Below, piece by piece: positions 1 through 40,288 of a stretch of DNA of 40,288 nt. The stretch's first letter is position 1, and every line of letters starts with the position of its first letter. The stretch is taken from positions 1 through 40,288 of the IMG/VR virus record IMGVR_UViG_3300030333_006335, one strand, 5' to 3'. The stretch comes from a virus. Below the pieces are notes generated by a model, which saw only the letters and a program-made list of their open reading frames with translations, was not told the DNA's origin and ran no database searches. A program made the translations under genes and the position numbers.

Positions 1-554
1 CATATTTTTACATCTGATATATTTCCTAAAAAATGATATGCTGACCTATCCCAAAAATTTCCAATAGCTAATTTGTTATTTGTTCCAAAATCCATATCGG
101 ATGCTGATGGAAAAGTTCCTGTTGTAGCACCTACAGACTCCCCATCTAAATACAATAATGAACTTGATTCACTTCCAGCACTATATACACATACTAAATG
201 ATGCCAAGATGATGTATCTGTAAAAGCTACAGACCTTGACCAATTACCATTATTTAAATTGAACCATAATTTTCCAGATGCACCAAGTGAAATCCATAAT
301 TTTCCAGAGCCAGAACCAGAACCAATATCTAATAAACCATCATCATTTGCACCTCCATTTTTAAACCATAATGAAATAGTTAGACTTCCAGCGTAATTAT
401 CTCCAAGTGATGAACCAAGTCCTGTACCACAGTCTAAATAATCAGTAACACCATCAAATATCAAACCACGACCACCATAGATAGTGCCATGGTCTGCGAT
501 GTTAGCTGTAAGTTTAGGAGAGTTTGCTCTTCCAGATGAAATTGTTGTAGCCAT
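1..554 (-). CDS. LamG-domain adhesin or tail-associated protein (partial, C-terminus outside window)
   Basis: The reading frame starts at ATG 554-552 and stays open to the window edge, giving at least 184 residues. After about 25 residues it shows a LamG/concanavalin-like jellyroll pattern: a GRGLIFDGVTDYLDCGTG-type first strand, then LTISLWFK, WHHLVCVY and LYLDGE strands. This fold binds glycans in many phage fibres and bacterial surface proteins. It is the last visible gene of the late operon. Its start overlaps the stop of the upstream LamG gene (TAATG junction), so the two are probably translated together. A role in host-surface binding is inferred from the fold and the position downstream of tail genes; no catalytic residues are visible. 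The C-terminal half is not seen. Confidence 0.8.
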   Translation of the reverse strand, partial: MATTISSGRANSPKLTANIADHGTIYGGRGLIFDGVTDYLDCGTGLGSSLGDNYAGSLTISLWFKNGGANDDGLLDIGSGSGSGKLWISLGASGKLWFNLNNGNWSRSVAFTDTSSWHHLVCVYSAGSESSSLLYLDGESVGATTGTFPSASDMDFGTNNKLAIGNFWDRSAYHFLGNISDVKI

Positions 555-3397
555 TAAATTAAATCTCCCACATTATTATTGTCTGTAGAATCTGGTACTG
601 AATGAGGTTTTATTACTAAATCATCAAAGTAAAAATAATCATCTGCTGATGCTCCACTTTGACCAAAACTTACTATTTGAGCATAAGAACCATCAGTACT
701 CCAAAAAGATGGTATTGTAAAAGTTAATTCAGTCCAACTATCTTTTGTTGTTGTGCTTACTGATTCTCCAAGCCCACTACTTCCCTTATACCAACGGATA
801 GCAACAGAGGATATATCTGTACTTGACGGAATATAGACTTTACAACTTACTTTATAAGACCTACCTACATTCATATCTGCATCTGATGTTTTCATTCCCC
901 AATTCCCACTACCAGCACTTAAAGTAACTTTCCAAGAAGTATTTCCACTTGAGCCAAAATCAGTTACCCTTGCTATTGATGAATTGTATTCATTATAAGT
1001 AAAATCTTGTCCACTAATATTCCACTCTGGTTTAACTGGAGAAGAACTTGATGCATCCCCATTTGTTATATGATTACTTGCACTTGTATAATCAGAAGAA
1101 TCCAAAGCCCAGTATCCTACGATCTCGTTAGTAACTTTTTTAACGCTAACGCTATTTAGTACACAAGAAGTAGTTCCACTTCCATTAGTTAATCCTACAA
1201 CTGCTGGGCCTGTGCCTGTGATTGTGGAATATGTTGTATAAACTCCAGCAGTATCAGTATGAACACTTACTACATCAGTACCACCTCTTACCAATCTTAC
1301 TTTACAATTACTTATAGATGCTATGTCTAAAGTAACTTTGTATAATGCATTTGCATCATCAAATATATCTGCTACAGTATAAAATACCCCTGTAGCACCG
1401 CCTGTACCGCTCCATGTCGCAGTACCCCCGCTAAAAGTCCATCCAGATGTTATATTATTATATCCTGTAGAATCATTTGTACTATAATCATTATTTGTAA
1501 TTAACTCACTACCCAATGTACTTTTAACATCTGCTGGTATCTTGTCATAGCTTGTGCTTTCCATAACAGATTGGATTTGTGCTTGAGTTAATTCACCTTG
1601 CCATATTCCTGCACCTGCAATAGAACCATCAAATGTTCTATCTAATCCTGTGTTATTCCCAATAAACAAATCTTGACTTGAATCATCCGTTGCACTTCCA
1701 CTTGGAGCAGTATGTTCTGTAACAGTTACGCTTATTCCATTAATATAAAATTTTGGATTGTTAGAAGTAGAACTATTATCATAAGTAACAGCGACATGAT
1801 TCCACTCATTTAAAGCAACATTAAGAGAACTATCCCAATATGCTTGAGAACTTGAAAATGCATGACCAAATCTTAATTCAACTTTACTACTACTTTCATC
1901 TGTAACTAAAAAATGCCAACCATCTGTTCCTGCTGTAGCACTTGATTTATCAAATATTCTTCCAAAATTATTTTCACCATCACTACTTGGTTTTATCCAA
2001 GCAGTAAGTGTAGCACCTCCATTAAATATTTTATCTAAAATACTATCAGAGCCAATATCAATTATATCAGATGTACCATTAAAACTCGCACTACCATTTC
2101 CAATCGCCTCTGCTTCACCTTCTTTTGCCACATCTACTGCTCTTGGAAGAACTGGAGCATTACCACCATATACTGATGTGGTAGTTGTTGCTCCAAATAT
2201 TGAACCATAATTTCCAGATGTAACTTTATATAATTTTACATGAGATATAATTGCAGTAGAACCATCTCCAACATTTCCAATGTTTAAATAAAACCCTGTA
2301 TTACTACTATGTGATGTAAAGGTACTTGAAACATTTTTAGGAGATGCATTTGTTCCTTCACTTGCATTTGAGTAAATACCCCCATATTTAGTTTCACCAA
2401 ATTCTTCATCATCATATCTTACATTTATAGATGTATCAGTACCACCAGCTATTCCAATTTCAAGAAGATAAACTGTGTTTGTTTCTAAAGTTAATGCATT
2501 TAATTTTGCATTAGCAGTTCCACCAACTCCTGTAATTAACATATTTCCATCGCCATTAAGAGATATTGTTCCACTTGTTACAGTCCAATTATCTACTCCA
2601 GATTCAAATTCTCCATCTGGTACTAAATTAGAACCTACTGAACCATTTTTATCTTCCATGATTTTAGCTATATCATAAACAGTTTGGTCAGAATCAGATG
2701 AATTAGTCGTACTTCCTAAATAAATATCATCCAACGCCCACCAACTAACTAAACTTGTTTTTTCTACAGACTTTAACTGACTGTAGTTCTTTCTCATTAC
2801 AGAATTGACTTCTTCTGCTGATAAAGCTCGTGACCAAAGTCCAACATTGGCTATATATCCATCCCAATGCCTATCCATACCAGATTCTCTTGCACCAATA
2901 GTAAATGAAACATCAGTATTATTTATAGTACCAGTTGAGGCTTCATTAGTTTCTAATACTCCATTAATATATAATTTTAATCTTGCTCCATCATATGTAC
3001 CCATAAGATGATACCAATTTCCCACGCTAAATGTAGTTGAGCTTAATACTGTAGTATCTGTTAAACCGAAGCAACTAAAATTGAATTGATTACTGGTATT
3101 ACACATAAAAAAATAATTTCTATTCGTGCCATCATCTCTACCAAAAATTGTTCTTGTAACACCTACAACAGTTGGCTTTACCCAACAAGATAAAGTAATA
3201 TTCCCAGTAATATCTAAACTTGTATCGTCTCCAATATTTATATAGTCATCATTTACAAAATAAGTAGAACCTTCACAAGGAAACTTGAGGGTATCGTGTT
3301 TACCTTTCTTAAAGTCGAGGTATAACTTTAAGTTATCAGTAACATAATTTAGAAGAGCTGCACCACCCTTCTGTAGTCCAGCAGCTAAACCTAGCAT
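554..3397 (-). CDS. Multi-domain LamG/CBM-like adhesin, 947 aa
   Basis: A likely virion surface or tail-fibre adhesin. LamG-type jellyrolls lie at about residues 36-205 (CWVKP, WYHLMGTYDG, LYINGV) and 434-615 (AWIKP, WNHVAVTYD, FYINGI). Regions resembling carbohydrate-binding modules lie at about 257-391, 641-760 and 785-935; these begin with Gly/Asn-Asp-containing strands and end in a hydrophobic VKLYK/VSVKK-type strand. A WALD motif follows each LamG unit (near residues 219 and 765), so the protein looks like an internal duplication of a LamG-linker-CBM cassette. The short N-terminus (LGLAAGLQKGGAALL) may anchor it to the virion. The start lies 1 nt beyond the stop of the small upstream gene. 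The fold assignment is by strand pattern; glycan binding is inferred. Confidence 0.85.
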   Translation of the reverse strand: MLGLAAGLQKGGAALLNYVTDNLKLYLDFKKGKHDTLKFPCEGSTYFVNDDYINIGDDTSLDITGNITLSCWVKPTVVGVTRTIFGRDDGTNRNYFFMCNTSNQFNFSCFGLTDTTVLSSTTFSVGNWYHLMGTYDGARLKLYINGVLETNEASTGTINNTDVSFTIGARESGMDRHWDGYIANVGLWSRALSAEEVNSVMRKNYSQLKSVEKTSLVSWWALDDIYLGSTTNSSDSDQTVYDIAKIMEDKNGSVGSNLVPDGEFESGVDNWTVTSGTISLNGDGNMLITGVGGTANAKLNALTLETNTVYLLEIGIAGGTDTSINVRYDDEEFGETKYGGIYSNASEGTNASPKNVSSTFTSHSSNTGFYLNIGNVGDGSTAIISHVKLYKVTSGNYGSIFGATTTTSVYGGNAPVLPRAVDVAKEGEAEAIGNGSASFNGTSDIIDIGSDSILDKIFNGGATLTAWIKPSSDGENNFGRIFDKSSATAGTDGWHFLVTDESSSKVELRFGHAFSSSQAYWDSSLNVALNEWNHVAVTYDNSSTSNNPKFYINGISVTVTEHTAPSGSATDDSSQDLFIGNNTGLDRTFDGSIAGAGIWQGELTQAQIQSVMESTSYDKIPADVKSTLGSELITNNDYSTNDSTGYNNITSGWTFSGGTATWSGTGGATGVFYTVADIFDDANALYKVTLDIASISNCKVRLVRGGTDVVSVHTDTAGVYTTYSTITGTGPAVVGLTNGSGTTSCVLNSVSVKKVTNEIVGYWALDSSDYTSASNHITNGDASSSSPVKPEWNISGQDFTYNEYNSSIARVTDFGSSGNTSWKVTLSAGSGNWGMKTSDADMNVGRSYKVSCKVYIPSSTDISSVAIRWYKGSSGLGESVSTTTKDSWTELTFTIPSFWSTDGSYAQIVSFGQSGASADDYFYFDDLVIKPHSVPDSTDNNNVGDLI

Positions 3398-3398
3398 G

Positions 3399-3716
3399 CT
3401 AACCTAGATATGCTACTACTGATCCACTTGATAAAGTAAACGCAGACCAGCGACCAAATATTGTAACTCCTTGTGGAAAAGTAACACCATCAGAACTGTC
3501 CCCATTATTATTAGAGTCCCCGATGTATAGATTTGTTCCACTTTCAGGTGTTAATACTGTAAATACTGAGTCTTCTAAAAAAGTTATTGCTACTATTTCT
3601 TTGCCAGAAACGGCAGTAGTTCCTGTTTCTAAGATTGATCCTACTTGGCCAAGACCTACATTATTAGCAGCCGCAACAGAGTATTTTTTACTAGTCGGTA
3701 CTTCGTAATTAGGCAT
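3399..3716 (-). CDS. Small beta-rich virion protein, 105 aa
   Basis: This is a compact, beta-rich protein without signal peptide or membrane segment. Strands such as VAITFLEDSVFTVLTP and a Gly-rich turn at VTFPQGVTIFGRW resemble small decoration or fibre-tip proteins found next to tail genes in marine phages. That resemblance is by recall of the pattern, not a family match. A strong ribosome site (AAGGAG) lies 7-8 nt upstream of the ATG, within a 96-bp leader holding alternative stem-loops. It lies between the giant polyvalent protein and the LamG adhesins, consistent with a structural role. Confidence 0.75.
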   Translation of the reverse strand: MPNYEVPTSKKYSVAAANNVGLGQVGSILETGTTAVSGKEIVAITFLEDSVFTVLTPESGTNLYIGDSNNNGDSSDGVTFPQGVTIFGRWSAFTLSSGSVVAYLG

Positions 3717-3736
3717 ATATTCTCCTTTTTGCTTTG

Positions 3737-3773
3737 TGCGCCTTTCCGCCCGAGAATGGATGACATGGGCGCA
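3737..3773 (-). promoter_or_regulatory. Leader with two mutually exclusive stems
   Basis: In the gap between two late genes, plus-strand 3737-3742 (TGCGCC) can pair with 3768-3773 (GGCGCA). Alternatively 3747-3751 (CGCCC) can pair with 3767-3771 (GGGCG). The two pairings share bases and cannot form together. The element lies just upstream of the ribosome site of the 105-aa gene. Whether it is a translation switch, processing site or weak terminator cannot be told; there is no T-tract. Confidence 0.35.
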
Positions 3774-3812
3774 TCATTAAAAAACTAGCACGAAATTACA
3801 TATAATAAAAGA

Positions 3813-6800
3813 TTATTTCAATAATTCTATTATACTTTCTTTTGGTTTATCCATTAATTCTCCAAGAGTGAAGTTCTTTCCAGTCTCTGGATTAACTTTA
3901 TTTGTTACTAATGGGCCAAAATACTTTTTATATATATCTAAAGCTTTTTCTATTTTTTCAGCATGTAAAGACTTGTATTCTTCTGTGTTTAAATCTATTT
4001 TTCCTGCCTTATCTATTCTTGGTAGTTTTTTAAATTTTCTAGCATACTCTTCATCAAGTTTTCTTAAATAATAATTTTGCAACCTCATTGCTTTATCCAT
4101 GCCTTTTGGAATATCAATAGGTTTAATAGTAAACCCTGAAAACTTTGACCAATCTTGTACATCTGTTGTTTCAACTTGCATTGGGCCTTTATTTGTAAGC
4201 ATATTAGCAATAGCACCATGAGTGTTCATAATCCCCGGAACGGCTAAATTATAAACAAATTCAGCAAACGCAGCCGTTTTTTCTTTTACAGTAGAGTTTA
4301 CATTCCATAATTCAATAAGTCCACCATCCATAGTCGGAACTACTCCAGTAAACAACGCTGAGGAAATCATAGCTGTTGGCATAAGACCCATATTATTTCT
4401 TATCGCGGCAAAATCTCCACTATAAACATTATTAACAGTTTCATGCCAAAAAGACCAAGGAAGAGCATATTCTAAGTTAATAGCTTGTAATCTACCCTTT
4501 TTATCATATAAAGGTTTTCCAGAACCATCTAATCTTGGTATTATTAATAAAGAATTTGAATTTGCCATTTCATTGCCCATTGCAACTTTAAGCTTTCCAA
4601 ATTCTTCTTCAGTAAACTCACCATTATCTATATATCTTTTTGTTATTGCAGCAGTTAAAGCAAATGGTAGTATTAATGTTGTTGGCCTATGCCAAGCTGC
4701 CTCAGCTATTAATGGTAATACTTTTTGCTGGTATGTAATAAATGGAATACCGTACCAATTTTCCCTTAGAACTCTAGTCATTGGACTTACTAAAGAATAA
4801 TCCATTACCCACTTTTGAGCTTGCATAGATGCTTCTAAATCTGTCTTTCCTTGATTTTTAGAATGAAGATATTTTGTAAATTTATAAAACTCATCTATTT
4901 TTCCATATCCACCAGCTATTTTACTTCCAAAACTTTGTACAGCACCCCACCAGTCTCCAGTTTTTGCAAATTCTTTTTCCATTTCCTGAGTTCTTTTCAG
5001 TATTTCTTGAATTTCAGCCTCAGACCATGTTCCACTAAAAACCCCTGATTTCCCAGCAGATAACCAATCTCCGTCTTTTTTTGCCATTTTATAAGCAGCG
5101 CTAACCATAAATCTTGGAATATCGTGATATGCCATACCAGACATGCTCAACTGCCAAGGATTTGAAAATGTATTCCTTAAAATAGTAGGTGGATTAAATG
5201 CAACTTTACCTGTTTTCCAAAATGCAGTAACTCTTTTTTCTAAACTGTGTACTGACTCCTGATAGCTTCTATAATCAGATTTTTCTGTTAATTGAAACAT
5301 TGAAACAATATCGTCGTGAATAGATTTTCTAACATAAACGCCAGACAGTAATCCATATCCTTCGTGGACTGGTATTTGTTTAAAATCTTCTGGAGTCTTT
5401 CCAAGTAGAGATGATGATGTTTGTATTGCATTAGTTAATTCTTCTATATGCTTTCTTATATATGGCTCTTGTAATTCATCAGCATATTCAAGCATTTTTT
5501 TAGAAACTTCAAGTTCTCTAACAGCCTCACCTATTCCAAGCTTTTTCGTTTCTTTTGATCCCGGCGCCCTAGGAATTTCAACAATAGATGGTTGGTATGT
5601 AAAATTAGGATTTCCCAATATGCTAGCAAAGTAATCATATTTAGCGATGTCGCCAAGTTCTCTCATTAGGCCAACTTTAATGGGCAGTTCTGGAGTTATG
5701 ACTTCACCTAGTGTAGCTTTTGTTGCGGCGTCCAGTTCCTTTCTTTGCCAATGGTATGATAAATCCATTTTACTTCTACCGCCAATACTAGCACCTTTTT
5801 CAAGAACATATCTATAATATAGCCTTACTAGATATTCCCCCTTTAAACCATCATAGGCTTCTTGAGACATTAACCCCCTATCAACAAGGGCTTGGCCAGC
5901 ACCATCAAAGGCATCCCTAACTTCCTGAGTTAATTTTCTTAATTTAGTGTTTTTTATATTTTCTATAGGAATATCACCATGAAGAGCTTGCCAAGATTGT
6001 ACTCTTTCTAATTTTGTATACCCCTCAAATTGCTGGACTAAATCAGTAAGGCCATTGCTAATTAACCATCTTTGTCCTGCAAACTTATATCTTGCTTCTA
6101 AAAATTCATCTCGAATTTCTTTAGGCATGTCTCGCAAAGGATTAAAAAATTTATGAATCTCCTCGTAAACTCTTCTAAGTCCTAATTTAATAGTTTTTTG
6201 TGATGGTTCTTTATTTTTTAAAGCTTCATTTGCAATAATTAAAGTTTCTGGAGTTATATTTTTACCTGTCATTAACGAATGAAGAGCATCGACTTCATCT
6301 GCACTTAAAATTTGTCTTGCTTTTCTTTGAGAAGACCTTTGATAAAGCCAATCATAAACAAGTTCAACGCCCGGAAATAAAGAAACCTTAGCACTTCCCT
6401 CAGGGAGGGTGTATTTTTCTTCTAAGGCTTTTTTTAGTTCATTTGCTTTTCTTATATTGCTTTTTATAATTTGAGCATCAGTAGACTTTGGATCTTTAAC
6501 TAATTTTAATTGTGCTTGCCACTCTTTTATATTTTTTCCAATATTATTATATACTGTTTCTTCTCCTGCTGGCATAGGGTCTTTTACTGCTTTGCCCTTA
6601 TAATCAGCTCGCATAATAGCATCTATGAGGCGATCTCTTTGTTTAAAACCTTTTTTAATGCCAAGTTTTTTTGCTATTCTTCTTAACTCAGGCATTCCAA
6701 AGTTGCTTATTCTCATCTTACCTACGCTATCATAAGATATTTTTAGCCCGTCAATAACTATAGTTGTACCTGCTTTTTGTTTTGGGTTTTTCGGTTTTTT

Positions 6801-9800
6801 ATAAGAATCTACAAGCTTATCTACTAATTCCCCCCTAGATATTGCTTCACCGTTATAAATACCTCTTTCTTTTGCTAACTTTACAATTTGATCCCATCTA
6901 TATCTTTTTGTATTTGTTTTTATATCTTCTATTGTTTTATCAAATCTATATTTTGCTTCAGGCTCATTTACACCTTCTAAAGCTTTTTCTAAAACAGCTT
7001 TAGAATGCCTAGGGTCTCTTGCTCCCTTCCACTTGGTTTCAACCTTATCGCCTTTAGATTGAACGCTAATTCCTAACTTGTTTAAAGAAACGATTGCTCC
7101 CTTATTTTCACCCCTAAATAAATTATCTACTGCATTTGCAAAAATATTAACTCTAGATCTTTCTTCTCTTGTTTTTATTTGAGTTTTGCCGTCTACAACA
7201 GTATTTGATTTTAATTTTGTTGCTACTTCATTTATTTTATTTTTAGCAAGCTCATAATTACCGTCAGGTATCATAGATTTTAATATTTCATTTGCCTTAT
7301 TATAATCTTGTGCTATAAAAGCATTTTCTAAATCTTCTTCATTGTATTTTTTATTTTTATCTCTATTTTTTGCTTCTTTTTCTTTTTTATTAGCTTGTTC
7401 TATATTTGTTTCTGCTATTTTTTCACCAAGCTTTGCAATCTCCATATCGAGTTTATCAATTTCTTCTTGAAGTTTATCCCCTTCAGTTTTTTCTTCTGGC
7501 TTAACTTTTTTTCTTCTTTCTGAAGCAAATTCTTTAAAATCTTTACCTTTTTTAGATATGTTATCTCCAACAGGCTCAGTAATTGTTTCTCTAGTGCTTT
7601 CCTTAATTGATTCTAATTCGCTAAATACTTTATTAACCTCTTTAAAATCTTTTGGATTCATATTGTTAAGCTTTGACTCTAACTCTGCTAGTTCAGGTTT
7701 TTTAAACATTTCAACCTGACCCTCACCCTTAGCCATTTCTAAAATAATTTTTTCTTTTGAAGGATGACTTCTAACAGCTTTTAATGTTTCAAGAATCATA
7801 TTATTTACAGCATTTGGATTCGCTTTTGTAAATGAAGAAGGCAAAACAGAATTAAAATAATTTCTAAGCTTTTGAGTCCTCTCACCTAACCCTCCATGCA
7901 TTGCAGAATAACTAACTAACATTGCACCACTAGATAATTTTTGAGTATTATTTAAAGATTTTTGCCTAGCCTTTGTTTCGTCATCCCAGCTATCCCAATC
8001 TGGATGGTCTTCAATATCGGGAACCATAGCATATCCTAAAAATCCAAGGGCTGGATAACTAGAATATTTTGCAGCTTTTTCTAATCTAGTTAACTTACCA
8101 AGTTCTTTCATTGCTCCAACTGAGCTAAATAAAGTAGCATGCCAAGTAGACTCTTTAATAGCATGCAACCTGTCTTTAAAGTCGACTCCTATCATATTGG
8201 CATCTGCTTGAGCATGTAAATTAAATCCAATAATATTTGAAGCCCATCCAGTAGATACATTTGCTATTTTTGGGTTTTTAGACATAAATTTAAATACTGA
8301 ATCTAACATAGACATTTTTCTACCAGCGTCAATTACCAAACCAGTCGCAATAGCTCCACCTTTCATCATGTAATTAAAAGGTATTAGCATACCAAAAAAA
8401 CCACCTGCAACATCTGCAATCGTTTCAGAATGAGAAGTGGCTGGAAGTTGGGGCTGTACTCTTGTATAGCCCATTGTAGCTGCCTGATGAAAAGAATTAT
8501 ATCCTCTTGCAAAAAACCCGGCCCAACTTCCAACTTTGTTTGCTTCTTCAGTAGAAATAGGGTCAGTAAACCACTCAGGTACTTTTATGCCCATATTTTT
8601 AGCAAGTGATAAATCTCCAACAAAAGGACTTTCTAGCATTCTTTGTGCTAACAATTTTATATTTTCAGCATCAAGGCCACCAGCTACTTGAGAAATTGCT
8701 TGTAAATCATCATTGTTTCCAGATTCTAGCATTCCATAAATTTGTTTTTCAACTTCAACTAAAGCTTTATCCTTATGGAGAATTTGAGGATTTTTTACAG
8801 GAGGGAAAAAAGAAGCATAATAAGCATCGCTTGAACTAGTTTTAAACCTTTCAAACTCTTCGCTTAGTGCTTTTATTGCATCATCTGTTTTTAATTGAGT
8901 ATCAGTTTCTGCTATTTTTTCTTGAACCGGCTCTTCTTGAACTTCTATTGGATTTAACAATGGGTCTAGAGTTCTATCATCTCCAGTATATTCTCTATTT
9001 ACTTCTTGTCCATAAATATTGTCAAGAGTAGACAGAAGAGGTTTCATTGCCAAAGGTGCTTTTTCTAAGTGTTTTTCATAAAATCCTTTTGCAGTATCTG
9101 TATCTGCAAGTTCTGGATAATCTTTCATTAACTGATCAACAAACCTATGGCTTGCTACATGACCGGGATCATTTCCCCATCCCCAAAAATATCCATATTT
9201 TTTAGCAACCCCTCCTAAAATTTGATAAGGCTCAACACTTCTTTCTAAATCTTTACTAAAGCCTCTATCTGCTAATATCTTTTTACCGTCTATATAAATA
9301 TCATAATCTCCACCTGCTCCAAAATTATGAAGGCTCAAGGGAGTCCAAGACGCTCCTTGATTTAGGTATTCTTGTTGTGTTTCTACAGACCTAATCCCAG
9401 AATCTCTTAACACAACCCTTACATCATTTGTTTTATAATATTTTTTTAAATTTTCAGCAGTTTGAGAAGCAATAGTATTTAAATTGCTTTCAAATTGTTT
9501 TTGGTCAAACTGTTTAGGGACTGAACTTGTTACGTTTGCAATAGTCTCTTCTATAGATTCAGGATTTTGAAGAGCAGTATTTAAAATAGCATCTGCATTA
9601 TCAGTGGGTATTTGAGAAGAAGCTTGTTCTAAAGGAGCTTGTTCTGGAACTATTTGCTCTGGGACGACTAATTCTTGAGACTCTTCTTCAATAATTTGAC
9701 CATCATCAGAAACTTGAGATGCTAAATTAAAAATATTATTAGGCTCAGGACTTAATGTTTCAACATCTTCATCTTCTGCAACCAACTGACCGGGTTGCAT

Positions 9801-9878
9801 ATTATCATATTCTGTAGATAGATTTAAAAGCCAACCAGAATCACTTTGCTCATTCTGACTATTTTGTTTATCGGGCAT
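3813..9878 (-). CDS. Giant polyvalent virion protein with M15-type peptidase and LPD38-like domain, 2021 aa
   Basis: This is the largest gene here. Residues about 130-270 match a VanY/M15 D-Ala-D-Ala carboxypeptidase: SLHNFGAGGD supplies H184 and D191, and DPGH supplies D237 and H240, the expected zinc and catalytic positions. An acidic Glu/Gln-rich tail precedes it. A charged coiled coil is predicted at about 790-850. Two SAP/HeH-like helical repeats follow at about 993-1033 and 1053-1090. Around 1655-1760 the pattern DEFYKFTKYL...WVMDYS...GIPFITY fits large polyvalent protein-associated domain 38 (LPD38), a family found in giant phage proteins. Hydrophobic patches occur near 480-510 and 1720-1740. 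Such proteins are typically packaged and ejected with DNA; the peptidase would open peptidoglycan at entry. The ATG overlaps the upstream stop. Domain calls rest on recognised motifs; ejection is inferred. Confidence 0.88.
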   Translation of the reverse strand: MPDKQNSQNEQSDSGWLLNLSTEYDNMQPGQLVAEDEDVETLSPEPNNIFNLASQVSDDGQIIEEESQELVVPEQIVPEQAPLEQASSQIPTDNADAILNTALQNPESIEETIANVTSSVPKQFDQKQFESNLNTIASQTAENLKKYYKTNDVRVVLRDSGIRSVETQQEYLNQGASWTPLSLHNFGAGGDYDIYIDGKKILADRGFSKDLERSVEPYQILGGVAKKYGYFWGWGNDPGHVASHRFVDQLMKDYPELADTDTAKGFYEKHLEKAPLAMKPLLSTLDNIYGQEVNREYTGDDRTLDPLLNPIEVQEEPVQEKIAETDTQLKTDDAIKALSEEFERFKTSSSDAYYASFFPPVKNPQILHKDKALVEVEKQIYGMLESGNNDDLQAISQVAGGLDAENIKLLAQRMLESPFVGDLSLAKNMGIKVPEWFTDPISTEEANKVGSWAGFFARGYNSFHQAATMGYTRVQPQLPATSHSETIADVAGGFFGMLIPFNYMMKGGAIATGLVIDAGRKMSMLDSVFKFMSKNPKIANVSTGWASNIIGFNLHAQADANMIGVDFKDRLHAIKESTWHATLFSSVGAMKELGKLTRLEKAAKYSSYPALGFLGYAMVPDIEDHPDWDSWDDETKARQKSLNNTQKLSSGAMLVSYSAMHGGLGERTQKLRNYFNSVLPSSFTKANPNAVNNMILETLKAVRSHPSKEKIILEMAKGEGQVEMFKKPELAELESKLNNMNPKDFKEVNKVFSELESIKESTRETITEPVGDNISKKGKDFKEFASERRKKVKPEEKTEGDKLQEEIDKLDMEIAKLGEKIAETNIEQANKKEKEAKNRDKNKKYNEEDLENAFIAQDYNKANEILKSMIPDGNYELAKNKINEVATKLKSNTVVDGKTQIKTREERSRVNIFANAVDNLFRGENKGAIVSLNKLGISVQSKGDKVETKWKGARDPRHSKAVLEKALEGVNEPEAKYRFDKTIEDIKTNTKRYRWDQIVKLAKERGIYNGEAISRGELVDKLVDSYKKPKNPKQKAGTTIVIDGLKISYDSVGKMRISNFGMPELRRIAKKLGIKKGFKQRDRLIDAIMRADYKGKAVKDPMPAGEETVYNNIGKNIKEWQAQLKLVKDPKSTDAQIIKSNIRKANELKKALEEKYTLPEGSAKVSLFPGVELVYDWLYQRSSQRKARQILSADEVDALHSLMTGKNITPETLIIANEALKNKEPSQKTIKLGLRRVYEEIHKFFNPLRDMPKEIRDEFLEARYKFAGQRWLISNGLTDLVQQFEGYTKLERVQSWQALHGDIPIENIKNTKLRKLTQEVRDAFDGAGQALVDRGLMSQEAYDGLKGEYLVRLYYRYVLEKGASIGGRSKMDLSYHWQRKELDAATKATLGEVITPELPIKVGLMRELGDIAKYDYFASILGNPNFTYQPSIVEIPRAPGSKETKKLGIGEAVRELEVSKKMLEYADELQEPYIRKHIEELTNAIQTSSSLLGKTPEDFKQIPVHEGYGLLSGVYVRKSIHDDIVSMFQLTEKSDYRSYQESVHSLEKRVTAFWKTGKVAFNPPTILRNTFSNPWQLSMSGMAYHDIPRFMVSAAYKMAKKDGDWLSAGKSGVFSGTWSEAEIQEILKRTQEMEKEFAKTGDWWGAVQSFGSKIAGGYGKIDEFYKFTKYLHSKNQGKTDLEASMQAQKWVMDYSLVSPMTRVLRENWYGIPFITYQQKVLPLIAEAAWHRPTTLILPFALTAAITKRYIDNGEFTEEEFGKLKVAMGNEMANSNSLLIIPRLDGSGKPLYDKKGRLQAINLEYALPWSFWHETVNNVYSGDFAAIRNNMGLMPTAMISSALFTGVVPTMDGGLIELWNVNSTVKEKTAAFAEFVYNLAVPGIMNTHGAIANMLTNKGPMQVETTDVQDWSKFSGFTIKPIDIPKGMDKAMRLQNYYLRKLDEEYARKFKKLPRIDKAGKIDLNTEEYKSLHAEKIEKALDIYKKYFGPLVTNKVNPETGKNFTLGELMDKPKESIIELLK

Positions 9879-11290
9879 TATAAATTCTCTAAATCAACAC
9901 CAAGGTTTTTCATTAATATTTCTAAATCGCCAAATCCTTTAAATCTGTTCATATGCAAATAAAAAGGAAGAGGTTCTTCTCCTATTTCTAATTGCTTTTG
10001 ATTGTGTAGGTCGATTACACCAAATAACTTTTCTGGAGTCCAGCTATCTAATGCTTTTAATTCTTCTGGATTAGTAATATTAGCTTGTTTTATAAAATCT
10101 TTTTTTAACTGAGCATGGTCTTCTAATATATACACTCTACTTCCAACTTTTCCATAAGGCCTAAGTAGTAACTGTAAAGCTTGTTTTTCTTTTCTTCTGA
10201 CCTTAAGATCAGTTGCCTTTGAGTCTTCAGAAGCACCTGATGTAATGTGCTTTAGTTGTTCATATTCTTGAGTAAGACCCTTTATCATATTAGTCGCTTT
10301 TAGAGCAGCCTGTCTAGTTTTACGTCTTTCCCATTTTCCACCTTCTTTATTTAATTCAAGTTTAAACTTATTATAGTCATCTTTTGTGGTTAAACCACTT
10401 ACTAACTTATCATATCTTTTTATTGATTCTGTGTCTCCGGGATAAAGCTCGGAATGTATTCTTAATAAATCTTTGGCCGCTGTTTGTACACTATCTGGAG
10501 TATCTGTTTTTGGGTCAGCTGGCACTCCTCTAAACCATCCTTTTCCGGGATGGATTCCCGGCATTTTAGAAACTCTTTCATACGTTCCATCTTCATTCAA
10601 CTTACTCCAAGTTAAGTGTCCTTGTGGAGATTTTGACCTACCTTTTATCCACCCATCATCAATTCCAGCTAGTTCAGCTTCTCTTGTTTTAAATGTTTTT
10701 TCTACAGATCTACCATCCTTGCCAATTTTATAATAAGTAGATGGAGTATACTCTTTAGTGGCATGTGGCCTATCTTGAGTATAATTGCCAAATTCAGAAG
10801 GAGGTATTTCAATATATTTATCTCCATCAGCCCTGTAAGCTTTGCCATTTTGAGTTCTAACCATTGTTGGACTTCCACTGTCTTTATCATACCATGTATC
10901 AAATGCTTGTTTTGGCCTAGTTTCTTTTGTTGGCCTATCAACACTATACTGAGATAGTACTCTGTCAGGTAAAATTTTCATTGAATTAGATTTCTCGTCA
11001 TAAAAATGAGGCTGACCATTAATATTTCGAATAGTCAAAGGGCTTCCGTCATCAATTTTATATAATGTATCTAATTTGTTTTTAGAAGAAGAAGTTTTAG
11101 TCCTGACAACATCTTGAATGTCGCCAGATGGGCTTATTTTTAATAATTCATCTCCAAAAGCCTTATATGTTGGCTTTCTTTTTAACTCAGCTTGATAATA
11201 CTTTTCCCTTTCCATATTTTTATGAGACAAATAAGTACTAAGTAAATCAGTTAATGTATCTGCGTTAAATGTTTTTTCACGATAAGCCAT
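9878..11290 (-). CDS. Hypothetical internal virion protein with tandem repeat units, 470 aa
   Basis: No family is recognised. The protein is hydrophilic and lacks a signal peptide and membrane segments. The N-terminal half holds two clear copies of a roughly 50-residue unit, starting at LYKIDDGSPLTIRNINGQPHF and WYDKDSGSPTMVRTQNGKAY and ending in SVDRPTKE and TQDRPHATKE. A diverged third copy begins at YYKIGKDGRSVEKTF. The C-terminal half is helical and charged. The stop overlaps the start of the giant polyvalent gene, suggesting coupled synthesis. Position between the fibre genes and the giant ejected-type protein suggests an internal virion or ejected protein; this is inference from order only. 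Confidence 0.8.
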   Translation of the reverse strand: MAYREKTFNADTLTDLLSTYLSHKNMEREKYYQAELKRKPTYKAFGDELLKISPSGDIQDVVRTKTSSSKNKLDTLYKIDDGSPLTIRNINGQPHFYDEKSNSMKILPDRVLSQYSVDRPTKETRPKQAFDTWYDKDSGSPTMVRTQNGKAYRADGDKYIEIPPSEFGNYTQDRPHATKEYTPSTYYKIGKDGRSVEKTFKTREAELAGIDDGWIKGRSKSPQGHLTWSKLNEDGTYERVSKMPGIHPGKGWFRGVPADPKTDTPDSVQTAAKDLLRIHSELYPGDTESIKRYDKLVSGLTTKDDYNKFKLELNKEGGKWERRKTRQAALKATNMIKGLTQEYEQLKHITSGASEDSKATDLKVRRKEKQALQLLLRPYGKVGSRVYILEDHAQLKKDFIKQANITNPEELKALDSWTPEKLFGVIDLHNQKQLEIGEEPLPFYLHMNRFKGFGDLEILMKNLGVDLENL

Positions 11291-11310
11291 AATATTATCC
11301 TTTGTTATAA

Positions 11311-11787
11311 TTATCCGTAATTAGAACTTTCCATTTGGAGTTGTCTAATTAAATCTTCAATAGCAAATAAATCTTTTTGCTGTTGCATTGCTCTGTTTAG
11401 TTCATTTTTTTGAAAAGCTAAATCTCTAGATTCTTGACCTAATTCAAATTTTGTTCTTAGTGAGTCTCTTTTCATATCCATCCGAGGGTCAGAAACCTTT
11501 GCTAGATTAGACTTAGAAAGTCTTTCGTCTGATGCCATTTTTATATCATACGATGATGTTAAAAAATCCTCTAATGCAGATAAATCTCCAATATTTTTTT
11601 CAGCACTAGCAATGTCTCCCATGCCTTTATAAAATCCTTCTACTGCTTTTTTTCTTTCTTTTACAGCAGGTATTGTTTCATCAATTCTTTTTTTAGCTTT
11701 TTTAGCACTTCTAGAGCCTCTAGTCGCACCAAATATTCCAAAATTACCAGATGCTGGATGCCATTTATTTTTATGTGGGAATCCCAT
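11311..11787 (-). CDS. Hypothetical small internal virion protein, 158 aa
   Basis: A basic N-terminus (GATRGSRSAKKAKKRIDE) is followed by long amphipathic helices with heptad-like spacing to the C-terminus (LNRAMQQQKDLFAIEDLIRQ), so a coiled-coil bundle is likely. There is no transmembrane segment and no recognised family. It sits in the run of internal-protein candidates upstream of the giant protein. Small helical proteins in this position in podoviruses are often ejected core proteins, which is the best guess here. Confidence 0.75.
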   Translation of the reverse strand: MGFPHKNKWHPASGNFGIFGATRGSRSAKKAKKRIDETIPAVKERKKAVEGFYKGMGDIASAEKNIGDLSALEDFLTSSYDIKMASDERLSKSNLAKVSDPRMDMKRDSLRTKFELGQESRDLAFQKNELNRAMQQQKDLFAIEDLIRQLQMESSNYG

Positions 11788-11796
11788 AATATTCTC

Positions 11797-13008
11797 CTAT
11801 GTTATATCTAATGCTCTTGTTCCATACGAAGCGCCTTTTGCTAGTGTACCTAGGCCAGCTAATGGCTGTAATCCGGGTATTAAGCCAAGAAGTTGTAAAA
11901 GACTGCCTCCTGTTTTAAGAGTATTTGTTGGAGTTGCGCCTTGATTGGCCATCGACATTAAACCAGAACCAGCTCCTAATACACTTCCTAGTCCAGCGGA
12001 TGCTACCTCACCCCCAACTGCTTCAGCTCCCTCTTTTACGACTTCAGAAGTGGGTTCTTTAAGAAGTTCATTTACACCAGTTGCAAGGCTTTCAGACCTT
12101 CCCAAGTTAGCTCCTCGCACTTCATCTAATAAGGAAGAAGTTATTGACCCCTTATATTCTTTTGGAACATACTCTGAGACAGGCTCAGGCTTTTTAAGCA
12201 GCCTTTCAAGAAGCCCTCTTTTTTCAGAACTTGGGTCTGGTATATGACTATAAGCTTCGCTAGAAACATCAATTTGTTGTGGATTATATGTAAGGTCTGC
12301 TAATTTATCTTTTCCCATTGGGTCAACACCTTCATAGCTCCTAGAAACTTGCTCAGCCATATTTTTCCAATCACCAGAAACATTAGCACCTGTAACATCT
12401 CTTGCTATTTGGTCAAGATTAGAACTAAACCTTACATCTTCTATTTCTTGACCAGCTATTGACTGAGATTCATCTATAGCTTTATTGTATTGGTCTAACG
12501 AATCTCCATATATTCTTCGTGCTTTTAAATAATCTTTTCCACCCGGGCCAACTTGAGATGCTTGACCGTAAGTAGGACTGCTAGCTTCTGCTTCCATTGC
12601 TCTTTTTCCGGGAGATATAAACATATCTCTTATTGCTGTCCCAACAGCGCCCATTTTACCAATTCTAGGATCAAAAGACTTTGGCATTAACGATGGGTTT
12701 TTTGCTACCATATTAGCACCTTCTTTAACCCACTTTGCTGCGGTAGTTGGATTTTTCATAAAATCTGCAAAACTAAGATTTTTATTAGCAAGGCGTGCTA
12801 TAGCAAAGTCTCTAAAGCTTTTACCTGCCTGAAGACCTGCCTTTCCAACCTTGACGCCAGACTTTAATTTTGCCCTATCTGTTTCTTCGGCATCTTGCTG
12901 TCTTTGCCTCAATGCTTGAATAAGAAGTTGAACATTACCTACATCGCCTTCACCGCGACCTAGCATGCCTGCATAATTTCTTAAAATATCTTGATTCTTA
13001 ATAGCCAT
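11797..13008 (-). CDS. Hypothetical virion-associated protein, 403 aa
   Basis: No family is recognised. The middle is hydrophilic (GPGGKDYLKARRIYGDSLDQ and following). The C-terminal 120 residues are rich in Gly, Ala and Leu (GGEVASAGLGSVLGAGSGLM and LGLIPGLQPLAGLGTL), which could form a membrane-active or pore-like segment. That profile resembles ejection-machinery proteins that insert into the cell envelope, but no motif proves it. It is followed after 9 nt by the 158-aa gene and belongs to the late operon. Confidence 0.78.
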   Translation of the reverse strand: MAIKNQDILRNYAGMLGRGEGDVGNVQLLIQALRQRQQDAEETDRAKLKSGVKVGKAGLQAGKSFRDFAIARLANKNLSFADFMKNPTTAAKWVKEGANMVAKNPSLMPKSFDPRIGKMGAVGTAIRDMFISPGKRAMEAEASSPTYGQASQVGPGGKDYLKARRIYGDSLDQYNKAIDESQSIAGQEIEDVRFSSNLDQIARDVTGANVSGDWKNMAEQVSRSYEGVDPMGKDKLADLTYNPQQIDVSSEAYSHIPDPSSEKRGLLERLLKKPEPVSEYVPKEYKGSITSSLLDEVRGANLGRSESLATGVNELLKEPTSEVVKEGAEAVGGEVASAGLGSVLGAGSGLMSMANQGATPTNTLKTGGSLLQLLGLIPGLQPLAGLGTLAKGASYGTRALDIT

Positions 13009-13025
13009 TATTATACTCCATTAAT

Positions 13026-13157
13026 TTAATTTTCCTGCTTCATTCCCTCAAGTACTTCTATTGCTCCTTGAACTTTAAAATATGAAGCTTCAATTTGTTT
13101 TAATTGTTTTTTTAAAGCGTCTATTCTTTCATCTATTGTTATTTTCTTTTTAGACAT
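13026..13157 (-). CDS. Small coiled-coil protein, 43 aa
   Basis: ATG at 13157-13155 and TAA at 13028-13026 give a Lys/Glu-rich peptide beginning MSKKKITIDERIDALKKQ and ending LEGMKQEN. Heptad-spaced Ile/Leu residues predict one amphipathic helix. The start overlaps the end of the tail-fibre gene by 8 nt, and the stop lies 17 nt before the next gene, so it fills what would otherwise be a gap. Tiny coiled-coil proteins directly after a fibre gene could be fibre chaperones or fibre-attached subunits; that is speculative. Confidence 0.6.
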   Translation of the reverse strand: MSKKKITIDERIDALKKQLKQIEASYFKVQGAIEVLEGMKQEN

Positions 13158-16100
13158 GACAAATAATCTCAGTTCCTGTTACCCCTGTTGCTGGAGACCC
13201 AATACTTGTAGTATTGCCACTGCCATTAGAACCTCCGGCTCCACCACTAACATCTATTACTATATCTGAAGGGTCTGTTCCTGTTATTAATACTACACAT
13301 CCACCATCGCCTCCGTTACCACCTGCTCCTGCTCCGCCTGCACCTGCTGTTGTACCATAATCATATCCATTTCCACCGGCTCCACCTGTGCCACCTTTAG
13401 CTTCCAATTCTAAGTGAGATAATGTTCCCTCTATTTTTCTAGCCACAAGCATTACATGACCACCTGAACCTCCTGCACATCCACCAGATCCACCTCCGCC
13501 TCCAGTAGTTTCATTACCACCGTAGCCTCCGCCACCTCCTCCACCGCCTCCAATAGCTCCAGCAGATGGAACCAAAGACGGTATAGAAGTTGCTGTTGTA
13601 AAAAAATCTTTCATTGCTATTATATATGTTAAATCTGCATTAGTTATGCTTACAGCTCCGTCAGTTGATGCAGACCCAGAAGCATTTGCATTTGTATATG
13701 AAACACCACTTGTAGCTGCTCCCCCTTTGCCTCCCTTAACTCCATTATTCGTAGTGTAATTTTTAACACAGTTAGCAGTTCCTGAGACAGATGCTCCACC
13801 AGCTCCAGCTGTAGGAGCTTGAGTATCATCTTCTATCCCGCCAGTTCCACCGGCTCCACCAGCCCCACCAACAACACCGCCTAATAAACTTCCTGATTTT
13901 GCTCCAGCTCCAGTTCCATCAGTAAAACTACTAGCATTATTACTGCTTGCCGAGGCTCCGTTTAAATTAACTGCATTAGCTCCATCATTACCCCTGTATC
14001 CATTATTATAAATTTTTATTCCAGAACCTGAAAGAGTTAATGTATCTCTTACAAATATTCTATATCCCGCGCTGTGTATTTGCGTACTAGCGGCTAATGT
14101 TAATGATGTATAGTATTTATCACCAGTCAATGTTACACTTCCGCTAAGACTAGCAGCACCATCACTTCCATTCCCAAATAATCTAGATGCCGTTATTAAA
14201 TACTCAAGTCCATTCTTTACATATATTCCATTACCTCTTATTTTACCATCTGTTCCAAATGATATATTTGAATTAGCTCCTGTATTAGCAGTCGCCCCAG
14301 CATAAAAAGAACTTATAGCAATGCCTCTTTGGTCAGTTATAGCACTAGCATTAGACTGAACTAACCCAATAAAAGAATTTGAATTTTCTATTGAAGCTTG
14401 ATTAGTAAGAACAGTATTTGAATCACTTATATTACCAGTTAAATCATTTTCAGACCCAGTAGTAAAATCAATATGTAATTGTAAATCACCTGCTTTATCA
14501 TATGTTCCAGCATTAGTTCCAAAAGACCTATAATTCCCGCTATTTCTAAGACCAGCAACATCATTTGTATCAAGTATTACATCCCATATAGCTATATTTT
14601 TCATAGAAAATTCACCCCACATATCTGTAGAAGGGAGTTTTTGACCTATAATTCCACTCATTGATGAACCACTATAATTAGGAGTTGTAACAGAAGCTGA
14701 TCCGGTCTTTGTAATGCTATCACTTGAACTGTCTGTATTAATATATATTTTAGTACCAGATGTACTAGTTGCCATAGTACTTGTAATAACTACAAAATAC
14801 CATGTATTAGCAGATAAAGTAGTATCCCCAGTCATAGTCACTCTGTCACTAGAACTAGATCCTGTACCATCATACCAACTAAATGATATTTGATTACTAC
14901 TATTTTTATCTATAGCATACCCATAATAAGTACTAGCGTGATCATGACTTCTAAATATTGGTTCTGTCGCACCTACATTTGGAAAATAAATCCAAAATGC
15001 TATAGAAATTCCTTCACCACCTGCCTCAGAAGCCCCCTGTATTGCTATTTCTGATGAACTAGTAGTAGTACCCAATGTTAAATAGTCATTAATACCATCT
15101 AATTTTAAATAACCACTTTCTCCTGTATTATGTAGCTTTGATTGAGATATTGACCATCCATAATCACCTGAAGTATCAGCACCTATATGTCCACTTGTAG
15201 CATTAATAGCCCCTTTAAGAAAAACATTCCCACCATATAGCCCATACCCACTTAAAGCGCTACCGGCATTAAGGCCTGAGTCTGTTATCCCAGAAAGCTT
15301 TCCTACTCTTACCTTAGTAGTACTTGCGCTATGCCAATTAGCATAGGTATCCACACCATCTTTAACATCCATAAATGGAGCATTACTATCATCCGAAGTA
15401 AGATATAATAATCCCTGCCTATTTGAATCTGACGTATTTCCTATTCTTACAAAATCATCTCCTGCTACAGGAGCTGTTGTATTGTCATAGCCTATATTTG
15501 TAACAGTAGCGACATTATTTGTTGAATATTGACCTATGTGAGTAACTTTATAAACAAGTTTTTTAATAACATTAGTAGCTCCACCAGCTGCATCCCCTGC
15601 AACTAAAGCGCCGGGAACTACTCTTTGAGACATTATGATGTCATTTACAGCAAATGGGCATATGTTGTTACCACTAGGGTCTTCAAATGTAATAAATCCA
15701 TCGTCGTCATCACTGGCCAATCCGGTAACAGATTCTACTTTAGCAGCTGAAGTAACAAATACAGCGCCATTAGTTGCCCTTATTTGTTGTATTAATAATT
15801 CATATACACTAAGAGTGCCTCTAAGAAACATATTGTCTAATTCAATAGTAAAATCATTACTACTGTGATTAATTTTCCACCCAGAACCTGTAAAACCAGA
15901 AGCAAAATTAGCAGATTGCAATATTCCATCACTATAATTTGGATCACTGTAAGTACCAAACGTAGTATCTGTAGTCACAGTTAATGCTCCCGTGACATCA
16001 ACACCAGCTGCATCAACTCTTAATTTTTCACTACTTCCCGCATCAAATACAATAACATCATCAACTCCAAAATTAATTGTGGTATCATTAGCTGCCCGAC

Positions 16101-16725
16101 CAATTACAAGACCTGTATTATATATAGATGTAATCGTTGTTTGAGCTGGAGTTATTTGTAAATTTTCAGTACTACCATCTTCTTCGATTCCATCCCCTGC
16201 AAAATCACTAACATCTACTGCAAACTTATTAGAACCATTTTTAATACCATCTCCAGCTAATAAAGTAACAACGTCGGATAACGCTTCTTTTTTAGAATTA
16301 TTACTATCATCAGCATCTATAAAAACAATAGAGTCTCCAACTGCAATAGCAGTGTCAGTTAATTCATTTAAGTCTAGACTTAATGTATGGTCTACTTTTG
16401 ACCCAGTAGTTGCTCCCGTACTATCTATTCCAGTACCTCCGGTAATAGTACTTACATAATTACCGCTAATACTTTCTGTTGTGGTAGTTGTTGAACCACC
16501 GCCTCTTGAGCTTCCAATTATTCTTACAGTAGGCATTTCTCCAGAAGATGCTACTGCTACCCACTCGCCACTTGTTTTTACATATTCTACAGTACCAGAG
16601 CCTTCTATTTTCCTAAAAGATATATCGCCTTCATATCCCTCTTTGTTATCCGGTTTACCGTTTCCAAAAGTAGGTTGCTTGGATTTGTGATGTAATAATT
16701 TGCGTTCTTCTCTGGTTAATGGCAT
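13150..16725 (-). CDS. Tail fibre with LamG domain and glycine-rich tip, 1191 aa
   Basis: Probable host-recognition fibre. The N-terminus is basic and short (PLTREERKLLHHKSK). It is followed by a segment (GYEGDISFRKIEGSG) of the kind that opens many marine phage fibres. Residues about 90-500 are Thr/Ser/Asp-rich beta repeats. A LamG-type jellyroll spans about 540-710 (ISIAFWIYF, WYFVVITS, KIYINTD, IAIWDVIL). The last 250 residues are very Gly-rich with GGAGG, GGGGGGG and GAGGAG runs separated by VMLVARKI and CVVLITG strands. That composition recalls polyglycine-II adhesin tips such as T-even gp38-type proteins, although no homology is claimed. The 3' end overlaps a 43-aa gene; the start touches the stop of the nozzle gene. 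Confidence 0.85.
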   Translation of the reverse strand: MPLTREERKLLHHKSKQPTFGNGKPDNKEGYEGDISFRKIEGSGTVEYVKTSGEWVAVASSGEMPTVRIIGSSRGGGSTTTTTESISGNYVSTITGGTGIDSTGATTGSKVDHTLSLDLNELTDTAIAVGDSIVFIDADDSNNSKKEALSDVVTLLAGDGIKNGSNKFAVDVSDFAGDGIEEDGSTENLQITPAQTTITSIYNTGLVIGRAANDTTINFGVDDVIVFDAGSSEKLRVDAAGVDVTGALTVTTDTTFGTYSDPNYSDGILQSANFASGFTGSGWKINHSSNDFTIELDNMFLRGTLSVYELLIQQIRATNGAVFVTSAAKVESVTGLASDDDDGFITFEDPSGNNICPFAVNDIIMSQRVVPGALVAGDAAGGATNVIKKLVYKVTHIGQYSTNNVATVTNIGYDNTTAPVAGDDFVRIGNTSDSNRQGLLYLTSDDSNAPFMDVKDGVDTYANWHSASTTKVRVGKLSGITDSGLNAGSALSGYGLYGGNVFLKGAINATSGHIGADTSGDYGWSISQSKLHNTGESGYLKLDGINDYLTLGTTTSSSEIAIQGASEAGGEGISIAFWIYFPNVGATEPIFRSHDHASTYYGYAIDKNSSNQISFSWYDGTGSSSSDRVTMTGDTTLSANTWYFVVITSTMATSTSGTKIYINTDSSSDSITKTGSASVTTPNYSGSSMSGIIGQKLPSTDMWGEFSMKNIAIWDVILDTNDVAGLRNSGNYRSFGTNAGTYDKAGDLQLHIDFTTGSENDLTGNISDSNTVLTNQASIENSNSFIGLVQSNASAITDQRGIAISSFYAGATANTGANSNISFGTDGKIRGNGIYVKNGLEYLITASRLFGNGSDGAASLSGSVTLTGDKYYTSLTLAASTQIHSAGYRIFVRDTLTLSGSGIKIYNNGYRGNDGANAVNLNGASASSNNASSFTDGTGAGAKSGSLLGGVVGGAGGAGGTGGIEDDTQAPTAGAGGASVSGTANCVKNYTTNNGVKGGKGGAATSGVSYTNANASGSASTDGAVSITNADLTYIIAMKDFFTTATSIPSLVPSAGAIGGGGGGGGGYGGNETTGGGGGSGGCAGGSGGHVMLVARKIEGTLSHLELEAKGGTGGAGGNGYDYGTTAGAGGAGAGGNGGDGGCVVLITGTDPSDIVIDVSGGAGGSNGSGNTTSIGSPATGVTGTEIICHV

Positions 16726-19451
16726 TATTTAACGCTTTTCATTCTATATATTATACTAATATCGTTTATTTCAAAGTCGCTATCAACTGTTCCTGACATA
16801 TGTAACTGAAAACTATATATATTATTTGCCTCAGATGAAGTATCTGGCTTTAATTCCGCATGATGCCAAACTGTTAAATCTGTTTTATCATGCAATGGTG
16901 TAGTATCGGTTGACCCAGAAGGCTTTCCCGTTGTGCTATCTGTCCCCTCAAAATCTACTATTGTATTAGTGTCTCCATTTACGCTATATCCCACAGTTAA
17001 TGTATCAGCATCTCCTTTATATGAAATTCTTACCCTATAAACTTTTTTTCTTACAGATGGTTGACCAAAGTCAATATCTGGAGTTTTATATATAAAATTA
17101 GTTGTAGACTGTGGAGATGGTTGCCAAGTTTTTCTAACAGTTGTTGTATTATCTACATAAAATAAATTTTGATCAGCATCTAAAGCAAAATTAGTCATTG
17201 CAGTAGATTCTGTTATTCTACCACTGCCAGTTGTCCACGCTCTTAATACAAAATCATAAATATAAACATCATTGTTTTCATTTTTAATAAGTATTTGTTT
17301 TTTCTTAGGTATATAACCTATCATAGCACTACTGGTGTCTGGGTCATCAGTAGCATCAGTAATAAATGCCTCCCAATCGCTTTCACTTATTGCGCGAATA
17401 CCTTCTTTTATTAAAAGCTCTGAAACTTCTTTACCGTTGTACAAATAAACACCATGTATATTAAACCAAGCAATTCCTATATCGGTTTTTGTAACATGAT
17501 AATCAAAAGCGCAACCTCTATTTCTATATGTATCTTCAAGAAAATCAATGTTTTCAGAAACATTTATTATATAAAGACTATTTTCTTTAAATTGTAAAAT
17601 TCTATCTGCAAAAGCTTCTAGCTTTACAATATTTTCCCCATCTCTTATTGCAACATCTACAACACCCATTCCTTCTGGAAAAGTATCAAATCTATTTACT
17701 TGGCTTTTAACAATTCTATCGGGATAAGTTTTACCATCAGGTCTTTTTATATTACCTATATAAGTCCGCCTACCTTGAACAACAGCAGTTTTATATTTTG
17801 CATCTAATGATTTAACTTCGCTTGAAAATCCATTAATAGATTTAAATGTATCAACTATATTTGAAGACTCTGGCGATATTCCTTTTGCGATTGTTGTATA
17901 TGTTAAAAAAGTTCCAGAGTGAGAAGAGTCAGATAAATCTACGGCTAATAAATCAGCTTCCGGGAGCCATTTAAACCCATTTTCTATAAAATCTAATTCT
18001 CCAAGAAGAAAATAGTTATCATTTTCTTCTGTTTTCCAGTAAATTCTTGCCCCACTTATTCTTTTATTTAGTTGATAGCCAGCTGATAAGCTGGGTACAA
18101 TATATGCATCAAAATTAAATAAGCACGGATTTTTATGTATTACAACTTGATTTACATCTTTAGTACTATCATCGTTATCAACATCAGAAAATTTAAATGG
18201 CAATGATTCTTGTTTATTTTCAACATCATAAAGCCATGTATAATGAAATGAATAATTTCCGGGTTTAAACCCATCTACTACAGAAGGAGCTATAACTGGG
18301 CCACTAACATAAAAACTTGGAGATGCATTTCCTGTTGTTCCACTAGAGTTTTGTTCTAATTTAATTTGCCAATGCGTAAAATCACCACCCCAATCTACAG
18401 CATCTGTACCGACTGTTGAATCATGGGTGTTTTTAGAGCAAACCACAACATTCCAACAATCAGCAACAATATCAGATTGTGAGACAGTCCATTTAAATCC
18501 TGTAGTATGAGAACCTGAAAGACCAGTACCACATGTAACACTAACATAATCTGTTCTATCGTACTCAGTTCCACTTGTAATGTAAAAAGCAATTATAAAT
18601 GATTGTGCGTCACTTATTGTATATTCTATAGAGGAATCATCAACATCAGACCAAGTAGCATTGCCATCTGAATTTAAAAAAATATTATTATCTCCAATCA
18701 AAGGATAGTGGGCGCTACTATCTGCATCAGCACCATTGTTACCGGTTACATCAGAAGCTAAATTTGGTAATAAATTATCATACTGAATCCCAACCCTAAG
18801 ATTTACAGCTGCGCTATCTAATACATCTCCTTGAGTAGCTGAAGCATCAGCAACAGTGCCAATATATTCAGAAGAAGAAGAATTGACGCCATTTGTATCA
18901 GAACCAACAGTAGGTGTAGACATTAAACATTTGCCGGCAGTAGGAGCAGATAATGATTGAGATACGTTTGTCCACCCTATGGCTCCCGAATCTCCTTTTT
19001 TACCATTAAATCTTTCATCAACAATATATCCAAACCATTGACTTCCCTGAGTTAAGCTTGCATCTGAAACTCTTACCACGCCATCAGCATTATAGTAGAC
19101 CGGAATTGTAGCACCGCCCATATTTATCTGAGCAGTATCCCAGCCTCCACTATCTTTTATATCTATAGTGTGATTAGCATTGTCGTGTAAAAATATAAGT
19201 GTTTCATCTGCAACATCTCCATCTAACTTCCTATCGCTAGACATGGTAAATAAACCCCTGTTTTGTAAAATAGATGTAGTATTACTATCGCTAGTGCCAC
19301 CATCTACACTACCCAATACTTTTAATCTACCAACAGAATCAATAGCAACATCTTGCAAAGATGGAGATTCGGAAGGTTTTAAATCCCTTGGGTCTGAATC
19401 AGAATTTAAACCCCCATGAAATTCTTGTATATTAAGAGGTTGTTTTGCCAT
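16725..19451 (-). CDS. Tail nozzle / stabilisation protein (P22 gp10, T7 gp12-like), 908 aa
   Basis: The N-terminal pattern FHGGLNSDSDPRDLKPSE, then a DVAIDSVGRLKVLG strand, is typical of podovirus tail-hub or DNA-stabilisation proteins. In these families the sequence threads into a beta-propeller. Later segments (DRILQFKENSLYIINVS; GIAWFNIHGVYLYNG; DVYIYDFVLRAWT) look like propeller blades. A jellyroll-like insertion of about 250 residues with Ser/Asp/Gly-rich strands sits near residues 140-390. There is no signal peptide. It lies directly between adaptor candidates and the tail fibre, matching nozzle position. The assignment rests on motif style and gene order, not a full family match. Confidence 0.68.
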   Translation of the reverse strand: MAKQPLNIQEFHGGLNSDSDPRDLKPSESPSLQDVAIDSVGRLKVLGSVDGGTSDSNTTSILQNRGLFTMSSDRKLDGDVADETLIFLHDNANHTIDIKDSGGWDTAQINMGGATIPVYYNADGVVRVSDASLTQGSQWFGYIVDERFNGKKGDSGAIGWTNVSQSLSAPTAGKCLMSTPTVGSDTNGVNSSSSEYIGTVADASATQGDVLDSAAVNLRVGIQYDNLLPNLASDVTGNNGADADSSAHYPLIGDNNIFLNSDGNATWSDVDDSSIEYTISDAQSFIIAFYITSGTEYDRTDYVSVTCGTGLSGSHTTGFKWTVSQSDIVADCWNVVVCSKNTHDSTVGTDAVDWGGDFTHWQIKLEQNSSGTTGNASPSFYVSGPVIAPSVVDGFKPGNYSFHYTWLYDVENKQESLPFKFSDVDNDDSTKDVNQVVIHKNPCLFNFDAYIVPSLSAGYQLNKRISGARIYWKTEENDNYFLLGELDFIENGFKWLPEADLLAVDLSDSSHSGTFLTYTTIAKGISPESSNIVDTFKSINGFSSEVKSLDAKYKTAVVQGRRTYIGNIKRPDGKTYPDRIVKSQVNRFDTFPEGMGVVDVAIRDGENIVKLEAFADRILQFKENSLYIINVSENIDFLEDTYRNRGCAFDYHVTKTDIGIAWFNIHGVYLYNGKEVSELLIKEGIRAISESDWEAFITDATDDPDTSSAMIGYIPKKKQILIKNENNDVYIYDFVLRAWTTGSGRITESTAMTNFALDADQNLFYVDNTTTVRKTWQPSPQSTTNFIYKTPDIDFGQPSVRKKVYRVRISYKGDADTLTVGYSVNGDTNTIVDFEGTDSTTGKPSGSTDTTPLHDKTDLTVWHHAELKPDTSSEANNIYSFQLHMSGTVDSDFEINDISIIYRMKSVK

Positions 19452-20116
19452 TATTCTTCAGCAGGAGGTACTGCAAGGAATGGCTTAATTGCGTTACTAT
19501 ATAATTGAACTATGTCAGCATACTGACTTTGATGCATTTGTGACAATTCACCGTCTTCATCTTCATTATAAAAAGAAACTTGTCTTTGTTTCAATTTAAC
19601 ACAAGCACCCAAAACAAGAACATGTTCTAATTCATTTGGAAAGTTTGTAACAGCTGTTGCTCCATACGATATAGAAGAGGGATAATAAACATGAACTGAC
19701 TTTGCTTGATTATTAGCTGCTGGAGCTGGAAAAACATTAATTCTTCTATCTTTCCAAGTCCAAACAGGAGATTCTTTAGATGGGTAATGAATGCTTTCTG
19801 GATTTTGTACCTGACTCAATAAAAGTGGACTTACATATTTACAGCTAACATATTCACCATGTATATCATCACTATTTTTCCTAGATACATCTAATATTTT
19901 AATATTTTCTTGATCAGCAGAAGTAATTGGATTACTAGTGGCATCAGAAGTTACAGCAACTGAAGCCCATAAATATTCTTCACTAATAATATCAAGAATT
20001 TCTGAGGCAGAATCAGTTAAAGCATCAGTAATTGCCTGTTGTGAGTCATCAGAGTCTCCACCAAGAAGTGGAATGTCTCCTATTTTATCTTCTATTCTTG
20101 CTTGAAAAGTAGCCAT
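19451..20116 (-). CDS. Head-tail connector/adaptor candidate, 221 aa
   Basis: The protein starts with a helix-rich region (QQAITDALTDSASEILDIIS) and continues with mixed beta strands (SPVWTWKDRRINVFPAP; SVHVYYP). It closes with a helix pair (LEHVLVLGACVKLKQRQVSF). This helix-strand-helix plan is common in podovirus adaptor proteins that form the ring between portal and nozzle. No diagnostic motif is present. Its boundaries touch both neighbours by single-nucleotide stop/start overlaps, which suggests translational coupling within the connector cluster. Confidence 0.6.
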   Translation of the reverse strand: MATFQARIEDKIGDIPLLGGDSDDSQQAITDALTDSASEILDIISEEYLWASVAVTSDATSNPITSADQENIKILDVSRKNSDDIHGEYVSCKYVSPLLLSQVQNPESIHYPSKESPVWTWKDRRINVFPAPAANNQAKSVHVYYPSSISYGATAVTNFPNELEHVLVLGACVKLKQRQVSFYNEDEDGELSQMHQSQYADIVQLYSNAIKPFLAVPPAEE

Positions 20117-21042
20117 TAATCATCTGCTCCTGTTAAATTACCAATAGAACCATTTCTGGTAGTTACAAAAGACTGCATAGGATTCGGTATAATATGTGGC
20201 ATTGGCTCTTTTGCCCTCGAAGTCTCTACATATGTTAATTCTAATTTTTCTGCCAAGCCACGATGACCGCTACCCATTTGCAACTGACCACCGAGATCTA
20301 AAAAATGTGCTATAGTTCGGTGTATAGCCGAAGGTATAAGCTGGTTTGGCAAGTCGATACGGCTCGATATATTGTTTTTCGGTTCGGGCTTGGCATAATA
20401 AAATACGTTTAAAGTCCCTCCAGTATCAGGATTTTTAGTTAAATAAATATTTTTTGTATCTTGTTGCCAGATACCACCAGATGAATAACTATCATATCCG
20501 CTTGATATATCATTATCTATAACAAATGTATTTGCAACCGGAACTGTATCAACTCTAAATCTTTTTCCGTTTAAAGGATGAACTTTTGTTGTGGTATTTT
20601 GAAGTCCTTTTATTTCGCTAAAAATAACATAATCTCCAACTTCTAATCCATGAGATGCGCTTGTAACTGTTGGTGTCGCGTGATTAGAAACCCCAGTTAT
20701 AGCACCAGTTCCTTTTGAAGTATCTGTTTTTAAGTAATATCCAATTTTAGATACATCGTCATCTGAAACATCAGATATTATAGAAGACTCAGGAACAAAT
20801 GGAACATCTGACTTATCTAATTCAACTTTATAAATTTGATCTGTAATATTTGCTTTTGAAAAAGTATAAGACTTTCCAGAGGCACTAAAAGACTCATAGT
20901 CTCTTTTTTTTACCACCCTTAAAGCAATTTCTTCTAATATTTGATCAAAAAAAATCTCCTTTAACGACGGAGATATAGGATATGCTATTTTACCTTCGGC
21001 AACAGCAATATCAATTAACTCATAAGCCTCTTGGTAGCGCAT
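20116..21042 (-). CDS. Adaptor/tail protein with E1-FCCH-like insertion, 308 aa
   Basis: An N-terminal helical region (AYELIDIAVAEGKIAYPI; FFDQILEEIALRVVKKRDY) precedes a beta domain near residues 115-180. The run ITGVSNHATPTVTSASHGLE, then VGDYVIF and a FRVDTVPVANTFVID strand, matches the small beta-barrel called ubiquitin-activating E1 FCCH-like that recurs in phage tail proteins. The C-terminal part (AIHRTIAHFLDLGGQLQMG) is helical again. The overall plan suggests an adaptor with an exposed beta insertion. It follows the 41-aa basic gene with a TAATG overlap. The role in head-tail joining is inferred from order. Confidence 0.62.
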   Translation of the reverse strand: MRYQEAYELIDIAVAEGKIAYPISPSLKEIFFDQILEEIALRVVKKRDYESFSASGKSYTFSKANITDQIYKVELDKSDVPFVPESSIISDVSDDDVSKIGYYLKTDTSKGTGAITGVSNHATPTVTSASHGLEVGDYVIFSEIKGLQNTTTKVHPLNGKRFRVDTVPVANTFVIDNDISSGYDSYSSGGIWQQDTKNIYLTKNPDTGGTLNVFYYAKPEPKNNISSRIDLPNQLIPSAIHRTIAHFLDLGGQLQMGSGHRGLAEKLELTYVETSRAKEPMPHIIPNPMQSFVTTRNGSIGNLTGADD

Positions 21043-21167
21043 TATTTTTTCCTTTTACGTTTATACTTTTTTCTAACACGCGACTTTTTCTTTTTTAGCG
21101 TGCTAACTAGACGAGTAGAACCATCGCTAAAACCTGTAGCTCCAGTTCCGTATGTTGTTTCGCTCAT
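21042..21167 (-). CDS. 41-aa basic peptide with capsid-like N-terminus
   Basis: ATG at 21167-21165 and TAA at 21044-21042 overlap both neighbours by the TAATG pattern, which supports the reading frame strongly. The N-terminus reads TTYGTG, then GFSDGSTR. This closely echoes the major capsid protein N-terminus two genes upstream (TTYGTG, then QFSDASQR). The C-terminal half is almost entirely Lys/Arg (KKKKSRVRKKYKRKRKK), suited to binding nucleic acid. No family is recognised. It may be a minor virion peptide that contacts capsid or packaged DNA. Confidence 0.72.
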   Translation of the reverse strand: MSETTYGTGATGFSDGSTRLVSTLKKKKSRVRKKYKRKRKK

Positions 21168-21643
21168 TATCCGACAACAAATTCAGCAGTGCCTGTAATT
21201 TCTCCAAGTACTTGCCAATTTGTACCATCAAAAACAAGCATAACTCCTCGAGAAGCAGCATCACTTGTCAGTGTACTTCCAGCAGCAAAATTAGCAGGAG
21301 TAATAACCAAGTCAGTGGTATTATTTCTTGTTTTATGAAAAATAATTTTTAATTGGCCAGCAGTTCCATCTGCTAGACTAACATGTGATTTGGCGGTTCC
21401 AGTAGTAACAAATGAAGTTAATTTATTTACTGATAAAGCAGTAGCAGAGCCACCACCATTTCCACCATCAACATTTTCAGAACCAGCTATTATATTACCA
21501 GCTATCTGAACATTTCCAGTTGTTCCATCTTCTAATGAAAGACCTGTAGTATCACCATCACCAGAAACGACTGCTCTTAATGTAGTATCAACTCCTTTGT
21601 TATCATTTGCTATTCTTAAAGCATCTTTATATGAATTTGACAT
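21167..21643 (-). CDS. Head decoration/fibre-type protein, 158 aa
   Basis: A Gly/Thr/Ser-rich beta protein immediately downstream of the capsid gene. The N-terminal 60 residues contain repeat-like strands (VQIAGNIIAGSENVDG), and a C-terminal module runs from KSHVSLADGTAGQLKIIF to VMLVFDGTNWQVLGEI. The C-terminal module, with VITPANF and FDGTNW signatures, recurs in small structural proteins of marine phages, as far as I can judge by pattern. There is no membrane segment. An AAAGG ribosome site precedes the ATG. Likely a capsid decoration or head-fibre protein. Confidence 0.7.
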   Translation of the reverse strand: MSNSYKDALRIANDNKGVDTTLRAVVSGDGDTTGLSLEDGTTGNVQIAGNIIAGSENVDGGNGGGSATALSVNKLTSFVTTGTAKSHVSLADGTAGQLKIIFHKTRNNTTDLVITPANFAAGSTLTSDAASRGVMLVFDGTNWQVLGEITGTAEFVVG

Positions 21644-21672
21644 TTTATACCTTTGTTTGTTTTTTGCAACGA

Positions 21673-21688
21673 GGGCGGAAAACCGCCC
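21673..21688 (-). other. GC-rich stem-loop after the major capsid gene
   Basis: A perfect 6-bp stem GGGCGG/CCGCCC with a 4-nt loop lies 20-35 nt downstream of the capsid stop. In the direction of transcription (minus) it is followed by TCGTTGC and only later an A-rich run, so no U-tract follows. It is more likely an mRNA-stabilising or partial-attenuation hairpin that favours capsid expression over downstream genes than a full terminator. Confidence 0.5.
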
Positions 21689-21707
21689 CCGAAGCGATTA
21701 GGTTAGA

Positions 21708-23162
21708 TTATACTAACTTCATGATAGCATGAGTTTGCTCATTGCGAAGCTCAATGCCAACTTCCATTAGCCATTCATCAGTTTGACCGTCACGGCCATC
21801 CTTAACAATGTCTTTACGAAGTTGCATATCACGACCAGCCAATGGACGAATTGCGAAATTCGCCGGGTCAATCGCTACTGCGTAATCTTCATAAGCACCA
21901 TTAAGATATGGATGAGGAACAAAATCCAACTGACCAACAGGGCCAACATAAGAGCGAACTCTTACGCCTGTTGCAGTTTTTTCACCTTGGTCATAAAATG
22001 CTGTACCATCAGACCTAGTAGCTGTAGCAAGTTGTACAAGCCACTTGTTTGAACAGAACACAGTTTTCTTCATGCTTCCAGAAACCATATCATGAAAGAT
22101 ATACTCACTGACACCATCAAGATTATCTAAGCCTGCACTATAGTCCCACTGAACATTAGTATTGCTTGCACCATTTAAACTAGTAATGGAACCAGCAGTA
22201 CCACTAACGTCAAGACCTTGAAAGGCTCTTTTTGGATTTTCAGCACTAGCATCAAGAGAAATAGCACCATTTGATAAAATGGCCCATTCAATATCACCTT
22301 TGATTTTTGCCAGTTTTCTAGCCTGTAGGCGAGACATTTCTGAACCACCATAATGCTTAGAAGCTTTAGCTGTACCTGTGATGGTATAAGGCTCGCGAAA
22401 AATTTGCGTACAGTTTTTCAACCTACGAACTTTTTTACGAGTTTCTACACCAACCGCTGAACCCTCAGCAATTCCAGAAACGCCATTTTCACGCATGAAA
22501 TAGTCATCATCATCAAAGTTAATTTCACCGAAACCATTCGCTGCGCTATGATTTTGATAACCATAATAGTCTGTTGCAGACCCAGCTTCGTAAAAACGAC
22601 CTGCATTAGCAACATATTCTAATGTCATTACACCAGAACCATTTGCAACAATCAAATCAGTAGAACCGTCCTCTTCTTCACATAGATAAGCATCTAGACT
22701 TCCATGAGCATGCGCCCCAATAAACTGAACCATTAAGTCTGTTGCAGATCCGTGATTTACTTGCTTCCCAACAGCTATACATATTAAATGGGTTATAGCA
22801 GTATCACTAAATGAACTTCCTGAATGAGAGGCAGAATATATACCACCTACTTCAAACATTTCCATTTGAGCTTGTCTTTCACAGATTAGTATTGAGTTTT
22901 TACCATTAACACCAGCAGTTGCTGTGTCTGAAAGTTGAGCAGAAGTTGTTGTAAACTTTTCGCTCTTTTTGATCATGTACTCGTCTTCCATCCACTCAAA
23001 AATCGGAACTGGAGTCACATTTGACTTCATACCGAAAAGCGAAAAGATTGGAGTTACATTAGGATTATAGTAATGGATTTTTGAACCAAGTTCCAAGACC
23101 TGTCGTTGTGACGCATCAGAGAACTGTAGCTCAGTACCAGTACCGTAAGTTGTAGCAGCCAT
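21708..23162 (-). CDS. Major capsid protein, 484 aa
   Basis: The HK97-fold major capsid protein is assigned by position (portal, scaffold, then this) and by pattern. The N-arm TTYGTGTELQFSDASQR leads to PIFSLFGMKSNVTPVPIFEW, then a central LARKLAKIKGDIEWAIL-type segment (residues about 265-280). The latter, with PKRAFQGLDV following, resembles the SU10/DUF5309 capsid group. The C-terminal region contains a GPVGQLDFVPHPYL strand and MQLRKDIVKDGRDGQTDEW. No protease is seen nearby, so maturation cleavage is not evident. A strong AAGGAG ribosome site lies 10 nt before ATG, as expected for the most abundant late protein. Confidence 0.85.
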   Translation of the reverse strand: MAATTYGTGTELQFSDASQRQVLELGSKIHYYNPNVTPIFSLFGMKSNVTPVPIFEWMEDEYMIKKSEKFTTTSAQLSDTATAGVNGKNSILICERQAQMEMFEVGGIYSASHSGSSFSDTAITHLICIAVGKQVNHGSATDLMVQFIGAHAHGSLDAYLCEEEDGSTDLIVANGSGVMTLEYVANAGRFYEAGSATDYYGYQNHSAANGFGEINFDDDDYFMRENGVSGIAEGSAVGVETRKKVRRLKNCTQIFREPYTITGTAKASKHYGGSEMSRLQARKLAKIKGDIEWAILSNGAISLDASAENPKRAFQGLDVSGTAGSITSLNGASNTNVQWDYSAGLDNLDGVSEYIFHDMVSGSMKKTVFCSNKWLVQLATATRSDGTAFYDQGEKTATGVRVRSYVGPVGQLDFVPHPYLNGAYEDYAVAIDPANFAIRPLAGRDMQLRKDIVKDGRDGQTDEWLMEVGIELRNEQTHAIMKLV

Positions 23163-23175
23163 TATAGGTTACTCC

Positions 23176-24090
23176 TTATGTATTGTTTGTATTATTAAAC
23201 TCCATAATCCCTTTCCAAAATTCATCAACAACTTTTTGCTCCGGTTCTTTAGCCGGAGGTGGACTTCCACTTACTGCGGCAGCACTAGTCTGCTTGTTTT
23301 TCGGTTTCGGTTCAGCAGTATCAGCAACTTTGGTATTGGAATTATTGCCATTATGCTGAGAAAGTGTTTTCCAGATATTAACCAAGTTCTCCTGAGTTAC
23401 ATTATTTGGGTCAGCCATGAATTGCCTATATTCGACAATTTCCGCATCGCTTAACCCCATTTTCTGTAATTCTATGGTTTCTGCGTCAAATGCCTGAGAC
23501 TCCGATAATTCGGACTTCAGTTTTTCAACTTCACCTATTGCCTGAGCTGCACCCTGACGTATAAGCCATTGGTCATGTTCAGCTCGCCATTGTGCGGAGC
23601 TAGAGTTTTCAATGCCTTCATCGAGAATATCATAATCGTCCGGCTTTACTGGCGGAGAGTTTACATCCTGCTGTTTTCGTTGAACCTCTTTTGTAAGGTT
23701 CTGAACCACATCTGGATTTTCGGCGAGGAATTGATCTAACTGATCGAGCTTACTGTAGCGTTCTTTATTATTTTGGAACTCATTTCGTTCCTTATCCGAC
23801 TTGGATTGAAGTTGCTTGTACGCTTCGGCGAGTTTTGACACACCTTCCTCATCATTTTTAAACTTATTCTCAATTAGCCATTGCTCAACTTGACTAACTT
23901 CTTCTGGACTTTCTTTTTCAGCCTCTTTTTCAACAGGTTTATCAGATTGAACTTCTTCAGTACCAGTAGATTCGGCCTTAGCCTCTTCTTTTGATTCTTC
24001 AGGTGAAGAGCCTTCATTAAAGGCATTTAATTCTGCCATAAGGTTATCTTCGTTTTTTTCTTCAACCGGTTGTTTTTGGTCTTCGCTCAT
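23176..24090 (-). CDS. Scaffolding protein, 304 aa
   Basis: Very acidic and Glu/Lys-rich. Residues 1-85 are largely disordered (PVEEKNEDNLM; EESKEEAKAESTGTEE). A predicted coiled coil spans roughly 95-150 (LAEAYKQLQSKSDKERNEF), with further helices to about 250 (ELQKMGLSDAEIVEYRQFM). A short C-terminal helix ends EQKVVDEFWKGIMEF. This profile and its location between portal and capsid are those of internal scaffold proteins. AAGGAG precedes ATG. No protease motif is present. Confidence 0.85.
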   Translation of the reverse strand: MSEDQKQPVEEKNEDNLMAELNAFNEGSSPEESKEEAKAESTGTEEVQSDKPVEKEAEKESPEEVSQVEQWLIENKFKNDEEGVSKLAEAYKQLQSKSDKERNEFQNNKERYSKLDQLDQFLAENPDVVQNLTKEVQRKQQDVNSPPVKPDDYDILDEGIENSSSAQWRAEHDQWLIRQGAAQAIGEVEKLKSELSESQAFDAETIELQKMGLSDAEIVEYRQFMADPNNVTQENLVNIWKTLSQHNGNNSNTKVADTAEPKPKNKQTSAAAVSGSPPPAKEPEQKVVDEFWKGIMEFNNTNNT

Positions 24091-24119
24091 TCGATGCTCC
24101 TTTTCTGAAGTTATCCACG

Positions 24120-26129
24120 CTATGCGCGCGGAGCTTCCTTTTCTGAGTTAATCGCTTCATTTTTCAGTAGAGACAATTCCTCACCGACCATCCGGGTCTT
24201 GTCTCTCTGTCGAGCTTCTTCAAGTTTCGCACTAGACTTAATTTTGCTGACTGCCTCAGAAACAGGTTTAGTCGCTTCACTAAGCTCAGCACGCATATTA
24301 GCATGAAAAAGCTCTCGCTCTCTGGTTTGCATGTCACCACGCAAACGCTTGAGTTCTTCTTGCATTTGCCCTAATTGGGAACGCAAATTTTCTATCTCAC
24401 TCATTCTTTGCAATAAGGAGGCTTTATCAATATCGCCTTTCATATTCATAATAACCTGAGTTCGGTCATATATGCCAGAATTGAGTAATGTTAAATCTTT
24501 TTGTAGTTCTGCCATTGGAGATTTAGCACGAGTGCTACCAACTACTACACGAACATCAAATTTTGAAGTCGTCATATCATATAGTCTTTGAACAGAGCCT
24601 GTTTTATCATCAATAACAGGAATATTTATTTTTACTTCGTTTTCTTCTCCGGTTGGACTTACCAGCCTTAATACTCTTTGCTGGTCATAAACCTCTGGTA
24701 ACCAATCTACAACTATTTTTGCCGCTTTTGTAAGCATGTCATATATCGGTAAAATTTTCCAATTTTGCTTTCTAGCTGACGCTTCATCAATAATTTGGGC
24801 TTCTCCGACAGTTCCCGGTGCGCCTTGCGGATTGCCTTGCTGGAATTTGTATGCACCAAAAACCGTTTCAATATCCATTTCATATCGTCCTTTTTCACTG
24901 TATAAAGCCGAAGATACTGCTGGTGGAGAAAATTCTTTTATTTTTCCAGCCGCCAATGCGCCCGGATTTGCCCGAATGATAGCATTTGGAATATGCCATT
25001 TTTGTATTTCTGATGCATCTATAGCACCATCTTCATATAATAATTTAAAGTTTGTGGTAGCGTTTGTATGAGAGATAATAAGCGCTTCAGTCCTGTTAAG
25101 CATACGCTGAGGTGTCTTTGCATGCCTAACGTCTCCGCTACAAAATGGATTCCCAGCATGCTCATTACAAGCAGGTATAATAGGATAGTCAGAAATAGGT
25201 AAAATAGACTCATAAGCAACTTTGTCGCCAAAAGCACATATTTCCCTAATTTTTGTATCATAGATAACACTTTCGGATATAATCCCCTCATTAATAAACT
25301 CTTCATACTTAGGATCCTTAATAAGTTCTTTATACGACTCTTTATCATAAACTTGATTTTTACCTGTTGTGTTATCAAGTATAAGCACTTTTGGTATACT
25401 TACCCTAGAAAAATGTATATATTTTCTTACCATCTCTTGATGGTCGTCAGCCATTGTGCCTCTTGTTTCTATATGGTCTCTCGAATATTTTCCAGAACTT
25501 TCTTCATTTCTATGACTATCTGTTTCTGCGTCCTCAATAAGATTAGCATATTTTGGAAATAAAATTTTTAAATGTTCTCTAGTGTGAATATCAGAATATA
25601 TCACAGAACTAGCATCGCTAAAATCAGGCATTGCTGAATTTGGGTCAATAAAAACAGACTCAGGAGCCATTCTTTTAATGCGCATACCACCTAGCCCACC
25701 ATCTGCATTCCAATCTGGATATACATAAACATAAGAAAGGCCTTTAACAATAAAATCTTTACATATTTGCCTAAAATGCACATCTGCATCCGAATCGTAC
25801 CATATCTTATCTAATAATTGATCAAATATATAAGAAACCTCATTATCTGTTTTTCCTACAGCATGAACATCCCATTCTGGGGCTGATGCCGCAATATTAG
25901 ACAAAACTTGTTCTACGGCAGGTCTTATTTTGTTGTTTGATTCGGGTGGTTGGCCAACACTTAATAAATAGTTTTTTTGACTGTCTGTTAACTGACTACC
26001 GAGATAAAACTCTTGGTCTTCAGCCATTTGATACCTAAATTCAGATGAAGAACTTTCGTATAAAATATACTCATTCCTTATATCCTCAGCTTCTAGCTTT
26101 GGAAGATTTAGCGATTTCAAATTAATCAT
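24120..26129 (-). CDS. Portal protein, P22 type, 669 aa
   Basis: The DNA-translocating dodecameric vertex protein. Length fits the long P22-like portals. Recognisable segments include DQEFYLGSQLTDSQKN, NKIRPAVEQVLSNI, DFIVKGLSYVYVYPDW, RIKRMAPESVFIDP and a wing/crown region with NRTEALIISHTNATTNF. The C-terminal 130 residues are a long helix or coiled coil (LLQRMSEIENLRSQLGQMQE), as in the P22 barrel. It follows the large terminase by 47 nt and precedes the scaffold by 29 nt. No obvious ribosome site precedes the ATG. Confidence 0.92.
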   Translation of the reverse strand: MINLKSLNLPKLEAEDIRNEYILYESSSSEFRYQMAEDQEFYLGSQLTDSQKNYLLSVGQPPESNNKIRPAVEQVLSNIAASAPEWDVHAVGKTDNEVSYIFDQLLDKIWYDSDADVHFRQICKDFIVKGLSYVYVYPDWNADGGLGGMRIKRMAPESVFIDPNSAMPDFSDASSVIYSDIHTREHLKILFPKYANLIEDAETDSHRNEESSGKYSRDHIETRGTMADDHQEMVRKYIHFSRVSIPKVLILDNTTGKNQVYDKESYKELIKDPKYEEFINEGIISESVIYDTKIREICAFGDKVAYESILPISDYPIIPACNEHAGNPFCSGDVRHAKTPQRMLNRTEALIISHTNATTNFKLLYEDGAIDASEIQKWHIPNAIIRANPGALAAGKIKEFSPPAVSSALYSEKGRYEMDIETVFGAYKFQQGNPQGAPGTVGEAQIIDEASARKQNWKILPIYDMLTKAAKIVVDWLPEVYDQQRVLRLVSPTGEENEVKINIPVIDDKTGSVQRLYDMTTSKFDVRVVVGSTRAKSPMAELQKDLTLLNSGIYDRTQVIMNMKGDIDKASLLQRMSEIENLRSQLGQMQEELKRLRGDMQTRERELFHANMRAELSEATKPVSEAVSKIKSSAKLEEARQRDKTRMVGEELSLLKNEAINSEKEAPRA

Positions 26130-26176
26130 ATGATTGCGCTAATATTACAAAACTATTATTTCTCGATACAAGTATT

Positions 26177-27853
26177 TTATGCTTCTATAAAATCTGCTGG
26201 TGTAAAAGTCTGACCGGTTTCCCAATCAACCTCTGTAATTGGTAATGGTGAAAGCCATTCTCCGTTTTTATATTCTAAGTCTGGCGCCCAAACATCGTCG
26301 ATAGCCCATCTTAAAGCATCCAAAGTATCTTTTTTAAAAGTACCATGTTCTTTAAAGTTTAGCAACTCATGTTCTAATTCAGCGTGACTTTCTTTTAAAA
26401 AAATAGAGTGAGATGCAAAATATGGTTGCATTTGTTTTATTCGATAATATTTTGTTTTAATTGCTTTTCTTGTATTGATGTTATAAAACCTACCTGTTTC
26501 TTTAGATACTCGCATAACATAATCAGCTAGCATTACATGACCTGTTTCTTCTATCTTTATATCTTTTGGATGATACATATCTGCAAGCTCAAATAATTTA
26601 TCTGCTCCGTCCATTGGAGCTACCTGACCTCTAAAATAATCAATAATATAAATATTATATTCTTTATCTACAGCAATAACCATAATGACAGTGTAATCTG
26701 CTTTAACATTTTCAGAACTAGCAGGATCAACCCCAATAAACATATTTACAGGAATTTTCTCTCTTCTGCCAGCATCTGTTCTCATGATATAGGATTGTTT
26801 ATTATCATATAGATAACTTCCCTCCCAATATCTCATGTCTTTTTGCTTAAATATCCTAAAGGAGTCATCAACAGGAATATTTTGATACTCTTGGTAAAAA
26901 TAAGCTATATCTCCCTCAGATTTTAACCTCTCTCTTTCATTTTTAAGCCATTTGTACGGTCTTCTATCTGGCCACAATACTTTAATGCGACCTTTTTTGT
27001 CGTATATCTCATTTCCAGAGGAAGAAAAGTGTCCAGCTGGTAAATCTTGAGGTATTGCTTGATAAAATAAAGATTTCCAACCTTTAACTTTATATTCTCC
27101 ATCTTTAGAATAGGCAAGTGGGCCAGCAATTCTATTTAAATAAGAATCTTGGTCTACAATAGTTCCTATAAACACAAGTTTAGCATCACCACTACCGGGT
27201 ATAACTGCACCATTTAGCCATCTTCTGAATTTATCTCTAGCCATTGGAGTTGCACTATTAGCCTCACCCTCTCCATCATCAATAATAGTTAATGTTGGAC
27301 GATATGCTCCATATTTTAATCCACGAACTTTTTGCCCCGTACCTCGAATAAGGCATTTGCATAAAATATTAGGATTTCCATTTTTATCATATCCGCCAAT
27401 TATTTCTTTTTCTTCTTTTCCCCAAACATTGTGTTTTCTGTCTCCAAAAAAGAATTTTATTTTTGGATTATACTCAATCTCATTCCCAATCGCCTCTAAA
27501 TTATACTTAGACTGCATTTCAGATTCTGATATAAGTAATAAAAAGCGTTCTTCGCCGAATAATATTCTATGTAAAGGGTAAATAAGATTAATAAAAGTAG
27601 ACTTAGCATGGTCTCTAGGGGCAACAACAGAAAGCTTTTCACCCGCTTTCATTTTTATAAGGGTATTTGCTATTTCTCTGTGAAAATCTGGTGACTTATC
27701 TCGTACATGATAGTGCATAGCATTGTCAGGATCGCCAAACATAATATTAGCAAATGTAAAAATATCCATATACATAGCACGAAGTATTTCAATACGTTCA
27801 TTTTCGCTCAGTAGTTTTAAGTTATTCTTCTTCGGTAATTCCGTTTTTTTCAT
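26177..27853 (-). CDS. terL: Terminase large subunit, 558 aa
   Basis: The packaging motor ATPase and nuclease. Walker A reads APRDHAKST (residues 78-86). Walker B reads LTIIDDGE (188-195), with E195 as the likely catalytic glutamate. The RNase-H-like nuclease has D376 in FIGVDPASS, acidic E435/E436 in IKIEETGH and D509/D512 in KKDTLDALRW near the C-terminus. All essential residues are present and the length is normal. The start (GCAGGT ribosome site) overlaps the end of the TerS candidate by 32 nt, a common coupling for terminase subunits. The packaging mode (headful or cos) cannot be read from this. Confidence 0.95.
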   Translation of the reverse strand: MKKTELPKKNNLKLLSENERIEILRAMYMDIFTFANIMFGDPDNAMHYHVRDKSPDFHREIANTLIKMKAGEKLSVVAPRDHAKSTFINLIYPLHRILFGEERFLLLISESEMQSKYNLEAIGNEIEYNPKIKFFFGDRKHNVWGKEEKEIIGGYDKNGNPNILCKCLIRGTGQKVRGLKYGAYRPTLTIIDDGEGEANSATPMARDKFRRWLNGAVIPGSGDAKLVFIGTIVDQDSYLNRIAGPLAYSKDGEYKVKGWKSLFYQAIPQDLPAGHFSSSGNEIYDKKGRIKVLWPDRRPYKWLKNERERLKSEGDIAYFYQEYQNIPVDDSFRIFKQKDMRYWEGSYLYDNKQSYIMRTDAGRREKIPVNMFIGVDPASSENVKADYTVIMVIAVDKEYNIYIIDYFRGQVAPMDGADKLFELADMYHPKDIKIEETGHVMLADYVMRVSKETGRFYNINTRKAIKTKYYRIKQMQPYFASHSIFLKESHAELEHELLNFKEHGTFKKDTLDALRWAIDDVWAPDLEYKNGEWLSPLPITEVDWETGQTFTPADFIEA

Positions 27854-28634
27854 TCTTTACCTGCTCTACTAAGTAGTTTGTGGTGGCGATTTTTTTCCTT
27901 ACGCTAGCTAATTGTTTTATTTCCCCATCTGTTAAAGCGAACATTCCTTCGATATTTTCTTCCGTCTTTTCTTTTGCATTGTGACCTAATAAATCAGATA
28001 TTCTATTTAAAGCATTTAATCTTGTTGCGTGAGGAGTATCTCCATCCACCAAATCTTTATATTGGTCTATAACCCATTCATCATCTACACCTTTTTCAAT
28101 TAACCTATCTCTTAAATTCATGCTAATATATTCTCTGATGTGCTTTTTTTTGATAATTCCCAAACCGCGTCTAAGGGACTGATCAGGATTGTTGTCTCTA
28201 TAGACAGACTGATAGGCTGATATGATTGATTCCGTGTCCCACATTCCATAGGCGTTAACATTTCCAAATTGCATAAGGTTGTCCACGAATGATTTTTGTA
28301 AGGTTGTTGATCTGACATTTCTAATTAAATCCTTTCCATGATAAGCTTTATCATAATAGTAATCGGGTTGCTTACAAGCATATATTTTACTTTTATGTGC
28401 GCCATGTTCTCCATATCCGGTACGAATATACAGATATTTTTTCTTAGATTCTTTATTTTTAGGGTATGCTTTCTTTTCCCTACGGCCAACAACTTTAATA
28501 ACTTTGTTATCAGCCGTTCTTATCCAATCGTCAATATCTGCTTTACGCCAATTATCTATAGGTATAATATCTAAACTAAGAGCTTCATCTAATGAATAAA
28601 CATCAAACTCTTTTCCTCGACATTTAACCTTCAT
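27822..28634 (-). CDS. terS: Terminase small subunit candidate, 270 aa
   Basis: This is the gene immediately upstream of and overlapping terL. Residues about 150-245 are helical: LGIIKKKHIREYISMNLR looks DNA-binding, while DGDTPHATRLNALNRISDLL with following helices looks like an oligomerisation core. The DxPHATRLNAL stretch is common in phage small terminases. The N-terminal 100 residues are basic and Tyr/Lys-rich (REKKAYPKNKESKKKYLYIR) and unusual for TerS, so an extra DNA-binding domain is possible. The assignment rests on position and the C-terminal pattern. Confidence 0.72.
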   Translation of the reverse strand: MKVKCRGKEFDVYSLDEALSLDIIPIDNWRKADIDDWIRTADNKVIKVVGRREKKAYPKNKESKKKYLYIRTGYGEHGAHKSKIYACKQPDYYYDKAYHGKDLIRNVRSTTLQKSFVDNLMQFGNVNAYGMWDTESIISAYQSVYRDNNPDQSLRRGLGIIKKKHIREYISMNLRDRLIEKGVDDEWVIDQYKDLVDGDTPHATRLNALNRISDLLGHNAKEKTEENIEGMFALTDGEIKQLASVRKKIATTNYLVEQVKNEKNGITEEE

Positions 28635-28636
28635 AT

Positions 28637-28783
28637 CTAAAATGATGCGCTAATTTCATACTCCATTCGCCTATAAGAAACAGAGGCACTATCGTTTTTA
28701 TGGTGACTATATTGATTTGGCCCTTTATTTGCCAAGTGCCAATAAGACAATACGGGTTCTATATAAAAAATAGAATCCGGCAT
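28637..28783 (-). CDS. Small hypothetical protein, 48 aa
   Basis: ATG at 28783 and TAG at 28639-28637 fill the gap between two late genes. The peptide starts MPDSIFYIEPVLSYWHLANK and ends MEYEISASF. It is neutral, with several aromatic residues and no membrane segment. The stop is 2 nt before the ATG of the TerS candidate and the start is about 10 nt after the upstream stop. No clear Shine-Dalgarno motif is seen. Support is positional only. Confidence 0.45.
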   Translation of the reverse strand: MPDSIFYIEPVLSYWHLANKGPNQYSHHKNDSASVSYRRMEYEISASF

Positions 28784-28793
28784 GTAAGAAATA

Positions 28794-28994
28794 TTAAGCA
28801 GGGAAATCTTCTTTTTCTTTAATGTTCATTGAGATCATTTTTTTACCGCCTTGAGATAACTTATTCCAACCAGCTACTTCAATATCAATTCCTTGAAATT
28901 TACCCTTACCAGTAAAATCAGGTTGATTGTCTTTTGTCTTATTTTCATTTTCAAATAATATAGCGGTGTTATCACGATGTTCAAATTTAGGCAT
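28794..28994 (-). CDS. Small DUF736-like protein, 66 aa
   Basis: The first gene of the leftward operon. The pattern NTAILFENENKTKDNQPDFTGK, then IDIEVAGWNK and MISMNIKEKE, resembles the short DUF736-type proteins (LFKNxxKTExxxPDYTG... SxW.K). These are small beta-barrel proteins of unknown role found in phages and plasmids. A CAGGAGT ribosome site lies 7-8 nt before ATG. Its place next to the control region suggests it is made before the packaging genes, perhaps early. The family resemblance is from memory and modest. Confidence 0.65.
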   Translation of the reverse strand: MPKFEHRDNTAILFENENKTKDNQPDFTGKGKFQGIDIEVAGWNKLSQGGKKMISMNIKEKEDFPA

Positions 28995-29028
28995 AATTAC
29001 TCCTGTTTTGTTTTTGTTGAGTTTGCTT

Positions 29029-29118
29029 ACTAGTTAACTAGATACTAGTTTAAACTAGTAAATAGTTATATCTATTAATAGTTAAATATAGTATATAGTT
29101 ATAACTAGATACTAGTTT
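29029..29118. promoter_or_regulatory. Operator-like palindrome cluster
   Basis: CTAG-based dyads crowd the intergenic region between divergent operons. CTAGTTAACTAG (29030-29041) and ACTAGTTTAAACTAGT (29044-29059) are perfect palindromes. A 17-bp direct repeat TAACTAGATACTAGTTT occurs at 29035-29051 and 29102-29118; its core AACTAG-ATA-CTAGTT is itself an inverted repeat. Such paired dyads with 67-bp spacing suit a dimeric regulator and looping. No matching -35/-10 pair could be fixed with confidence, and no gene here is obviously the binder. Confidence 0.55.
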
Positions 29119-29133
29119 TATTTAACTATATTT

Positions 29134-29151
29134 ATATCTATATCTATATCT
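29134..29151. repeat. Three ATATCT tandem repeats in AT-rich block
   Basis: Three exact 6-bp units follow each other inside a nearly GC-free stretch (about 29060-29160) directly beside the 11-bp repeat array. An easily melted block adjoining iterons is the usual make-up of an iteron-type origin, but strand opening here is inference. Confidence 0.5.
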
Positions 29152-29160
29152 TCTATATGC

Positions 29161-29215
29161 ATAGCCTAGCTATAGCAAAGCCATAGCTAAGTTATAGCTT
29201 GGCCATAGCTAAGCC
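29161..29215. repeat. Array A: five in-phase 11-bp repeats
   Basis: Five consecutive 11-bp units start at 29161, 29172, 29183, 29194 and 29205, each beginning ATAGC. They read ATAGCCTAGCT, ATAGCAAAGCC, ATAGCTAAGTT, ATAGCTTGGCC and ATAGCTAAGCC. The period is about one helical turn, so bound proteins would sit on one face. A related array lies at 29921-29986 and a related motif inside the initiator gene near 38420. This suggests iterons of an origin or a phased operator. Confidence 0.7.
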
Positions 29216-29216
29216 A

Positions 29217-29559
29217 TAATATATATGAGGTAGTAAAAAATGGTCGCAAAAATGGATGGATCGCACCTTACATGAGAGTGACCCCCCTTCGAACGCGTTT
29301 CGCGTCCGAGAAAACCGTTGAGTACGCGTTTCGCGTGTATGCCTATGCATGAGCAGGCGTGGATGCATGCCTGCATGGAGCCGACGGTGCTAGCAGTTTG
29401 GCTCAACCCCCATTACCGACGACAATGAGCATTTGGTGCTAGGTCAGCCTAATATATCATCGCTAAGTTTGGCCATCACCGACGAGGAGAGCGGTGCTTA
29501 ACCGAGAGGCTAAGGCTTCTCACACAAATCTCGCTTTAGCGAGAAGAAAGGAACAAATC
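29217..29559 (+). other. Structured non-coding leader upstream of the early operon
   Basis: There is no credible gene in these 340 bases, and GC content jumps compared with the block before it. Hairpins visible by eye are ACGCG-TTT-CGCGT twice (29293-29305 and 29324-29336), GCAGGC/GCCTGC (29353-29374), GAGCC/GGCTC (29378-29404), CACCG/CGGTG (29477-29496) and TCTCGC-TTTA-GCGAGA (29529-29544). The last ends beside the ribosome site of the first early gene. The stretch could be a long regulatory 5' leader, a small RNA or part of the origin. The early promoter should lie in or before it but could not be identified. Confidence 0.5.
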
Positions 29560-29808
29560 ATGTTCACAAACGATGTCTTAGAAACACCCTATATCGACGA
29601 GATAGAAACAGAAGCCGTAGATCAGGAATTGCAAACCGTTATTGCCGACGACAATAACAGCGCCGTAGCAATGGAGGTAGCATTGACTGACATAGAACGC
29701 GTAGAGACTGAGGAAGCTTGGCTCAACGCGAAGGACGGTAACCTTGCCCTATGCGAAGAAGACGGCATGAGTTGGGACTCTGAAACAGACGCCTTTCACC
29801 GTCAGTAA
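29560..29808 (+). CDS. Very acidic early protein, 82 aa
   Basis: First gene of the rightward operon. The start is set at 29560 because AAAGGAAC lies 7-8 nt upstream; an in-frame ATG at 29494 has no ribosome site and would run through the leader hairpin. The protein has 23 Asp/Glu against only three Lys/Arg, a net charge near -20, with three Trp/Tyr and no membrane segment. No family is recognised. Small, strongly acidic, first-expressed phage proteins can be DNA mimics (T7 Ocr is the best known case), so an anti-restriction or other DNA-mimic role is possible but unproven. Confidence 0.7.
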   Translation: MFTNDVLETPYIDEIETEAVDQELQTVIADDNNSAVAMEVALTDIERVETEEAWLNAKDGNLALCEEDGMSWDSETDAFHRQ

Positions 29809-29816
29809 AGGCTCAA

Positions 29817-29853
29817 AGTAGCCGATGGAATACACAAGTAACCGTCGGCTACT
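29817..29853 (+). other. 12-bp intercistronic hairpin
   Basis: AGTAGCCGATGG (29817-29828) pairs with CCGTCGGCTACT (29842-29853) with one G-U pair; the loop is 13 nt. It starts 8 nt after the stop of the acidic gene and ends 2 nt before the tRNA-like element. No T-run follows. It may protect or define the 3' end of the first early transcript, or mark a processing site. Confidence 0.5.
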
Positions 29854-29855
29854 AC

Positions 29856-29917
29856 TCCCTAGGCTTGGTGCTACTACGTCGTCGATGTAGTAAGCAGTTC
29901 GACTCTGCTCTAGGGGG
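29856..29917 (+). ncRNA. tRNA-like element lacking a D-stem, 62 nt
   Basis: TCCCTAG (29856-29862) pairs with CTAGGGG (29910-29916) as a 7-bp acceptor stem with one T-G pair; G29917 would be the discriminator. Directly before the 3' strand lies a textbook T-arm: AGCAG, loop TTCGACT, CTGCT (29893-29909), with the G53-C61 closing pair and T54, T55, C56, A58 equivalents. A hairpin TACTAC/GTAGTA (29872-29892) sits where the anticodon arm belongs. Its 7-nt loop TCGTCGA lacks U33. Only nine bases (GCTTGGTGC) stand where the D-arm should be, although they keep a GG. No CCA is encoded. It is not a normal tRNA; it could be a tRNA mimic, a degenerate tRNA or a processing signal. Confidence 0.45.
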
Positions 29918-29920
29918 ACT

Positions 29921-29986
29921 ATGGCTAGGCTATACCGTCGGGATAGCTAAGCCATAGCTAGGCTATAGCGAGGCTATAGCTAGGCT
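29921..29986. repeat. Array B: six in-phase 11-bp repeats
   Basis: Units start at 29921, 29932, 29943, 29954, 29965 and 29976. Five read ATGGCTAGGCT, ATAGCTAAGCC, ATAGCTAGGCT, ATAGCGAGGCT and ATAGCTAGGCT; the second unit (ATACCGTCGGG) is degenerate but in register. One unit is identical to the last unit of array A. The array ends 34 nt before the ATG of the 119-aa gene, so protein binding here could also control that gene. Confidence 0.7.
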
Positions 29987-30020
29987 ATCGAAACAATACC
30001 GACGAGATTGGAAAAATAGA

Positions 30021-30380
30021 ATGAAAGTAAACAACTACAGTGCTAAAGAACAACCTATAGTCGACGATATAGCATCGGCTTTAAAGAAGCAGTTACCCGA
30101 GTTAGTGTCGTCGATACTATCCCCAAAGTGGATTATGGTAACTATCGACGAGGTTACAGTTAACGACGAGAACTACATCGATTCAGAAGTGAAAGCTAGT
30201 CTTCATCACTACGCCGTCGGTGTAGTAGGGAAAGTGGAATTTGCCTTTAGTGCCGACGACCTAATGGGCGACGAAAGGGCTTTGATAACTTGCCCTCGAC
30301 CTCTACTCGAGGTAATAGACCCAACTCAGTTCAAGCTTAGCTTGGACAGTATCGACAACCTAATGACCGAGGAGGATTAA
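30021..30380 (+). CDS. Hypothetical early protein, 119 aa
   Basis: No family is recognised. The protein is acidic overall, with an N-terminal amphipathic helix (DDIASALKKQLPELVSSIL) and a beta-rich centre (KASLHHYAVGVVGKVEFAF). There is no signal or membrane segment. The ribosome site is weak (GATTGGAAA). It follows repeat array B, so its promoter or translation region may overlap the array. Codons here are rich in GAC, TCG and CGA compared with late genes. Confidence 0.65.
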   Translation: MKVNNYSAKEQPIVDDIASALKKQLPELVSSILSPKWIMVTIDEVTVNDENYIDSEVKASLHHYAVGVVGKVEFAFSADDLMGDERALITCPRPLLEVIDPTQFKLSLDSIDNLMTEED

Positions 30381-30384
30381 GAGA

Positions 30385-30498
30385 ATGAAACAGATAAAAC
30401 ACCACCTAATCAGAGCAATAGCGACGGCATTGTTTTACTTAGGTCTAAAAACACTAGCCGTCATAGTAGTATCAACAACCTATAACCGAGGAGTATAG
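30385..30498 (+). CDS. Small single-pass membrane protein, 37 aa
   Basis: ATG at 30385 is preceded by GGAGG 10-12 nt upstream. It encodes MKQIKHHLIRAIATALFY followed by LGLKTLAVIVVS and ends at TAG 30496-30498. Basic N-terminal residues and a hydrophobic stretch of about 18 residues predict one membrane helix, N-terminus inside. The stop overlaps the next gene's ribosome-site cassette. Small membrane proteins of early phage operons often modify host membrane processes; no function can be assigned. Confidence 0.6.
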   Translation: MKQIKHHLIRAIATALFYLGLKTLAVIVVSTTYNRGV

Positions 30499-30499
30499 C

Positions 30500-30862
30500 A
30501 TGAGGATAATCAGCAAAAGCCATTACAAAGGCTTTGAAATAAGCAAAGATATAAATATCTTTGGATTAGAGATAACATTCCACTTAAGCGTCGGAGTAAG
30601 ACCCGAAATAGAGGAAAATAAGCGAGATAATTTAGCATTTTTCGACTTTGATTTTCTCTTTAGGGTCGACAAAGAGGGAATAGGTAGTGAAGAGAACCTT
30701 TGCTATTCCGACCCAATAGAAGACCTAGACGGTAAAACAGGATGTTTTACATGGTTAAACCCCAAGATGAATTATTTCCTCATAAACGTCGAATATGGCT
30801 GTTTAATTGAGGGAGCATCACTAAGTGTCTCTAGTGGAAACAGAGATTTAATAACCCTATAA
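30500..30862 (+). CDS. Hypothetical early protein, 120 aa
   Basis: No family is recognised. A beta-rich soluble protein: strands include GLEITFHLSVGV, LAFFDFDFLFRVD and YFLINVEYGC. It contains three cysteines (in NLCYSD, GKTGCFTW, VEYGCLIE) without metal-site spacing. Start at 30500 follows the cassette CGAGGAGTATAGCATGA shared with neighbouring genes, which fixes the start. It belongs to the run of unknown early genes. Confidence 0.7.
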   Translation: MRIISKSHYKGFEISKDINIFGLEITFHLSVGVRPEIEENKRDNLAFFDFDFLFRVDKEGIGSEENLCYSDPIEDLDGKTGCFTWLNPKMNYFLINVEYGCLIEGASLSVSSGNRDLITL

Positions 30863-30876
30863 CTGAGGAGTATAGC

Positions 30877-31251
30877 ATGAATAACCATAATAAAAACATA
30901 TTCTTTACACCAACAGAAGAACACTTTAGTAAAGAGCAAGTAAACGGAATTGATAAGTTTATGTCAGAACCAATAGTGAAGGGATTGGTGCAAGTAGTCG
31001 GCGGACACTTTGACGGATTAACCTACGAATATGAGTCGGATATTATACTTAATCCTACTTGGTTTGACTTACTTAGCATAGCTAAGCAACAGAGCCATTG
31101 GACAGAAGACACTCACCATGTCTTCTTAGAAACCTTCGAGGTTCTTGACGCTTGTAAGTATATAAAAGCTAGCGAACTAGGACTTAGTATCGACGAGTCT
31201 AGCGAGAGAAAGCAAAAAATAAGCTTAGTCTCTCTATTCTTGGGCAGTTAA
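30877..31251 (+). CDS. Hypothetical early protein, 124 aa
   Basis: No family is recognised. A soluble, mildly acidic protein with mixed helix and strand: VKGLVQVVGGHFDGLTYEY is followed by a helical segment (WFDLLSIAKQQSHWTED). The start is fixed by the TGAGGAGTATAGCATGA cassette. Within the gene, 31078-31088 reads ATAGCTAAGCA, one base away from the 11-bp repeat consensus, which may be chance. Confidence 0.7.
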   Translation: MNNHNKNIFFTPTEEHFSKEQVNGIDKFMSEPIVKGLVQVVGGHFDGLTYEYESDIILNPTWFDLLSIAKQQSHWTEDTHHVFLETFEVLDACKYIKASELGLSIDESSERKQKISLVSLFLGS

Positions 31252-31279
31252 TAAACAACTATAAGCAAGGAGTATAGAA

Positions 31280-31432
31280 ATGGTAGACCAATTAGACAAA
31301 ATAAGCTTGAGGTATGGAGTTAGCCCTAAGTGTAAAAAACACTTAAAAAAGGCTCATGCTAGAGCAAAAAGAAGAGAGGGTAAAAAACTTTTACCCTCTA
31401 GCTACAATCGATATAAAGGATGGGTAGCTTAA
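31280..31432 (+). CDS. Small basic protein, 50 aa
   Basis: ATG at 31280 follows AAGGAGTATAGAA and the gene ends with TAA 31430-31432. The peptide begins MVDQLDKISLRYGVSPKCKK. It then has a long Lys/Arg-rich central helix (HLKKAHARAKRREGKK) and ends YKGWVA. Net charge is strongly positive, consistent with RNA or DNA binding. No recognised family. Confidence 0.6.
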   Translation: MVDQLDKISLRYGVSPKCKKHLKKAHARAKRREGKKLLPSSYNRYKGWVA

Positions 31433-31435
31433 CCC

Positions 31436-31521
31436 TATAACTGAGGAGAATAGAGGGCAAAGGCCAAAAGATTTGAAAGTAAAACCAAACCTAGCATTTA
31501 AAAAAATGCTTTAAATGCTAG
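31436..31521 (+). other. Orphan ribosome-site cassette and 12-bp hairpin
   Basis: ACTGAGGAGAATAGAG (31440-31454) is the cassette that precedes neighbouring early genes, but no start codon or open frame follows. A gene may have been lost here. Further on, CTAGCATTTAAA (31491-31502) pairs perfectly with TTTAAATGCTAG (31510-31521). An AAATGCT segment in the loop can pair with AGCATTT instead, so two folds compete. The next gene's strong ribosome site follows 20 nt later. Confidence 0.45.
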
Positions 31522-31552
31522 AATAACCAACAAAAGTCCATAGGAGGAAACT

Positions 31553-31792
31553 ATGATAGACAACATAAAAAACCACAATGGGAATATAATTCCCAACTTG
31601 AAAGTGCAAAATGATACTATAGTATCATATGATACTGAAGTTGCGATAATAGACCACAAATCGAGGACAATTAAGGCGCATAAGTGGTATTCACAGACTA
31701 CCACTAGACACATAAAAGCCGTTGCTGAACTATACAATGGATATGCTATTGTCGTCGTTAATAAAAAAGATAAAAGCGGATGGAGGAAATAA
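31553..31792 (+). CDS. Hypothetical early protein, 79 aa
   Basis: ATG 31553 is preceded by a strong TAGGAGGAAACT ribosome site. The central pattern WYSQTTTRHIKAVAELYNGY resembles small phage proteins of the DUF8033 kind (TT+xHIxxF), but the match is uncertain. Mixed alpha/beta, soluble, Lys-rich C-terminus (NKKDKSGWRK). It shares a TAATG overlap with the following membrane peptide, implying coupled translation. Confidence 0.68.
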   Translation: MIDNIKNHNGNIIPNLKVQNDTIVSYDTEVAIIDHKSRTIKAHKWYSQTTTRHIKAVAELYNGYAIVVVNKKDKSGWRK

Positions 31793-31920
31793 TGAGGGTA
31801 TTTAATAAGATAATGGATTTTATAGAATACTACGCGATCCAAAAGAACGACGAGTTTTTATTACTTGTAGTAGCATGGATGGCATTGGGACTAGTAGTTA
31901 AATTAATTATTAGCATATGA
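31792..31920 (+). CDS. Small membrane protein, 42 aa
   Basis: ATG 31792 overlaps the previous stop; TGA is at 31918-31920. The sequence starts MRVFNKIMDFIEYYAIQKND and continues with the hydrophobic stretch FLLLVVAWMALGLVVKLII, one predicted membrane helix. The ribosome site GGAGGAAA lies within the upstream gene's last codons. The stop lies in a large intercistronic hairpin. A holin-like role is possible for any small phage membrane protein, but only one helix and an early location make it doubtful. Confidence 0.6.
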   Translation: MRVFNKIMDFIEYYAIQKNDEFLLLVVAWMALGLVVKLIISI

Positions 31921-31948
31921 AATGCAAATGAATATGCTAATAATTAAT
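31902..31948 (+). other. 17-bp intercistronic hairpin with GAA...TGA loop
   Basis: ATTAATTATTAGCATAT pairs perfectly with ATATGCTAATAATTAAT; the 13-nt loop is GAAATGCAAATGA. The stem includes the end of the membrane-protein gene and the TGA stop runs into the loop. No T-tract follows. It belongs with the hairpins at 34699 and 35438, which have unrelated stems but the same loop ends. Confidence 0.7.
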
Positions 31949-32013
31949 AATAAACAACAAACGGCAAACCGAACAATCGGCAAGCCACAACAACAAACAG
32001 GAGGAACTTGTTT

Positions 32014-33273
32014 ATGAATTGGAACAGAAGTGAACTGTGGGAAATGGCCACAAAAGAACTGAGAAACCATTGTCGGAGACAATGTAAAGCAGTTGGAATT
32101 GGGAGAACTTGGGTCAATACTGCCTCTAAAGCCGTCAAGGTAGAGTTTTTATTGATGGATGAGCAGGCGCAGAGAGAGTTTGATGGTTTTACCATCCCGG
32201 AGAGAGAAGATGATAACCGAGAGGAATCAAAAGTAAAAATGACCTTTAAACCTCAGAAAAGTAGTGGTGAAGACGGCCTAACCGACATGCTAGCTACTTT
32301 AGTGTCGGATAGAATCGGCGGTAATGTTGAGGGGATTATAAAGGACTCTGTAAGGGAAGTCAAAGCTAGCATGCTAGAACAGTTTAACGACGAAACGGCA
32401 AAAACAAAGCAATATGTCGACGGTGCTATTGCTACCCTCAGAAAACCGGTTCAAGTTCACATAGATGGTGTACCGGCTACCACAATCGAGGATATGACCC
32501 ACGAGGCATTTCCGGAAGTTTTAGAGTGCTTAAAACATTTCGGAAGAGTATGGCTTTGTGGCCCTTCGGGAACCGGTAAGTCGTTCATCTTAGAACAATG
32601 TGCTAAAGCTCTCGGTTATAGCAAAGAACGAGGCAATTATGAGTATGTTAAGGGCGGAGCAGGCGTGACAGAGTCACATTTGACAGGGAGAATGACATTT
32701 GACGGCGAATTTATAGATGGGGCGGTATCTAGAGCATTCAGGAATGGTAATTTCCTATGCTTAGACGAATTTGACGGCTTCGATGCAAACTGTGGTCTAG
32801 TGTTTAATAGTGTGTTTGATAACCAAGGCATTTTAGCAACACCAAATGACAGAGAGCATCCGATAGTGCTAAAGAGTGACGGTTTTATGGTGGGTGTAGC
32901 ATCAAATACTTGGGGTGATGGACAAGATTTTAACTATGTAGGTAGGGGTCAATTAGACTTGGCGACTCTAGACCGCCTAAACCTACAGAAGTTCGAAATC
33001 GACTATGACAAGAACATAGAGAGAGCCTTAGCCGGGGACTACATAGACATGGCGAACATGTTATGGGATTTGCGGAGTAGGACGTTCTCCAATAGTGTTA
33101 GCAGAGTAATTAGCACAAGGCTTTTTATCGACGGTCAAAAATGGCGCAAACTGAAGAAGAGCAATGCTGATATACTTGATAAGATTACTGTGAATTGGAC
33201 TAAGGAAGAGCGTAGTAAGGTTAACGTCAAGGAACTTAAAAGTATGCATAGGTCAACAGGAAGGAGTATATAA
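32014..33273 (+). CDS. MoxR/CobS-like AAA+ ATPase, 419 aa
   Basis: A single AAA+ module. Walker A is GPSGTGKS (residues 183-190) and Walker B is LCLDEFD (248-254). A sensor-1-like asparagine lies in GVASNTWG and a probable arginine finger in RGQLDLATLDR. The architecture fits the MoxR/CobS (AAA_5) group, which remodel partner proteins together with VWA-domain proteins. The first 60 residues are helical and basic (ATKELRNHCRRQCKAVGIG), and a helical linker follows at 95-145. ATG 32014 is chosen because AGGAGG lies 9-10 nt upstream; a TTG two codons earlier is too close. Its stop overlaps the partner gene's start. No cobalamin genes are present, so cobalt insertion is unlikely. Confidence 0.88.
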   Translation: MNWNRSELWEMATKELRNHCRRQCKAVGIGRTWVNTASKAVKVEFLLMDEQAQREFDGFTIPEREDDNREESKVKMTFKPQKSSGEDGLTDMLATLVSDRIGGNVEGIIKDSVREVKASMLEQFNDETAKTKQYVDGAIATLRKPVQVHIDGVPATTIEDMTHEAFPEVLECLKHFGRVWLCGPSGTGKSFILEQCAKALGYSKERGNYEYVKGGAGVTESHLTGRMTFDGEFIDGAVSRAFRNGNFLCLDEFDGFDANCGLVFNSVFDNQGILATPNDREHPIVLKSDGFMVGVASNTWGDGQDFNYVGRGQLDLATLDRLNLQKFEIDYDKNIERALAGDYIDMANMLWDLRSRTFSNSVSRVISTRLFIDGQKWRKLKKSNADILDKITVNWTKEERSKVNVKELKSMHRSTGRSI

Positions 33274-34172
33274 TGGTCGACTATAAAAACATAGTTAAAC
33301 CTAAAATCATTACTGACGAAAATGGCTCAAATAGCCATGCGGTGGTACACTTTACAGATATGAGGGAGGTGCTAGAATGTATTGAAGACGGAGATTACCA
33401 TAACGACGACAATGGTGAACCCGGGTCTGACCGGTATGAATTTACCTATGGTAAAACCATTGTTGGCCGGGATGTGCTAAATAAACATCTTCGTATGGGA
33501 AAGACCGCTGATAAGTTCATCAAACAGTACCATAAGCAGAGGGCTATGCTAGAACGTAAAGCCGGAATAAAACAGTTTTTGGGACGCGGATTATCCTGTA
33601 AGCGAAGAAGAGTATACTGTGATAGTGGCGACGACTTAAGTATGTCGAGATTAATGGGTGGTAGTGACAATTATTGGTCTACGACGGTAAGGGAGTCTCA
33701 GCGTGCTAATATCCGAATAGGTATGAACATGGCTATATCATGGCAACATAAAGAAGACGACTTTATTAGGCTTGGTGCTAGTTTGGCGGTAATATCGGAT
33801 ATATTAACAAAGTTGGGGTATGCGGTAGAAGTGATATGCTACAATTTTGTAAGATATAGCGGAAAGCATGATTGGAGATATTTCGGAATGTCGATACCGA
33901 TAAAGATGCCTAATGAACCACTAGACATACATAGGCTATTAACAGGTGGAATACAGGGATTATTCAGAGATAAATGTTTCGGACTTATGAAAAAAGCTTG
34001 GAAATTTGGCTATGGACTTGGCCAACAAACAAAAACGACGGAATTGTATAAAAAAGAACTTCAATTAATTCATGTGGTCGAACAAGATATGTGTAACACA
34101 GATGAACAAGCGGTTGACGGCCTAAGTGAAATGATGCAGAAGTTATCAGATAAGCCGGTATGGATGAAGTAG
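33273..34172 (+). CDS. Putative degenerate VWA-like partner of the AAA+ ATPase, 299 aa
   Basis: Start overlaps the ATPase stop (TATAATGG) with AAGGAGTA upstream, so the two proteins are made together. The first 100 residues are acidic then basic. From about residue 135, the order IRIGMNMAIS, RLGASLAVISDILTKLGY and AVEVICYNFVRYS follows the beta-helix-beta order of a VWA domain. However, no DxSxS metal site is seen at the first strand, so the metal-ion-dependent adhesion site is missing or altered. CobT and other MoxR partners carry VWA domains, which makes the pairing sensible. The VWA call is by pattern only; the protein could equally be a new family. Confidence 0.65.
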   Translation: MVDYKNIVKPKIITDENGSNSHAVVHFTDMREVLECIEDGDYHNDDNGEPGSDRYEFTYGKTIVGRDVLNKHLRMGKTADKFIKQYHKQRAMLERKAGIKQFLGRGLSCKRRRVYCDSGDDLSMSRLMGGSDNYWSTTVRESQRANIRIGMNMAISWQHKEDDFIRLGASLAVISDILTKLGYAVEVICYNFVRYSGKHDWRYFGMSIPIKMPNEPLDIHRLLTGGIQGLFRDKCFGLMKKAWKFGYGLGQQTKTTELYKKELQLIHVVEQDMCNTDEQAVDGLSEMMQKLSDKPVWMK

Positions 34173-34180
34173 CACCATGC

Positions 34181-34223
34181 TTATATTTATATCTAGGATC
34201 TATAGATCCTATTATAAATATAA
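34181..34223 (+). other. Long bulged hairpin after the VWA-like gene
   Basis: TTATATTTATA (34181-34191) pairs with TATAAATATAA (34213-34223), and inside it TAGGATC pairs with GATCCTA around a TATA loop; a 2:1 bulge separates the helices. The hairpin is bracketed by near-repeats AGCACCATGC and AGCACCAGATGC. No T-run follows. It occupies most of the 98-bp gap before the next gene. Confidence 0.6.
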
Positions 34224-34270
34224 AATTATAAATAATAGCACCAGATGCTAAAACCAGAAAAGGAGTTAAA

Positions 34271-34699
34271 GTGAAAAGAAAACACAAAAGAATAGAAATG
34301 ATATATCCCCCGGAATATTATCTAAAAAGAATGAGTTCAGAAAAAGAAATGCCCGAGTCGGTAGAATTTAACGATGATGGACTTAGGTGTATAATCATAC
34401 CGGATGATAGGCAGTCGCTCATGGCCATGATTACAATAGGCATATATTGGCAGTTTGAAAGATGGTTCCATAAGCACGCTGACGGCGGAGATTCTATTAT
34501 TGTAGGTAAGAGTAAGGATTGGAACACAAAACGCCGTAAAGGGGCATTATACGCCTTTGCATGCTCAATGAAAGATGGGGATGCAGGCATAGTTATGCAT
34601 AAGTTTCCAAATTTCTTTAAAAATAAAGATAAAATAGCGGAAATGATTAGTGTAATGGCATCAACAATTAACGGCCAAGTAGTAGAGGAGGAGGAATAA
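34271..34699 (+). CDS. Hypothetical early protein, 142 aa (GTG start)
   Basis: The start is GTG 34271, with AAGGAG 7-8 nt upstream. The N-terminus is basic (MKRKHKRIEMIYPPEYYLKR). A central segment (IIPDDRQSLMAMITIGIYWQFERWFH) is hydrophobic but with charged ends, suggesting a buried helix rather than a membrane span. The C-terminus is acidic (VVEEEE). No family is recognised. Confidence 0.65.
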   Translation: MKRKHKRIEMIYPPEYYLKRMSSEKEMPESVEFNDDGLRCIIIPDDRQSLMAMITIGIYWQFERWFHKHADGGDSIIVGKSKDWNTKRRKGALYAFACSMKDGDAGIVMHKFPNFFKNKDKIAEMISVMASTINGQVVEEEE

Positions 34700-34744
34700 T
34701 TATTTATTATTGTATGAATATATATGAATACAATAATAAATAAT
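34699..34744 (+). other. 17-bp intercistronic hairpin with GAA...TGA loop
   Basis: ATTATTTATTATTGTAT pairs perfectly with ATACAATAATAAATAAT; the 12-nt loop is GAATATATATGA. It begins on the last base of the preceding stop codon and ends 9 nt before the chosen start of the next gene. No U-tract typical of a terminator follows. Confidence 0.72.
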
Positions 34745-34753
34745 AAAAGAAAT

Positions 34754-35092
34754 ATGGATGAAAAATTAAAATACAGATATGACGTAGCAATGGAGTTCCT
34801 TTTTGAGGAGATACAAAATAATTATGATAAATGGTGTGAACATTGTGGACACAAGAGTAAGGCACTTGATTTAAAAATCAAACCGGGTCGAAAGTTTGAT
34901 AGAATCATGGATGGTTCCTCCGCTTGGGGGTTCGTCGCTAAGGTAGAGGGTGAGCATAAAGGCTTGCCTTATAAGGTAGGTGATGTATTTAAGCCTGCTA
35001 CTTGGCGACAACCTGCCAAGCATGTCCGGGGGAATATATTTAACTATGAAAAAAATTGGTTCCGTTGGACAGGGCCACATTACTTAAAATAA
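34754..35092 (+). CDS. Hypothetical early protein with CxxC, 112 aa
   Basis: ATG 34754 is preferred. An in-frame ATG at 34724 lies inside the hairpin and would add MNTIINNKRN, and neither has a clear ribosome site. The sequence has a helical start (YDVAMEFLFEEIQNNYDKW), a WCEHCGHKSK pair of cysteines that could be half of a zinc site, and a basic beta-rich C-terminus (VGDVFKPATWRQPAKHVRG). No family is recognised. Confidence 0.65.
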   Translation: MDEKLKYRYDVAMEFLFEEIQNNYDKWCEHCGHKSKALDLKIKPGRKFDRIMDGSSAWGFVAKVEGEHKGLPYKVGDVFKPATWRQPAKHVRGNIFNYEKNWFRWTGPHYLK

Positions 35093-35111
35093 TAAGGAGG
35101 GAATTAGCATA

Positions 35112-35441
35112 ATGAGAACAGAGAGAGAAATAAGAGAAGTTCTTGCCGTTGAAAAAGATACTTGGGCTGACGGCGACCAAACCGACATGGTTATTAAGGG
35201 TTGGATTGAGGCACTTGAGTATGTGCTAGGTGGAAATGATTTAGTCGAACTGATAGATAATCTTGAAAAATCTATTAGTGAAAACAGTCTTGATGTGTGG
35301 ATGCATGATTTAAGTGATACAGTAAACGCTAGTTTTTTTGACCTCACAAAATATAGACGGGAAGATGGCTTAGTTTTTGAATATGACGGTTTTAGAAAAG
35401 AGTTTAATAGTTTGAAAAAAGCAATAAAGGGAGAATATTAA
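35112..35441 (+). CDS. Hypothetical early protein, 109 aa
   Basis: ATG 35112 follows AAGGAGGGAATTAGCATA. The protein is acidic and mostly helical. An N-terminal ERTEREIREVLAVEK-like helix precedes MVIKGWIEALEYVLGG, which resembles the helix-turn of small phage proteins with a GWIEALEWVL pattern. No catalytic motif. Its stop lies at the base of another GAA...TGA-loop hairpin. Confidence 0.68.
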   Translation: MRTEREIREVLAVEKDTWADGDQTDMVIKGWIEALEYVLGGNDLVELIDNLEKSISENSLDVWMHDLSDTVNASFFDLTKYRREDGLVFEYDGFRKEFNSLKKAIKGEY

Positions 35442-35481
35442 TATTTATTACTTGAAACATAGTGAAAGTAATAAATATTAA
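35438..35481 (+). other. 16-bp intercistronic hairpin with GAA...TGA loop
   Basis: TTAATATTTATTACTT pairs perfectly with AAGTAATAAATATTAA; the 12-nt loop is GAAACATAGTGA. It overlaps the TAA stop (35439-35441) of the 109-aa gene and ends 12 nt before the next AGGAGG ribosome site. No terminator T-run. Confidence 0.72.
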
Positions 35482-35501
35482 ATAACTAACAGGAGGAGCG
35501 A

Positions 35502-36005
35502 ATGAGCAAAAAAACAAGAAAAGCCTTGGGTGGTCGAACTTGGGGTGAACAACTTGAGCATGTTAAAAAGGTCATGTCTAAAATCGAGGACGAAGATCTA
35601 TATGATATTATTGAGTGGGTAGCATTGAATTTTATAAATGGTGTGGATGATGCGGTTAGATATTCCCAAGACGGTAAGGGAAACTCGGTTGATTCTTGGG
35701 ATAAGGAACAGAAATTAAATCTGCTATCAAGAATTTGGTGTGTTAATGATAAAGCAATTCAGCCGTTACTTAAGGGCAGAAGTGCTATCTTTAACCTAGG
35801 TACAGATGCAATAGCAAAAAATTGGGACATAATTGAAGAGGGGGAGTGCTTGGAATTTGAAAATATTAAATATCCCGACGGCAAAACAGGGATAGGTGTT
35901 AAAAAAGGCATTGGCATAACACAGGGCGAACTCGACGGCTTAACAGATGTGGAGCAAGAAATTATTAAAAACCTAGCACTAAACAATCAGTCAGGGGAGG
36001 CATAG
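35502..36005 (+). CDS. Hypothetical early protein, 167 aa
   Basis: Strong AGGAGG ribosome site 10-11 nt upstream of ATG 35502. The N-terminal 100 residues are helical (EQLEHVKKVMSKIEDEDLYD, NLLSRIWCVNDKAIQPLLK). The C-terminal part contains a small beta unit (FENIKYPDGKTGIGVKKGIG) and an acidic helix. No family is recognised. Three nucleotides separate its stop from the zinc-finger gene. Confidence 0.68.
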   Translation: MSKKTRKALGGRTWGEQLEHVKKVMSKIEDEDLYDIIEWVALNFINGVDDAVRYSQDGKGNSVDSWDKEQKLNLLSRIWCVNDKAIQPLLKGRSAIFNLGTDAIAKNWDIIEEGECLEFENIKYPDGKTGIGVKKGIGITQGELDGLTDVEQEIIKNLALNNQSGEA

Positions 36006-36008
36006 CAC

Positions 36009-36224
36009 ATGGTCACAGGAAAAGTAGTAACATTTAAAAAACATGAAGTTAAAAAATGCTCTATTTGTGACGACTATATAGATGTAATGATGGTCGGCAA
36101 GGAAAGAGGTTGGGATGATGGGCATAATGCAGAACCTATAAACGAGGGTAGGTGTTGTAATCAATGTAACGAAGATGTTGTAATACCGACAAGATTAGCA
36201 CAAGTGCTAGGGGAGGAAAAATAA
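36009..36224 (+). CDS. Zinc-finger protein, 71 aa
   Basis: Two cysteine pairs, CSIC (residues about 17-20) and CCNQC (about 49-53), bracket a WDDGHNAEPINEGR segment. That arrangement is typical of a widespread small phage zinc-ribbon protein of unknown role. A hydrophobic C-terminus reads DVVIPTRLAQVL. GGGGAGG lies 10-15 nt before ATG. The TAA stop overlaps the ATG of the next gene. Nucleic acid or protein binding is likely; no enzyme motif. Confidence 0.75.
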   Translation: MVTGKVVTFKKHEVKKCSICDDYIDVMMVGKERGWDDGHNAEPINEGRCCNQCNEDVVIPTRLAQVLGEEK

Positions 36225-36451
36225 TGGAAATGAGTCCGGAGCAAAAAGAAGTAATCACTAACTCAATTCATGATTGTGTGGTTAGAACAAAAGCATACTA
36301 TGAAAGAAACACAGATAGCACACTACAAAAAATAGTGTGGATGCTTGAAATAACAAGAATGTTTATAGATGCTTTGACGATGTTTATAGATGAGTTGGGT
36401 AAATTATCGAACAAGGTAGATGAAAAAGTATTTTGGGAGCTTAGAAAATGA
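36224..36451 (+). CDS. Hypothetical helical protein, 75 aa
   Basis: ATG overlaps the zinc-finger stop (TAATG), with GGGGAGGAAA 6-12 nt upstream. It is predicted all-helical with two amphipathic helices (NSIHDCVVRTKAYYERN; IVWMLEITRMFIDALTMFI). It ends with an ATGA overlap to the following gene. The second helix is hydrophobic but contains charges. No family is recognised. Confidence 0.65.
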   Translation: MEMSPEQKEVITNSIHDCVVRTKAYYERNTDSTLQKIVWMLEITRMFIDALTMFIDELGKLSNKVDEKVFWELRK

Positions 36452-36711
36452 AAACTAATGATATTAAAAAAGGCATGAAAATTAAAAGTGTGCAATTAGG
36501 CGCCCCTGTAACCGGGGTTATGATGGATAACATGAAGGGAGATACGAGACTAGTATATACACATGGCGAAGAAGTGGGGATGTTTAATGAGACCGGTTCT
36601 GTTTATTCTCATGATATTATTATGGCAGAAATAGCAGGCAAGTGGGTAAATATAAAGCACACAGAAAAACAATTAAAGCTTAAGGCTTTAGTCGAGAAAA
36701 CAATCAAATAA
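36448..36711 (+). CDS. Hypothetical small beta-barrel protein, 87 aa
   Basis: Starts within the upstream stop (ATGA). The sequence MKIKSVQLGAPVTGVMMDNM, then RLVYTHGEEVGMFNETGSVY, reads like a small SH3/KOW-type barrel, followed by a basic C-terminal helix (KQLKLKALVEKTIK). No family assigned. It precedes the PC4-like gene by 22 nt. Confidence 0.65.
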   Translation: MKTNDIKKGMKIKSVQLGAPVTGVMMDNMKGDTRLVYTHGEEVGMFNETGSVYSHDIIMAEIAGKWVNIKHTEKQLKLKALVEKTIK

Positions 36712-36733
36712 CCAAACAAAAAGGAGCATATAT

Positions 36734-37012
36734 ATGCCAACATACACAGAAACACCAAAAGCAAAACCCGAAACCGGAAAATACCATGATATATCTATTA
36801 GTGACAAATCACTAATTAGGGTCAGTAAGGATACGGTAAATGAAAAAACATTTGGCCAAATAAGAATTTGGACAAAGATAGGCGATGGCGATAGTGCTAA
36901 GTGGATACCTACGAAAAAGGGAGTAGCATTTGGATTAGATAAGTTAGAGGATATTATCCGCGCTTTGAGCATGGTTAGCATCGAGGGTGATGCTAAGGAG
37001 TTTGCCTCATAA
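36734..37012 (+). CDS. PC4-like ssDNA-binding protein, 92 aa
   Basis: The pattern IRVSKDTVNEKTFGQIRIW then WIPTKKGVAFGLDKLEDII matches the transcriptional coactivator p15/PC4 family. Members dimerise to bind single-stranded DNA through a curved beta-sheet; the KKGV turn and following helix are characteristic. Residues about 20-85 form the domain, and the N-terminus is a Pro/Lys/Thr tail. An AAGGAG ribosome site lies 8-9 nt upstream, and the start codon sits at the edge of the palindrome GCATATATATGC. This is the last gene before the terminator. Likely roles are replication, recombination or late transcription switching. Confidence 0.8.
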   Translation: MPTYTETPKAKPETGKYHDISISDKSLIRVSKDTVNEKTFGQIRIWTKIGDGDSAKWIPTKKGVAFGLDKLEDIIRALSMVSIEGDAKEFAS

Positions 37013-37243
37013 CACACCCCTCAATGGATAGTGGGTATGCTATCGTGCTAAGTGAATGGTATTTAAGTCCTTAAATATCTGCCCACAACCGCAAACAACA
37101 CTAATGCTCGAAAGGGGGCGCAAATCAGCGCCCCCTTTTTTTGTTCACAAGAAAGAAAACAAACCAACGCGCTCATCTACAAGGAGGAGGAGAGAGATAA
37201 GCGTATGTAAAATAACACACATATAAAGTATTAATCAAATTAT
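37013..37243. other. Convergent intergenic region
   Basis: No gene is supported between the converging early and replication modules. It holds TATTTAAG/CTTAAATA (near 37068-37085), the intrinsic terminator at 37114-37142, and an AAGGAGGAGGAGAGAGA purine run (37180-37198) without a frame after it. Confidence 0.5.
37114..37142 (+). terminator. Intrinsic terminator of the early operon
   Basis: GGGGGCGC (37114-37121), loop AAATCA, GCGCCCCC (37128-37135), then seven T. It closes the rightward operon 102 nt after the PC4-like stop. On the minus strand only three T follow, so termination of the converging transcripts would be weaker. Confidence 0.92.
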
Positions 37244-37384
37244 TTATTCAATAAGATTTACATAGTTCAAACAATTATCACAAACAAACATACCGCGCTC
37301 TTTTAGATTTGTAACACATGTTACTTTTTTGTTACACACATCACACATTAATCCATCATATTCATGTTTATTATTCTCTGTCAT
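37244..37384 (-). CDS. Small zinc-ribbon protein, 46 aa
   Basis: ATG 37384 to TAA 37246-37244 encodes a peptide with CDVC (residues 14-17) and CDNC (35-38), a clear four-cysteine zinc ribbon. It begins MTENNKHEYDGLM. The start overlaps the end of the 55-aa gene by 14 nt. It is the last gene of the right leftward operon, before the terminator region. Nucleic acid binding is likely. Confidence 0.65.
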   Translation of the reverse strand: MTENNKHEYDGLMCDVCNKKVTCVTNLKERGMFVCDNCLNYVNLIE

Positions 37385-37538
37385 CAATCTCACTTAGCAC
37401 GACACGAGTCTCACTTGGTATGCTAACTTCAAAACCCATATTCTCAGCCATTCTATAAATAAGATTAAAAAAACTTTGAACAGTTTCTTCTGACATATCA
37501 TCAGTTTTTTTTATGTTCATTTTCAATGATTTATTCAT
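37371..37538 (-). CDS. Small hypothetical protein, 55 aa
   Basis: The frame is open further upstream, but the start is placed at ATG 37538 because the stop of the 71-aa gene (TAG 37542-37540) lies one base before it. A longer start would overlap that gene by 150 nt in another frame. The peptide begins MNKSLKMNIKKTDD and continues with a helix (ETVQSFFNLIYRMAENMGF) and an acidic end (VVLSEIDDRE). No family recognised. Confidence 0.55.
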   Translation of the reverse strand: MNKSLKMNIKKTDDMSEETVQSFFNLIYRMAENMGFEVSIPSETRVVLSEIDDRE

Positions 37539-37539
37539 G

Positions 37540-37755
37540 CTAATAGTTGGGGGCCACATGTTCGAGTAACTTACTTGCGCTTTGTGATATACGAGGTAAG
37601 GCAGTAGGTAGCGCAAGAGGGTGCATATGACCCCCGATATAATAATAATTAGGCAGTCTCTTAGAAAGGGTAATTGCCAACCACCATTCATCTGTAGCCT
37701 CTTCTTTCATTTTTAGTAACCACATTGATTCTAAAAACTTTTTAAAGAGACCCAT
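37540..37755 (-). CDS. Small hypothetical protein, 71 aa
   Basis: ATG 37755 lies 12 nt after the stop of the initiator gene. The sequence is MGLFKKFLESMWLLKMKE then EWWLAITLSKRLPNYYYIGG, with a Pro/Ala-rich tail. It has several Trp/Tyr residues and no recognised motif. A weak GGCAG precedes the start. The one-base gap to the downstream gene suggests a compact operon. Confidence 0.5.
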   Translation of the reverse strand: MGLFKKFLESMWLLKMKEEATDEWWLAITLSKRLPNYYYIGGHMHPLALPTALPRISQSASKLLEHVAPNY

Positions 37756-37767
37756 ACCGAAAACTGC

Positions 37768-38760
37768 CTAATTAATTTTCATTTTATTTACCAAGCCGGC
37801 AAAGTCCTTTTCAAACTTCGTGCTAACTTGTTCAGAATTATCCTGCTGGGGATTATTAGCACGCTCGCCGCTCGCCCGCAGCGCGGGATCTTTTTTAGAC
37901 AGCTCCGTGCTAGTTTTTTGCTGTGACTTTTGCTGTTCCTCTAGTTTTCTAGCACTCTTTTCATGCTCAAGTAACCACTTATCTATGTATACACCATCAC
38001 CACAAACATTGCATATTTCAACGGCAGACTTATTATCAAACTCCTTAGCATTTTCACAAGACTCACAATAAAGAATTACTTTCTTATTTTCTTCAGTCAC
38101 ATGCTTAACAACGCTATTCTCATCTATCGATGTGTCTATAAATCTCTCTTGGTTCAACCATGTGCTAGCCATAGGTATGTAATCTAACTCCTTTCCTGTA
38201 TTTGCCCAATATTTTATATACATTTTCAGACCAAGCATAATATTTTCTAATGAAAAAGTTTTTCTAGCTTTTATAAAACTTTCCCTAGCTTTAATCTTTG
38301 CATGCTTGCGAGGATACTTTAACCAAAACTTTTCTTCAAATTCTTTTTCTATTTCATTTATAATTTTCTTACTTCTATTTTCTACTTCTTTCTTCTTCTT
38401 CTTAATGCTTGGCTTAGCTATAGCTTGGCTATTCCACCTCTTATTTGCTCCTTTTTTACCCGCTTGGCTCATACGCTCTCTGTATGCTGATAGTTTTTCT
38501 CTTTCCGATTCTAACCTAGAGTTATAAATATAACCATCTCTCTCTTTGAAGCATGTGCTAACTTTTTCCCAGTCCGACTCCCAGTTCTCTGGGTTACCGC
38601 ACAGTCTTTTTAGCGTGCTAACATCAGCAGGTAACTTCCCCTCAAGCCACTCGTGTGCTATTAGAGTTATGTATATTCCTCGCTGAGACATGCTCATTGT
38701 TACAACATTTATATCACTTAAAAAATCACTCGCATAAAATTGAAATGCCGGTGCTTTCAT
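37768..38760 (-). CDS. DUF1376/O-like replication initiator, 330 aa
   Basis: Residues 1-115 follow the DUF1376 pattern. FQFYASDFLSDINVVTMSM, RGIYITLIAHEWLEGKLP, LKRLCG and DGYIYNSRLESEREK lead into SQAGKKGANKRW. A winged-helix-like or DnaT/O-type domain follows at about 135-215 (EFEEKFWLKYPRKHAKIKA; MASTWLNQERF). A zinc ribbon lies near 230-260 (CESC and CNVC). A Gln/Ser/Lys-rich tail ends the protein. Phage proteins of this build load helicase or start replication at iterons. Its own gene contains an iteron-like motif (38407-38430). It follows the SH3-like gene by 1 nt. Initiator function is inferred from domain plan. Confidence 0.82.
   Translation of the reverse strand: MKAPAFQFYASDFLSDINVVTMSMSQRGIYITLIAHEWLEGKLPADVSTLKRLCGNPENWESDWEKVSTCFKERDGYIYNSRLESEREKLSAYRERMSQAGKKGANKRWNSQAIAKPSIKKKKKEVENRSKKIINEIEKEFEEKFWLKYPRKHAKIKARESFIKARKTFSLENIMLGLKMYIKYWANTGKELDYIPMASTWLNQERFIDTSIDENSVVKHVTEENKKVILYCESCENAKEFDNKSAVEICNVCGDGVYIDKWLLEHEKSARKLEEQQKSQQKTSTELSKKDPALRASGERANNPQQDNSEQVSTKFEKDFAGLVNKMKIN
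38407..38430. repeat. Iteron-like motif inside the initiator gene
   Basis: GCTTGGCT occurs twice (38407-38414 and 38423-38430) around AGCTATAGCT. The copy ATAGCTTGGCT (38420-38430) differs by one base from the fourth unit of array A. In lambda the O protein binds iterons lying inside its own gene, so a similar arrangement is possible. Confidence 0.45.
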
Positions 38761-38761
38761 G

Positions 38762-38971
38762 TTACTCGCCTCCTTTTATGTGTGTTATGTTTTTCAAACT
38801 CACACACCATTGTTTTGTTTTTGGAAATTTAGTCACGATAAAAGCCTTACCACTATCGGTGATACTTACAACAGTACCACTATGATTACTAATTTCCATT
38901 TCTTCGTTCATTGTTTGGAACTGAACATCATCATTTATGTTAATGTCATCTACGCTATTTACCTTTATCAT
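38762..38971 (-). CDS. Small SH3-like protein, 69 aa
   Basis: ATG 38971 is preferred over an in-frame GTG one codon earlier, with GAGGATA about 10 nt upstream. The sequence is beta-rich with short strands (VQFQTMNEEMEIS, TVVSITDSGKAFIVTKF, CVSLKNITHIKG). It suggests an SH3-like barrel found in small phage DNA-metabolism accessory proteins. No family named. It overlaps the resolvase gene by 17 nt. Confidence 0.6.
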   Translation of the reverse strand: MIKVNSVDDININDDVQFQTMNEEMEISNHSGTVVSITDSGKAFIVTKFPKTKQWCVSLKNITHIKGGE

Positions 38972-39278
38972 CACACTTATCCTCTAACCAAGAAGATAGA
39001 GGCTGAACAACTAATGGTTCGCCCCTATCTTGCTTGATAATTTGAACATCAACAACCTCTGTATTTGGTACAATCCAACTTGCTATTTTCTTTCTCACCT
39101 TGCATTGTATTCTGTATACTCTATCTTTGATTATAGCACGAACATCAACTTCCTCATGTTCACCAAGTGACAATCCGTTTGAAGCATATGCTCTTTCACA
39201 TGCAAATCCACGCTCTGATATTTTGTTTTTAATCTCACGCTCAAATCGATTGCCCTTGGCTTTTGATGGATGTGTCAT
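38955..39278 (-). CDS. Hjc-like Holliday junction resolvase, 107 aa
   Basis: A PD-(D/E)XK nuclease. KGNRFEREIKNKISERGF supplies the helix with the catalytic Glu, EEVDVRAIIKD supplies the Asp, and YRIQCKVRKK supplies the QxK motif. Length and order match archaeal and phage Hjc-type resolvases, with a C-terminal beta extension. ATG 39278 is used; a TTG three codons earlier would overlap the upstream stop. It resolves branched DNA after recombination or replication and before packaging. Confidence 0.78.
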   Translation of the reverse strand: MTHPSKAKGNRFEREIKNKISERGFACERAYASNGLSLGEHEEVDVRAIIKDRVYRIQCKVRKKIASWIVPNTEVVDVQIIKQDRGEPLVVQPLSSWLEDKCDDKGK

Positions 39279-39279
39279 A

Positions 39280-39606
39280 TTAACCAAACATCCTATAGTG
39301 TTCCCCTATGTGAATAGGATGGACACTAGGTTTAACGGGGGTAATTAATCTCCCCGTTATTTTGCATTTTCTTTTATCACACTCAACCAATCTACCATCT
39401 TTTTTTAATTCATTTACCCTTCCGGAAATAGCATTTATATCCAAATTTGAAACCCTTTGTATTTCCCTCAATGATACATCACTACTAGCATTGCCTGCAA
39501 TAATCGTGTCTACAAATTCCATAATTTTATCAGCTTGACTAGTCCGAGTGTTATTCTCTGTTATCTCTTTAAATGCAATCTTACTTGTTGTTCTTACGTT
39601 GGTCAT
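39280..39606 (-). CDS. Winged-helix DNA-binding protein, 108 aa
   Basis: Residues about 25-85 form a winged helix: SQADKIMEFVDTIIAGN, then LREIQRVSNLDINAISGRVN, with the wing at GRLVECDKRKCKITGRLI. The CxxTGR turn is common in phage winged-helix proteins. No effector domain. It lies one nucleotide before the resolvase start and may regulate the module, or bind the operator cluster. It resembles host-type repressors only in size. Confidence 0.75.
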   Translation of the reverse strand: MTNVRTTSKIAFKEITENNTRTSQADKIMEFVDTIIAGNASSDVSLREIQRVSNLDINAISGRVNELKKDGRLVECDKRKCKITGRLITPVKPSVHPIHIGEHYRMFG

Positions 39607-39615
39607 GATGCCCCC

Positions 39616-40288
39616 CTAAATTGGTAACCCATCATCCGGGTATGTTTCATTAAGTTCGTTAATTAATTTAATTAATTCATCAATGCTACACTCACTAAAC
39701 TTACGGTCTCCTATCTTACTGCCCTTAAATTCCTTAAAAGTCTCCAAGCCTATTCTATCAGCAATATCACTAATCTCCCTCGCTAAATCATCTCTCGTCC
39801 CTTCTCTCGTTAATTCATTAACATCATCTGCGGTTGTAGGCTCTCCATCTTCTTGGAGTGCTTTTTCCAATGCGTCATCAGAATCTGAAGCCGTGCTAGT
39901 TTTTATCGGATCATCGTCGACAGTGTCGGTGCTATCGGTGCTAACTGCTTCTTTTTTTCCGGCCCTAAAAAGTAGTTCAGCAGTAGCAAACATCTTTAAT
40001 TCCTCACCTAGGCTAGATTTATTTGCCATCCAATCAAGGTAATTAGATGGAACATCTGACCATTTTTCGCCTTTATGTTTCTTAAGTGAACATTCTCCCT
40101 CTCGGGTTTCTTCAGACCAAACTAATTTATTCTTTTTATCTGAGAAATCACCTGTGCTTTGATTCATAATAGCATTAGCCACCTCATCAGCAGATGCAAA
40201 TTCAGTTCCACCAAAACCGGCACTAGCAAGCGCTCTACCGATTGCAGATGTTTCACAATTTTCTAAAGCAGATGTTTCATTTATGTGA
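39616..40288 (-). CDS. Recombination/annealing-type protein, C-terminal 224 aa (partial)
   Basis: The frame enters from beyond the window and ends at TAA 39618-39616. Near the window edge, NCETSAIGRALASAGFGG and EFASADEVANAI resemble the conserved end of phage single-strand annealing (ERF-like or Rad52-like) proteins. Next, GEKWSDVPSNYLDWM and following residues look like the small C-terminal ExoX-type domain (YLxWM). The last 120 residues are acidic (SDSDDALEKALQED). The N-terminal core is missing from the window, so the family is provisional. Confidence 0.6.
   Translation of the reverse strand, partial: HINETSALENCETSAIGRALASAGFGGTEFASADEVANAIMNQSTGDFSDKKNKLVWSEETREGECSLKKHKGEKWSDVPSNYLDWMANKSSLGEELKMFATAELLFRAGKKEAVSTDSTDTVDDDPIKTSTASDSDDALEKALQEDGEPTTADDVNELTREGTRDDLAREISDIADRIGLETFKEFKGSKIGDRKFSECSIDELIKLINELNETYPDDGLPI

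Follow-up and report, generated by a model that had tools for sequence, protein, structure and literature searches.

What do long, perfect hairpins do between the early genes of a virus, and do they act in the DNA or in the message? The question is raised by a window of DNA, here the whole stretch analysed, that comprises bases 1 to 40,288 of an IMG/VR virus record 45,994 bases long. The features of interest are listed below, with coordinates in the window unless stated otherwise.

31902..31948, plus strand: hairpin 1, 17-bp stem and 13-nt loop GAAATGCAAATGA, upstream of the AAA ATPase gene
32014..33273, plus strand: CobS-like AAA+ ATPase (AAA_5, phrog_249), with a hairpin upstream in nearly every readable relative
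33273..34172, plus strand: DUF7192 protein, its start overlapping the ATPase stop, with no hairpin between the two
34699..34744, plus strand: hairpin 2, 17-bp stem and 12-nt loop GAATATATATGA
35438..35481, plus strand: hairpin 3, 16-bp stem and 12-nt loop GAAACATAGTGA
35502..36005, plus strand: unknown protein after hairpin 3, at the position that cluster 3 has in relatives as judged by gene order
37110..37139, plus strand: intrinsic terminator, GC-rich and with a T-tract, closing the rightward early gene block
41891-41936 of the record, minus strand: fourth hairpin ATTAAATATTATTCCTTTTATTTTAATGAAAGGAATAATATTTAAT, outside the window, before a leftward gene in the leftward cluster

The original prediction described the three hairpins in the window as perfect, and its positions, stem lengths of 16-17 bp and loop lengths of 12-13 nt are all exact. 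All three loops start with GAA and end with TGA, as had been claimed, none of the hairpins has a T-tract, and stop codons are found on or in the 5' arms. An upstream 46-codon ORF ends on the TGA at the stem-loop junction of hairpin 1. Hairpin 2 starts on the last base of the TAA of a 142-codon ORF, with the next ATG at 34754, and hairpin 3 overlaps the TAA of a 109-codon ORF, with the next ATG, which has an AGGAGG, at 35502. A possible fold of the first loop would consist of G.A/A.G, A-U and U-A below a GCAA tetraloop.

Chance does not produce such structures at this base composition. When the early region or the whole window was shuffled keeping dinucleotides, 0.0 hairpins with a stem of at least 12 bp and a loop of 9-16 nt were obtained vs the 3 found, so the excess over shuffled sequence on which the prediction had staked the family is present. 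A further hairpin at 29817-29853, which had been regarded as related, is not a member: its GC-rich stem is 12 bp with one mismatch, it is without the loop, and it has no match to the covariance model described below.

To see the hairpins in other genomes, relatives of the terminase were collected, giving 80 viral loci; another 36 loci, some on contigs shared with the terminase set, came from an alignment of the ATPase encoded after hairpin 1. Two single-protein scans had returned nothing before the terminase and alignment scans succeeded. A covariance model built from 21 hairpins, whose short calibration leaves the E-values rough, matched 16 of 29 and 23 of 23 records, in total 39 of the 52 IMG/VR relatives; among the unmatched records are partial contigs and more distant relatives. 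The same element is found in relatives, as a scan proposed beforehand was meant to establish, and together we collected 171 instances (some counted twice in overlapping loci) with 66 distinct sequences. The relatives are metagenomic contigs only and are partly redundant.

The loop end stands out also when no motif is assumed. Listing all perfect hairpins with a stem of at least 14 bp and a loop of 9-16 nt in 657 kb of early-region loci gave 85 distinct hairpins, and in 81 of them the loop ends in TGA on one strand. Three of the remaining four are copies whose loop ends in TGAT, and these regions are thus essentially without other long perfect hairpins of the same geometry.

Further, the element appears to belong to a single group of phages. 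Matches to a 20-base tip pattern in IMG/VR were confined to this group, and no Rfam covariance model matched at gathering score, with one chance-level match nearby. The group consists of uncultured tailed phages, apparently marine ones by a guess from sample numbers. Relatives of the ATPase, sought in GTDB genomes as a way to the host by homology, were not found there, and among phage isolates there were distant matches only, at about 31% identity or less.

The stems of the hairpins covary. Among 59 distinct aligned rows standard pairs fill 95.8% of the stem cells vs 66% when partners are shuffled, and 29-58% when the registers are slid; two-sided changes are seen in 294 cells vs 105 shuffled. 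Since this alignment had been fitted to the structure, we also performed an anchored test, in which the site before the ATPase gene was placed on the ATPase protein tree. Several stem pairs at this orthologous site change on both sides among A-U, U-A, G-C and C-G, repeatedly and sometimes between close relatives, e.g. CTAGCATT/AATGCTAG and CTAGCTTT/AAAGCTAG, or CATAA/TTATG and CATAG/CTATG. A loss of pairing in homologous stems had been named as evidence against the idea; the stems at this site stay paired, the sole unpaired state being a T.T in three rows.

Over all stems, 1048 of 1065 cells are Watson-Crick, 3 are G.U and 14 are other mismatches; all 3 G.U fall on the sense strand and there is no A.C. 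The stems are not unrelated, as they had been called. They have a common A/T-rich pattern, and a TA step (UA in the RNA) located 7-8 bp from the tip is invariant in the 59-row alignment and present in 64-65 of 66 in the distinct-sequence count. In addition, each gene preceded by a hairpin has a stem type of its own: TAGC before the ATPase, TTACTT or TTGTTT before the gene of a 150-residue protein (cluster 3), and TTAGTTCT or similar before the leftward gene.

The loop is structured as well. In RNA folding the helix of 15-17 bp is followed by a purine interior loop of 2x2 or 3x3 (GA/GA or GAA/GAA, i.e. two or three purine-purine positions, G.A/A.G), a mini-helix of two pairs and usually a tetraloop, mostly UUUA, GUAA or GUUA. 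The predicted fold would thus amount to some 20-22 stacked layers, or about two helical turns. The tandem sheared G-A pairs suggested earlier would fit these interior loops in the predicted folds; both sequence and folds permit tandem sheared G.A beside a helix, as in a kink-turn or k-loop, while the 3-nt bulge of a full kink-turn is absent.

Within the 66 distinct loops, UGA at the 3' end is present in all, and the highest mutual information of any loop position pair is that of 22-27, which is C-G in 33, U-A in 11 and U.G in 11. A divergent copy before the ATPase in two loci (L131 and L024), with loop GAAGGAACTGA, would have G-C at this pair. Opposite the invariant U28 there is A in 44 of 66 and G in 7 of 66, a pattern of pairing on the sense strand. 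The sense RNA tip folds more stably in 50 of 53 distinct cases, by a mean difference of -2.2 kcal/mol; these cases are related to each other, and the p-value can therefore serve as a rough guide only.

The hairpins are RNA-type elements under selection, located on the coding strand between a stop codon and the next ribosome binding site (RBS), at the borders of gene blocks. The proposed selection at the RNA level is strongly supported by the covariation, by the structured loop with its covarying pair and by the stability of the sense strand.

The placement is highly regular. The element lies after a stop codon, which commonly falls within the 5' arm or on its first bases, and before the next RBS or ATG, which follows the end of the stem by 1-65 nt in nearly all cases. 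It is oriented in sense to the flanking gene families in rightward and leftward clusters alike; by a crude check of downstream reading-frame lengths it is in sense in 58 of 66, and the 8 exceptions are small differences between overlapping frames. Blocks that are otherwise tightly coupled have hairpins at their borders. A search for stop codons in all frames of the 5' arm gave 0 of 66, and this candidate role was dropped.

Two genes are nearly always preceded by a hairpin, even when the gene upstream is a different one: the CobS-like ATPase and the gene of the 150-residue protein. The latter product has no recognisable family; it was considered as an RNA-binding protein and rejected, and given no fold because the best PDB match of its AlphaFold model (pLDDT 82) was only E 0.37. 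In distant relatives, with terminases about 67% and ATPases about 35% identical, the ATPase site still carries a stem of 22 positions with one mismatch and the loops GAAAACAAAGTTGAA and GAAAACGAAGTGAA, which means that the site is old. One locus (L132) has kept the hairpin at the ATPase site with a different loop.

What the RNA does is a separate matter. The explanation that we prefer, with about even confidence, is that the hairpins are intercistronic RNA punctuation of the early polycistronic message, active in its processing and/or stability, and that they have spread by copying of the unit. By analogy with other phages, the hairpin in the transcript would be read by a host double-strand-specific nuclease of the RNase III type, or would shield ends produced by a different cut. 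This would split the early message into pieces whose ends are protected and would allow blocks like the ATPase/DUF7192 pair to be expressed independently. New copies would come from copying of the unit, roughly 47 bp in length, as accessory genes are acquired or change places.

In support of such punctuation, the hairpins are found inside the early block, which is closed by a true terminator. A search of ten of the phages gave no ribonuclease III gene, and the enzyme would thus have to come from the host. Two observations count against it. In the first, which is unexplained, G.U pairs are very rare, with 3 in the 1065 stem cells, and rarer than expected for a helix kept only as RNA.

The second is the conservation of the loop. 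Bacterial RNase III has no need of a conserved loop, and its conservation here therefore indicates a more specific reader. Tentatively, the hairpin might be a dedicated phage RNA signal: a copyable unit whose tip (tandem G.A pairs, UGA and a structured tetraloop) and UA step have a single specific reader, either a protein or a nuclease, and which punctuates the early genes repeatedly and spreads with the modules that are gained.

The conserved tip and the UA step both suggest a reader more specific than plain RNase III, and for this reason an RNA-binding protein is a strong alternative. Here the hairpin would be the binding site of a protein specific for both sequence and shape, from the phage or the host, which recognises the G.A motif, the UGA and the stem's UA step and controls the translation or decay of the downstream gene. 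We regard this candidate as somewhat unlikely. The UGA in 66 of 66 loops and the near-invariant UA step at a constant spacing from the tip would be explained, as would the likeness of loops within a genome and the fact that the hairpin stays with the downstream gene while the upstream gene varies. However, no candidate protein was found, the cluster 3 product being without a family or a solved-fold match, and the RBS lies outside the hairpin, which makes simple sequestration unlikely.

Two further explanations are improbable in our judgement. In one of them the hairpin acts at the DNA level, as a palindromic operator or promoter before each gene block, comparable to the extended start-associated sequences (ESAS) of cluster K mycobacteriophages or the promoter early stem-loops (PeSLs) of T4-type phages. 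The placement before gene blocks, the near absence of G.U from the stems and the TTGA- and AATAAT-like words of some elements agree with this, and the size of 46-47 bp with 17-bp arms closely matches ESAS. However, the arms change together site by site, wobble in the stem is seen on the sense strand only, and the pairing in the loop favours the same strand. Promoters of the sigma-70 type, the only type tested, were rejected: the best score was 8.14 vs 8.11 in shuffled sequence, and the -10-like word AATAAT varies in its distance to the loop between elements. With regard to a hairpin promoter for a phage RNA polymerase of the N4 or T7 type, PF00940, the single-subunit RNA polymerase, was matched in 0 of 10 records, in a search whose positive control also matched nowhere.

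In the other, equally improbable, the hairpin is chiefly a mobile or recombination-promoting unit that spreads by copying and permits the exchange of accessory genes, with no role as RNA. There is evidence of copying. One genome (G011) has two copies identical over 47 bp, including the T.T mismatch, before different genes and with unrelated flanks. Copies within a genome can be 87-100% identical over the hairpin (87-98% for pairs other than that of G011) with flanks that are near random, and extra copies bracket accessory genes. The earlier idea of a mobile cassette is supported in part by these copies, but the main ones are inherited at fixed gene sites; vertical inheritance of the copy at the ATPase site can be followed to proteins of about 35% identity. 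Further, mobility alone leaves the strict sense orientation and the structured loop unexplained.

That the hairpins are intrinsic terminators or attenuators has hardly any probability left, since stable long stems do follow stop codons but are A/T-rich and have no U-tract (the longest T run is 0-3 over 10 nt counted from the final base of the stem), and the true terminator of the phage at 37110-37139 is unlike them.

The family is a defined and testable signal in a group of uncultured phages that is seen in many metagenomes, and the covariance model can be used to find the element elsewhere. To our knowledge, RNA elements that covary and recur where gene modules meet are known from few phages. 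There may be a link here between RNA punctuation and the exchange of gene modules.

Among known systems, the haloarchaeal virus HGTV-1 also has a repeated inverted-repeat motif before many ORFs (PMC3950731). However, that motif contains a TATA-box-like region and the virus is an archaeal one.

PMC4503421 describes PeSLs (Arbiol 2010, Comeau 2014) as cassettes of an early promoter and a terminator, which lie between early accessory genes of T4-type phages and are linked with gene shuffling. The hairpins studied here are likewise cassettes that recur at the borders of early accessory genes, but they have no sigma-70-type promoter and no U-tract (T runs of 0-3). The comparison with PeSLs in the original prediction is therefore useful as an analogy, while the terminator tail and a promoter at a fixed position are both missing.

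ESAS are about 46-47 bp long, with 17-bp inverted repeats and a spacer of 12-14 nt in Adephagia or, in PMC3203893, 4-13 bp; several copies are found before non-structural genes and are tied to particular gene families (PMC3203893, PMC11373665). Their repeats are imperfect, with departures that according to the authors lend no support to pairing as RNA, and putative SigA-like promoters are embedded in them (PMC3203893, PMC11373665). Our hairpins share the 17-bp inverted repeats about 12-14 nt apart and the position just before gene starts. In contrast to ESAS, departures in their arms are compensated and no sigma-70 promoter is seen. The SAS motif linked with ESAS, GGGATAGGAGCCC, is absent from the 70 nt downstream of 58 elements. 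As the tests of their defining features fail, the hairpins are assigned to neither PeSLs nor ESAS; they are a previously undescribed family.

The RNase III sites of T7 and T3 are coding-strand hairpins that separate the early genes of a polycistronic message. RNase III processes the messages of lambda, T7 and T3 and leaves stabilising hairpins (PMC5371410). Unlike those sites, the hairpins here form a uniform family with a conserved tip (G.A pairs, UGA and tetraloop) and near-perfect A/T-rich stems, several borders have paralogous copies, each gene site has a fixed stem type, and cutting would be by analogy. Like those sites, they lie between early genes and provide a sense-strand RNA helix of about two turns.

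On either side of the divergent region lie CTATAGCTAGGCTATAGC-based repeats (window 29162-29217 and 29919-29992), which are present in many relatives too, and which possibly represent an origin or a regulatory region. Overlapping, A/T-rich palindromic repeats (AACTAGATACTAGTT, ATATAGTTATA) are seen at 29036-29150, in the interval separating the leftward gene block from the rightward one.

Between early genes, the strongly folding stretch at 29855-29917 has the look of a degenerate tRNA: it contains an acceptor-like stem of 7-8 bp, CTCCCTAG/CTAGGGGG, and a T-arm-like AGCAG-TTCGACT-CTGCT, and the folding of region 29805-29925 has a z of -5.2. ARAGORN and Rfam gave no call on this stretch, and among the blastn matches listed there was no relative of the tRNA-like part.

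Upstream of the ATPase gene many relatives have a small second hairpin, GCCGAAATCGGC or GGCAAATTTGCC, located after the large hairpin and ahead of the ATPase ribosome-binding site. In two metagenomic loci from relatives, with local coordinates, it is placed as follows:

L131, just before 7001: small second hairpin
L178, before 1501: small second hairpin

Three further features of the window concern proteins:

32014-34172: CobS-like AAA+ ATPase and DUF7192 protein, coupled
36734-37012: PC4-like (single-stranded DNA binding) domain protein, slightly below the Pfam cut-off
3813-9878, minus strand: virion-type protein of 2021 residues

The N-terminal stretch of the virion-type protein matches the endolysin family phrog_465. 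ATPase and DUF7192 form a conserved pair in these phages. In relatives, the PC4-like protein gene is a conserved neighbour of the 150-residue gene, which nearly always has a large hairpin upstream.
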